Source: Chloroflexota bacterium (lineage in GTDB: Bacteria; Chloroflexota; Limnocylindria; Limnocylindrales; Limnocylindraceae). From it: DNA of 41,828 nt. The DNA is taken from positions 1-41,828 of the forward strand of contig QWQR01000006.1 in NCBI GenBank assembly GCA_003670745.1, in the 5' to 3' direction. This document shows positions 1 through 41,828 of this stretch, piece by piece (position 1 is the stretch's first letter; every line of letters begins with the position of its first letter). A program made the position numbers and the translations under genes. The notes below the pieces were generated by a model that saw nothing but the letters and a program-made list of their open reading frames with translations, searched no databases and was not told where the DNA came from.

Positions 1-289
1 AGCTCCCTGGCGGCGCAGCCTCTGGTGGGGTGAGCGCCTCGTTGGCCGGCCCCGACCAAATGATCGGTGTGGCGGGGGCATCGATCGGTTGCGCCGCCTC
101 GCGCGACGCCCAAGCAACGAATGCAGGACACGCGGTGAACCCTGGATCGAGGCAGTAACGCTCCTGCTGCGCCAGGTCGACCGGATTCGCGGGCTTCGAC
201 GCAAAGCAGGCGTGCGCGCGGTCAGGGATCGACGAGCGACGGGCAGGCTCGCCCGCGATCGCGAGGAATGGACAGACGGTCGCGCTCAT
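1..289 (-). CDS. Cys/His-motif protein, N-terminal part (runs off left edge)
   Basis: An ATG at 289 overlaps the TGA of the upstream acyltransferase gene (ATGA) and opens a frame that stays open to the window edge, giving 96 residues. The residues show an ordered set of cysteines and one histidine: CPFL at 6-9, then PDRAHAC at 22-28 (H26, C28), YCL at 45-47 (C46) and ACPAF at 53-57 (C54). This spacing resembles the small Cys/His module found at the N-terminus of secreted or LysM-type proteins in Chloroflexota. That family recall is from memory and the function is unknown. The metal-binding idea rests only on the Cys/His pattern. No signal peptide is visible. The overlap implies translation coupled to the acyltransferase. 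Confidence 0.72.
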   Translation of the reverse strand, partial: MSATVCPFLAIAGEPARRSSIPDRAHACFASKPANPVDLAQQERYCLDPGFTACPAFVAWASREAAQPIDAPATPIIWSGPANEALTPPEAAPPGS

Positions 290-1062
290 GTCGCCGATCC
301 TACCCCGCCGCCTACTCCGTTGCGCCAGATCTGCTCCATACGATCGGCGAGGGCATCGCTCCATGACGCGGCGAGCACCAACTCTTCGCGTGAGCCCGCG
401 GCGGGCGGCGCAGATCCTGCGGGCACGACCGTGAGATCGGCGAGGGCGATCACCTCGATGCGCGGCAGTCCAAATCGGCGATTGCGGAATCGAATGACGA
501 GCGGCACGATCGGTACTCCCGTGCGCAGCGAAATCACTGCGGCACCCGGCCGAAACTCAGCGAATCGATCCTTCGGTCCGCCGGTCCCGCCTTCAGGCAT
601 CACCGCGTAGTGCGCGCCCGCGGCGAAGACAGCCGTCGCTGCGGCCAGGTGCGTTTCGATTCCGCTCGCGCCGCGCCAGACCGGCAGCAGTCCGCCGAGT
701 CGACGCAACAGCGCGGCGCGCACGCGACCGCGCCCAACGAGGAACGGGCCGAGACCGAGCCACCAAATGCGCGGCTGCGCTGGTGCTGCAATGCCGATCG
801 CAAACGGCTCGAGGTAGCGACGATGTGGCGCGCCGATGAGCACACGCGACCCCGAGTGCGCGAGTCGGTCGAGCCCGACGCCTTGAACGCGCAGCCCAAA
901 GATCCACCCGACGGAACGAATGCTGATCCGCAGGAGCCGGTAGCCGGGACCGGCGGCGGCCCAGGGGCTCCTGCCAAGCCATGCGACCCCCTCCCCCGCT
1001 GAAGGAGGGGTCAGCGCGTCGGCGCTGTAGGTGGAGTACGCCCGAACCTTGCGCTCAGCCAT
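286..1062 (-). CDS. PlsC-like 1-acylglycerol-phosphate acyltransferase family protein
   Basis: A 258-residue protein of the lysophospholipid acyltransferase (PlsC/LPLAT) family, which transfers an acyl group to lysophosphatidate-type acceptors at the inner membrane face. The acyltransferase signature is present as APHRRYLEP, an HX4E variant of the usual HX4D. A PEGGTGGP block stands in for the EGTR motif, and is followed by the typical 'F.PGAAVISLRTGVPIVPLVIR' type segment. I chose the ATG at 1062. A longer frame to 1167 exists, but a TAGGGT box lies 7 nt before the ATG at 1062, matching the leaderless pattern seen elsewhere here. The true substrate is uncertain because both active-site blocks deviate from consensus. 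The gene overlaps the Cys/His-motif gene by 4 nt. Confidence 0.8.
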   Translation of the reverse strand: MAERKVRAYSTYSADALTPPSAGEGVAWLGRSPWAAAGPGYRLLRISIRSVGWIFGLRVQGVGLDRLAHSGSRVLIGAPHRRYLEPFAIGIAAPAQPRIWWLGLGPFLVGRGRVRAALLRRLGGLLPVWRGASGIETHLAAATAVFAAGAHYAVMPEGGTGGPKDRFAEFRPGAAVISLRTGVPIVPLVIRFRNRRFGLPRIEVIALADLTVVPAGSAPPAAGSREELVLAASWSDALADRMEQIWRNGVGGGVGSAT

Positions 1063-1069
1063 CGAGCGA

Positions 1070-1075
1070 ACCCTA
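1070..1075 (-). promoter_or_regulatory. -10-like TAGGGT box, probable leaderless promoter of the acyltransferase gene
   Basis: On the minus strand TAGGGT is followed by 7 nt and then the ATG at 1062, with no Shine-Dalgarno sequence between. A transcript starting about 7 nt after the box would begin at or next to the start codon. No convincing -35 is visible. Confidence 0.5.
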
Positions 1076-1157
1076 CACCGCGAGCGGCGGCGCGGGCGGA
1101 GGGTTACCGTGAGGGTGGCCGCTGACCGTGGCGGCGTACACATAAGGGGGGAATGGC

Positions 1158-1511
1158 ATGACGGCACTTGGCACGCTGGAGTTGGTACTCATTTTTGTTC
1201 ACCTGCTTGGCATGGCAGCGATCGTCGGTGGCTACTTTGCGGGAATCTCGTCAGCAACCAAGCGGCTGAGCGCTGGCATGGTCCACGGGACGCTCTTGCA
1301 GCTCGTGAGCGGCATAGCAATCCTAGGTGTTGAAATGGCAGAAAATTCACCGTACAGTCGTGCGAAATTTGGCGTCAAACTACTTATCGTCATCGTCGCA
1401 CTCTTGATCGCGTGGCCGCGCCGCCGAGCGGCCTCGGTGCCGGCAAGCACGTATCACGCTATCGGGCTCTTGGCTATCACGAACGTCGTGATCGCAATCT
1501 TTTGGAAGTAA
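1158..1511 (+). CDS. small four-helix integral membrane protein, unknown function
   Basis: A 117-residue protein that is almost entirely hydrophobic. Four likely membrane helices lie at about residues 6-28, 41-60, 71-88 and 97-115, with short charged loops such as WPRRRAA. I do not recognise a family. A purine-rich run (AAGGGGGG, 1144-1151) sits just upstream of the ATG and acts as the ribosome binding site. A TACCGT box at 1105-1110 could be its -10. The base composition is noticeably less GC-rich than its neighbours, for example the stretch near 1335-1375, which may mean a membrane-protein bias or an outside origin. It ends 28 nt before sodN and could share its transcript. Confidence 0.75.
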   Translation: MTALGTLELVLIFVHLLGMAAIVGGYFAGISSATKRLSAGMVHGTLLQLVSGIAILGVEMAENSPYSRAKFGVKLLIVIVALLIAWPRRRAASVPASTYHAIGLLAITNVVIAIFWK

Positions 1512-1539
1512 CGAATACATAGAGATGGAGGCAACTACG

Positions 1540-1965
1540 ATGCGTAACCTGATCAAGCTCCCGAAGTTCTCGCTCCCTGCAGTCGTTGAGGTGCACGCGC
1601 ACTGCGACGTGCCGTGCGGGATCTACGACCCAGCCGGTGCCGTCATCGCCGCGAAGACTGTCGCGCGCATGGTCGAGCTGATCGGCCAGATTGAGGTGAC
1701 CGACGTCGCCAGCCGCAACAAGTTTGTGCGCTGCGTCGAGGTGAAAGAGGAGCACGCCGAGAAGGTGAAGCACGAAGTCCAGATCATCTGGTCCGACTAC
1801 TTCAAGCCTGAGCACCTCGCCAAGGTCCCCGACCTCCACGACCAGGTCTGGAAGTTGCTGAAGCTCGCCTCGAAGAACAAGCAGAACGTCGACGCCGCTG
1901 CTGCGGCGGAGCTCGTGGCTGCAACCGAGGCCTTCGCCGCCTCGTTCGCTGCGTCGAAGGCGTAA
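1540..1965 (+). CDS. sodN: nickel superoxide dismutase
   Basis: A 141-residue nickel-type superoxide dismutase precursor, which dismutes superoxide to oxygen and peroxide using a Ni centre bound by the mature N-terminus. The nickel hook HCDVPCGIYDP starts at H21, giving His1 (H21), Cys2 (C22) and Cys6 (C26) of the mature enzyme. The 20-residue leader before it ends V-H-A, must be removed to free His1, and has no hydrophobic core. It therefore looks like a maturation propeptide rather than a secretion signal. The rest fits the family's four-helix bundle. I chose the ATG at 1540, not the one at 1525, because GGAGG (1527-1531) lies 8 nt before it. The maturation protease gene sodX follows 28 nt downstream. 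Confidence 0.96.
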   Translation: MRNLIKLPKFSLPAVVEVHAHCDVPCGIYDPAGAVIAAKTVARMVELIGQIEVTDVASRNKFVRCVEVKEEHAEKVKHEVQIIWSDYFKPEHLAKVPDLHDQVWKLLKLASKNKQNVDAAAAAELVAATEAFAASFAASKA

Positions 1966-1993
1966 CGCAGTAATTAATCGACGAGGCGAAGCG

Positions 1994-2365
1994 ATGCCTC
2001 GCGCGCGCCGCATCTGGCGCGCGATCGTCGTCGATCGATCGATGGAGCCGGCCCTCCGCGCGGAGGACCGGCTCCTCGTTTTACCCGCGGGCCCAGGAGG
2101 GCTCCCTTGGCTGCGCGGCGCGCCGCGCATCGGCAGCGTGGTGATCGTCGAGCGCGACGGCCGCCTCGACGTGAAGCGCGTTGGAGGGCTGCCAGGCGGC
2201 GAGCTGTGGCTGCTCGGCGATAACGCGGCGGCCTCGAGCGACTCACGGAGCTCTGGCCCCGTGCCGTTGAGCGCGCTGCGCGGCATCGTGGTGTGGCGGA
2301 GCGGACCACCCGGTCGACGCGGCCGAATTCCCAAACTTCGCGCGCGCACCGAAGCGTCCGCGTAG
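1994..2365 (+). CDS. sodX: nickel-type superoxide dismutase maturation protease
   Basis: A 123-residue S26 (signal peptidase-like) serine protease. It has the Ser-Lys dyad of the family: S16 in DRSMEP and K61 in DVKRV, followed by LLGDN (74-78) and the SSDSR/GPVP box (81-91). Unlike ordinary signal peptidases it has no N-terminal membrane anchor, which fits a cytoplasmic processing enzyme. Being next to sodN, it should cut the NiSOD leader after A20. The start is an ATG 28 nt after sodN with only a weak upstream GAGGCGAAG, so its translation may be lower than that of sodN. A long GC hairpin followed by a T-run lies inside its 5' coding region (2044-2082, listed separately). Confidence 0.92.
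   Translation: MPRARRIWRAIVVDRSMEPALRAEDRLLVLPAGPGGLPWLRGAPRIGSVVIVERDGRLDVKRVGGLPGGELWLLGDNAAASSDSRSSGPVPLSALRGIVVWRSGPPGRRGRIPKLRARTEASA
2044..2082 (+). terminator. terminator-like hairpin inside the 5' end of sodX
   Basis: GGAGCCGG (2044-2051) pairs with CCGGCTCC (2068-2075), and inside it CCTCC (2053-2057) pairs with GGAGG (2062-2066) around a GCGC loop. TCGTTTT follows at 2076-2082. The shape is that of an intrinsic terminator but it lies within codons about 17-30 of sodX. It may cut sodX expression relative to sodN. It may also be a by-product of GC-rich coding sequence. Confidence 0.4.
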
Positions 2366-2379
2366 CGACGCCGAACGGA

Positions 2380-3321
2380 CTAGAGGGAGGCCACGACCTC
2401 GGCGAGCAGGTCGAGCGGCTCGTCCTCGTTCGGCAGGAAGTGCTGTAGCAGCAGGCGCTGCGCCCCAGCATCGCGGAAGGCGCGGATGCGCTCCGCCGCC
2501 TCACTCGGCGTTCCAGTCACCCACCGCGCTCGTCGCGGCGCCATGTACGCCTCGGCGTCACCGGCGGCACCAACCCGCTCCATGAAGCGCGCGACCGAGT
2601 CAGCCAGGCTCGACGTATCGCGCCCGATGAGCATCCCCGTCATTGCCGATCGCGCCAGCGTCGCAGGGTCGCGACCCGCGGCACGACACGCCGCGTCGAG
2701 CGCAGCGAACTTTTCGCGCGCGGACTCGGGAGTTGCCGAGGTGACGTTGAACTCATCGGCGAACGCTGCTGCGATGCGCATGCCGCGCGGCGATCCCTCG
2801 CCGCCAGTGATCACGAACGGCGTGGGCTCAGGGCGCGACCGAAAGCGCGCATCGCTCACGTGATAGTGGCGACCATCAAACGACCAGCCGTCGCCGCCGG
2901 TCCAAAGGCCGCGCAGCACCGTGAGCTGCTCCTCGAGCATCTCCGCGCGCACCGGCATGTCGGGAAAATCAAAGCCGTGGCGACGGTGCTCCGACTCTTG
3001 CCACCCTGCGCCAAGGCCAACATGGATCTGGCGCCCCGCCATCTCCTGCACCGTGGCCGCGATCTTTGCGAGGTTCCCAGGGTGACGAAAGGTGACGGGG
3101 CTCACGAGCGTGCCGATCGCAATGCGCTGCGTCTCGCGAGCGATCCCCGCAAGCACGCTCCATGCATCGGTGGTGGGCTGATCATCGGGGCCCGGGAACG
3201 ACTCGTAGTGATCGGTGCGATAAAAGGCGGCGAAGCCGAGCGACTCGACGCGTTGCGCGAGGGCACGCTGTCGCTCGTAGGTAAGTCCCATCTGCCCTTC
3301 GATCACGATGCCGATCTGCAT
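2380..3321 (-). CDS. LLM-class (F420-dependent type) oxidoreductase
   Basis: A 313-residue TIM-barrel enzyme of the luciferase-like monooxygenase superfamily, the branch usually assigned to coenzyme F420-dependent oxidoreductases. It opens with MQIGIVIEGQMG and has the expected blocks: YRTDHYESF near 34-42, IAIGTLVSPVTFRHPGNLAK near residues 67-86, the VGLGAGWQESEH segment near 101-112, and FVITGGEGSPRGMRIAAAFADEFN. The length is normal. Substrate and cofactor cannot be read from sequence; FMN or F420 are both possible. The gene stands alone on the minus strand, converging with sodX and diverging from the exporter gene. A TAGCCT box lies 6 nt before its ATG. Confidence 0.88.
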   Translation of the reverse strand: MQIGIVIEGQMGLTYERQRALAQRVESLGFAAFYRTDHYESFPGPDDQPTTDAWSVLAGIARETQRIAIGTLVSPVTFRHPGNLAKIAATVQEMAGRQIHVGLGAGWQESEHRRHGFDFPDMPVRAEMLEEQLTVLRGLWTGGDGWSFDGRHYHVSDARFRSRPEPTPFVITGGEGSPRGMRIAAAFADEFNVTSATPESAREKFAALDAACRAAGRDPATLARSAMTGMLIGRDTSSLADSVARFMERVGAAGDAEAYMAPRRARWVTGTPSEAAERIRAFRDAGAQRLLLQHFLPNEDEPLDLLAEVVASL

Positions 3322-3327
3322 GGGTGC

Positions 3328-3333
3328 AGGCTA
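3328..3333 (-). promoter_or_regulatory. -10-like TAGCCT box before the LLM oxidoreductase
   Basis: TAGCCT on the minus strand, then 6 nt (GCACCC), then the ATG at 3321. No ribosome binding site is present, so a leaderless transcript is likely. Confidence 0.5.
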
Positions 3334-3394
3334 GCGGAGCGAGATCGCCGCCGACCATGAGCCCATCTCACGAGACGTGCCGCGGCACACTGGG

Positions 3395-3400
3395 TATAAT
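3395..3400 (+). promoter_or_regulatory. TATAAT -10 box of the DHA2 exporter gene
   Basis: A perfect TATAAT hexamer lies 57 nt before the exporter's ATG. A start point near 3407 would give a leader of about 50 nt containing the AGGAGGA ribosome binding site at 3447-3453. I see no clear -35 hexamer at the expected distance. Confidence 0.5.
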
Positions 3401-3457
3401 CGTTGCGTTGCGAACCATTGCGGGACCCCGCGAGGACGCTGAACGTAGGAGGACCCC

Positions 3458-5128
3458 ATGGCCACCAGCACACGACGCTCACCCGCGCGCGCCAAGGGCG
3501 CGAAGCGACCCGCCGCGCAAGGCGCTGCACCCGCACGAGGCGGCGGTAGCGCCATCTCGGCAAACCTCTCCCCCCGCGCCAAGCAGGGGATCGTGGTCGC
3601 GATCATGCTCGCCCTCTTCCTCGGCGCGCTCGACCAAACGATCGTCGGAACCGCGCTTCCGCGGATCATCACCGAGCTGAACGGCGCCAATCTCTACACC
3701 TGGGTCGTAACGATCTACCTGCTCGCAAGCACCGTGACGGTGCCGATCTACGGAAAGCTCTCCGACATGTACGGCCGCAAGCCGCTCCTCCTGATCGGCG
3801 TCGGCCTCTTCCTTGTCGGCTCGGCGCTCGCCGGGCTCTCGCAGAACATTGAGCAGCTGATCATCTTCCGCGGCATCCAGGGGCTCGGCGCCGGTGCGCT
3901 CTTCCCGATCGCCCTCGCCACCATCGGCGACCTCTTTAGCCCACAGGAGCGCGGACGCTACCAGGGGCTCTTCGGCGCCGTCTTCGGCCTCTCAAGCCTC
4001 ATCGGACCAGCACTCGGCGGCTGGCTCACCGACACGTTCAGCTGGCACCTCATCTTCTACGTCAACCTGCCAATCGGCCTTCTGAGCATTGCGATCATCC
4101 TGCTTGAGCTTCCAACGTTTAAGGGTCGAGCGAACCAGAAGATCGACTTCCTCGGCGCGATCGTCTTCGCCGCCGGCATCATTCCAGTACTCATCGGATT
4201 GACGAACGTGCAGAGCAACGCCTTCGCTACCCCAGAGGTTGCAGGGCTGATTTCAGCGGGCCTCGCCATCCTCTGCCTCTTCCTCTTTATTGAGGCGAAG
4301 GCGGAAGAGCCGATCATCCCGCTTGAACTCTTCAAGAACCGTACGTTTGCGGCGGCGGCGGCGGCGACCTTCTTCGCCTCGTTTGGCTTCTTCGCCTCCA
4401 TCATCTTCTTGCCGCGCTACTTCCAGACCGTGCTCGGCGAGACGGCGACCAACTCTGGCTACGCCACGCTTCCGCTCCTGCTCGGCGTGATCATCAGTTC
4501 CATTAGCGCAGGGCAGATGGTGGCGCGACGGGGTCGCTACAAGTCGCTCATCCTCGGCGCGATCGTGCTCGTCACATTGGGGTCGCTCCTGCTCACAAAT
4601 ATCAAGGCAGATACCGACCCGTGGGTGCTGCGCGGATGGATGTTCCTCGCCGGTCTCGGCGTTGGGCCAACCCTCTCGGTATTCACCATCGTGGTGCAGA
4701 ACGCAGTGCCGTTTAAGTTCCTCGGCGCCGCAACGTCAAACCTCACCTTCTTCCGCCAGGTTGGCGGCTCCGTGGGGCTCGCCATCGTTGGCTCCTACTT
4801 CGGTGGGCAGCTAACGACCACCATTCCGAAGGAGCTTGCCGCGGCGGCTCCGGTGGGAACCTTTGACGCATTCTTTGCCGCAACGGGCGGCAATCTTGAT
4901 CAGTTGACGAACGTTGGCGGAAAGTTTGATCCCGCCCTCCTCGCGCTGATCCCAGGAGAATTTGTTGATGTCTTCTTCAACGCAATCAAGGCGGGGATTG
5001 CCGATGCGATCGGCTCGATCTTCTGGCTTGCCGTGGTAGCAAGCCTTGTTGCACTTGTTGCCGCGACGTTGATTGAGGAGATCCCGCTCCGCTCGCGCGC
5101 GGGGGCAGGGGCACCAACCGAGCTGTGA
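3458..5128 (+). CDS. DHA2-family MFS multidrug-type exporter (EmrB/QacA-like, 14 helices)
   Basis: A 556-residue major facilitator superfamily protein of the drug:H+ antiporter-2 type. After a basic, disordered 40-residue N-terminus (Arg/Ala/Lys-rich) the first helix carries ALDQTIVGTALPRI, the DHA2 helix-1 signature with its Asp. The loop between helices 2 and 3 has motif A (GKLSDMYGRKP), and GPALGGWL matches the antiporter motif C. The length and helix count fit 14 membrane spans. A long hydrophilic insertion near residues 440-490 carries a Gly/Phe-rich stretch. The likely role is proton-driven efflux of drugs or amphiphilic compounds; the substrate is unknown. AGGAGGA precedes the start. 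The stop overlaps the GTG of the next gene (GTGA), so the two are translationally coupled. Confidence 0.9.
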   Translation: MATSTRRSPARAKGAKRPAAQGAAPARGGGSAISANLSPRAKQGIVVAIMLALFLGALDQTIVGTALPRIITELNGANLYTWVVTIYLLASTVTVPIYGKLSDMYGRKPLLLIGVGLFLVGSALAGLSQNIEQLIIFRGIQGLGAGALFPIALATIGDLFSPQERGRYQGLFGAVFGLSSLIGPALGGWLTDTFSWHLIFYVNLPIGLLSIAIILLELPTFKGRANQKIDFLGAIVFAAGIIPVLIGLTNVQSNAFATPEVAGLISAGLAILCLFLFIEAKAEEPIIPLELFKNRTFAAAAAATFFASFGFFASIIFLPRYFQTVLGETATNSGYATLPLLLGVIISSISAGQMVARRGRYKSLILGAIVLVTLGSLLLTNIKADTDPWVLRGWMFLAGLGVGPTLSVFTIVVQNAVPFKFLGAATSNLTFFRQVGGSVGLAIVGSYFGGQLTTTIPKELAAAAPVGTFDAFFAATGGNLDQLTNVGGKFDPALLALIPGEFVDVFFNAIKAGIADAIGSIFWLAVVASLVALVAATLIEEIPLRSRAGAGAPTEL

Positions 5129-6654
5129 TTCGACGGCGCGCGCTCGTCGTCGCCCTCCTTCTCGCACTCAGTGCGGGGGGGATCGACGCGAGCGCGCCGC
5201 AGCCGGTAGCGGCGGCAGCCTTCCGCTGCACCGACTGGAACTCGCTCACCCAGCCCCCCGACAAGCTCTGGGTGCACGTGGCGCTCAAGGTGGGTCGTAA
5301 GTGGAAGATCGATAAGCGCCAAGAGGTCGACTTCAAGACCTACGTTGAGCGCGTGATCATCAAGGAGTGGGGCCCCAACGAGACGAACCGTGCGCAGCTC
5401 CTCGCCGCAGCGATCATCGTGAAGCAGTACGCCTGGTGGTACGTGATGCACCCCGACAAGGACCGTACCGACATCGACGAGAACTGCTTCGACGTTGGAT
5501 CGACCCCCGTCACCTATCAACTCTACCGATCCGACGCCATCGAGAAGCAGGAGGTGGCCGATATCGCACGCGTAGCCCGCGGTGAGGCGGCGCGACTCCC
5601 CCTGATTCGCGCAGCGATCGAGGCAACCTGGAACATGACGCTCTGGAAGACGAGCGGCGTGAACAAAGGGTTCGCCCACACCGGATATCGCGCCGGTCGC
5701 TACAAGAAGGGATGCGACCACTACTACTCCGCCTTCCACCTCTATCAGCAGAACGCGCGGCGCTGCGCGCAAGATGGTGAGAGCTACGAGGCGATCATCC
5801 GTCGCTTCTACGGGCCGAACATCGCCATTTACAGCGAGCCGCCATTCACCGACGTGAACGGCAATTTGCAGGGGCCGCCGGAGTGGAGCTTCGACTCTAC
5901 GAACCCGCCGTACGACTGGAGCGGCGCCGGTGGCAGCACGACCGAACTCCAGGGAGATTTCGACGGCGACCTGCGCCCCGAGATCGGGCTCCTCAGCGTC
6001 AACGCCTCGAGTGGTCGCGCCGCGCTCGGCGCCTTTGAGGCGCGCAGTAACGGCACCTTCTGGCGCGACGGCATCTGGAACGCCGACCTGACGGCGGCGA
6101 AGATTGATGCGGCGAGTGCCCAGTTCCAGCTTGCCGACATGAACGGTGATGGCGCCGACGACATGGTGATCACCGCCCCATCGCCCGCCGTTGGCGCAGC
6201 TCCCGCTCCGGCAACGACGAGCATCTGGATCGCCCTCTCTGAGAAGCGCCCGTGGATTAACGGGGTGCTGCAAGATCCCGTCATCGGCGCCCCGATCCTC
6301 GTCGGAACGGTCGCATCGGCGAATCTCCTTTCGATCTGGGATCGCGACGCCGATGGGCGCGCGGAGCTCGTGCTCCCCCGCGTCGAGAGCGATGGGCGCC
6401 TCAGCATTGACCTTTTGGTCGTTCCAAAGGCGGGCGGCGCTCCGCTCGTTACCCGATGGTGGAGCTCGCCAACGGAGCGTGGAGCGGTCGACATCAACTC
6501 GCTCCAGGTGAGTAGCGCCCCACTCGGGATCGTGCGAGGGGTCGATAAGAAGCGCACCCCGCGCTCAGAACTCATCGTCGCGGCTCGCTACGCAGCGGGG
6601 AGTGCCACCTTCGCAATCGGTGGCTGGCTCCGCGATACCGCGACGCTCCGCTAG
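5125..6654 (+). CDS. secreted SpoIID/LytB-like domain protein with FG-GAP/VCBS-type repeats
   Basis: A 509-residue exported protein. Residues 1-31 form a signal peptide: a basic RRR start, a hydrophobic core and a small-residue cleavage zone near A30. Residues about 69-230 match the SpoIID/LytB family, for example VDFKTYVERVIIKEWG followed by AQLLAAAIIVKQYAWW. In sporulating bacteria that family trims peptidoglycan or enhances an amidase. The C-terminal half has three D-x-D/N-x-D-G-like loops typical of FG-GAP/VCBS propeller repeats, at 278-286, 338-346 and 406-414, which often bind calcium. The start is a GTG whose GTGA overlaps the exporter stop. A role in cell-wall remodelling is inferred from the first domain only. 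Conserved cysteines C35, C121, C197 and C214 could form disulfides. Confidence 0.75.
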   Translation: MIRRRALVVALLLALSAGGIDASAPQPVAAAAFRCTDWNSLTQPPDKLWVHVALKVGRKWKIDKRQEVDFKTYVERVIIKEWGPNETNRAQLLAAAIIVKQYAWWYVMHPDKDRTDIDENCFDVGSTPVTYQLYRSDAIEKQEVADIARVARGEAARLPLIRAAIEATWNMTLWKTSGVNKGFAHTGYRAGRYKKGCDHYYSAFHLYQQNARRCAQDGESYEAIIRRFYGPNIAIYSEPPFTDVNGNLQGPPEWSFDSTNPPYDWSGAGGSTTELQGDFDGDLRPEIGLLSVNASSGRAALGAFEARSNGTFWRDGIWNADLTAAKIDAASAQFQLADMNGDGADDMVITAPSPAVGAAPAPATTSIWIALSEKRPWINGVLQDPVIGAPILVGTVASANLLSIWDRDADGRAELVLPRVESDGRLSIDLLVVPKAGGAPLVTRWWSSPTERGAVDINSLQVSSAPLGIVRGVDKKRTPRSELIVAARYAAGSATFAIGGWLRDTATLR

Positions 6655-6665
6655 CGAGGGCTCGC

Positions 6666-6671
6666 TACCAT
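6666..6671 (+). promoter_or_regulatory. -10-like TACCAT box before the ACT-like gene
   Basis: TACCAT, 6 nt, then the ATG at 6678, with no ribosome binding site. It fits the leaderless promoter pattern of this window and would start the xth-sua5-yczE-like transcript. Confidence 0.45.
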
Positions 6672-6677
6672 GCACCT

Positions 6678-7007
6678 ATGAGCAACGACACAGCGAGCAG
6701 CGGCGCGACTGGTTGGTTCTCTGCACGCCTTGCCGCGCGGCCTGGAAGCCTCGCCGCAGCGGCCACGGCGCTCGCCGCTGCCGGCATCGCGATCGAGGGG
6801 ATGGTCGGCAGTCCTGAGGGCGGTGATGGCGAGGTGCAGATCGGCGTTGCGGCGGCGCAACTCGATGCCGCAATCAAGGCGCTGAACGCCGCAGGTGTGA
6901 GCACGCAGCACGATGCGGCAGCGCCGCAACTCGAGCCCACTGGCGCTGCAGGCGAAGGGCTCGAACTCGGGATCATCGGCGCGATCCTTCGCGGCCCACG
7001 CAGCTGA
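6678..7007 (+). CDS. small ACT-like domain protein
   Basis: A 109-residue soluble protein. Residues about 13-75 look like a degenerate ACT (small-molecule regulatory) fold: ARPGSLAAAATALAAAGI resembles the 'PGxLaxvxxxlaxxgiNI' entry of ACT domains, followed by an EVQIGV strand and an AAIKALNAAGV helix. The rest is Ala/Gly-rich with no clear motif. No catalytic residues are seen. It leads a plus-strand run with exonuclease III (10 nt later), the tRNA-modification enzyme and a membrane protein, but shares no obvious function with them. The ACT call is an inference from the pattern. Confidence 0.6.
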   Translation: MSNDTASSGATGWFSARLAARPGSLAAAATALAAAGIAIEGMVGSPEGGDGEVQIGVAAAQLDAAIKALNAAGVSTQHDAAAPQLEPTGAAGEGLELGIIGAILRGPRS

Positions 7008-7017
7008 GCTCGCGCCC

Positions 7018-7842
7018 GTGAGCGCGCAACGACTCACGGTTGCTACCTGGAACGTGAATGGTCTCCGCGCGCGCGTTGAGCGGGTCGGAACCTGGCTCGA
7101 CGCCTTCGCCCCCGACGTGGTGCTCCTTCAGGAGACGAAGTGCAATCCCGAGCAGGTCCCCGCTGAACTCTTCGCGCCGCGAGGCTACACCTGGTGCGCG
7201 CAAGGTGCGGGCGGGCGCAATGGCGTGTTGATCGCCTCACGCGTCGGCCTGGAGCCCTCCGACGATCGCCTTGTGAGCGCAGCAGCACCTGCGAGCGAGG
7301 TCGACCTACTTACTGAGCCGCGCTTCATCAGCGCAACTTGCGCCGGCCTGCGTGTCGCCTCAATCTACGCGCCACATGGCCGCGAGGTCGACTCGCCGTA
7401 CTGGCATGAGAAGCTGCGCTGGTACGCGGCACTCCGCGACTGGTCTGCCACACGCCTCACCGCCGCAGATCCGTTGATCATTGGCGGCGACTTCAACGTT
7501 GCGCCGACCGACGACGATGTGTGGGATCCAGCCGTGCTCGCTGGCGGCACCCACGTGAGCGAGCAAGAACGCGCCGCATTCGCAGCGCTCACCGGGCTCG
7601 GACTCGCTGACGCCGCGGTTGCGCTCGCGACCCCCGAGGAGAAGGCGCCGTACACCTGGTGGGACTATCGCAACGGCGCCTTTCATCGCGGCTGGGGGAT
7701 GCGCATCGACCAGATCCTCGTCGACCCGCGCGCAGGAAGGCTCGTCGCTAGCAGCGTCGACCGCGAGGGGCGTAAGGGTGCGTCGCCCTCAGATCACGCC
7801 GCTCTGCAGGCAACGATTGAGCGCAGCGCAGCAACAGCATGA
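7018..7842 (+). CDS. xth: exodeoxyribonuclease III / AP endonuclease
   Basis: A 274-residue exonuclease III-family Mg-dependent nuclease for base-excision repair, acting on abasic sites and 3' blocking ends. Family motifs are clear: ATWNVNGLRAR at the start with the metal-site Asn, LLQETK with the catalytic Glu, SIYAPHGR, GGDFNVAPTDDDVWDP, TWWDYRNGAFHRGWGMRIDQIL and a terminal SDHA with the catalytic Asp-His. The start is the GTG at 7018. The frame is open further upstream to 6913, but that part overlaps the preceding gene and is not conserved-looking. The ATGA at 7839-7842 overlaps the next gene, so the two are coupled. Confidence 0.93.
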   Translation: MSAQRLTVATWNVNGLRARVERVGTWLDAFAPDVVLLQETKCNPEQVPAELFAPRGYTWCAQGAGGRNGVLIASRVGLEPSDDRLVSAAAPASEVDLLTEPRFISATCAGLRVASIYAPHGREVDSPYWHEKLRWYAALRDWSATRLTAADPLIIGGDFNVAPTDDDVWDPAVLAGGTHVSEQERAAFAALTGLGLADAAVALATPEEKAPYTWWDYRNGAFHRGWGMRIDQILVDPRAGRLVASSVDREGRKGASPSDHAALQATIERSAATA

Positions 7843-8933
7843 GCGCGCAACCGAGCACAGAGCGACTTGCGGCAAGTGATGCGGGGATCGCCCGCGCCGC
7901 AGAGATCGTGCGCGGCGGCGGCCTCGTGGCCATGCCAACGGAGACGGTCTACGGCCTTGGCGCCAACGCGCTCGATCCGATCGCCGTTGCGAAGATCTTC
8001 GCCGCAAAGGAGCGCCCGACCTTCGATCCGCTGATCGTGCACGTGGCCGACCGCGCAGCGCTCAACGACCTGCTCACCACAGAGGCGCTGGCTGATCCTC
8101 GCATCGCCGCCCTCGCTGACGCCCTCTGGCCTGGGCCGCTCACGATCGTCGCAGCGGCGAGTGCATCAATCCCGTCGCTCGTGCGTTCGGGGCTTCCAAC
8201 CGTCGGCGTTCGCATTCCTGATCACCCGGTTGCCCTCGCACTCATTCGCGCCGCAGGCGTGCCGATCGCCGCGCCGAGCGCGAATCGTTTCGGCCGCCTC
8301 TCCCCCACGCGCGCCGAACACGTGCTCGCCGACCTCGACGGCCGCATCGACGCGGTGATCGACGCAGGGGCGACGCGCGTCGGCGTGGAGTCGACCGTCG
8401 TCGCGCTCGATCCGGGTGGGCCCGCCACGCTGCTCCGCCCTGGCGGCGTGAGCCTTGAGCAGCTTCAGTCGCTCCTCGCCCCGCTCGGCGGCATCCAGGT
8501 TGCCGCTGCGGTGCAGGCAGGTTCAACACCACTCCCCGCTCCGGGAATGACCGCGGCGCACTACGCGCCGCGCGCGCCGATCCGACTCTCGAACCATTCG
8601 ACCGAGTCGGCGGCGCCGACCGACGATCCTTTCGCTGGGCTCGACCACTGCGCGCTGCTCGGGATCGACCGTGCCGATCTTGATCGCCTTGAGGCTGAGG
8701 CGAAGCGCGCAAACGTACCCGTCGTTGCCGCCCTCCCCCTCTCCGAGGTGCGCGACCCAGTCGCGGCCGCAGCGGCGCTCTTCGATCTGCTCCATCGCCT
8801 CGACGCGGCGCTCGCGAGCGTCACGAACGGAGGAATCGTCGCGACCCTCTATCCTGCTTCAGGACTCGGTCTGGCGATCGCCGATCGACTCCGCCGTGCC
8901 GCAGCGGCATCAACGAACGGAGCAGCGCAGTGA
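7839..8933 (+). CDS. L-threonylcarbamoyladenylate synthase (Sua5/TsaC type)
   Basis: A 364-residue Sua5-type enzyme that makes threonylcarbamoyl-AMP from threonine, bicarbonate and ATP for the t6A37 modification of ANN-decoding tRNAs. The YrdC-like domain fills about residues 15-205, with GGLVAMPTETVYGLGANA, KIFAAKERPTFDPLIVHV, WPGPLTIV, VGVRIPDHPVA and APSANRFGRLSPT. The C-terminal Sua5 domain begins after the linker around PGMTAAHYAPRAPIRL (about 235). The length fits the two-domain Sua5 rather than the short TsaC. It overlaps exonuclease III by ATGA and the next gene by GTGA. Confidence 0.93.
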   Translation: MSAQPSTERLAASDAGIARAAEIVRGGGLVAMPTETVYGLGANALDPIAVAKIFAAKERPTFDPLIVHVADRAALNDLLTTEALADPRIAALADALWPGPLTIVAAASASIPSLVRSGLPTVGVRIPDHPVALALIRAAGVPIAAPSANRFGRLSPTRAEHVLADLDGRIDAVIDAGATRVGVESTVVALDPGGPATLLRPGGVSLEQLQSLLAPLGGIQVAAAVQAGSTPLPAPGMTAAHYAPRAPIRLSNHSTESAAPTDDPFAGLDHCALLGIDRADLDRLEAEAKRANVPVVAALPLSEVRDPVAAAAALFDLLHRLDAALASVTNGGIVATLYPASGLGLAIADRLRRAAAASTNGAAQ

Positions 8934-9628
8934 CGAAGGCATCTGAGGCGAAGCGCAGCAACTGGCTCTCCGAAGCGATTACCGCCGAAGCGATTCGACG
9001 GCTGCCACAGTCGCTCTTCGGTCAGGCGATCTTTGCAGCGGGGCTTAGCCTGATGGTCGTCGCCGGCGCCGGGCTCCCATCCTGGGAGATCCTGCATCAG
9101 GGGCTCGGCAAGGTTTTCGGCATCACCATTGGACAGGCGGCGCAGCTGAGCGGCCTCGTCGTAATCCTGCTCTGGATTCCGATTCGCCAGCGCCCAGGGC
9201 TCGGCACACTGAGCAACATCATTGCGATCGGCTGGGTGATGGACATCGTCATTCGAAGCCTCGGACTTCTCGGCCTCCCCGCAGACCTGTGGACATCGAA
9301 TCAGCAGCCACTCGCGATCCTCTTCACCCTCGTTGGCACGGCGCTCGTTGGGCTCGGATCTGGGATCTACATCGGCAGCGGCAACGGGCCAGGGCCACGC
9401 GACGGACTCATGACTGGACTCCACCGCCGCACCGGGCGCCAGATCTGGCAGGTGCGTACGGCGATCGAAGTGGTCGTTGGGATCCTCGGATTCGTGCTCG
9501 GTGGAACGTTCGGATTCGGCACCATCTGGTTTGCCTTCACCATCGGTCCGCAGGTGCAGTTCTGGCTGGCCAGACTCGATCGCGGCGGCCGCGCTGAAGC
9601 GCAGGCGGCGCTCGCCGATCGTCGCTAG
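8930..9628 (+). CDS. YczE/YitT-like integral membrane protein
   Basis: A 232-residue membrane protein resembling the YczE family. There are roughly five to six hydrophobic segments, starting after a soluble N-terminal 28 residues. Two conserved-looking polar stretches are present: GAGLPSWEILHQGLGKVFGITIGQ, and the loop GIYIGSGNGPGPRDGLMTGL followed by HRRTGRQIWQVRTAIEV. The YczE/YitT likeness comes from this 'GpGPRDGLM' loop and the helix pattern. Physiological function is not known for most members. The start is GTG overlapping the stop of the Sua5 gene (GTGA). The gene ends the plus-strand operon. Confidence 0.72.
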   Translation: MTKASEAKRSNWLSEAITAEAIRRLPQSLFGQAIFAAGLSLMVVAGAGLPSWEILHQGLGKVFGITIGQAAQLSGLVVILLWIPIRQRPGLGTLSNIIAIGWVMDIVIRSLGLLGLPADLWTSNQQPLAILFTLVGTALVGLGSGIYIGSGNGPGPRDGLMTGLHRRTGRQIWQVRTAIEVVVGILGFVLGGTFGFGTIWFAFTIGPQVQFWLARLDRGGRAEAQAALADRR

Positions 9629-9641
9629 CGCGAGCTCGCGC
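9628..9641. repeat. 14-bp perfect palindrome in a convergent gap
   Basis: GCGCGAGCTCGCGC lies between the YczE-like gene (plus) and ctaAB (minus), starting on the last base of the former's stop codon. It can form a short stem on either strand, but no T-run follows, so a terminator role is only possible. Confidence 0.4.
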
Positions 9642-9649
9642 GGCCTGAA

Positions 9650-11476
<1,827 letters not shown>

Positions 11477-11482
11477 GCACCG

Positions 11483-11488
11483 ATCATA
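11483..11488 (-). promoter_or_regulatory. -10-like TATGAT box of ctaAB
   Basis: TATGAT on the minus strand is followed by 6 nt and the GTG start at 11476, so the transcript is probably leaderless. It lies back to back with the lipoprotein promoter in a 61-nt divergent gap. Confidence 0.55.
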
Positions 11489-11524
11489 TCGTCAAGCGAT
11501 ACGCAACGTGCGCCGCCGCTGCGC

Positions 11525-11530
11525 TAAGGT
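11525..11530 (+). promoter_or_regulatory. -10-like TAAGGT box of the lipoprotein gene
   Basis: TAAGGT, 7 nt, then the ATG at 11538. No ribosome binding site is present. It supports the ATG at 11538 over the longer upstream frame. Confidence 0.5.
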
Positions 11531-11537
11531 GATCTCC

Positions 11538-12533
11538 ATGCGAAACCTTCGAAACGCTGCGCTGCTCGCACTCGCCGCCGCACTAACCCTCGCCGCCTGC
11601 TCCCCTTCGGCTTCATCGAGCAGCCCACCATCAATGTCGACATCTGGTGGTGGCGCTACGGGTGCGCGGACCGGCTGCCTCGATGCTTGGCCAGCGGCAG
11701 GGAGCACGAGCACGACTGGCCCGATCCCAGTGCTGGTGAACAGCGACCTCGCCCCCGGCGAGGCGCGACTGATCCTCGGCCTTGTCGACGGTGCCGGCTT
11801 CCCGCTCGGCGATCCTGGCTGGAAGATTGACGCGGCGCTCTACGACCTTGGCGCAGATGGATGTGCGCCGTTCGCCACCTCGCTCGCCATGCCCTTCGCC
11901 TGGTCGATCGAAAAGGTGCGCGGCTTCTTCATTGGCACAACGACCATTCCGGCGGCAACGCGCGAGCTCGGCTTGCTACTCACCGGCAAGAACGCGGCTG
12001 GTGCAGCGGTGCGAGTCTCATTCGCCGCCGCAGTGGCTGCAGCGCCGATGGCACTTCGCCCGGGCGATGCCGCGCCAACCATCGCCACGCCGATCGCCGC
12101 CGCTGACCCACACGGCGCTGCGGGGATCAGCACCGACCCGACGCCGCTCGCGCGCCTATACGGCAGCTCTGCCGCCGAACTACTCGCGGCGAAGCGCCCC
12201 TTCATGATCGTCTTCGCCTCTCCCGCCTTCTGCGTCTCGCAGGCGTGCGGCCCAACGCTCAAAGTAGTCAAAGCCGCTGCAGTGAAACATTCGTCGGTCG
12301 TGATCATTCACGTCGAGCCGTATGTGATGGCGTGGGATGGCCAACGCCCCCTTCCCGTGATGAAGAGCGGACACCTGCAGCCGAATCCAATCGCCGAGGC
12401 GTGGCGCCTCCCCGTTGAGCCATGGATCTTCACGGTCGGAGCTGACGGAGCGATCCTCCGCTCGTATGAGGGAGTTGTATCGCTCGATGAACTGAACGCC
12501 GCGCTCAAAGAGCTCGAGGCGCTCGGAGGCTAG
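11538..12533 (+). CDS. lipoprotein with C-terminal thioredoxin-like domain
   Basis: A 331-residue exported lipoprotein. Residues 1-20 form a signal peptide ending in the lipobox LAAC, with C21 as the lipidated residue, then a Ser/Gly/Thr-rich tether. The middle part (about 45-185) has two beta-rich repeats of unknown type. From about residue 210 the sequence looks like a thioredoxin/peroxiredoxin fold: PFMIVFASPAFCVSQACGP carries a CX4C pair, followed by VIIHVEPY, a cis-Pro-like LPVEPWIFTV and a C-terminal helix. It could be a membrane-tethered redox or copper-handling protein. Standing opposite ctaAB suggests a part in oxidase assembly, which is an inference. Its TAG stop overlaps the pyrE stop within CTAG. 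Confidence 0.75.
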   Translation: MRNLRNAALLALAAALTLAACSPSASSSSPPSMSTSGGGATGARTGCLDAWPAAGSTSTTGPIPVLVNSDLAPGEARLILGLVDGAGFPLGDPGWKIDAALYDLGADGCAPFATSLAMPFAWSIEKVRGFFIGTTTIPAATRELGLLLTGKNAAGAAVRVSFAAAVAAAPMALRPGDAAPTIATPIAAADPHGAAGISTDPTPLARLYGSSAAELLAAKRPFMIVFASPAFCVSQACGPTLKVVKAAAVKHSSVVIIHVEPYVMAWDGQRPLPVMKSGHLQPNPIAEAWRLPVEPWIFTVGADGAILRSYEGVVSLDELNAALKELEALGG

Positions 12534-13246
12534 CGGCCGGCACTCCCTGGGGCGCCGATCGGCTCCCCCTTCGCGCAGAGCGGGCAGCTCTCGGCCGCAT
12601 ATGAGGCAATGTCGAGCGTCAGCGCGGCGATGAGTGGCAATGGGTCATGCCCTGGCAACTCAATCGCCGTGATCGACGGCGTGCGGTTGGCGAGCACCGC
12701 GGCGGCGATCGGATGCGCCCCGGCCGCGTAGAGCGGTGGAAGCAGCGCCTGCAGCGAACCGCCCGTCGTCAGAATGTCATCGACGAGTAGCACCCGCGCG
12801 CGTGGTGGAATGTGAAAGCCGCGGCGAAACTCTCGTCGCGGCTCGCCGTCGCCGCGTACCTCTTCGGCGAAGATGCCGCGCACGCCGAGCAGTCGACCAA
12901 CCTCGTAGGCGAGGAGCACTCCCCCGGTCGTTGGCCCCACCACCAGATCAATCTCCGTTGCCGTTGCGCGAGCAAGCGCCAGGGCGCGCGCTGCGATGAT
13001 CGCGCAGATCTCCGCCGCCGCCTCGGGGAACTGCAAGAGCGACCACTTCTCTAGGTAGCGATCGCTGTGTCGCCCGCTCTTCAGCAGGTAGTGACCGCGC
13101 TGCAGCGCGCCGGTCGCGAGCAGCAGCCCTTCGACACGACGCGCTGCGAGCGCCTCGTCGCTGGGATCGACTGGACTCGCCGGATACCCGTCGGGGGCGT
13201 GCAGCGGGTCGCGCGGCGGCACGAGTGGTTCGTTGTGGCTGCTCAT
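12530..13246 (-). CDS. pyrE: orotate phosphoribosyltransferase
   Basis: A 238-residue type I phosphoribosyltransferase converting orotate and PRPP to OMP. It has GALQRGHYLLKSGRHSDRY (orotate/ribose contacts), VVGPTTGGVLLAYEVGRLLG, and the PRPP signature VLLVDDILTTGGS near residues 155-167. Compared with the usual length it has an extra acidic/Pro-rich N-terminus of about 30 residues and a C-terminal CPLCAKGEPIGAPG tail common in bacterial relatives. The gene starts 4 nt inside the pyrD stop and is the last gene of the pyr operon. Its stop overlaps the convergent lipoprotein stop. Confidence 0.93.
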   Translation of the reverse strand: MSSHNEPLVPPRDPLHAPDGYPASPVDPSDEALAARRVEGLLLATGALQRGHYLLKSGRHSDRYLEKWSLLQFPEAAAEICAIIAARALALARATATEIDLVVGPTTGGVLLAYEVGRLLGVRGIFAEEVRGDGEPRREFRRGFHIPPRARVLLVDDILTTGGSLQALLPPLYAAGAHPIAAAVLANRTPSITAIELPGHDPLPLIAALTLDIASYAAESCPLCAKGEPIGAPGSAGR

Positions 13247-14289
13247 GACCTCAGCCTATCGCGCAGCGCGGCACCAACGAGATCGGTGACGCGCGGTGCG
13301 CCACGCGAGGCGGCGGCGCGGCGTGCGGATTCGGCGATTGCACCGGGGAGTCCAGGGTCAGCCCAGAGGGCGCTTCCGACGCTCACCGCCGATGCCCCCG
13401 CGGAGAGGAAGTCGAGCGCGTCGGCCGGTGAGCCGATGCCGCCGCCGCCGATGATCGGCAGCGCGCCAACCTGCGCCGCCTCGGCGACCGCGGCGAGTGC
13501 AAGCGGGCGAATGAGCGGCCCAGAGAGCCGCCCGCTCCCCGCGGCGAGCGCCGCACCGCGACGTGCGCGATCGGGGAGGAATCCGACCGGTGAGCCACTG
13601 ATTGACACGATGTCTGCGCCCGCATCAGCAAGATGGGCGACGAGGCGCGCCACGCTCGTCGCCGTCGGTGAGATCTTGGCGATAAGGGGCAGCTCGGTCG
13701 CCTCACGGGCAGCATCGATGAGCCGCGCCGCCTCATCAAGTGACGACTCAAATGGCGCGCCGTCGAGCGCGTCGCATGGGGCGGTGAGATCTAACTCGTA
13801 GGCGTCAATGCCAAGGGTCGCACCACGCCCTTCGACCTTGCGCATCAGTCGCTTCAGCTCCGCCGTGTCACCCGCTGCGACCGACAGGGCGACGGCGCAC
13901 GCTGTATCGCGCCAGGCGGGCGCGTGGCGCTGGATCACCTCGTCGATCCCCGGATTCTCGCGATCGATCGCATGTAGCAGGCCACCTGGAACCTCGACGA
14001 GTCGTGGCGGCAGTCCCGCGCGACGGGCGGTCAGCGTTGCGGTGCGCACCACAAAGAGTCCAACGTCGCGCAAGTCAATGAGCGTCGCCGCCTCTGCGCC
14101 AAAACCGAGCGGTCCACTCGCCACAACTACCGGTCGCTCGAGACGCAGCGGCGCGCGCGCACCAAGCTCGACCGCAAGGTCGATCGTTGCGGCGTTCAGT
14201 CGCTCAGGTGCTGCTGGTGCGGAGGATTTCGTGCGACCTTCGTTTGATCGCGGCGTTGGGTGCACCTTGGTGCGACGACGCGGCGGCAC
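13243..14289 (-). CDS. pyrD: dihydroorotate dehydrogenase-like flavoprotein (divergent active site)
   Basis: A 348-residue FMN TIM-barrel aligned by eye, without gaps, to class 1B PyrD (dihydroorotate to orotate). The FMN parts look sound: VVASGPLGFG, LIAKISPTAT with K205, SGRLSGPLIRPLAL and IIGGGGIGSPADALDFLSAGASAVSVGSAL. The orotate pocket does not. The usual NAIGLQN reads HAIDREN (106-112), the catalytic-loop NxSCPN reads DLTAPC (167-172) so the Cys position is Ala170 with a Cys two residues later, the 'K-T-x-T' Lys is R82, and the NT/NS pair is GS (232-233). The enzyme may act on another substrate or use another base. The start is GTG, sharing one base with the pyrK stop. Confidence 0.8.
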   Translation of the reverse strand: MPPRRRTKVHPTPRSNEGRTKSSAPAAPERLNAATIDLAVELGARAPLRLERPVVVASGPLGFGAEAATLIDLRDVGLFVVRTATLTARRAGLPPRLVEVPGGLLHAIDRENPGIDEVIQRHAPAWRDTACAVALSVAAGDTAELKRLMRKVEGRGATLGIDAYELDLTAPCDALDGAPFESSLDEAARLIDAAREATELPLIAKISPTATSVARLVAHLADAGADIVSISGSPVGFLPDRARRGAALAAGSGRLSGPLIRPLALAAVAEAAQVGALPIIGGGGIGSPADALDFLSAGASAVSVGSALWADPGLPGAIAESARRAAASRGAPRVTDLVGAALRDRLRS

Positions 14290-15161
14290 TACTCGGTCCC
14301 TCCGCTACGAAACTCGCTCATCGGAATCGCCGGACCTTCACGGCAGAGGCGTAGGTCGCCCGAGCGCGCCGGCAGGGTGCAGCCGCCGCAGACGCCACTC
14401 CCGCAGCCGATCTCATGGGTGAGGAGAAGCTGCATCCAGCTACCGCGGTTCGCTCCGCCCTTGGCGCGTGCCCCCGCGCTCGCCGCGACGCGATCCACAC
14501 CACGACGCCCCTGGGCAGCGTCGTAGGCGCCGGCGAGGAGTGCCGCCGATCCCGCTGCGAACGCCTGCTCCGCCCATGACGCGTAGCTCGTGATCAGATC
14601 GGCGGCGACGCCAGCGTGACCGAGGCTGCCGTCTGTAGTCGCAACGACGAGTTCGACCTGCTCTGGAAGGAGGCTCGCTGGCGCAAGATCGTGCGCGCTC
14701 TGCGCCTCTTGGATGAACACCACGGAGCGGCCCGCGGCAACGGCCGATATGGCGAGGAGGCGCAGCCAGGCGAACCCTTCGGTGTCAGAGATGAGCAACA
14801 GGTTCGACCCCTTTGCGTCGAGAGCGATCGGTCGTCCAATCGGGCCGACGAGCGTCAGCGCGTCGCCAACGCGCAACTCGGCGAGCGAATCGCGACCGCC
14901 GTCAGCGCGTGGTTGCAGCGCCACCTCAACGCTGCCGCGCAGTGGATCAACCTTCGTGACTGGTGCAACACGTCGGAGGCGGTAGCCGCCCGCCTCCGCG
15001 CGCACGAGATGCAGTGCATGACCAGGACGAAGGCCCGCAACGAGCGTTGGGGCGCGCAGCTCGAGGGTGGTGCGTCCGGGGGCAAGCTCTCCGATGGCGA
15101 GGATGCTCGCCGCGACGGGCGCAGGGCCCATCGGCGCGTTAAACCTTGGCGCCGTGGTCAC
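14289..15161 (-). CDS. pyrK: PyrK-like iron-sulfur flavoprotein subunit (divergent FAD site)
   Basis: A 290-residue protein of the PyrK/ferredoxin-NADP reductase family, the electron-transfer partner of class 1B PyrD. The [2Fe-2S] site is intact: C253, C258 and C261 in GCGSGVCGGC, with C273 in LRLCREGP. DGSLGHAGVAADLI (178-190) matches the family. Two cofactor motifs are altered. The flavin RPxS-type motif reads RRVAP (63-67), and the glycine-rich GGGxGxxP nucleotide motif reads SDTEGFAWL (125-133). The start is either the GTG at 15161, overlapping orf155 by 23 nt, or the ATG at 15131, 7 nt after that gene's stop; I list the longer. It sits between orf155 and pyrD in the pyr operon. Confidence 0.78.
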   Translation of the reverse strand: MTTAPRFNAPMGPAPVAASILAIGELAPGRTTLELRAPTLVAGLRPGHALHLVRAEAGGYRLRRVAPVTKVDPLRGSVEVALQPRADGGRDSLAELRVGDALTLVGPIGRPIALDAKGSNLLLISDTEGFAWLRLLAISAVAAGRSVVFIQEAQSAHDLAPASLLPEQVELVVATTDGSLGHAGVAADLITSYASWAEQAFAAGSAALLAGAYDAAQGRRGVDRVAASAGARAKGGANRGSWMQLLLTHEIGCGSGVCGGCTLPARSGDLRLCREGPAIPMSEFRSGGTE

Positions 15162-15606
15162 CGGCGACGCCGAGGCCAGCGATGATCGCGCCGGTCGGTC
15201 GCGACTTGAGCCCAGCCGCGCTGCGGAGCGCCGCTTCGATGCGGTCGTACAGATCGGCCGACCCCCAGAGCTCCACGATCTCCGCGGCGCTCACGCGATC
15301 AAGGCTCGAGCGACCGCGCCCCGATGAGGAGATGACACGGAACGAAAGATCGCCGTCGAGGATCAGCTGCGGCGCCTTGGCGCTCCCCGCAAGGATGAGC
15401 GGCGCGACGACGAGGAGGATCGGGCGATGGCTGTTGAGGTAGCGGCGGAGCTGATCCGCGGCGCGCTCTACGGCGGTCAGGCGCTCTGCACCCGCCGCCT
15501 CCGCCGCGTCGGCGGCGCGGCGCGCAAACTCAGGAGAGAGAGTTGAGCGCTTCGGTGCGCCACGCTTTACTGCGCTCTTCTTCGCCACGGGCTTCTTTGC
15601 TGCCAT
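15139..15606 (-). CDS. unknown protein in pyr operon, Lys/Ala-rich N-terminus (orf155)
   Basis: A 155-residue soluble protein I do not recognise. The first 22 residues are Lys/Ala-rich (MAAKKPVAKKSAVKRGAPKR), resembling nucleic-acid-binding tails. Residues about 24-60 are predicted helical (FARRAADAAEAAGAERL and following), then a hydrophobic strand or helix RPILLVVAPLILAG and an alpha/beta tail containing IVELWGSADLYDRIEAAL. It has no cofactor motif. I chose the ATG at 15606, which forms a TGATG junction with orf108. Its position between orf108 and pyrK indicates co-expression with pyrimidine genes, but not a function. Confidence 0.6.
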   Translation of the reverse strand: MAAKKPVAKKSAVKRGAPKRSTLSPEFARRAADAAEAAGAERLTAVERAADQLRRYLNSHRPILLVVAPLILAGSAKAPQLILDGDLSFRVISSSGRGRSSLDRVSAAEIVELWGSADLYDRIEAALRSAAGLKSRPTGAIIAGLGVAGDHGAKV

Positions 15607-15932
15607 CAGCCGCGGTACTCCAAGTCGCGCGAGAGTCGCTCGCGCAGGAACATGGAGTGGTGTCGCTCGAACATCCACTCGCCGGCACGGTGGCCGAGTG
15701 CGCGTGTCGACTCGTCGGCCTCAAGGCGATCGAGCGCCTCGTAGTTTGGAAGGTCGAAGAGGATCACGTTGTCGAAGTCCCAACCGTGGGCAACGTTGTA
15801 CCAGCCGAGGAACTTGATCCCGAACTTCTCTTCATACGTCTTTACGGTGCGCGGGAAAAGGGTGCGCATAAAGAACTTGAAGAAGGGGTCGCGACCCCGA
15901 CGCACGGAGAAGTAGGTTGCTAGGACTGGCAT
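15606..15932 (-). CDS. unknown small protein in pyr operon, possible dimeric alpha-beta barrel (orf108)
   Basis: A 108-residue protein, rich in aromatic residues, with a strand-helix-strand pattern: MPVLATYFSVRR, then FFKFFMRTLFPRTVKTYEEKFGI, then GWDFDNVILFDLPNYEALDRLEAD, and a C-terminal basic-aromatic helix. This layout resembles dimeric alpha-beta barrel (ferredoxin-like) small proteins, but I cannot name a family. It is joined to both neighbours by one-base TGATG overlaps, so the three small orfs form a tightly coupled block inserted between pyrC and pyrK. Confidence 0.65.
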   Translation of the reverse strand: MPVLATYFSVRRGRDPFFKFFMRTLFPRTVKTYEEKFGIKFLGWYNVAHGWDFDNVILFDLPNYEALDRLEADESTRALGHRAGEWMFERHHSMFLRERLSRDLEYRG

Positions 15933-16312
15933 CAGCGGGATTCTCCCACGTCATCGCCGCTCGTGGGTGGCCGTGCGGCAGCGGCGCGCGCCTCATCCTC
16001 GAGCTCGCCGACCGTCTTGCTTCGGCCGCTCAGCGGGGCGCGGCGTCCGCGCCGATCGGCCGCCACGAGGCGCAAGAGGAAGATCGACGTCTGGCCGACG
16101 AGCAGCAGCAGCACGACGACCGCGATGAGGAGGATCGTCGCGATCGTGGCCCCCCAGTTCAGCACCGCAGAGAGCGGCGCCAAGATGATTACGACCACGA
16201 GGGCCACCGCCTGGATCCAGAAGCAGCCGAGCCCTGGACCGCGATCGGCGTTCAGTGGCGCACCCTTGTACTCGGGTGGCTGCGGCGTAGCGGAGGCGGG
16301 CGGAAGACTCAT
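15932..16312 (-). CDS. unknown small membrane protein in pyr operon (orf126)
   Basis: A 126-residue protein. It has a Pro-rich soluble start, two close membrane helices at about residues 31-51 and 55-83 (very Val/Ile/Leu-rich), then a basic stretch AADRRGRR and an acidic tail. The positive charges after the second helix suggest both termini face the cytoplasm. No family is recognised. It starts 97 nt after pyrC, the only sizeable gap in the operon, so an internal promoter is possible: CACAAT lies 6 nt before the ATG. Confidence 0.6.
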   Translation of the reverse strand: MSLPPASATPQPPEYKGAPLNADRGPGLGCFWIQAVALVVVIILAPLSAVLNWGATIATILLIAVVVLLLLVGQTSIFLLRLVAADRRGRRAPLSGRSKTVGELEDEARAAAARPPTSGDDVGESR

Positions 16313-16409
16313 GTGACCATTGTGGCGGGTGGCGCGAACGCCCGCAGAAATCTACGCCGCGCGCACGCCGCAGGCGCCGCGCGCGCCACGGGCGCCGCGC
16401 GACGAGGCG
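16313..16409 (-). other. 97-nt gap inside the pyr operon with GC repeats
   Basis: It holds no gene. GGCGCCGCGCG occurs twice (16373-16383 and 16391-16401, period 18) and GCGGG/CCCGC arms flank a short loop near 16325-16346. No T-run follows either element. An internal start site or partial processing site is possible, but nothing decisive is visible. Confidence 0.4.
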
Positions 16410-17840
16410 TTAACGCTCTGGCGCCTCCCAGACGACCACGCCGCTCACAAGCGTCAGGCGCACGACGCCGGGGAGCGCGCGACCGATCAGCGGCGTGTTG
16501 AGGCTCTTCCCGGCGAGTGTCGCGCGACTCGGCGTCCACGTTGCTGCAGCAGCGATCACGACGAGATCGGCGGGGGCGCCCACGCTGATCCCGCGCGACG
16601 CATGTGCTGCGGGGAGCAGCGATGCTGGCCCCGTCACAAAGGAACGCGCGATCGTGGCGAGCGAAAGTTCACCAGCAGCGCGAGCCGCAAGCGCAACGCT
16701 CAGCGCCGTCTCAATCCCCGCGATCCCGTTCGCTGCGAGGCCGAACTCCATCTCCTTGCGTTCGCGTGAGTGCGGCGCATGATCGGTGGCGATCGCGAGC
16801 GCCGTACCGTCGCGTAGTGCGGCACGGCAGGCTGCGGCGTCGTCGGCGCCGCGCAGTGGCGGGCAGACGCGTACGTTGCTGTCGAATGCCTCTGGCGTGG
16901 GGTCGAGCGCTGAAGATTGATCCGCAGAGCGGTCCGACGAGCCATGCGCCACCAGCTCCCAGGCCCAGCGGCGATCTCCGGCAATCCAACGGTCGGTGAA
17001 GGCGATGTGGTGCGGCGTCACGTCGCAACTCACGGGCAGCCCTTCGGCGCGTGCTGAACGCACAAGGTCGAGCGCCGCGGCGGTCGAGAGATGCGTCAGG
17101 TGGAGCCGAACGCGCGGTTCGGTGGCGAGCGCCTCGCGCAGCAACGCGATATCGCGCGCGACCGCCTCGATCTCGCCGGCGGAGGGCCACGGTCGCATCC
17201 CGAGGCGCGTCGCAACGGCGCCATCGGCCGCCTCGCCACCTGCGGTGAGGTGTGGCGCCTCAGCGTGTTCAATGACCGGCAGGCCGAGGGCGCCTGCGCC
17301 GATCAGTGCGGCGCGAAAGAGCGCCGCATCAGCGATGGGGCTCCCGTCATCAGAGAAGCCAATCGCGCCGGCGGCGGCAAGGTTGGCGAGCGGCGCGAGT
17401 GCCGTGCCGGCACGACCGCGCGTTGCGGCGCCGATCGGCAGCAGCCGCACCCCGCGACGTGCACCATCAACGCGCACCATCGAGGCAAGGATCTCGGCGC
17501 TGTCGGCGGCGGGCTCGCTGTTCGGCATGAGGCAGACCGTGCCGTATCCACCGTGCGCGGCGGCGCGCTCGCCGCTCGCCGCATCTTCTGAGGCGGCCGC
17601 CCCCGGCTGACGGAAGTGCGCATGGAGATCGATGAGCGCTGGAAGGAGCAGGTCGGTTGGATCGCCGAGGTCTGGTTCGCCGCCAGCACGGAATCGTGCA
17701 GCGGCAGCCTCGGCACCATCACGCCAGTCAACGCGTTCAATGCGCCCATCGCGCAGCGCAACGTTCGCTGCGCCCGCGAGCTCCGCGACCGGATCAACAA
17801 CCCAAAGCGTTCCGAGATCCCGCGTCACCCCGTGGCTCAT
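16410..17840 (-). CDS. pyrC: dihydroorotase
   Basis: A 476-residue class I dihydroorotase, which cyclises N-carbamoyl-aspartate to dihydroorotate at a zinc centre of the amidohydrolase fold. Metal and substrate motifs are visible: DLHAHFRQPG (HxH plus Arg), CLMPNSEPAADS, GFSDDGSPI, IEHAEAPHL, LHLTHLSTAAAL, CDVTPHHIAFTD, the VCPPLR block and ATDHAPHSRERKE with the catalytic Asp and His. The length is slightly above the usual 420-430 because of an insertion around residues 290-310, a Ser/Asp-rich loop. It starts within the pyrB stop (ATGA) and is coupled to it. Confidence 0.94.
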   Translation of the reverse strand: MSHGVTRDLGTLWVVDPVAELAGAANVALRDGRIERVDWRDGAEAAAARFRAGGEPDLGDPTDLLLPALIDLHAHFRQPGAAASEDAASGERAAAHGGYGTVCLMPNSEPAADSAEILASMVRVDGARRGVRLLPIGAATRGRAGTALAPLANLAAAGAIGFSDDGSPIADAALFRAALIGAGALGLPVIEHAEAPHLTAGGEAADGAVATRLGMRPWPSAGEIEAVARDIALLREALATEPRVRLHLTHLSTAAALDLVRSARAEGLPVSCDVTPHHIAFTDRWIAGDRRWAWELVAHGSSDRSADQSSALDPTPEAFDSNVRVCPPLRGADDAAACRAALRDGTALAIATDHAPHSRERKEMEFGLAANGIAGIETALSVALAARAAGELSLATIARSFVTGPASLLPAAHASRGISVGAPADLVVIAAAATWTPSRATLAGKSLNTPLIGRALPGVVRLTLVSGVVVWEAPER

Positions 17841-18865
17841 GGCAGCTCACCGCGCGCTGCAAGCGACAGGACGGCCATGCGCATCGGCACCCCAGCCGCC
17901 ACCTGATCGAGCACGAGGCTGCGTTGCCCGTCGGCAACATCGGCGTCGATCTCGACCCCTTCGTTCATTGGGCCTGGGTGCATCACGAGGCAGCCAGACG
18001 CCGCCCGCGCCGCGAGTCGCTCTTCGGTCAGCCCCCAATCGCGGCGATACCCCTCGAGTGAATCAATCTCGCCGCCGCTCAAGCGCTCCCGTTGAATGCG
18101 GAGCGCCATGGCGGCGTCCACGCCATCAAGCGCCGCGTCGATCGATGCGACGAGCTGCGCGCTGCCAGCGGCGTCGCCGCTGCGCGCTCGCGCCTCGCGT
18201 GTCAGCGCGTCGGCAAGGTCCGCAAAGCCGGCGACGAGGTTTGCTGGCCCCGCAAGACGCACTGAGGCGCCGGCGGCGATCAGGGTGTGCAGGTTTGAGC
18301 GCACGACGCGGCTGTGGAGCAGGTCGCCGATGATAGCGATTGATCGACCACGCAGTGACCCGTCGGCGCCGCCGATGCGCGCGCTGAGCACCGAGAGGTC
18401 GAGGAGCGCCTGCGTCGGATGGGCGTGCCACCCATCACCAGCGTTGATCACGCTCCCATCGAATGCGCGTGCCGCAAGCCACGGCGCGCCAGAGCGCTCG
18501 TGGCGCAACACCACCACATCTGCGCCCAGCGCGCGCAAAGTGCGCAGCGTGTCAACGAGCGACTCCCCCTTGCCGACCGACGAGGTTCCAACGTCGAACG
18601 AGAGCAGCTCGGCGCCAAGCGCACGTGCGGCGATCTCAAAGGAGAGGCGCGTGCGTGTCGACGCCTCGTAGAAGAGGGTGGCGACGATCGTGCCGCGCAG
18701 CTCGTCGCTACGGCGCTCGGGGGTCGCGAGGATCGCGCGCATCTGCCCAGCCACGTCGAGAAGCCTGCGGAGTTGACCCCACTCAAGCCCCGCAACGTCG
18801 AGCAGGTGGCGGTGATCGGATGGCGCGCCTGCGGCGCGCGAGCGTGGAGCTTCGTTGGGCGTCAT
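17837..18865 (-). CDS. pyrB: aspartate carbamoyltransferase catalytic subunit
   Basis: A 342-residue aspartate transcarbamylase catalytic chain making N-carbamoyl-aspartate from carbamoyl phosphate and aspartate. It shows the carbamoyl-phosphate loop FYEASTRTRLSFEIAA, the SSVGKGESLVDT loop that reaches into the next subunit, DGWHAHPTQALLDL, and the aspartate-domain CLVMHPGPMNEGVEID. No pyrI regulatory chain is nearby, so allosteric control of the E. coli kind is not indicated and control is more likely through PyrR. It lies 23 nt after pyrR and overlaps pyrC by 4 nt. Confidence 0.95.
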   Translation of the reverse strand: MTPNEAPRSRAAGAPSDHRHLLDVAGLEWGQLRRLLDVAGQMRAILATPERRSDELRGTIVATLFYEASTRTRLSFEIAARALGAELLSFDVGTSSVGKGESLVDTLRTLRALGADVVVLRHERSGAPWLAARAFDGSVINAGDGWHAHPTQALLDLSVLSARIGGADGSLRGRSIAIIGDLLHSRVVRSNLHTLIAAGASVRLAGPANLVAGFADLADALTREARARSGDAAGSAQLVASIDAALDGVDAAMALRIQRERLSGGEIDSLEGYRRDWGLTEERLAARAASGCLVMHPGPMNEGVEIDADVADGQRSLVLDQVAAGVPMRMAVLSLAARGELP

Positions 18866-18888
18866 CGGCGGCCTCCTCGAGCCCGCGC

Positions 18889-19464
18889 TCAGCCCTTCGC
18901 CTTCTTCTCTGCCGCCTCATTCGCGGCGAGGTGCTCCGCAAGCAGTTCGACCTTGACGAGATCCTCGCTATCGATCTCCTTCACGCAGACACGAACGACC
19001 TCTTCGCTCGTTGTTGGAATATTTTTTCCAACGTGGTCGGCGCGAATCGGCAACTCGCGGTGCCCGCGATCGATGAGGGCCACGAGACGGATCGCCTTCG
19101 GTCGACCGTAGTCAATCAGGGCGTCGAGCGCCGCGCGGATCGTTCGACCGGTGTAGAGCACGTCGTCGACGAGGATCACCGTCTTTCCGGTCACGTCGCC
19201 AGGGATGCTCGTCCCCTTGTGGACTGGCGCGACGGAGATGGTGGTCAGGTCGTCACGGTAGAAGCTGATGTCGAGGGTGCCGAATGGAACGTCGACGCCC
19301 TCGTGCTCCTTGATCGCGTCGGCAACGACGCGTGCCAGCGGTACGCCGCGGCGCTGGATCCCGACGACGATCAGGTCGGCGGTCCCCTCCTTCTCGACGA
19401 TCTCATGCGAGATGCGGGTAAGGGCTCGGCGGATCTCCTCCGCGTTCATCACCTGTCGGGCCAT
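18889..19464 (-). CDS. pyrR: PyrR pyrimidine operon regulator / uracil phosphoribosyltransferase
   Basis: A 191-residue bifunctional protein that binds pyr mRNA in a UMP/UTP-dependent way and has uracil phosphoribosyltransferase activity. Family markers are the [10 protein letters not shown] loop, [10 protein letters not shown] and the PRPP motif [18 protein letters not shown], then [22 protein letters not shown] with conserved basic residues. A charged Ala/Lys tail ([16 protein letters not shown]) extends the C-terminus. The ATG has a good ribosome binding site (GGAG in rc 19472-19475, 7 nt away). It heads the operon, and a hairpin just upstream resembles a PyrR target (separate entry). Confidence 0.95.
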
Positions 19465-19477
19465 CGCTTCTCTCCTC

Positions 19478-19501
19478 TCGCCGCCGGCCGCTCTCTGGCG
19501 A
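19478..19501 (-). promoter_or_regulatory. candidate PyrR-binding hairpin before the pyrR ribosome binding site
   Basis: On the minus strand TCGCC (19497-19501) can pair with GGCGA (19478-19482) around a 14-nt loop. The loop includes CCAGAGAG (19491-19498), which matches the CCNGNGAG core of the known PyrR RNA site, although the flanking bases of the fuller consensus do not match. It ends just before the GAGGAG ribosome binding site, so bound PyrR could block translation rather than cause termination. Confidence 0.4.
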
Positions 19502-19523
19502 CCACGTTGCGGGCTGCGGGGGG

Positions 19524-19529
19524 ATCCTA
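19524..19529 (-). promoter_or_regulatory. -10-like TAGGAT box of the pyr operon
   Basis: TAGGAT on the minus strand would start RNA near 19517, giving a leader of about 53 nt that contains the candidate PyrR hairpin and the pyrR ribosome binding site. It lies within a TCCTAG/CTAGGA inverted repeat (19525-19530 and 19538-19543) that overlaps the galT-like stop codon. Confidence 0.45.
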
Positions 19530-19537
19530 GCAGGGGG

Positions 19538-20500
19538 CTAGGAGAGCGCCTTGCGGAGTTCCGCCGCCGCCTCTTCGGGGGAGATGGGTACCACCGGGAT
19601 CCCCGAGGCGAGCTCTAGACCGCCGATCGGCCGAAGGCGCGGGTGCAACTCCCAGTGCCAGTGGTAGGTCGACTCGACGCGCTCGCGGAGCGGCGCCGTA
19701 TGCAGCAGCAGGTTGTACGGTGGCGCGCCGATCGCCCGTAAGGCGCGCACCGCCGTCTGGATCGTTTCAGCCACGCCGCGCAACGTCGCTCCGTCGGCGT
19801 CGGCGAAGTCCGAGGCGTGAAGGTGCGGCACGATCCATGTCTCAAACGCCGAACGGCTCGCGAACGGCGCGAAGATCGCGGCGTGGGCGTCACGATGCAC
19901 GAGACGTCGTCCGCTCGCCTGCTCCTCTTCGGAGATGCGACAAAAGGCGCAGCCGCCGTTGCGAATGGAGAGGCGCGCCGCACCACCGATCTCTTCGGCA
20001 ACGCGATGGGGCACCTGAGGAAGATCGTACGCCTCGAAGCAGAGGTGATCGCTCATCGCCCCCGCCTGCGCGCCAGCGTTGCGCACGTACTGCACGTAGG
20101 CGGTTGCGCCCAGTTCGCGCGCCGCGCGCAGGTGGTCGCGGATCGCCATAAGGAACGACGCGACGAGCGCCGGCTCCGCGGTGTCGAGCTCGCCGTGCTC
20201 CATGACGGGGGCGATAAGGGTCGACCACGATCCGGCGCGATCCATGTCGCCAATGGTGAGTAGACCGCCATCTGAACCGATCGCCTCGCTCCGCGTTCCC
20301 ACGGAGTGGAACGCCCCCTGGCGTAGCGTGCGCCGCGTCACCTCAGAACCTGCTGCGGCGCAGTTCTCGCAACTCGCGCCGCGGGCGCCAGAGACGCGCT
20401 CCTCGTTAAAGCGCGCGGGGGCAAACTCGCGATCGACGACGGTCGCCGACCACCAGCCAGTGATCTCGTCGCGACGAAGCTCCCAGATTCCGCCGCTCAC
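19538..20500 (-). CDS. galactose-1-phosphate uridylyltransferase-like nucleotidyltransferase
   Basis: A 320-residue HIT-superfamily protein of the GalT type, which swaps nucleotidyl and sugar-phosphate groups. Two CxxC pairs, CENC (about 44-47) and CAFC, suggest zinc sites. [24 protein letters not shown] is the GalT-like core with the PFAS segment, followed by HLHASDF. The active-site region reads [13 protein letters not shown], an HxHxExH variant rather than the HPHxQ of classical GalT. ADP-glucose phosphorylase-like or other sugar-nucleotide substrates are therefore possible. The start overlaps the lipB stop by ATGA. No other Leloir gene is in the window. Confidence 0.8.
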
Positions 20501-21246
20501 GCTCGTGCCGCCATCGGGTTCAGCGTATCGGCGACCGCATACTCGCCACGCGCATCCATCGCCTCGCGCAGGGTCGCCCCAACCGCCGTGGCGTACGAGC
20601 GCGCGATGTGGCGGGCAACCTCATCGAGCGGTGGCGGTGGCGCGCCGACCGCCTCGCGATGCCCTGCGGCCACCGCCGCCCAGTCGCGCTCAAGGGCGAT
20701 CGAGGTTGAGGTCACACCGATGTGACCGCACGGATCGATGAGCTCAAAGGCGCCGAGGTCGCGACCGACGTTCAGGGCGAGGCCGTGCCACGCCACGCCG
20801 CGCTCCACACGTACGCCAACGGCGCCGATCTTTCGGTCGCCGACCCAGCAGCCTGGCGCACCGTCGCGGCGTTCGGCGGTCACGCCGTATGCAGCGCAGG
20901 CGTCGATGAGCGCCCCTTCGAGCGCACGAATGTGCGCGCGCAGCGAAATGTTCGCGAGGCGCATCGCGACGATCGGATAGACGACGAGATGCCCCGGCCC
21001 GTGATAGGTGACCTCGCCGCCGCGCTCGACGCGGCGCAGCGCGATGCCGCGCGCCACGTACTCCGCCTCGCTGAGGTGCAGGTGTTCAAGTGACGCGTTG
21101 CGTCCGAGGGTGACGACAGGGTCATGCTCGAGAGCGAGGAGCGTGTCGATCCCCTCTCCAGCGGCGCGCTCCGCTACGAGGCGCCGCTGCAGGGCGTGCG
21201 CCTCGTCGTAGCCGACCCGGCCGAGTAGGCGAAGGCTCATCTCCAT
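20497..21246 (-). CDS. lipB: lipoyl(octanoyl) transferase
   Basis: A 249-residue LipB that moves octanoyl groups from acyl carrier protein to lipoyl domains of 2-oxoacid dehydrogenases and the glycine cleavage system. RRVERGGEVTYHGPGHLVVYPI, GCWVGDRKIGAVGVRVERGVAWHGLALNV (conserved Lys) and DPCGHIGVTSTSI with the catalytic Cys are all present. I set the start at the ATG at 21246 because TAGGCT lies 7 nt before it. A second in-frame ATG at 21240 is the alternative. The frame stays open up to 21405, but that part is the antisense of a tRNA. No lipA is nearby. Confidence 0.93.
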   Translation of the reverse strand: MEMSLRLLGRVGYDEAHALQRRLVAERAAGEGIDTLLALEHDPVVTLGRNASLEHLHLSEAEYVARGIALRRVERGGEVTYHGPGHLVVYPIVAMRLANISLRAHIRALEGALIDACAAYGVTAERRDGAPGCWVGDRKIGAVGVRVERGVAWHGLALNVGRDLGAFELIDPCGHIGVTSTSIALERDWAAVAAGHREAVGAPPPPLDEVARHIARSYATAVGATLREAMDARGEYAVADTLNPMAARA

Positions 21247-21253
21247 AGCCTTG

Positions 21254-21259
21254 AGCCTA
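21254..21259 (-). promoter_or_regulatory. -10-like TAGGCT box of lipB
   Basis: TAGGCT on the minus strand, then CAAGGCT, then the ATG at 21246. It helps fix the lipB start and fits a leaderless lipB-galT-like mRNA. Confidence 0.5.
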
Positions 21260-21295
21260 GCGCGGGGCGGAGTACCGCGGCTGGGCACCCTGCGG

Positions 21296-21301
21296 TATCC
21301 T
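21296..21301 (+). promoter_or_regulatory. possible -10 (TATCCT) of the tRNA-Gly gene
   Basis: TATCCT ends 10 nt before the tRNA's first base, so transcription would start about 4 nt upstream of the mature 5' end. No clear -35 is visible. Confidence 0.3.
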
Positions 21302-21311
21302 TCACCCTCTC

Positions 21312-21387
21312 GCGGGAGTAGCTCAGTTGGTAGAGCGTCTGCTTCCCAAGCAGAAGGTCGAGAGTTCGAGACTCTTCTCCCGCTCCA
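21312..21387 (+). tRNA. tRNA-Gly (anticodon CCC), CCA encoded
   Basis: A complete 76-nt cloverleaf read by eye. The acceptor arms are GCGGGAG/CTCCCGC and the D arm is GCTC/GAGC around AGTTGGTA. The anticodon stem TCTGC/GCAGA holds the loop TTCCCAA, giving anticodon CCC for GGG codons. A 5-nt variable loop is followed by the T arm GAGAG/CTCTT with loop TTCGAGA (one G-U pair). The discriminator T is followed by a genome-encoded CCA. Confidence 0.96.
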
Positions 21388-21427
21388 CTCCCTCGACCCG
21401 TGCATCCGTTTGTGGCCGCACTTCGCC

Positions 21428-21433
21428 TAGACT
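21428..21433 (+). promoter_or_regulatory. -10-like TAGACT box of the PLP sulfur enzyme gene
   Basis: TAGACT, 7 nt (CCCCACC), then the ATG at 21441, with no ribosome binding site. It supports that start over the frame's longer opening, which runs through the tRNA. Confidence 0.5.
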
Positions 21434-21440
21434 CCCCACC

Positions 21441-22625
21441 ATGGCAAAAGACGGAGCGAAACCACTCAAGGGGGCGGCCTTCGACACGCGTGCTGTTCAT
21501 GCCGGCGAGCAGGCCGACCCAACGACGCGCGCGCATAACCTGCCGATCTACCAGACGGCGACCTTCAGCTTCGAGACCGCCGATGAGAAGGAGGCGGCGG
21601 TCGACGCGGCGCTTGCTTGGGAGCCCGGAGCGTTCTTTTACACGCGCACCTCAAACCCCACGACTGCGGCGCTCGAGGAGAAGCTCGCCTCGCTCGAAGG
21701 AGCCGAATCGGCGATCGCCTCTGCCTCGGGGATGGCCGCCGTCTCGGCGTCGCTCCTTGCCCACCTGAAGTCGGGCGACCACATGGTCATCGCAGACGAC
21801 CTGTTCATCATCAGCCAGCTCCTGTTTGCTGAAGACTTCCCGACGCGCGGCATTGAGGTGACGCCGGTGGCGATCACCGACCTCGACGCAGTACGCGCCG
21901 CGATGCGGCCGAACACGCGAGTGATGTACGCCGAGGTGCTCTCAAATCCATGGATGCGGGTGAGCGACCTGCCGGTGCTCGCAGAGATCGCCCACAAGGG
22001 GAAGGCGCTCCTCGTGATCGACAACACCTTCCTCTCCCCCGCTGTGGTGCGTCCGCTCGAGCTCGGTGCCGACCTCGTGCTCCACGCCACGACCAAATGG
22101 CTCTCCGGACACGGCGACGCGATCGGCGGCGTAGTCGCCGGTTCGAAATCGCTGATCGATCCGATCCGTCGCCAGACCGACCTGCTCGGCCAGGCCGCGT
22201 CGCCATTCAACTCGTGGCTGATCGCGCGCGGCGCTCGCACGCTGCCGCTGCGCATCGAACGCGCCGCCGAGAATGCGTCAAAGCTTGCGGCGCTGCTCGA
22301 GGCACATCCGAAGGTTGAGTGGGTGCGCCACCCGAGCCTCGCCTCTCACCCCGATCGCGCCGTTGCCGACAAGGTGCTGCGCGGCTCATGGGGCGGGATG
22401 CTCGCCTTTAAACCACGCGCCGTCGAAGGGGTTGACCCACTCGACGCCATGCGTGCCTTCTCGGATCACCTGCGCATCTTCGGCGTGGGGGTGAGCCTCG
22501 GCGAGGTCGACACGCTCGTCTACCCAATGCCGAAGCGCGGCGGGATCTTCCGCATCAGCGTTGGCATCGAATCGTTCGACGACATCGCAGCAGAGTTCAA
22601 CCAGGCGCTCGAGCACGTGCGCTAA
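21441..22625 (+). CDS. Cys/Met-metabolism PLP-dependent enzyme (cystathionine gamma-synthase / O-acetylhomoserine sulfhydrylase family)
   Basis: A 394-residue fold-type I PLP enzyme of the trans-sulfuration family. Signature parts include FDTRAVHAGEQADPTT, PIYQTATFSFET, FFYTRTSNPTTAALEEKLA, ASGMAAVSASLLAHL (PLP phosphate loop), VIDNTFLSP with the PLP-N1 Asp, and HATTKWLSGHGDAIGG with the Schiff-base Lys, then a C-terminal ISVGIES with the carboxylate-binding Arg before it. Members make cystathionine or homocysteine, or cleave Met/cystathionine. The sequence alone does not settle which. It ends in TAATG, sharing a base with the next gene. Confidence 0.9.
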   Translation: MAKDGAKPLKGAAFDTRAVHAGEQADPTTRAHNLPIYQTATFSFETADEKEAAVDAALAWEPGAFFYTRTSNPTTAALEEKLASLEGAESAIASASGMAAVSASLLAHLKSGDHMVIADDLFIISQLLFAEDFPTRGIEVTPVAITDLDAVRAAMRPNTRVMYAEVLSNPWMRVSDLPVLAEIAHKGKALLVIDNTFLSPAVVRPLELGADLVLHATTKWLSGHGDAIGGVVAGSKSLIDPIRRQTDLLGQAASPFNSWLIARGARTLPLRIERAAENASKLAALLEAHPKVEWVRHPSLASHPDRAVADKVLRGSWGGMLAFKPRAVEGVDPLDAMRAFSDHLRIFGVGVSLGEVDTLVYPMPKRGGIFRISVGIESFDDIAAEFNQALEHVR

Positions 22626-23170
22626 TGCCACGCGAGCGCGGTGTACTCCTGATCGCCGCCGTCATCGGCAACGCGCTCCTCGGCGTCATCTCGCTCGCCT
22701 TCGGCCTACTCGCCGCCGTCGCCACCTTCGCCGCCGCGATCGATCTCGCCGATCTCACCTGGGTCGGCGTCGGTCGAACGATTGCCGATCAACTCGGCGC
22801 CGATGCCCTCTCCGCCCTCGGGACCTTCGGCATTGACCCGGCAGCACTTGTCGCCGAGGCGGCGGCGCAGGCCGGACTCATCGAGCCAGGGCTGATAGCC
22901 CGCGCCGTACTCGCCGCACTTTTCGTTGGGCTCGCCCTCTTTATTGAGTCAGGAGTTGTCGCACTCGCTGCGGCGCACGCGCTCTGGCGCGCGAATCTGG
23001 CGCGCCCGTCGCGCCTGCTCACGCTCAACGCCGCACGACTCCTTGCGGTTGGACTCTTCGGCCTTGCGATCGCCGGCGCGCCGCAGCCGATCTTCGGTGC
23101 CTGGGTCATCGTTGGTGCGCTAACGCTGCTCGCCCTCGACGCGGGGCGTCGCGCCGCGCGCCGCAGCTAG
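22625..23170 (+). CDS. unknown four-helix membrane protein
   Basis: A 181-residue Ala/Leu/Val-rich membrane protein with about four helices, near residues 8-38, 92-116, 137-155 and 155-174. An extracytoplasmic-looking segment of about 50 residues lies between the first and second (IDLADLTWVGVGRT to IEPG). It ends in an RRAARRS basic tail. I know no family for it. The one-base TAATG overlap couples it to the PLP enzyme upstream. Confidence 0.65.
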   Translation: MPRERGVLLIAAVIGNALLGVISLAFGLLAAVATFAAAIDLADLTWVGVGRTIADQLGADALSALGTFGIDPAALVAEAAAQAGLIEPGLIARAVLAALFVGLALFIESGVVALAAAHALWRANLARPSRLLTLNAARLLAVGLFGLAIAGAPQPIFGAWVIVGALTLLALDAGRRAARRS

Positions 23171-23182
23171 CCACAGTTAGCC

Positions 23183-23194
23183 GCGGTTAACCGC
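23183..23194. repeat. 12-bp palindrome across a convergent gene end
   Basis: GCGGTTAACCGC is a perfect palindrome that includes the stop codon of the FemX-like gene, in the short convergent space after the four-helix protein. It is too short to call a terminator with confidence. Confidence 0.3.
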
Positions 23195-24326
23195 CGAAGC
23201 CGCGCAGGTCGAGCGCCGCGCGCGCGAGGCGCCCACGCAGCGAATCGATCACCACGTCGAACCCGCCAGGGTACGCATAGGCCGTGCCGCCCCAGGCGGC
23301 CTTGAACTCTGCAATCCCTTGCGTGGAGATCCCCCACATGTCGTAGGTGCGGCTGCCGAGCGCGACCGCGCGCTCAATCGCGTACGCCTTGAGCAGATAC
23401 GGCACGCGGATCGCGTTCCCCTCGTCGGTGGCGCCGCCAAAGATTTCGGTGGTCGTCGTGGCGGTGGTTGCTAAGAGGAGCGCCCCCACGACGCGCCCCT
23501 CGGCCGACTCAGCGATCGCGAACTCGCCGCCGCTTCGCAGTTCACTTGCGCCGGCGCTCGGCGCGGCGTTGAGCGACGCGATGAGATGCGCAAAGGCGGC
23601 GCCGCTCCGCACCTTCACGCCGGTGCGGCCGGCGATCGCCAGCATTACGTCGCGGAAGGCCTCGGCATCGGCGACACCGCCAACGCGCATCGTCGCGCCG
23701 GCCTCGGTCGCCTTACGCGCCGACGCCGCAGAGGTGCGTCGCCAATCGGCGCGCACCGCGTCGATCCCGCGCACAAGATCAATGCGTCGACTGCTGCGTG
23801 GCTGCACCGGACGCGCCGAAAGGAGCGCAACTCCGGCGGCGCGCGCAGCGTCAATCCATGGCGAGCGCAGCGGCCCAGTGGCGCTCTCTGGTGGCGTCAC
23901 CTGATCGTCGCCCTCTACAAGCACGCGCGTCTCACCAGGTTCGATGCGCACGAGCGTCACCCCGTCGGCGCGCAGTGCGCTGAGGCCGCCCAAGAGTGCT
24001 GCGCGCAAGCGCGCAGCAAGCGCCTCGTCGGTGGCGACGACCAGTGGTCCGCGTGGCGCGTAGGCGATCGCGCCGAGCCCAGCGGGGAGTCGGCGAATGA
24101 GAAACTGCGCGCCGGCCCACGAGCCGTTCGGCGCAAGCGCAACGAGGCGCGCCGCGCTCCAGCCGGTGAGTGACTTATTCGCCGCCCATGCGGGGAGCTG
24201 CAGGAATGGGAGTTCGGCGATCGGCGCACCGGCGGCTCCGCCGTGCAGCGCTGCGGCGAGACGCGCCTCCCAGGCGGCAACCTCCTCGCGCTGCACCGTG
24301 ATCTCGCTGCTGCGACTCTGCTCCAT
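23187..24326 (-). CDS. FemX/MurM-like peptidoglycan aminoacyltransferase family protein
   Basis: A 379-residue protein with two GNAT-like halves typical of the FemABX family, which adds amino acids from tRNA to lipid II side chains. The second half shows the hallmark YDMWGISTQGIAEFKAAWGG near the C-terminus, preceded by LLKAYAIERAVALG. The first half has FLQLPAWAANKSLTGWSA and RRLPAGLGAIAYAPRGPLV, a common FemX pattern. Peptidoglycan branching is the family role; the transferred amino acid is unknown. The ATG at 24326 is preceded by TACCCT 6 nt away. The frame's upstream extension to 24389 runs into the divergent gene. Confidence 0.82.
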   Translation of the reverse strand: MEQSRSSEITVQREEVAAWEARLAAALHGGAAGAPIAELPFLQLPAWAANKSLTGWSAARLVALAPNGSWAGAQFLIRRLPAGLGAIAYAPRGPLVVATDEALAARLRAALLGGLSALRADGVTLVRIEPGETRVLVEGDDQVTPPESATGPLRSPWIDAARAAGVALLSARPVQPRSSRRIDLVRGIDAVRADWRRTSAASARKATEAGATMRVGGVADAEAFRDVMLAIAGRTGVKVRSGAAFAHLIASLNAAPSAGASELRSGGEFAIAESAEGRVVGALLLATTATTTTEIFGGATDEGNAIRVPYLLKAYAIERAVALGSRTYDMWGISTQGIAEFKAAWGGTAYAYPGGFDVVIDSLRGRLARAALDLRGFGG

Positions 24327-24332
24327 GCGCGA

Positions 24333-24338
24333 AGGGTA
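24333..24338 (-). promoter_or_regulatory. -10-like TACCCT box of the FemX-like gene
   Basis: TACCCT on the minus strand, then 6 nt (TCGCGC), then the ATG at 24326. It mirrors the box of the divergent HAD gene only 10 nt away. Confidence 0.5.
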
Positions 24339-24348
24339 GCGGGGCGCG

Positions 24349-24354
24349 TACCCT
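24349..24354 (+). promoter_or_regulatory. -10-like TACCCT box of the HAD hydrolase gene
   Basis: TACCCT, 6 nt (TGGTGC), then the ATG at 24361. The whole divergent gap is 34 nt, so both promoters and both starts are packed together without ribosome binding sites. Confidence 0.5.
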
Positions 24355-24360
24355 TGGTGC

Positions 24361-25029
24361 ATGCCTGAGCACCGTGAACTCCCCGCCATCGCCCGTAACC
24401 CCGAGGGGGTCGTCTTCGACCTTGACGGGGTGCTCTGCGATACCGAGCCGCTCTGGCTCGAGGCGCGCGACGAGGTGGCCGACGAGGTCGGCGGCAGGAT
24501 CGTACAAGACGACTACCTCCGCTTTTACGGGGCGAACACGGCGCAGTGGAGCGTGGCGATGGCGGAGATCCTCAACCACCCCGACCCCGCCTGGATCGGC
24601 GAGCGCACGATCGACGCGCTCCTCTCCCGCTATCGCGCTGGTCGCGTTCGACCGATCGTCGCGGGGGTCGCCGCGGTGCGGCGCGCCGCCGCGCGCGGTC
24701 CGATCGCCATTGCTTCGGGGAGTCCGCCACAGGCGATCGCAACGCTCCTCGAGATTCTCGGCCTCAACGACGTGGTCGCCACCTACGTGAGCTGCGACGA
24801 AGTCCCTGCTGGGAAGCCAGCGCCTGATGTGTACCTCGAGGCGTGCCGACGAATCGGCATCACCCCCGCGCGCTCACTGGCGATCGAGGACTCAACGAAC
24901 GGCGCGCGCTCGGCGAAGGCTGCAGGAATGACTGTCGTGCTCGTGCCGATGCCTGGCGCGCACTCGGCGATCGGCGGCGCCGAGGTTGCCGATGCGGTGG
25001 TGGAGAGCCTCGACGAACTGACCTTCTAA
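24361..25029 (+). CDS. HAD-superfamily hydrolase, beta-phosphoglucomutase-like
   Basis: A 222-residue HAD subfamily IA enzyme. Motif I is VVFDLDGVLCDTE with nucleophile D20 and acid D22. Motif II is IAIASGSPP, the motif III Lys is in AGKPAPDVYLEA, and motif IV is LAIEDSTNGARSA. A helical cap domain (about 33-95) follows motif I. The Asp-x-Asp and DSTNG wording resembles phosphoglucomutase- or phosphatase-type members acting on sugar phosphates. The substrate is not defined by the sequence. Start evidence is the leaderless box at 24349. Confidence 0.88.
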   Translation: MPEHRELPAIARNPEGVVFDLDGVLCDTEPLWLEARDEVADEVGGRIVQDDYLRFYGANTAQWSVAMAEILNHPDPAWIGERTIDALLSRYRAGRVRPIVAGVAAVRRAAARGPIAIASGSPPQAIATLLEILGLNDVVATYVSCDEVPAGKPAPDVYLEACRRIGITPARSLAIEDSTNGARSAKAAGMTVVLVPMPGAHSAIGGAEVADAVVESLDELTF

Positions 25030-25057
25030 TCGCGCAACCGCGCGCATCGCTGCGCGC

Positions 25058-25312
25058 TCAGTCCTTGGCGAGCCCGACCTTTGCGCCGAGCGCCTCGTTC
25101 GACGGCTCAATGAGATAACTGCCGTCATCGAAGATGATCACAGGGATCGACTTCGCGCCGGTCATCGTCTCGATCATCGCCTTCGCTGCAGCGTCAACGT
25201 CAACATCGACGTAGGTGTAGGCAACACCGTGGGCGTCGAGGTACCCCTTGGAGCGACGGCAGTCGCCGCACCAGTCGGCGCCGTAGAGCGTGATCTTCTT
25301 CTCGTCGGCCAT
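25058..25312 (-). CDS. glutaredoxin-like protein
   Basis: An 84-residue thioredoxin-fold protein with the redox pair C15-G-D-C18 in YGADWCGDCRRSK, a cis-Pro region KSIPVIIF and an acidic DVDVDAAAKAMIE segment. It resembles mycoredoxin or glutaredoxin-type disulfide reductases that use small thiols or thioredoxin reductase. The ATG has a strong ribosome binding site (AAGGAGG, rc 25317-25323). The 5' leader also holds a perfect GCGCAC/GTGCGC hairpin (25331-25345). Confidence 0.88.
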   Translation of the reverse strand: MADEKKITLYGADWCGDCRRSKGYLDAHGVAYTYVDVDVDAAAKAMIETMTGAKSIPVIIFDDGSYLIEPSNEALGAKVGLAKD

Positions 25313-25354
25313 GGAGCCTCCTTAGATACGGCGCACTGCGTGCGCGGTGCCTGA

Positions 25355-25360
25355 AGCATA
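25355..25360 (-). promoter_or_regulatory. -10-like TATGCT box of the glutaredoxin gene
   Basis: TATGCT on the minus strand would start RNA near 25348, giving a leader of about 36 nt with a small hairpin and a strong ribosome binding site. Confidence 0.45.
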
Positions 25361-25443
25361 ACCCGCGGCATCGCGCCGATCAGCGCAAGCAGGGCACTTA
25401 TGAGCACGAATGAGCCCGTCTACCCCTCGCCCCCCTGAGCGGC

Positions 25444-25449
25444 TATGCT
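25444..25449 (+). promoter_or_regulatory. -10-like TATGCT box of greA
   Basis: TATGCT, 7 nt of C-rich sequence, then the ATG at 25457. There is no ribosome binding site, so greA mRNA is probably leaderless. Confidence 0.55.
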
Positions 25450-25456
25450 CCCCCGC

Positions 25457-25933
25457 ATGACTGGACCCGTATATCTGACAGAACAGGGGCGCACCGACCT
25501 TGAGGCGGAGCTGCACGACCTGATCCATAACCAGCGCCCCGCCGTGATCGCGCGCATCAAGGCGGCGAAGGAGCTCGGCGACCTGCGCGAGAACGCCGAC
25601 TATGAGATCGCCCGCAACGAGCAGAGCTTCATTGAGGGGAAGGTCCTTGAGATCGAGGAGAAGCTCCGCAACGCCGAGATCATCAAGCCTCCGCGCTCCA
25701 AGAGCGAGGTGGCGCTCGGCCTCTCCGTTGAGGTGATCGAGGGGCGCCAGAAGACGCCGAAGGTCTACCAGATCGTCGGCTCCACCGAGGCGGACCCGAG
25801 CGGCGATCCACCGAAGATCTCCGACGTGAGCCCGCTCGGCAAGATGCTGCTCGGCAAGAGGGTCGACGAAAAGGTCGAGGTGCTGCGCCCGAACGGCGAC
25901 AAGATCATCTACACGATCGTTCGCATCTTCTAG
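25457..25933 (+). CDS. greA: transcription elongation factor GreA
   Basis: A 158-residue GreA that stimulates transcript cleavage by backtracked RNA polymerase. The N-terminal coiled coil contains the acidic tip GDLRENADYE, with the Asp and Glu that reach the polymerase centre, followed by ARNEQSFIEGKVLEIEEKL. The C-terminal FKBP-like domain has YQIVGSTEADP, ISDVSPLGKMLLGKRVDE and a final EVLRPNGDKIIYTIVRIF. Length and domain order are normal. I set the ATG at 25457; the frame opens at 25445, but the -10 box occupies that region. Confidence 0.96.
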   Translation: MTGPVYLTEQGRTDLEAELHDLIHNQRPAVIARIKAAKELGDLRENADYEIARNEQSFIEGKVLEIEEKLRNAEIIKPPRSKSEVALGLSVEVIEGRQKTPKVYQIVGSTEADPSGDPPKISDVSPLGKMLLGKRVDEKVEVLRPNGDKIIYTIVRIF

Positions 25934-25945
25934 CCGCGAGCGGCG

Positions 25946-26749
25946 TTAGTCGCGCAGCGCGTCAGCGTTCGCCGACCAAACCTCACCGCTCTCAAAGCGC
26001 TCGAGCTTCCAGATCGGCACGTCGCGCTTCAGCGCGTCGATCAGCTGCTGGCTCGCCGAATAGGCGGCGGCGCGGTGCGGGGCGGCGACCACCGCAACGA
26101 GGCTCGTAGCACCGAGCGGAACGCTCCCCTCGGCGTGCACCACGCCGATCCCACCAATTGCGCCGTTCGCCGTGGCAAGGATCACGTCGCAGATCGCCGC
26201 GAGTGCCGGCTCAGCGAGCCCCGCCGCCACCTCGTACTCAAGCCCAACGACACGCTCGTTGGCAAAGCGCGCCGCCGTCGCCTCCTCGCCCGGAGCTGGT
26301 GTTCCCGGCGTCGCACGCGTGCGGCCGACGAAGGTCACCACCGCGCCGTCGCCTTCGCTGGCAATGAGTGCAGCGAGTCGTCCTTCGGTGGCAGCGTCGA
26401 GCGGCGCCGTTAGGATGCGCGCGATCCTGCGACCGCCTGCAACGTGGGCGAGCGACGCCGCAAGTTCGTCGGCCCCCAGCGTATCGGCGGCGCCGCCGCT
26501 CGCCGGTGGAAGCAGCGCCACCTCGTCGCCATCGCTCAGCGCAAGTTCGGCGAGCTCCACATCGCGGGCGATCAAGGTGCCGTTATGCGCGACGCGAATA
26601 TGCGGCCGCAGCGCGACCAGTGCGGAGCGATCGGCGAAGAATCGGTCGACGAGTGCGGCAGCGGTTGCGCCGCTCGGTACCTGCATCGCGACGGTCGATC
26701 TCCCCTCGCGGGAGCGGAGGATCGCAAAGAGGCGCACCGTGATCTGCAT
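25946..26749 (-). CDS. MoaD-MoaE fusion, molybdopterin synthase (MoaX-like)
   Basis: A 267-residue fusion of the two molybdopterin synthase subunits, which insert two sulfurs into cPMP. Residues 1-86 are a MoaD ubiquitin-like domain (MQITVRLFAILRSREG start) ending in LLPPASGG, so its Gly-Gly (85-86) is internal. About 120 residues later the MoaE part shows GAVVTFVGRTR, VVGLEYEVA, GVVHAEGSVPLG, and ALKRDVPIWKLE with both catalytic-type lysines. MoaD needs a free C-terminal glycine for its thiocarboxylate, so cleavage after GG86 is expected, as reported for mycobacterial MoaX. A GTG at 26764 is an alternative start. It lies downstream of an unknown membrane protein. Confidence 0.9.
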   Translation of the reverse strand: MQITVRLFAILRSREGRSTVAMQVPSGATAAALVDRFFADRSALVALRPHIRVAHNGTLIARDVELAELALSDGDEVALLPPASGGAADTLGADELAASLAHVAGGRRIARILTAPLDAATEGRLAALIASEGDGAVVTFVGRTRATPGTPAPGEEATAARFANERVVGLEYEVAAGLAEPALAAICDVILATANGAIGGIGVVHAEGSVPLGATSLVAVVAAPHRAAAYSASQQLIDALKRDVPIWKLERFESGEVWSANADALRD

Positions 26750-26767
26750 CGTTTCGTGGGTCACGCG

Positions 26768-27583
26768 CTAGACGAGGATTCCCGCCCCAAAGAAGAGGCC
26801 AGCGGCAAGGATCGTTCCCGTCGCCACCGCGCCAAGGTCGATGTACAGCAGACCGGTCGCCGACTCCATCGAGCGCGACTTTGCGGTGCGCCAGCCAGCG
26901 TAGGTGAGCAGCGCCGGAAAGATCAGGCCGATCGAGAGGCGCAAGATCGCGAAGAAGTCCCACCCCGATCCAAGGCCGCCGAGCCCCACGAGCTGCCAAA
27001 TCAGAAAGAGCGCCATCTGCACGACGATCCCCGCGCCGAGCGCGCGACTGAGCAGCAGGAGCGGCGCCTCGGGGAGCTTCGGCGTGACGAGGTACCAGTG
27101 CGCAAGGATCATTGCTGCGAATGCGCCGCCGGTGACGGCGGCGAGCACCAGGAGTTGCGCCGCGAGTGCGACGGCGAGCAGCGGCGTAGCCCCCCACCCG
27201 GCAGCGCCGAGCAGCAGTGCGCCAATCCCAACGGCAACGGTGAGCGCGCCGATGCGACGGCCGTCGCCGCCTGCGGCGATGCGCAACGTCCAGATGACCG
27301 AGAGCGAGGCGACGATCACAAGGAGGAGGCGCCGCGCAGCATCGATCTCTGCGGAGGCGACGTTAATCGGGGCGCCAGCCGGAGGGATTGGGAGCGCCCC
27401 ATCGGCGAGCCAGGCGAGAAAGGCCCAGCCGCCCGCGGCGAAGACGGCGAAGCCGCGGAAGCCGCGGGTCGACTCCGAGCGGTAGGTGAGCAACAGGATT
27501 GCGGCGAGCGAACCGACCGCGAGGCTCGCGAGCACCACCCAGTTGATGAACGCGAGGGAGCGGGCGACGATCTCAGCAGGCAT
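26768..27583 (-). CDS. unknown polytopic membrane protein (about eight helices)
   Basis: A 271-residue very hydrophobic protein with about eight membrane helices and short loops. The first helix starts near residue 12, and one loop carries HWYLVTPKLPEAPLL with a helix-embedded His-Trp-Tyr. It ends in ILV. I cannot assign a family. The HWYLVTPKLP motif could be a ligand or cofactor site, but that is speculation. I chose the ATG at 27583 rather than the GTG at 27601, because TAGGCT ends 8 nt before it. It ends just ahead of the MoaX-like gene, so the two may share a transcript. Confidence 0.65.
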   Translation of the reverse strand: MPAEIVARSLAFINWVVLASLAVGSLAAILLLTYRSESTRGFRGFAVFAAGGWAFLAWLADGALPIPPAGAPINVASAEIDAARRLLLVIVASLSVIWTLRIAAGGDGRRIGALTVAVGIGALLLGAAGWGATPLLAVALAAQLLVLAAVTGGAFAAMILAHWYLVTPKLPEAPLLLLSRALGAGIVVQMALFLIWQLVGLGGLGSGWDFFAILRLSIGLIFPALLTYAGWRTAKSRSMESATGLLYIDLGAVATGTILAAGLFFGAGILV

Positions 27584-27591
27584 GGGCTCCG

Positions 27592-27597
27592 AGCCTA
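27592..27597 (-). promoter_or_regulatory. -10-like TAGGCT box of the eight-helix protein gene
   Basis: TAGGCT on the minus strand, then 8 nt, then the ATG at 27583. The spacing is slightly longer than in the other cases. Confidence 0.4.
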
Positions 27598-27616
27598 CCA
27601 CTCGCCCCGAACGCCC

Positions 27617-27622
27617 TATCCT
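27617..27622 (+). promoter_or_regulatory. -10-like TATCCT box before the disordered protein gene
   Basis: TATCCT would start RNA near 27629, giving a leader of about 65 nt that contains the GAGGAGGAG ribosome binding site just before the ATG at 27694. Confidence 0.35.
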
Positions 27623-27693
27623 GCACAGGTGCCGATCGGCACACTCGCGCTCGCGTGGTGCGCGGGCGACGCGTTGAGAGCTGAGGAGGAGAG

Positions 27694-28164
27694 ATGGCCG
27701 ACGAACCGCGCCGAGTCAAACTCCCCTCGCTCGACGGCTCGCCGAGCGGAGGTGCATCAGAAGAGAGCGCTCCCCCTGAGGCGCTCCGTGCAATCGCGGC
27801 GCTGCTCGGTCGCGCGGCAACGCCGGGTGGGAGCACCCCGAAGCCAGCGCGCGCTACGGCGCGAACGACGCCGCAGCCGAAGCGCCGCACCACTCCGCCG
27901 CGGCCGCGCGCCGGATCGCCGCGCCCCGTGGCGCCGCGCCATCTTGCCCCCGCCACACCAGTAATAGTTCCAGCTGCGGCCACGAATCGATCGGTTGCAA
28001 TCGGCGATCGCGAGGTGTTGATTCAGGGGGCCGGCGTGAGCGTTGGTGAGCCGGCGAGTGACGAGGTCCGACGCGCGCAGAAGCGAATGAGACGCGCGCG
28101 ACGCGCGGTGCGTGAGGCGCTGGAGCGCCTGATCGCTGCGGCCCCTGAGGAGCTCGCCGGCTAG
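27694..28164 (+). CDS. unknown protein, disordered Pro/Ala/Arg-rich with helical C-terminus
   Basis: A 156-residue protein with no recognised family. Residues 1-95 are low-complexity (Pro, Ala, Ser, Thr, Arg) and probably disordered, holding a short possible helix PPEALRAIAALLGRA. After residue 97 a short strand pair VAIGDREVLIQGAGVSV is followed by a strongly basic amphipathic helix (DEVRRAQKRMRRARRAVRE). The strand part suggests a small beta domain, and the basic helix suggests binding to nucleic acid or acidic lipid. Start support comes from a strong ribosome binding site (GGAGGAG) a few nt upstream. It converges with the aldehyde dehydrogenase gene. Confidence 0.6.
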   Translation: MADEPRRVKLPSLDGSPSGGASEESAPPEALRAIAALLGRAATPGGSTPKPARATARTTPQPKRRTTPPRPRAGSPRPVAPRHLAPATPVIVPAAATNRSVAIGDREVLIQGAGVSVGEPASDEVRRAQKRMRRARRAVREALERLIAAAPEELAG

Positions 28165-28212
28165 AAGTTCCCCTGCGACCGTGCGCGAGGCGAGGGCTGC
28201 TGCGCGCGAGAG

Positions 28213-29670
28213 CTACTGCGGGTCGGCGAGAACGAGGAGGCGCAACTCCGTTGCCTCTTCGATCGCCCAGCGAACACCCTCGCGACCGAGTCCCGACTCC
28301 TTCACGCCGCCGTACGGCATGTGGTCGATGCGGTAGGTCGGAACGTCGTTGATGATCACTCCGCCAACCTCAAGCTGGTCGAACGCCTTACGGGTATGGG
28401 CGAGGTCGTTGGTGAAGACGCCGCACTGCAGGCCGAAGCGGCTCTCGTTGACTGACCGAATCGCGTCGTCGAAGGTCGCGAAGCGCTCCAGCACGACGAG
28501 CGGCGCGAACGCCTCCTCGCTGCACACCCGTGCAGTGCGTGGGGCGTCGGCGATGATCGTGGGGGCGAAGAGGCGCGGTGCGTCGGGGCGCAGCGGTGCG
28601 CCGCCGGCAAGGAGTCGCGCCCCCGCGGCGACCGCTTCAGTGATCCACTCCTGCGTTCGCGCCGCCGCCTTGTCGTCGATGAGTGGGCCAACGTCGGTGG
28701 TCGCGTCGGCAGGGTCGCCGACCTTCAGCTTTGCCGCACCGGCTACCAGGCGTCGCTCAAACTCGTCGGCGATCGCCTCATGCACGAAGATCCGCTGCAC
28801 GCTGATGCAGACCTGCCCCGCGTAGGCGAACGAGCCGATGAGGGCGCGCTTCACCGCCCAATCAAGATCGGCGTCTTGGTCGACGATGCATGCTGCGTTG
28901 CCCCCGAGCTCCAAGAGCACGCGCTTCGTTCCCGCGCGCGCCTTCATCGGCCAGCCGACCGCCGGCGATCCGGTAAATGAGAGGAGGCGGAAGCGTTCGT
29001 CATCAACGAGCGCATCGGCGCTCGCGCGATCGGTCGGGATGACGCTCAGCGCACCCTCGGGGAGCCCCGCCGCCACGGCGATCTCCGCAACTTTCAGCAT
29101 GATGAGCGGATCTGCTGATGGCGGCTTCAGCACGATGCTGCACCCTGCGGCGATCGCAGGTGCAACCTTATGCGCCGCGAGGTTCAACGGAAAGTTGAAG
29201 GGGCTGATCCCAAGGATCGGTCCGATCGGAAAACGTCGCGTGATGCCGAGGCGTCCGCGACTCGACGGCATCAGGTCGAGCGGAATCGTCTCGCCGATCA
29301 TTCGCTCCGCCTCTTCGGCGGCGAGGCGGAAGGTGAATGCGCCGCGATCAATCTCGGTGAGCGCGTCGCGGATCGGCTTCCCCGCCTCGGCGGAGAGCAG
29401 CGCAGCAAGTTCATCGCGTTGCGCTGCAATGCCGGCAGCGATCGCACGAAGGATCGCTGCGCGCTCCCAGGTGCCGAGCGCGCGCAGGCGTTCGAATCCC
29501 ACAACGGCGCCAGCGGCCGCGCGCTCGACCTGATCGGCCGAGGCGAGATACGTCGTTCCAACAAGGTGTCCGTCAAATGGCGAGCGAATCTCATGCGGGC
29601 GATCTGAACTCTCCCAGGCGCCGGCGACGAGAATCTTTTGTGCGGCGAGCCCCGCGGTATTGGTAGCCAT
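28213..29670 (-). CDS. NAD(P)-dependent aldehyde dehydrogenase
   Basis: A 485-residue ALDH-superfamily enzyme oxidising an aldehyde to a carboxylate. Catalytic residues are visible: C288 in GQVCISVQ, E254 in LELGGN and N159 in SPFNFP. The coenzyme site is seen in KPPSADP and FTGSPAVGW. GQVCISVQRIFVHE is shared with the lactaldehyde, phosphonoacetaldehyde and non-phosphorylating GAPDH-like branch, so the substrate is open. The length is typical. It lies downstream of pheA with its own TAGACT box, whose TAG is also the pheA stop codon. It may therefore be transcribed separately from the amino-acid operon. Confidence 0.92.
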   Translation of the reverse strand: MATNTAGLAAQKILVAGAWESSDRPHEIRSPFDGHLVGTTYLASADQVERAAAGAVVGFERLRALGTWERAAILRAIAAGIAAQRDELAALLSAEAGKPIRDALTEIDRGAFTFRLAAEEAERMIGETIPLDLMPSSRGRLGITRRFPIGPILGISPFNFPLNLAAHKVAPAIAAGCSIVLKPPSADPLIMLKVAEIAVAAGLPEGALSVIPTDRASADALVDDERFRLLSFTGSPAVGWPMKARAGTKRVLLELGGNAACIVDQDADLDWAVKRALIGSFAYAGQVCISVQRIFVHEAIADEFERRLVAGAAKLKVGDPADATTDVGPLIDDKAAARTQEWITEAVAAGARLLAGGAPLRPDAPRLFAPTIIADAPRTARVCSEEAFAPLVVLERFATFDDAIRSVNESRFGLQCGVFTNDLAHTRKAFDQLEVGGVIINDVPTYRIDHMPYGGVKESGLGREGVRWAIEEATELRLLVLADPQ

Positions 29671-29676
29671 GGCGCG

Positions 29677-29682
29677 AGTCTA
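29677..29682 (-). promoter_or_regulatory. -10-like TAGACT box of the aldehyde dehydrogenase gene
   Basis: TAGACT on the minus strand starts with the TAG stop of pheA and is followed by 6 nt and the ATG at 29670. Confidence 0.5.
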
Positions 29683-30555
29683 GACCCGCGACGCTGGCTC
29701 GGTCGCGCGGGGATAGCTGCCGAGGAGGCGCAACTCCGTGGTCACGCCACGCAGCCCCTCGAGCGCCGTGGCGAGGGCAGGGTCGCCCTCCCCCGCATCG
29801 AGGTCAACCCAGAAGACGTACTCCCAGTCGGAGCCTGCGCTCGGTCGCGACTCGAGCTTGCTCATGTTCAACCCCGCGGAGGCGATCTGTGCGAGCACGG
29901 CGAGCAGCGTCCCTGGCTCGTTCTTCACGCCGATCAGCAGGGTCGTGCGATTCGTCGCACCGTTCGACGCCTCGGCCGTTGCGGCTCCGCGCGTCGCGGC
30001 GCCCTCTGCGCGCTGCAGGATCCAGAAACGGGTGCGATTCCCTTCGCTCCCCTCAACGGGACCGGTGAGCGGCGTGAGGCCGTGCAGCGTTGCTGCGCGC
30101 GGCGAGAGGAGCGCCGCCGCGTCGCGCTCGCGCCGCTCGCGGATCATCGCCCCGGCGCCGGCGGTGTTGTAGGTGGTGAGAAGCGTCCAGTCGCGCGACT
30201 TCAGGAAATCCTCTGCCTGCGCAAGCGCCTGCGCGTGGCTGTAGATACGCAGCACTTCGGCGAGTGCGACGCCAGGGAGCGCTGCGACCACCAGGTGAAC
30301 CGGCACAACCGCCTCGCCAACGATTTGCAGCGCCCCGTCGCGGAGCAGGTCGAGCGTCTCGCGCACGGTCCCGTTCACCACGTTCTCGATTGGCAGCACG
30401 CCAGCATCGGCGCGGCCGTCAAGGATCGCCTCGCGCACCGCACCGAACGAACCGACGGGGAGCGACGTTACCGCTTCGCCGAAGTAGGCGATCAGCGCAT
30501 CTTCGGCGAATGCGCCTGGCTCGCCGGCGTAGGCGACGCGGAGTGCTGCGCTCAT
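29680..30555 (-). CDS. pheA: prephenate dehydratase
   Basis: A 291-residue monofunctional prephenate dehydratase, turning prephenate into phenylpyruvate for phenylalanine synthesis. It has VAYAGEPGAFAEDAL at the start, VLPIENVVNGTVRETLDLL, YNTAGAGAMIRERR (the threonine/Ala-rich catalytic region) and EGNRTRFWIL. The C-terminal ACT domain starts at TLLIGVKNEPGTLLAVLA and contains the Phe-sensing ESRPSAG, so end-product inhibition by phenylalanine is expected. I chose the ATG at 30555. A frame extending to 30723 overlaps cimA. It is the last gene of the ilv-leu transcript, 10 nt after cimA. Confidence 0.93.
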   Translation of the reverse strand: MSAALRVAYAGEPGAFAEDALIAYFGEAVTSLPVGSFGAVREAILDGRADAGVLPIENVVNGTVRETLDLLRDGALQIVGEAVVPVHLVVAALPGVALAEVLRIYSHAQALAQAEDFLKSRDWTLLTTYNTAGAGAMIRERRERDAAALLSPRAATLHGLTPLTGPVEGSEGNRTRFWILQRAEGAATRGAATAEASNGATNRTTLLIGVKNEPGTLLAVLAQIASAGLNMSKLESRPSAGSDWEYVFWVDLDAGEGDPALATALEGLRGVTTELRLLGSYPRATEPASRV

Positions 30556-30565
30556 TGTGCTGTGC

Positions 30566-32200
30566 TCATCGCGGAACGGCGCGCTCGGAGCGGCGTGATG
30601 CGCCGCCACCGCTGCGACGCAGCGCATATTCAAGCGAATCTGCGAGAGCGGTGGCCGAAGCGGCGATGATGTTCTCACCGACCCCCATCGTCGACCAGGC
30701 TTCGCCGCCGGCGACCGATTCAATCACCACGCGCGTCTTCGCCGCGGTCGCCGAGGCGCCGTCGAGGATGCGCACCTTGTAGTCGACGAGGTGCACCGCA
30801 TCGAGCTGCGGGTAGAAGGCGCCGAGCGCCTTGCGCAGCGCACGGTCGAGTGCATTGACTGGGCCGCTCCCGTCGGAGGCCGTGTGCAACTGCTCGCCGT
30901 TCACCTCAACCTTTACCGTTGCCTCGGCACGGGTCGAGGTGCCATCACGTCGCTCCACAACCACGGTGAAGTCGAGCACCTGGAAGGGGGCGACATAGTC
31001 CGGTCGGTGACGCTCCACGAGCAGCTCGAACGACGCCTCGGCCCCCTCATAACTCGCGCCCTCAGACTCAAGCTCCTTTACAAGGTTCGAGAGCGCCTTT
31101 GAGTCGAGCCCCGAGTCGGCGAGCTCAACGCCGAGCTCCGCGGCACGACTCCCGGCATTCGCCTTGCCGCCAAGCTCCGAAACGACGAGGCGACCGCGAT
31201 TGCCAACGATCGCTGGATCAATGTGCTGGTAGGCGCGCGGCGTCTTCACCTGCGCCGCGCCGTGCACGCCACCCTTGTGGGCGAAGGCCGAACGTCCAAC
31301 ATATGGCTGGTGATCATCTGGAGCGAGGTTTGCGATCTCGGCAACCGCGTGCGAGAGGCCGCTCAGCTCGCTCAGTCGATCTGCCCCCGCCACGGCGTAC
31401 GGCGTCTTCAGCGCGAGGTTCGCGAGGAGCGAGACGATGTTCGCGTTGCCGGCGCGCTCACCGTAGCCGTTGATCGTTGCCTGCACGTGACGCACCCCCG
31501 CGTCGACCGCGGCGAGGGCGTTCGCCACAGCGAGCTCCGCATCGTTGTGGGTGTGGATCCCCCAGACGATCGGCTTTCCCGACGCACCAGGATCGGCGGC
31601 GAGCGCCGCAGCGGCGTCGCGGACGATCGTCGCCATACGCCCGGTGAGGGTTCCACCATTCGTGTCGCAGAGCACCAGCGTCGACGCGCCAGCGTCGCGC
31701 GCGGCGCGCAGGGTGTCGAGCGCGTAGGCGTTGTCGGCCTCGTAGCCGTCAAAGAAGTGCTCAGCGTCGTACACCGCTTCGCGGCCGCGCTCGGTCATGT
31801 AGCCGATGCTCTCTGCGATCATCGCGAGGTTCTCGGCGCGCGACGTCTCGAGCACCTCGTCGACGTGGAGCGTCCAACTCTTGCCGAAGATCGTGACGAT
31901 CGGCGTCTCGGCGTCGAGGAGCGCGTTCAGGTTCGGATCGTCGCCGGGGCGGTTCGACTTATGACGCGTGCTGCCAAAGGCGGCGAGGCGGGCGCGCTCC
32001 CAGCGGATCTTCTTCGCCGCGGCGAAGAACTCGATGTCCTTCGGGTTCGAACCGGGCCAGCCCCCCTCGATCGCTGGCATGCCGAACTCGTCAAGGGCAC
32101 GGGCGATGCGCAGCTTGTCTTGCAGCGAGAGGACGAGCCCCTCGCGCTGCGCACCATCGCGCAGCGTCGTGTCGTAGAGGAGGACCGGATCACCACTCAT
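30566..32200 (-). CDS. cimA: (R)-citramalate synthase
   Basis: A 544-residue DRE-TIM metallolyase condensing acetyl-CoA with pyruvate to citramalate, the first step of the threonine-independent route to isoleucine. LYDTTLRDGAQREG is the catalytic/metal start, EGGWPGSNPKD and AFGSTRHKS follow the CimA-type wording rather than that of LeuA, and IHTHNDAELAVANALAAVDAGVRHVQATINGYGERAGN carries the metal histidines. The C-terminal domain (about 410-525) is the LeuA-type allosteric dimer, so feedback by isoleucine is likely. The start overlaps the leuB stop by ATGA. Confidence 0.93.
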   Translation of the reverse strand: MSGDPVLLYDTTLRDGAQREGLVLSLQDKLRIARALDEFGMPAIEGGWPGSNPKDIEFFAAAKKIRWERARLAAFGSTRHKSNRPGDDPNLNALLDAETPIVTIFGKSWTLHVDEVLETSRAENLAMIAESIGYMTERGREAVYDAEHFFDGYEADNAYALDTLRAARDAGASTLVLCDTNGGTLTGRMATIVRDAAAALAADPGASGKPIVWGIHTHNDAELAVANALAAVDAGVRHVQATINGYGERAGNANIVSLLANLALKTPYAVAGADRLSELSGLSHAVAEIANLAPDDHQPYVGRSAFAHKGGVHGAAQVKTPRAYQHIDPAIVGNRGRLVVSELGGKANAGSRAAELGVELADSGLDSKALSNLVKELESEGASYEGAEASFELLVERHRPDYVAPFQVLDFTVVVERRDGTSTRAEATVKVEVNGEQLHTASDGSGPVNALDRALRKALGAFYPQLDAVHLVDYKVRILDGASATAAKTRVVIESVAGGEAWSTMGVGENIIAASATALADSLEYALRRSGGGASRRSERAVPR

Positions 32201-33363
32201 GCGAGGAGCGCCTCAACGATTGCGTCGGTCGCTTCGCGCGTGCCGACGAGGCGCAGCCCCGCAGCGCGGGCACCCGCCGCGTCGAGTTTTCCGGCGAGGT
32301 CGGCGGTGCGGGCACCGCTGCGAACGGCAGTTGCGACCGCGGCCTCAACGGCGGCGGCGGCTTCGGGTCGACCGAGCGACTCGCGCAGCATCATCGCGCC
32401 GGAGAGGATCGTGCCGATCGGGTTGGCGATGTTCTTTCCGGCGATGTCGGGGGCTGAGCCGTGGATCGGCTCGTAGAGGCCAAAGGTGCCGCTCGCCGTG
32501 CGGCGCTCACCGAGTGACGCCGAGGGGAGCATGCCGAGCGATCCGGCGAGCACCGCCGCCTCGTCGGAGAGGATGTCGCCGAAGAGGTTCTCGGTGACGA
32601 TCACGTCGAAGGTCCCCGGCCAGGTGGCGAGCAGCATTGCCGTGGAGTCGACGAGCCGATGCTCAAGCGCAACGTCTGGGTACTCAGCGCCGACCTCGGT
32701 GACGACCTTGCGCCAGAGGCGCGACGTTGCGAGCACGTTCGCCTTGTCGACCGAGGCGACGCGCTTGCGACGCTTGCGCGCCAGCTCAAAGGCGACCACG
32801 GCGATGCGTCGAATCTCATCTTCGTGATACGGGAGCGTGTCGACGGCGCGGCGGCCGGTGGGAGTTACCTCCTCACCCGAGGGCTTGCCGAAGTAGAGGC
32901 CGCCGGTCAGCTCGCGCACCACGAGCATGTCGACCCCCTCGAGTCGCTCCGCCTTGAGCGGCGACGACTCAACCAGCTCAGGGAGGATCGTGACGGGGCG
33001 CAGGTTCGCAAAGAGATTGAAGCGCGTGCGCAGGGCGAAGAGCGCCTGCTCGGGTCGCACGCTGGCGTTCGGGTTATCCCACTTCGGGCCGCCCACGGCG
33101 CCGAGGAGCAGCGCGTCGGCGGTCGCCGCAAGGTCGAGATCGGCATCGCGAATCGCGACGCCGTGCGCGTCGATCGCACAGCCGCCCGCTTCGATCTCGC
33201 GCCAGGCGAGGCGAAAGCCAAACTTTGCTGCGGCGGCGTCAAGCACGCGTCGTGTTGCGGCCACCACGTCGGGGCCAACCCCGTCACCGGGGATCGTGAC
33301 GATCAGGTGATCGGCGTCGCCAAGTGCGGCGCGATCGGCGAGCGGAGCAGCTGAAGTCTTCAC
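32197..33363 (-). CDS. leuB: 3-isopropylmalate dehydrogenase
   Basis: A 388-residue NAD-dependent decarboxylating dehydrogenase of leucine synthesis. It shows IPGDGVGPDVV, LLLGAVGGPKWDN, LRTRFNLFANLRPVTI (substrate Arg residues), VVRELTGGLYFGKP, VTENLFGDILSDEAAVLAGSLGMLPSASLG and the NAD-specificity region YEPIHGSAPDIAGKNIANPI. In this operon the same enzyme may also serve the citramalate route as a methylmalate dehydrogenase (inference). The start is GTG, 10 nt after leuA, with an AGGGG run upstream. A short N-terminal extension precedes the usual start of the fold. Confidence 0.95.
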   Translation of the reverse strand: MKTSAAPLADRAALGDADHLIVTIPGDGVGPDVVAATRRVLDAAAAKFGFRLAWREIEAGGCAIDAHGVAIRDADLDLAATADALLLGAVGGPKWDNPNASVRPEQALFALRTRFNLFANLRPVTILPELVESSPLKAERLEGVDMLVVRELTGGLYFGKPSGEEVTPTGRRAVDTLPYHEDEIRRIAVVAFELARKRRKRVASVDKANVLATSRLWRKVVTEVGAEYPDVALEHRLVDSTAMLLATWPGTFDVIVTENLFGDILSDEAAVLAGSLGMLPSASLGERRTASGTFGLYEPIHGSAPDIAGKNIANPIGTILSGAMMLRESLGRPEAAAAVEAAVATAVRSGARTADLAGKLDAAGARAAGLRLVGTREATDAIVEALLA

Positions 33364-33373
33364 ACTGCCGCCC

Positions 33374-35014
33374 CTACTTCATCGCCTCGCGCGACCCCTC
33401 GACGGGGGCGCTCGGGGCACCGCTCGCGAGCGCTGCGAGCTTGTTCGCGGCGCTGATGTACGCGACCAGCGAGGCATCAATGATGTTGGTGCTCAGCCCT
33501 TGACCGGTGACGATCGGCGCCCCCTCGTTCGGATGCCCCTCAGCGTTCAAGTCGCTTGATCGACGGCAGCGTGCCGTCACCTGCCCCTGCGCATCTTCGC
33601 CCTCGGAGACGGCGCGAATCTCGTACTCGGCGAGCACTGGGTGCCAGCCGAGGTCCTTCTCAACTGCGCGGTCAATCGCCGCATACAGCGCGTCGACGGG
33701 GCCGTTGCCGTTTGACTCAGCGCCGCGCTCGGCGCCGTTCACGCGCACCTCCACGCGCCCCGACGAGCCGCCGCCGCGCGAGCTCGCGATGCTCCAATCG
33801 AGCAGTTCGATCGTTGCGGCGCTGCCGGTTGCTGCGCGCTTGTCGACGAGGGCGAGCAGGTCGGCGTCGGTCAGCTCCTTCTTCACGTCGGCGAGAGCGA
33901 TCGCCTCGCGGTAAAGCGCGTCGAGCGCCTCGCCGGTGAGGTCGTGCCCGAGCGCTGCGAGCTTCGACTGCAAGCCACGTCGCCCGGAGAGCTTGCCGAT
34001 GGTGATGCTCGAGCCGAGCAGGCCAACTGACTGCGGCGTCATGATCTCGTAGGTGAGCGGATTCTTTAACACGCCGTCTTGGTGGATCCCCGACTCATGG
34101 GCGAAGGCGTTCGCGCCGACGATCGCCTTGTTCGGCTGCACGGCGAACCCGGTCAAGTAGCTGACAAGTCGACTCGCCGCGGTGAGCTGCTCCGTTTGCA
34201 CGCCGATGTTGTGCGAGGAGAACTCGCCGGGGCGAGTGCGCAGCGCCATCACCACCTCTTCGAGCGAAGCGTTGCCGGCGCGCTCACCGAGGCCGTTGAT
34301 CGTGACCTCAACCTGACGGGCGCCTGCCTGCACTGAGGCGAGGGTGTTCGCCGTGGCGAGGCCAAGGTCGTTGTGACAATGCACGCTCACCGTTGCGTCG
34401 CGACCGACGAGGTCAACGACGCGCTTGGTGAGTGCGCCGAACTCCGCGGGGATCGCGTAGCCGACGGTGTCGGGGATGTTCACCGTTGACGCGCCCGCCT
34501 CAACGACTGCGGCGTAGACCTGCAGCAGATAGTCGTGATCGGTGCGGCTGGCATCTTCGGCGGAGAACTCCACCTCTGCGTCGCGACCGAGGCGCTCGCG
34601 CGCGTACTTCACCCACTTCACCGCCTCGGCGAGCGCCGCCTCACGCGTGGTGCGCAGCTTGTGGGTGAGGTGAATATCTGAGGTGGCGATAAAGAGGTGC
34701 AGGTGCGGGCGCTCAGCGACCTTGATCGCGTCAATCGCTCGCTGCGGGTCGCCCTCCTTGCAGCGCGCGAGCGCCGCAACGCCGATCCCCTTCGTCGCTT
34801 CGGCAATCTGGCGGACCGCCTCGAAGTCGCCCTCCGACGCCGAGGGGAACCCCGCTTCGATGACGTCAACCTTCAGCTTTGCGAGTTGACGCGCGACCTC
34901 AAGCTTCTCCGCAACGGTGAGGCCGGCCCCTGGGGCCTGCTCTCCGTCGCGCAGCGTCGTGTCGAAGATCCGAATGGCGCCGGTTGCGACGCCAGGACCC
35001 GGGGCGCCTCTCAC
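33374..35014 (-). CDS. leuA: 2-isopropylmalate synthase
   Basis: A 546-residue LeuA type 1 enzyme condensing acetyl-CoA and 2-oxoisovalerate. [19 protein letters not shown] holds the catalytic Arg and metal Asp. [39 protein letters not shown] carries the metal His residues, and [18 protein letters not shown] follows. The C-terminal regulatory domain (about 390-525) should bind leucine for feedback inhibition. The start is GTG overlapping the ilvC stop (GTGA). It differs from cimA in this window in its ESGIHQDG and [10 protein letters not shown] segments. Confidence 0.95.
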
Positions 35015-36060
35015 GCCTTCGCACCCTTCTCGGCGGCGCCCTGTGCGCCGTCCATGTCGACCTCAACCGGATTCAAGAAGGTCATCTGCTTTCGCAGGCC
35101 GCGACCGACCGTCTCGATCGGATGCCCCGAGTTCTCGGCGCGTAGCCGCTTGTAGTTCGGGCGACCCGCCTCATCTTCGGCGATCCACCCCTTTGCAAAG
35201 GTGCCGTCTTGGATCTCGGTGAGCACCTGCTTCATGCGCGCCTTCACCGACGCATCAATGATGCGCGGACCCGACACGTAGTCGCCGTACTCGGCCGTGT
35301 CAGATACGGAGAAGCGCATGAAGTCGAGTCCGCCGCGATACATGAGATCAACGATGAGCTTCAGCTCGTGCATCGTCTCGAAGTAGGCAAGCTCCGGATC
35401 GTAGCCACCCTCAACCAGCGTCTCCCACGCGCTTTTCACGAGCTGCGCCGTTCCGCCGCAGAGCACGGCCTGCTCACCGAAGAGATCGCTCTCCGTCTCG
35501 TCCTTGAAGGTGGTCTCCATGATCCCTGCCTTCGTGCAACCGAGGCCGTTCGCGTACGCCATCACGCGTGCGCGCGCGGTCCCCGAAGCGTCCTGATGAA
35601 TGGCGAAGAGCGCTGGCACGCCGCCGCCGGAGACGTAGACCGAACGCACGAGGTGGCCGGGCCCCTTCGGCGCGACCATCCCAACGTCGATCCCCGCCGC
35701 GGGGGCGATGCGACCGAAGTGAATGTTGAATCCGTGGGCGAAGAGGAGGAGCGTCCCCGGCTTCAGGTTTGGAGCAATGTCGCGCTCGTAGAGCGCCTTC
35801 TGCCCCGTGTCGGGGGTCGCGATCATCACGACGTCGGCAGACTTCACAGCGTCGGCGACCGAGGCAACCTTCAGGCCGTCACCCTCGGCAACGGCGCGGC
35901 TCTTCGACCCCTCCTTGAGGCCAACGACCACATCGAGGCCCGACTCCTTGAGATTGCGGGCGTGGGCGTGCCCCTGGCTTCCGTAGCCGATCACCGCAAT
36001 CCTCTGACCCTTGAGCGCCTCGATCGGCGCCTCTGCGCTGTAGAACATCTTCACGCTCAT
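35011..36060 (-). CDS. ilvC: ketol-acid reductoisomerase (class I)
   Basis: A 349-residue class I KARI that isomerises and reduces acetolactate or acetohydroxybutyrate, with Mg and NAD(P)H. The Rossmann motif is [36 protein letters not shown] loop determines the coenzyme, and the S/K/S residues suggest [46 protein letters not shown] with the metal Asp/Glu, and the second metal site [30 protein letters not shown] are clear. A C-terminal tail (from about 328) is longer than the E. coli-independent short forms. It overlaps ilvN by ATGA. Confidence 0.96.
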
Positions 36061-36614
36061 CGCTTCACCTGCTCCTCTATGGACCCGCTTCCGCGGGACA
36101 TGACTACGGAGCCAGTTCGCACCAGCTCCTTGATTCCAAACTCCCGGAGGAGCTCGACCAGTCGGTCGACCTCGCCAGGCTCACCGATCGCTTCGACGAC
36201 GACCGCATCATCGCCCAGGTCAACGACCCGGCCGTGATGCATCTCTGCGACGCTGACGATCTCGGGTCGATTGCGCTTCGTCGCGCGCACCTTAATAAGG
36301 GCGAGCTCGTGCTCCACGATCGAGTCGTCGGTCACGTCTTGGACCTTCAACACGTCGATGAGCTTGTAGAGCTGCTTCGCCGCCTGCTCCACGTGCACCT
36401 CGTCGCCGAGGATCGTGAGGGTCATGCGCGACGTGCCCGGATCGTCGGTCGCCGAAACGGCGAGCGACTCAATGTTGAAGTTGCGCGCGCGCATAAGGCT
36501 GGCGACGCGATTCAGCACACCCGGGCGGTTGTTCACGATCGCCACGATCAGGTGGCGGCGTGCCTCGCCCGATCCTGGAAGGCTGCGTGCTGGCGCCTGG
36601 CTGCTCGGGGTCAT
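36057..36614 (-). CDS. ilvN: acetolactate synthase small (regulatory) subunit
   Basis: A 185-residue regulatory subunit that activates IlvB and gives valine feedback. The N-terminal ACT domain has [20 protein letters not shown], then [23 protein letters not shown]. The second, ACT-like part starts around [20 protein letters not shown]. The length is normal for a two-domain IlvN/IlvH (some genomes use the name ilvH). A Ser/Ala/Pro-rich N-terminal extension of about 20 residues precedes the fold. It overlaps both neighbours by ATGA, which keeps subunits in step. Confidence 0.94.
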
Positions 36615-38524
36615 CGCGCCGCCCCTCCGCTTCCAGAGCCGTCGGCGGGATCGGCCGGATCGCGGCGCGGACCGCTCGCGCCGTCGGTCACGTCTTCGCC
36701 GTCATCGCCCCACTTGTCGATGAGGTCGGAGAGCCCCTTTCCGGCGGGCATCATCGGATACACATTCTGTCGCTCGGCGATCTCGAACCAGATCATCGCC
36801 GGTCCATCGACCGCGTTCGCGGATGCAACTGCGGCATCGACCTCTTCAGGCTTCGAGACCTTCCAGGCGGGAACGCCGTACGCCTCGCAAAGCTTCAAGT
36901 AATCAGGGCCGTTCAGCTGCTCAGAGTGGTAGTTGCCGGCGTAGACGATCTCCTGCCACTGTCGAATCATCCCGAGCTTCTTGTTGTCGAGCAGCGCGAT
37001 CTTTACCGGAATCTTTTCTTGCACGATCGTCGCCAACTCCTGCAGCGTCATTTGGAAACCGCCATCACCGGCGATCGCCCACGAGCGCTTCTCGGGAACA
37101 GCGACTGCGGCGCCCATCGCGGCGGGGAGTGCAAAGCCCATCGTGCCGAGCCCGCCCGACGAGAGGTGCGAGTTGGTGCGGCGGAAGCCGCCGTAGCGCG
37201 CCACCCACATCTGGTTCTGGCCAACGTCGGCGGTGAGGTTGGCGTCGTGGTCGCAGCCTGCAGCGATCCGATCGACCACGAAGTCGGCGGAGAGGACCCC
37301 ATCGCGCCAGCCGCCCGACCCATGCCATGGCGACTCGACGCTCTCGGCGCGCCAGGTGGCGAGTTCTGCGAAGAGCGCGGCACGACGCGATGCGTCGACC
37401 GTATCGATGAGCGGAAGCAGGGCGCCGAGCACGCTCTTCGCGTCGCCAACAACGGGAATATCGGCGACGACGTTCTTGCCGATCTCGGCCGGATCAATGT
37501 CGACATGCACGATGCGCGCCTTCGGCGCGAAGGTGCGCACGTTTCCGGTCACGCGATCGTCAAAGCGCATCCCCACCGCAAGGATCAGGTCGGCGGATTG
37601 GATCGCGCGGTTCGCGTGCTTCCAGCCGTGCATCCCCATGTAGCCGTAGGCGAGCGGGTCGCGCTCATCGATCGCGCCGATCCCGAGCAGCGTCCAGGCG
37701 ACGGGGATCTGCGCCTTGCGTGCGAGCGCGAGCAGCTCGGTTTCGGCGTGCGAGATCAGAATCCCGTGCCCAACGAGGAGCATCGGGCGCTCTGCCGCGG
37801 TGATCGCCTCAGCGACGCTCTTGAGCTGTCGTGGATGTCCTTCCATCTTCGGGCGGTACCCCGGAAGTCCGGCGAGCACCTCCTCGTCGCTCGGATGCGG
37901 CGCCGACGTTTGGCCCATGAGCGCGTCCTTGGTGATGTCGACGTGCACTGGTCCGGGTCGTCCGCTCCGCGCAATATGGAACGCCTCGGCGACCACAGCG
38001 GGAATCTCATCGGCGCTGCGCACCAAATAGTTGTGCTTCGTCATTGGCAGGGTGATGCCCGTGATGTCGATCTCTTGAAAGGCATCCTTACCAAGGAGCG
38101 CGCCGGGAACGTTCCCGGTGATCACCACCATCGGCACCGAATCGAGCATCGCGGTGCCGATCCCGGTGACAAGGTTGGTGGCGCCGGGGCCGGAGGTGCC
38201 GAGGCAGACACCAACGCGACCGGATGCGCGCGCGTAGCCGTCGGCGGCGTGCGCCGCCCCCTGCTCGTGGCGCACGAGGATGTGTCGCAGCTTCGGATGA
38301 TCGGCGAGCACGTCATAGAGCGGAAGGATCACGCCGCCGGGGTAGCCCCACATCACGTCGCTCCCCTGGCGCAGCAGCGCCTCGCAGAGTGCGTCGGCAC
38401 CGATGCGCGGTCGCGCACCGTCGCGCGAATCAATGCGCGCGTCACGGAGCATCTCCTTGCGCGCGCGCTCGGACTCCGCCGCAGCGGCGGTCCCCGCGCC
38501 TGGAACGTGCCCAATCTGCGTCAT
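36611..38524 (-). CDS. ilvB: acetolactate synthase large (catalytic) subunit
   Basis: A 637-residue thiamine-diphosphate enzyme making acetolactate from two pyruvates, or acetohydroxybutyrate with 2-oxobutyrate. ALLRQGSDVMWGYPGGVILPLYD contains the GYPGG turn near the TPP Glu, VRHEQGAAHAADGYARASGRVGV and GTSGPGATNLVTG follow, and GDGGFQMTLQELATIVQ starts the metal/TPP motif that ends in DNKKLGMIRQWQ. About 45 extra residues precede the fold. The ATG at 38524 has a good ribosome binding site (AAAGGAG); the frame opens at 38548, but that portion lies in the attenuator. It is the first structural gene of the operon. Confidence 0.96.
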   Translation of the reverse strand: MTQIGHVPGAGTAAAAESERARKEMLRDARIDSRDGARPRIGADALCEALLRQGSDVMWGYPGGVILPLYDVLADHPKLRHILVRHEQGAAHAADGYARASGRVGVCLGTSGPGATNLVTGIGTAMLDSVPMVVITGNVPGALLGKDAFQEIDITGITLPMTKHNYLVRSADEIPAVVAEAFHIARSGRPGPVHVDITKDALMGQTSAPHPSDEEVLAGLPGYRPKMEGHPRQLKSVAEAITAAERPMLLVGHGILISHAETELLALARKAQIPVAWTLLGIGAIDERDPLAYGYMGMHGWKHANRAIQSADLILAVGMRFDDRVTGNVRTFAPKARIVHVDIDPAEIGKNVVADIPVVGDAKSVLGALLPLIDTVDASRRAALFAELATWRAESVESPWHGSGGWRDGVLSADFVVDRIAAGCDHDANLTADVGQNQMWVARYGGFRRTNSHLSSGGLGTMGFALPAAMGAAVAVPEKRSWAIAGDGGFQMTLQELATIVQEKIPVKIALLDNKKLGMIRQWQEIVYAGNYHSEQLNGPDYLKLCEAYGVPAWKVSKPEEVDAAVASANAVDGPAMIWFEIAERQNVYPMMPAGKGLSDLIDKWGDDGEDVTDGASGPRRDPADPADGSGSGGAAR

Positions 38525-38550
38525 CGCGCTCCTTTCCCCTGAGAACACGA

Positions 38551-38575
38551 AACCCCCGCCTCGTTGGCGGGGGTT
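38551..38575 (-). terminator. terminator arm of the ilvB attenuator
   Basis: On the minus strand AACCCCCGCC (38566-38575) and GGCGGGGGTT (38551-38560) form a perfect 10-bp stem around AACGA, followed by a moderately T-rich TTCGTGTTCT. It lies between the leader peptide stop and the ilvB ribosome binding site. The upstream GGCGGGG (38624-38630) is complementary to CCCCGCC in its first arm and could prevent it forming. Confidence 0.7.
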
Positions 38576-38619
38576 CTGGGTTCCGTTCGGTCGGTCTCTA
38601 CGTCCGCCCGCTCGTCTCC

Positions 38620-38739
38620 TCAGCCCCGCCGGGGCCGAATAAGCGACCCGAGAAGGTCGCCGACCCCCTCGATAATCGCGAAGTGGCGTACGAGGACGGC
38701 GATCTCGATCGTGCCCTGGAACGCCCCAACGGTTGTCAT
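38620..38739 (-). CDS. leader peptide of the ilv operon, 39 residues, rich in Ile/Leu/Val
   Basis: A short minus-strand frame from the ATG at 38739 to a TGA at 38620-38622. The 39 residues contain 5 Ile, 4 Val and 4 Leu, one third of the total, in the clusters IEIAVLV (11-17), AII (21-23) and LLGSLI (29-34), and end RPRRG. The frame sits right upstream of a self-complementary GCCCC/GGGGC hairpin (38623-38635) and the terminator, in the order of a peptide-controlled attenuator. There is no ribosome binding site; the TAGGCT box 9 nt before the ATG fits an almost leaderless start. It is probably regulatory rather than a working protein, and translation is unproven. Confidence 0.6.
   Translation of the reverse strand: MTTVGAFQGTIEIAVLVRHFAIIEGVGDLLGSLIRPRRG
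38623..38635 (-). promoter_or_regulatory. leader hairpin / antiterminator segment of the ilvB attenuator
   Basis: On the minus strand GCCCC (38631-38635) pairs with GGGGC (38623-38627) around a 3-nt loop, overlapping the last codons and stop of the leader peptide. The second arm extends to GGCGGGG (38624-38630), which can instead pair with CCCCGCC of the terminator's first arm. These are the alternative pairings expected of attenuation. Confidence 0.5.
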
Positions 38740-38748
38740 GAGAGATGC

Positions 38749-38754
38749 AGCCTA
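38749..38754 (-). promoter_or_regulatory. -10-like TAGGCT box of the ilv-leu operon
   Basis: TAGGCT on the minus strand, then 9 nt, then the leader peptide ATG at 38739. Transcription would begin about 2-3 nt before that ATG. No -35 consensus is visible. Confidence 0.45.
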
Positions 38755-38822
38755 CCAGAGGCGATGCGCCGCGGCGAGGGGGGAGCGCCTCGTCTGCGCA
38801 GGGTCAAACGGGTGGTCAGCCC

Positions 38823-40091
38823 CTAGAGGACATCGTGGGCGCGCTTCACGATCGGGCGATCCATGCGGAACGGCTCGTCGGCCACGGCGCTGCGGCCGAT
38901 CAGCAGGTCGACGGCGCGACGAGCACCCCCCGCAGAGCACATCACCCCGTGCCCGGAGTAGCCGGTGTTGACGTGCAGCCCAGCAAGCGCGGTGGGTCCA
39001 AGGAGCGGGCGATGGTCGGGGGTGTACTCGTACTGCCCCGCCATCAGGTGCCACGACGGCACGCCGCGGCGCCAGACCTCGCCCCAGAACGGCGCGAGGT
39101 TCGCGAGCGCGCTCGGTGATGCGGGGTCGAGGAGCGCCGTGGCGTATGCGGCGTCAGTCGGCACCTCAAGGAGCGGCTCGCCCACTGGTGTCGCCGGATC
39201 GGTGCGCAGCGCGTAGCAGCCGGCGAGCGCCGGTCGCCAGTGCGAACCGGTCTCGTCGTCGATCGTCATTGGCGCGGACTGATCAATATCAGGAAGTTCG
39301 GGGATGACGAGCTTCTGGCGAATCGTTGGAGCGATCGGCACGTCGATGCCGGCGATCGCGCCAACGACGCCGCTCCACGGTCCAGCGGCGATCAGCGTGT
39401 TCGCGGCGTGCACCGTGCCACGGCTCGTCTCGACACCGATCACAGCGCCGCTGACACCCGCTCCGTCGCGCACGAACCCGTGCACTTCGACGCCGAGTGC
39501 AAACTGTGCGCCGCCGCCAGGGAGCGCATCGGGGATGCGGTCGGCGTTTGAGGCGGCGGTTGCGTAGCCGCGCGCGAGCGCGATCTGATCGATGAATCCG
39601 TCGCCTGCGCGAAAGCGCGCCTGAATGATTGACGGTGCGAGCATCGGCCAACGGCGTCGCACCTCATCGCCGTCGATGAGCTCCACGTCGGTGAGCCCAA
39701 AGCCGCGTTGCAGCGCAACGAGCTCGCGCGCGCGCGCGGCGCTCGCCTCACTCCGCGCGCAGAAGAGATACCCCTGCTGCCGAATCCCAAGGTCCCAGCC
39801 ATCGAGCCCGGTGCGCGCCGCGAAGTCGAGATAGAGGTCAACCCCCTCGCGCACGAGCGCCAACTCTTCGGCGTTGTCGTGTTGCAATCGAAACGCTCCG
39901 GTTGCCGCGGCGGTGGTGAGCGAGGCGATCTCTGCGCGCCGCTCCACCACGAGTACCTGGAGTCCGGCACGCGCGGCATAAAAGGCGGTCGCGGCGCCAG
40001 CAATCCCGCCGCCAACAACGATCAGGTCGACGCGCGAAGGGAGCGCCCCGTCGACAACGCGCAGCTCTGTGCTCACCCCTGCGCCAGTCAT
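38823..40091 (-). CDS. FAD-dependent amine/amino-acid oxidase (DAO / sarcosine oxidase-like)
   Basis: A 422-residue flavoprotein of the D-amino-acid oxidase superfamily. The FAD-binding Rossmann motif is VVGGGIAGAATAFYAARAGLQVLVVE. TTAAATGAFRLQHDN follows, where the DAO/sarcosine oxidase family often has its second FAD segment. Near the C-terminus QYEYTPDHRPLLGPT and GLHVNTGYSGHGVMCSAGGARRAVDLL match the substrate/FAD end. It probably oxidises a secondary amine or amino acid; the exact one is unknown. It starts 14 nt after the KDPG-aldolase-like gene's stop, suggesting a two-gene operon. Its end is followed by the ilv leader. Confidence 0.86.
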   Translation of the reverse strand: MTGAGVSTELRVVDGALPSRVDLIVVGGGIAGAATAFYAARAGLQVLVVERRAEIASLTTAAATGAFRLQHDNAEELALVREGVDLYLDFAARTGLDGWDLGIRQQGYLFCARSEASAARARELVALQRGFGLTDVELIDGDEVRRRWPMLAPSIIQARFRAGDGFIDQIALARGYATAASNADRIPDALPGGGAQFALGVEVHGFVRDGAGVSGAVIGVETSRGTVHAANTLIAAGPWSGVVGAIAGIDVPIAPTIRQKLVIPELPDIDQSAPMTIDDETGSHWRPALAGCYALRTDPATPVGEPLLEVPTDAAYATALLDPASPSALANLAPFWGEVWRRGVPSWHLMAGQYEYTPDHRPLLGPTALAGLHVNTGYSGHGVMCSAGGARRAVDLLIGRSAVADEPFRMDRPIVKRAHDVL

Positions 40092-40105
40092 TTGATCGCC
40101 ATTAC

Positions 40106-40756
40106 TTACGCGCCAGCCGCACTCCGCGCCGCGCGCAGCCGCTCGGCGATCGCAGCGGCGTCGTCGGCTGCGGCTCCGCCGAGGAGTCGCGCGCCAACGC
40201 CGAAGCCAACGGCGCCAGCCGCGGTGAGCGGCGGGATCTCCTCGAGTGACACGTTTGTTGGCACGATCTTTGCGTTCGGGCTCGGGGCCAAGACCGAGCG
40301 AAGGAAGGCCGGCGCGTCGATGGCGAGCGCCGGGAAGAGCTTCACGAAGGTGGCGCCGCTGCGCTCTGCCAGCGCGATCTCCGTCGGAGTGAAGGCGCCG
40401 GGGAGCCAGCCGACCCCCGCCTCACGACAGGCGACGCCCGTCTCTGGGTCGGTGATCGGCGAGACGACGAATCGCGCCCCTGCGGCGATCAGCCGCCGCG
40501 CCGCGACCGCGTCGTAAATGGAGCCGACGCCAACGATGAGTGCCGGGTGCGAGAGGGCGAGGTTGCGGATCGCGGCGAGCGCCGCCTGCTCGGCCCCGTC
40601 ACCGCGCAGGAGCAGCTCGAGCGCAGGTACGTTCGTTGCGATGCAGGCGTCGGCCCAGGCGCGCACCTCAGCCTCGCGCTGCGGCGGGATCGCCGGCAGG
40701 AGGCGGGCGCTCGCGAGGGCATCGTGGAGCGCGTTGGGCGCATGCGGCGCTGACAT
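40106..40756 (-). CDS. KDPG/KHG aldolase-family protein
   Basis: A 216-residue class I aldolase of the Eda family (2-keto-3-deoxy-6-phosphogluconate or 4-hydroxy-2-oxoglutarate cleavage). The Schiff-base Lys is K139 in [11 protein letters not shown]47 and R51 in ALELLLRG align with the catalytic Glu and binding Arg, and GARFVVSP and GVGSIYDA are typical. The usual glycine-rich phosphate loop is present as [10 protein letters not shown], a Gly-poor variant, so the substrate may not be KDPG. The ATG at 40756 was chosen; the frame continues to 40921, antisense to leuC. It pairs with the FAD oxidase, so catabolism of an amino-sugar acid or hydroxyamino acid is conceivable. Confidence 0.85.
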
Positions 40757-40810
40757 GCCGACATCATCGCACGCTCGGCACCGCGCGCGGGAGGCGTCGC
40801 CCCCCTCTGG

Positions 40811-40816
40811 TACGCT
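40811..40816 (+). promoter_or_regulatory. -10-like TACGCT box of leuC
   Basis: TACGCT, 6 nt (CGGCGC), then the ATG at 40823. It lies in the 66-nt divergent gap with the aldolase gene, without a ribosome binding site. Confidence 0.5.
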
Positions 40817-40822
40817 CGGCGC

Positions 40823-41828
40823 ATGGCGAAAACGATCGTCGAGAAGATCTGGGACGAGCATCTGGTGAGCCAAGAGGAGGGGGCGCCCGCCATCCTCTCC
40901 ATTGACCTGCATCTCGTCCATGAGGTGACGAGCCCGCAGGCATTCAGCGGGCTACGCTCCCGCGGCCTCACGGTGCGTCGCCCCGACAAGACGGTTGCCA
41001 CCGCCGACCACTCGATCCCCACCACGCCGCGCGACCTGCCGATCGCCGATGAGATGGCGGCGGCGCAGGTGCGCACCCTCGAGAAGAATTGCGCCGAGTT
41101 CAGCGTCCCCGTACACGGCTGGGACTCCCCCTATCAAGGGATCGTCCACGTGATCGGGCCAGAGCTCGGCCTCACCCAGCCGGGGGCAACGATCGTCTGC
41201 GGCGATTCGCACACAGCAACACACGGAGCGTTCGGCGCGCTCGCCTTCGGCATCGGCACGAGCGAGGTCGAGATGGTCCTCGCCACGCAGTGCCTGCTGC
41301 AGCGCAAGCCGAAGACCTTCCTCGTGCGCGTCGACGGCACCCTTCGCCCCGGCGTATCGGCGAAGGACATCATCCTCGCCCTCATCGCCCGCATTGGTGT
41401 GGGCGGCGGAACCGGACACGTCTTTGAGTACGCAGGATCAGCGATCCGCGCCCTCTCCATGGAGGAGCGCATGACGATCTGCAACATGAGCATTGAGGGG
41501 GGCGCACGCGCCGGGTTGATCGCCCCCGACGAGACGACCTTCGCCTATCTAAAGGGACGCGCGCACGCGCCAAAGGGGGCAGCGTGGGACGAGGCGGTCG
41601 AACGCTGGAGGCGCCTCCCCTCTGACCCTGGCGCAACGTACGACAAGGAGATCGTCATCGACGCGAACACGCTCGAGCCGATGATCACTTACGGAACGAA
41701 TCCGGGAATGGGTCTGCCAATTAGCGGCGTGATCCCCGACCCTGCGAACGAGAGCGACCCTGCCGCAGCGCGCGGCCTTGCGCGCGCCCTTGAGTACATG
41801 GGCCTCACCGCGGGGCAGCCGCTCCTCG
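40823..41828 (+). CDS. leuC: 3-isopropylmalate dehydratase large subunit, N-terminal part (runs off right edge)
   Basis: An open frame from the ATG at 40823 to the window edge, 335 residues, matching aconitase-family LeuC. It begins [15 protein letters not shown], then [57 protein letters not shown] and the substrate-domain [25 protein letters not shown]. The first two cluster-ligand cysteines and the last fall at or beyond the sequence shown, so the [4Fe-4S] set cannot be fully checked. With LeuA and LeuB on the other strand, it completes the isopropylmalate route and may also serve the citramalate branch. leuD is expected just outside. Confidence 0.95.

Follow-up and report, generated by a model that had tools for sequence, protein, structure and literature searches.

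The sodN-sodX locus and hairpin HP2

The window, by which we mean the whole 41,828-nucleotide stretch of DNA analyzed, comes from a 1.0-Mb genome (81% complete) of a Limnocylindrus-type member of the Chloroflexota, whose nearest named relatives are MAGs of Candidatus Limnocylindrus and Candidatus Aquidulcis, mostly derived from lakes. In the reduced genomes of the Limnocylindraceae, spacers have a median length of 12 bp, and synonymous codons in these Chloroflexota have drifted from G+C-rich toward A+T-rich (PMC13212565); the same paper lists 14 basal and 85 younger Limnocylindrus MAGs. On the forward strand, sodN (positions 1525 to 1965), the upstream gene of the pair, encodes a nickel superoxide dismutase precursor with the HCDVPCG nickel hook (TIGR02753, 151 bits against a cut-off of 90; PF09055). 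The ATG of sodX lies at 1994, 28 nt past the sodN stop codon, and this gene (1994 to 2365, forward strand) encodes an S26-type protease (PF10502, E = 2.8e-11), with Ser16 (codon 2039 to 2041) as the nucleophile and SodN as the presumed substrate. Since the TIGR02754 score is under its cut-off (42.5 versus 63.25 bits), the name sodX is based on the S26 fold family and on the adjacency to sodN; with such a score here, the NCBIfam SodX model (Ni-SOD maturation protease) may miss the Limnocylindrales. In 15 congeners, the two genes lie side by side and point the same way. A luciferase-like gene on the reverse strand (2380 to 3321) is convergent to sodX and leaves only 14 bp (2366 to 2379) between them, so a shared transcript of sodN and sodX would have to end in coding or antisense sequence. 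A rho gene was also found in the source genome.

Within sodX, a hairpin that we call HP2 occupies positions 2044 to 2075 of the forward strand (codons 17 to 28) and starts 79 nt past the sodN stop codon. Its outer 5' arm, GGAGCCGG (2044 to 2051), forms 8 bp with the outer 3' arm, CCGGCTCC (2068 to 2075), which holds most of a rare Arg codon, CGG (2069 to 2071). After a C.A mismatch (C2052.A2067), the inner arms CCTCC (2053 to 2057) and GGAGG (2062 to 2066) add 5 bp around a GCGC loop (2058 to 2061), and a U-rich tail, TCGTTTTA (2076 to 2083), holding a very rare Leu codon, TTA, follows. The original prediction had described precisely this 8-bp plus 5-bp stem, loop, and tail, and the sequence bears it out at exactly that place. 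The stem does lie about 50 nt into sodX, as proposed (it starts 50 nt past the ATG), but it is not confined to the codons after Met-Glu-Pro, since it overlaps the Met-Glu-Pro codons themselves.

HP2 has a predicted folding energy of -30.4 kcal/mol (z = -4.8), equaled by none of 200 dinucleotide shuffles, and is the most stable 42-nt fold among 13,929 forward-strand windows of the 41.8-kb sequence. It is also the top site on either strand that combines a stem with at least five T in the next eight positions (-26.7, with the runner-up at -21.5). As the peptide is fixed, synonymous recoding is the right null; using the codon usage of 28 genes of the window, 0.085% of 20,000 recodings of the HP2 peptide were as stable (p = 0.00085), a value that would not be decisive alone in a G+C-rich genome. 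The stem could, in principle, be a functionless by-product of the protein motif and of G+C-rich codons, with SMEPAL..GDRLL spelling GAGCCGG...CCGGCTC by chance. The amino acids do fix approximately half of each arm, the motif written in random codons averages -14.7 kcal/mol, and many hairpins in the GC-rich window reach -24 kcal/mol or less. Other S26 genes, taken as a control for the motif, had no comparable hairpin, with only two of them usable (-11.1 and -17.1 kcal/mol).

Over positions 1 to 5000, a simple terminator scanner called no site, presumably since it accepts perfect stems only and HP2 has a mismatch, and Rfam returned only sub-threshold matches, none above the gathering score. A repeat element was also considered and rejected, as a pattern search of 19 congeners found one site per genome, at sodX only.

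Conservation of HP2 within the genus

The genus set comprised 15 genomes with a readable sodX, the source genome included, of which 10 read SMEPAL...DRLL and 5 read SM[AT]PT. All ten SMEPAL...DRLL genomes have HP2 with 13 of 13 pairs intact, and the outer 5' arm is identical across them. The check that the original prediction had pointed to, whether synonymous sites of the stem are conserved among related sodX genes, was clearly positive in these ten genomes: 8 of 9 third codon positions in the stem do not vary, compared with 5 of 89 over the remainder of the gene (Fisher p = 7e-8), and the highest value that any ten-codon stretch of sodN reaches in these genomes is 5 of 10. On a tree built without the stem codons, parsimony required 0.11 changes per third-position site in the stem, against 2.42 elsewhere in sodX and 1.86 in sodN; nine sites drawn at random never gave a value as low as the stem in 200,000 draws. 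When only columns with an invariant amino acid were compared, 6 of 7 stem sites were unchanged versus 25 of 146 elsewhere (p = 2.7e-4). Eight of the ten genomes are near relatives, which weakens these p-values; the window and G009, although distant both from those eight and from one another, match the others at the stem. The stem was set beforehand from one sequence, before the relatives were compared, and was therefore not picked to fit them.

The invariance is limited to the arms. Between the window and the Aquidulcis group, 15 to 20 of 30 to 34 comparable third positions differ outside the stem, and 0 or 1 of 7 to 8 inside it. The loop codon varies (CGC, CTT, or CTC, with TTCC, TCCC, TTGC, or TCTC as the loop in relatives) while both arms stay fixed, and the codons flanking the stem vary as well; because this variation is free, we rejected the idea that the segment was recently transferred or gene-converted. 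The Arg codon CGG is fixed in 10 of 10 genomes, though it makes up just 7.2% of Arg codons here. No compensatory double changes were found within HP2 in the ten genomes, as no pair has more than one side that can change synonymously. These patterns of substitution suggest, with good confidence, that the constraint acts on the nucleic-acid structure and is no by-product of the protein motif. The chance origin described above, which predicts neither invariance restricted to the arms nor a fixed rare codon in a gene where about half of the third positions differ elsewhere, appears largely refuted, and we consider it highly improbable. The HP2 structure itself is very probably under selection in this clade.

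Of all third positions in the stem only C2053 changes, to T in G013, where a U.G pair remains, and nine relatives carry G2064, so that the inner 3' arm reads GGGGG and is again paired through U.G. Both changes preserve pairing in a forward-strand RNA and would give A.C mismatches on the reverse strand. Since most of the U.G pattern is dictated by the protein, the lone synonymous case provides only modest evidence that HP2 acts as a forward-strand RNA. It bears on another explanation, that of a DNA-level palindrome, which would serve a regulator as its operator or be kept through antisense transcription of the luciferase-like gene. The complement of HP2 could indeed form a 14-bp stem with one G.U, and the neighboring gene at 2380 to 3321 is convergent. 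However, besides the A.C mismatches, the reverse-strand side lacks a U-tract, and where relatives lack HP2 their hairpins are unrelated in sequence, which would be odd for a binding site. We therefore regard an action at the DNA level as very unlikely.

Hairpins at the sodX start and in more distant relatives

Two further hairpins are predicted by folding on the forward strand at the start of sodX. HP1, CGCGCGCC-GCATCT-GGCGCGCG (2002 to 2023; codons 3 to 10), is a second strong hairpin just upstream of HP2, and a hairpin is found at its place in all 15 genus members, in two sequence versions. The case for HP1 as an equally constrained element is weak, with synonymous-recoding p values from 0.006 to 0.33 across the genus. 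A smaller hairpin, CGAGGC...GCCTCG (1982 to 2001; fold only), would tie up a Shine-Dalgarno-like GAGG together with the sodX start codon, and translational coupling of sodX to sodN is possible.

Relatives that encode a similar protein but lack the stem, which the original prediction had named as evidence against it, do exist, yet their sodX start is covered by another strong hairpin, upstream of the HP2 site. The five SM[AT]PT congeners (L003, L004, L005, L006, and L009) form no stem at the HP2 site (-7 to -10 kcal/mol); in each, a 17- to 19-bp hairpin, the counterpart of HP1, spans the sodX start (-33 to -36 kcal/mol in 46 nt). In all four of these congeners that were tested, no fold of the locus is stronger than this hairpin, and HP2 holds that rank in 9 of the 10 stem-bearing loci. 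The start hairpin occurs in two distinct versions that differ at three paired positions, all of which are still paired.

These start-region hairpins, over the start codon in the five congeners, could suggest that HP2 is instead a translational element, with a stem that slows ribosomes past the first 17 codons or that, together with the upstream hairpins, tunes initiation at sodX and its coupling to sodN. Such an effect predicts the same conservation as an attenuator. However, HP2 starts well inside sodX, past what is generally taken as the initiation footprint, and nothing known of SodX calls for a pause there, so we hold a translational role to be rather unlikely.

Beyond the genus, the junction was compared in a sister family of the same order, with larger genomes. 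Thirteen loci (L019, L020, L022, L023, L028, L056, L088, L096, L098 to L101, and L103) have a GACGCCGGAG...CTCCGGCGTC-type hairpin 20 to 97 nt past the sodN stop codon, in which 130 of 130 pair cells are paired. Two compensatory pair changes were seen: one G-C is flipped to C-G, and in two genomes one A-U is replaced by G-C. Relative to sodX, the stem falls in three reading frames and yields unrelated peptides. Several of these hairpins are unexceptional against shuffles in very G+C-rich DNA; as the shuffle tests were mostly unimpressive, the argument is built on pairing, frames, and compensatory changes, and by these the sister-family hairpin is a case of nucleic-acid conservation. Its core is single copy in both genomes with an exact match. 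Some other loci of the family (L017, L021, L024, L029, and L031) have no perfect stem of at least 9 bp at the sodN-sodX junction. Judging from the loci compared, a junction hairpin is common and not universal, and its place and sequence turn over. Some other Chloroflexota, for example L113, L120, and L128, carry classical terminators with long stems and long U-tracts right after sodN, and no sodX motif was recognized directly behind sodN there.

A putative attenuator and its known counterparts

HP2 is a stable, G+C-rich predicted stem-loop of the kind found in intrinsic terminators. Its U-tract is interrupted (UCGUUUUA), with 4 to 5 U in 8 positions across the ten genomes. In the window, the tail codons are GTT TTA, and TTA accounts for 0.4% of Leu codons; the same codon is CTT in 9 of 10 genomes. 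The lone clear intergenic terminator-like hairpin of the window, ACCCCCGCC-AACGA-GGCGGGGGT followed by TTCGTGTTCT (38552 to 38574, reverse strand), lies between the genes at 38823 to 40091 and 36611 to 38548, and its tail, TTCGTGTT, is broken much like that of HP2. Termination hairpins with weak U-tracts are reportedly frequent in many bacteria (PMC8355165), and a weak U-tract is likewise reported for a Streptomyces SOD terminator (PMC3919588). In a survey of termination hairpins, 98% of sites fell in an 80-nt zone (PMC8355165), and HP2, at 79 nt, is at its edge.

A junction function that needs a strong hairpin, with no set sequence or exact place, is suggested by its fit to all of the comparisons. 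On balance, we slightly favor the view that HP2 works at the RNA level as a functional structure within the sodN-sodX transcript, acting as a partial intrinsic terminator (attenuator) or as a 3'-end-forming hairpin, and among single mechanisms attenuation, the idea put forward in the original prediction, would be the best, with roughly even chances. The RNA polymerase leaving sodN would meet the HP2 stem and its short U-rich tail, where a share of the transcripts would end, giving a sodN mRNA, while the remainder would read through into sodX. The protease SodX would consequently be made in smaller amounts than its substrate, SodN. A ribosome translating the start of sodX and closely trailing the polymerase might melt the stem and thereby favor read-through.

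The main rival to termination is a role of HP2 as an mRNA stabilizer or processing site, likened to that in segmental-stability operons. Once the joint transcript had been cut within sodX, the hairpin would block 3'-to-5' exonucleases, and the sodN part would outlive the sodX part without any termination. The same conservation evidence applies to it, the weak U-tract agrees with it, and junction hairpins of differing sequence in relatives are what a structure-only function allows. Stabilization, however, requires an unseen endonuclease site and leaves unexplained the U-rich tail, both as GTT TTA in the window and with CTT in the other genomes; we judge it unlikely, if less so than the translational role. 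Termination is favored because of this tail, with its rare TTA, and because of the equally broken tail at 38552 to 38574.

The position of the element inside coding sequence may be accounted for by the spacers of about 12 bp in this streamlined lineage, and the five congeners with a start hairpin, together with the sister-family hairpins, fit a junction attenuator whose site moves. We tentatively propose, as a conjecture that we rate below even, that genome streamlining in the Limnocylindraceae pushed a sodN-sodX attenuator hairpin from a shrinking spacer into coding sequence. Lineages would have settled differently, in the active-site codons or in the start-codon region, and a protein motif and an RNA stop signal would share the same nucleotides. 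If true, the ratio of an enzyme to its maturase could be set without spending intergenic DNA, codons of a catalytic motif could hold a second, RNA-level message, and streamlined genomes may hide terminators inside genes, where they could be traced by synonymous-site conservation.

Among the papers searched, those on intra-operon stoichiometry held nothing directly on point, and none gave an account of the control of the SodN:SodX ratio. The portion of the Streptomyces sodF/sodN/Nur account considered here (PMC3919588) does not describe a junction hairpin inside sodX. That circuit shares with our model the control of Ni-SOD at the RNA level, and there an sRNA derived from sodF pairs with the 5' end of the sodN mRNA. 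The s-SodF terminator of Streptomyces coelicolor (PMC3919588) and hairpin terminators with a weak or no U-tract (PMC8355165) resemble HP2 in their strong, G+C-rich stems and few U residues; they lie past stop codons, whereas HP2 lies in an open reading frame. In E. coli, ORF-internal RNA 3' ends and premature termination have been mapped, with intrinsic termination producing some of these ends (PMC7815308), whereas HP2 was inferred from evolutionary conservation in uncultured Chloroflexota. HP2 also resembles intra-operon intrinsic (Rho-independent) attenuators, in which a G+C-rich stem-loop and a U-rich stretch likewise stand between a product required in bulk and a downstream gene of which little is needed. 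Unlike these, HP2 lies within the active-site codons of the downstream gene and has a short, interrupted U-tract, and its role in termination is putative. Overall, this kind of element is already known, and the new part is a junction hairpin embedded in coding sequence.
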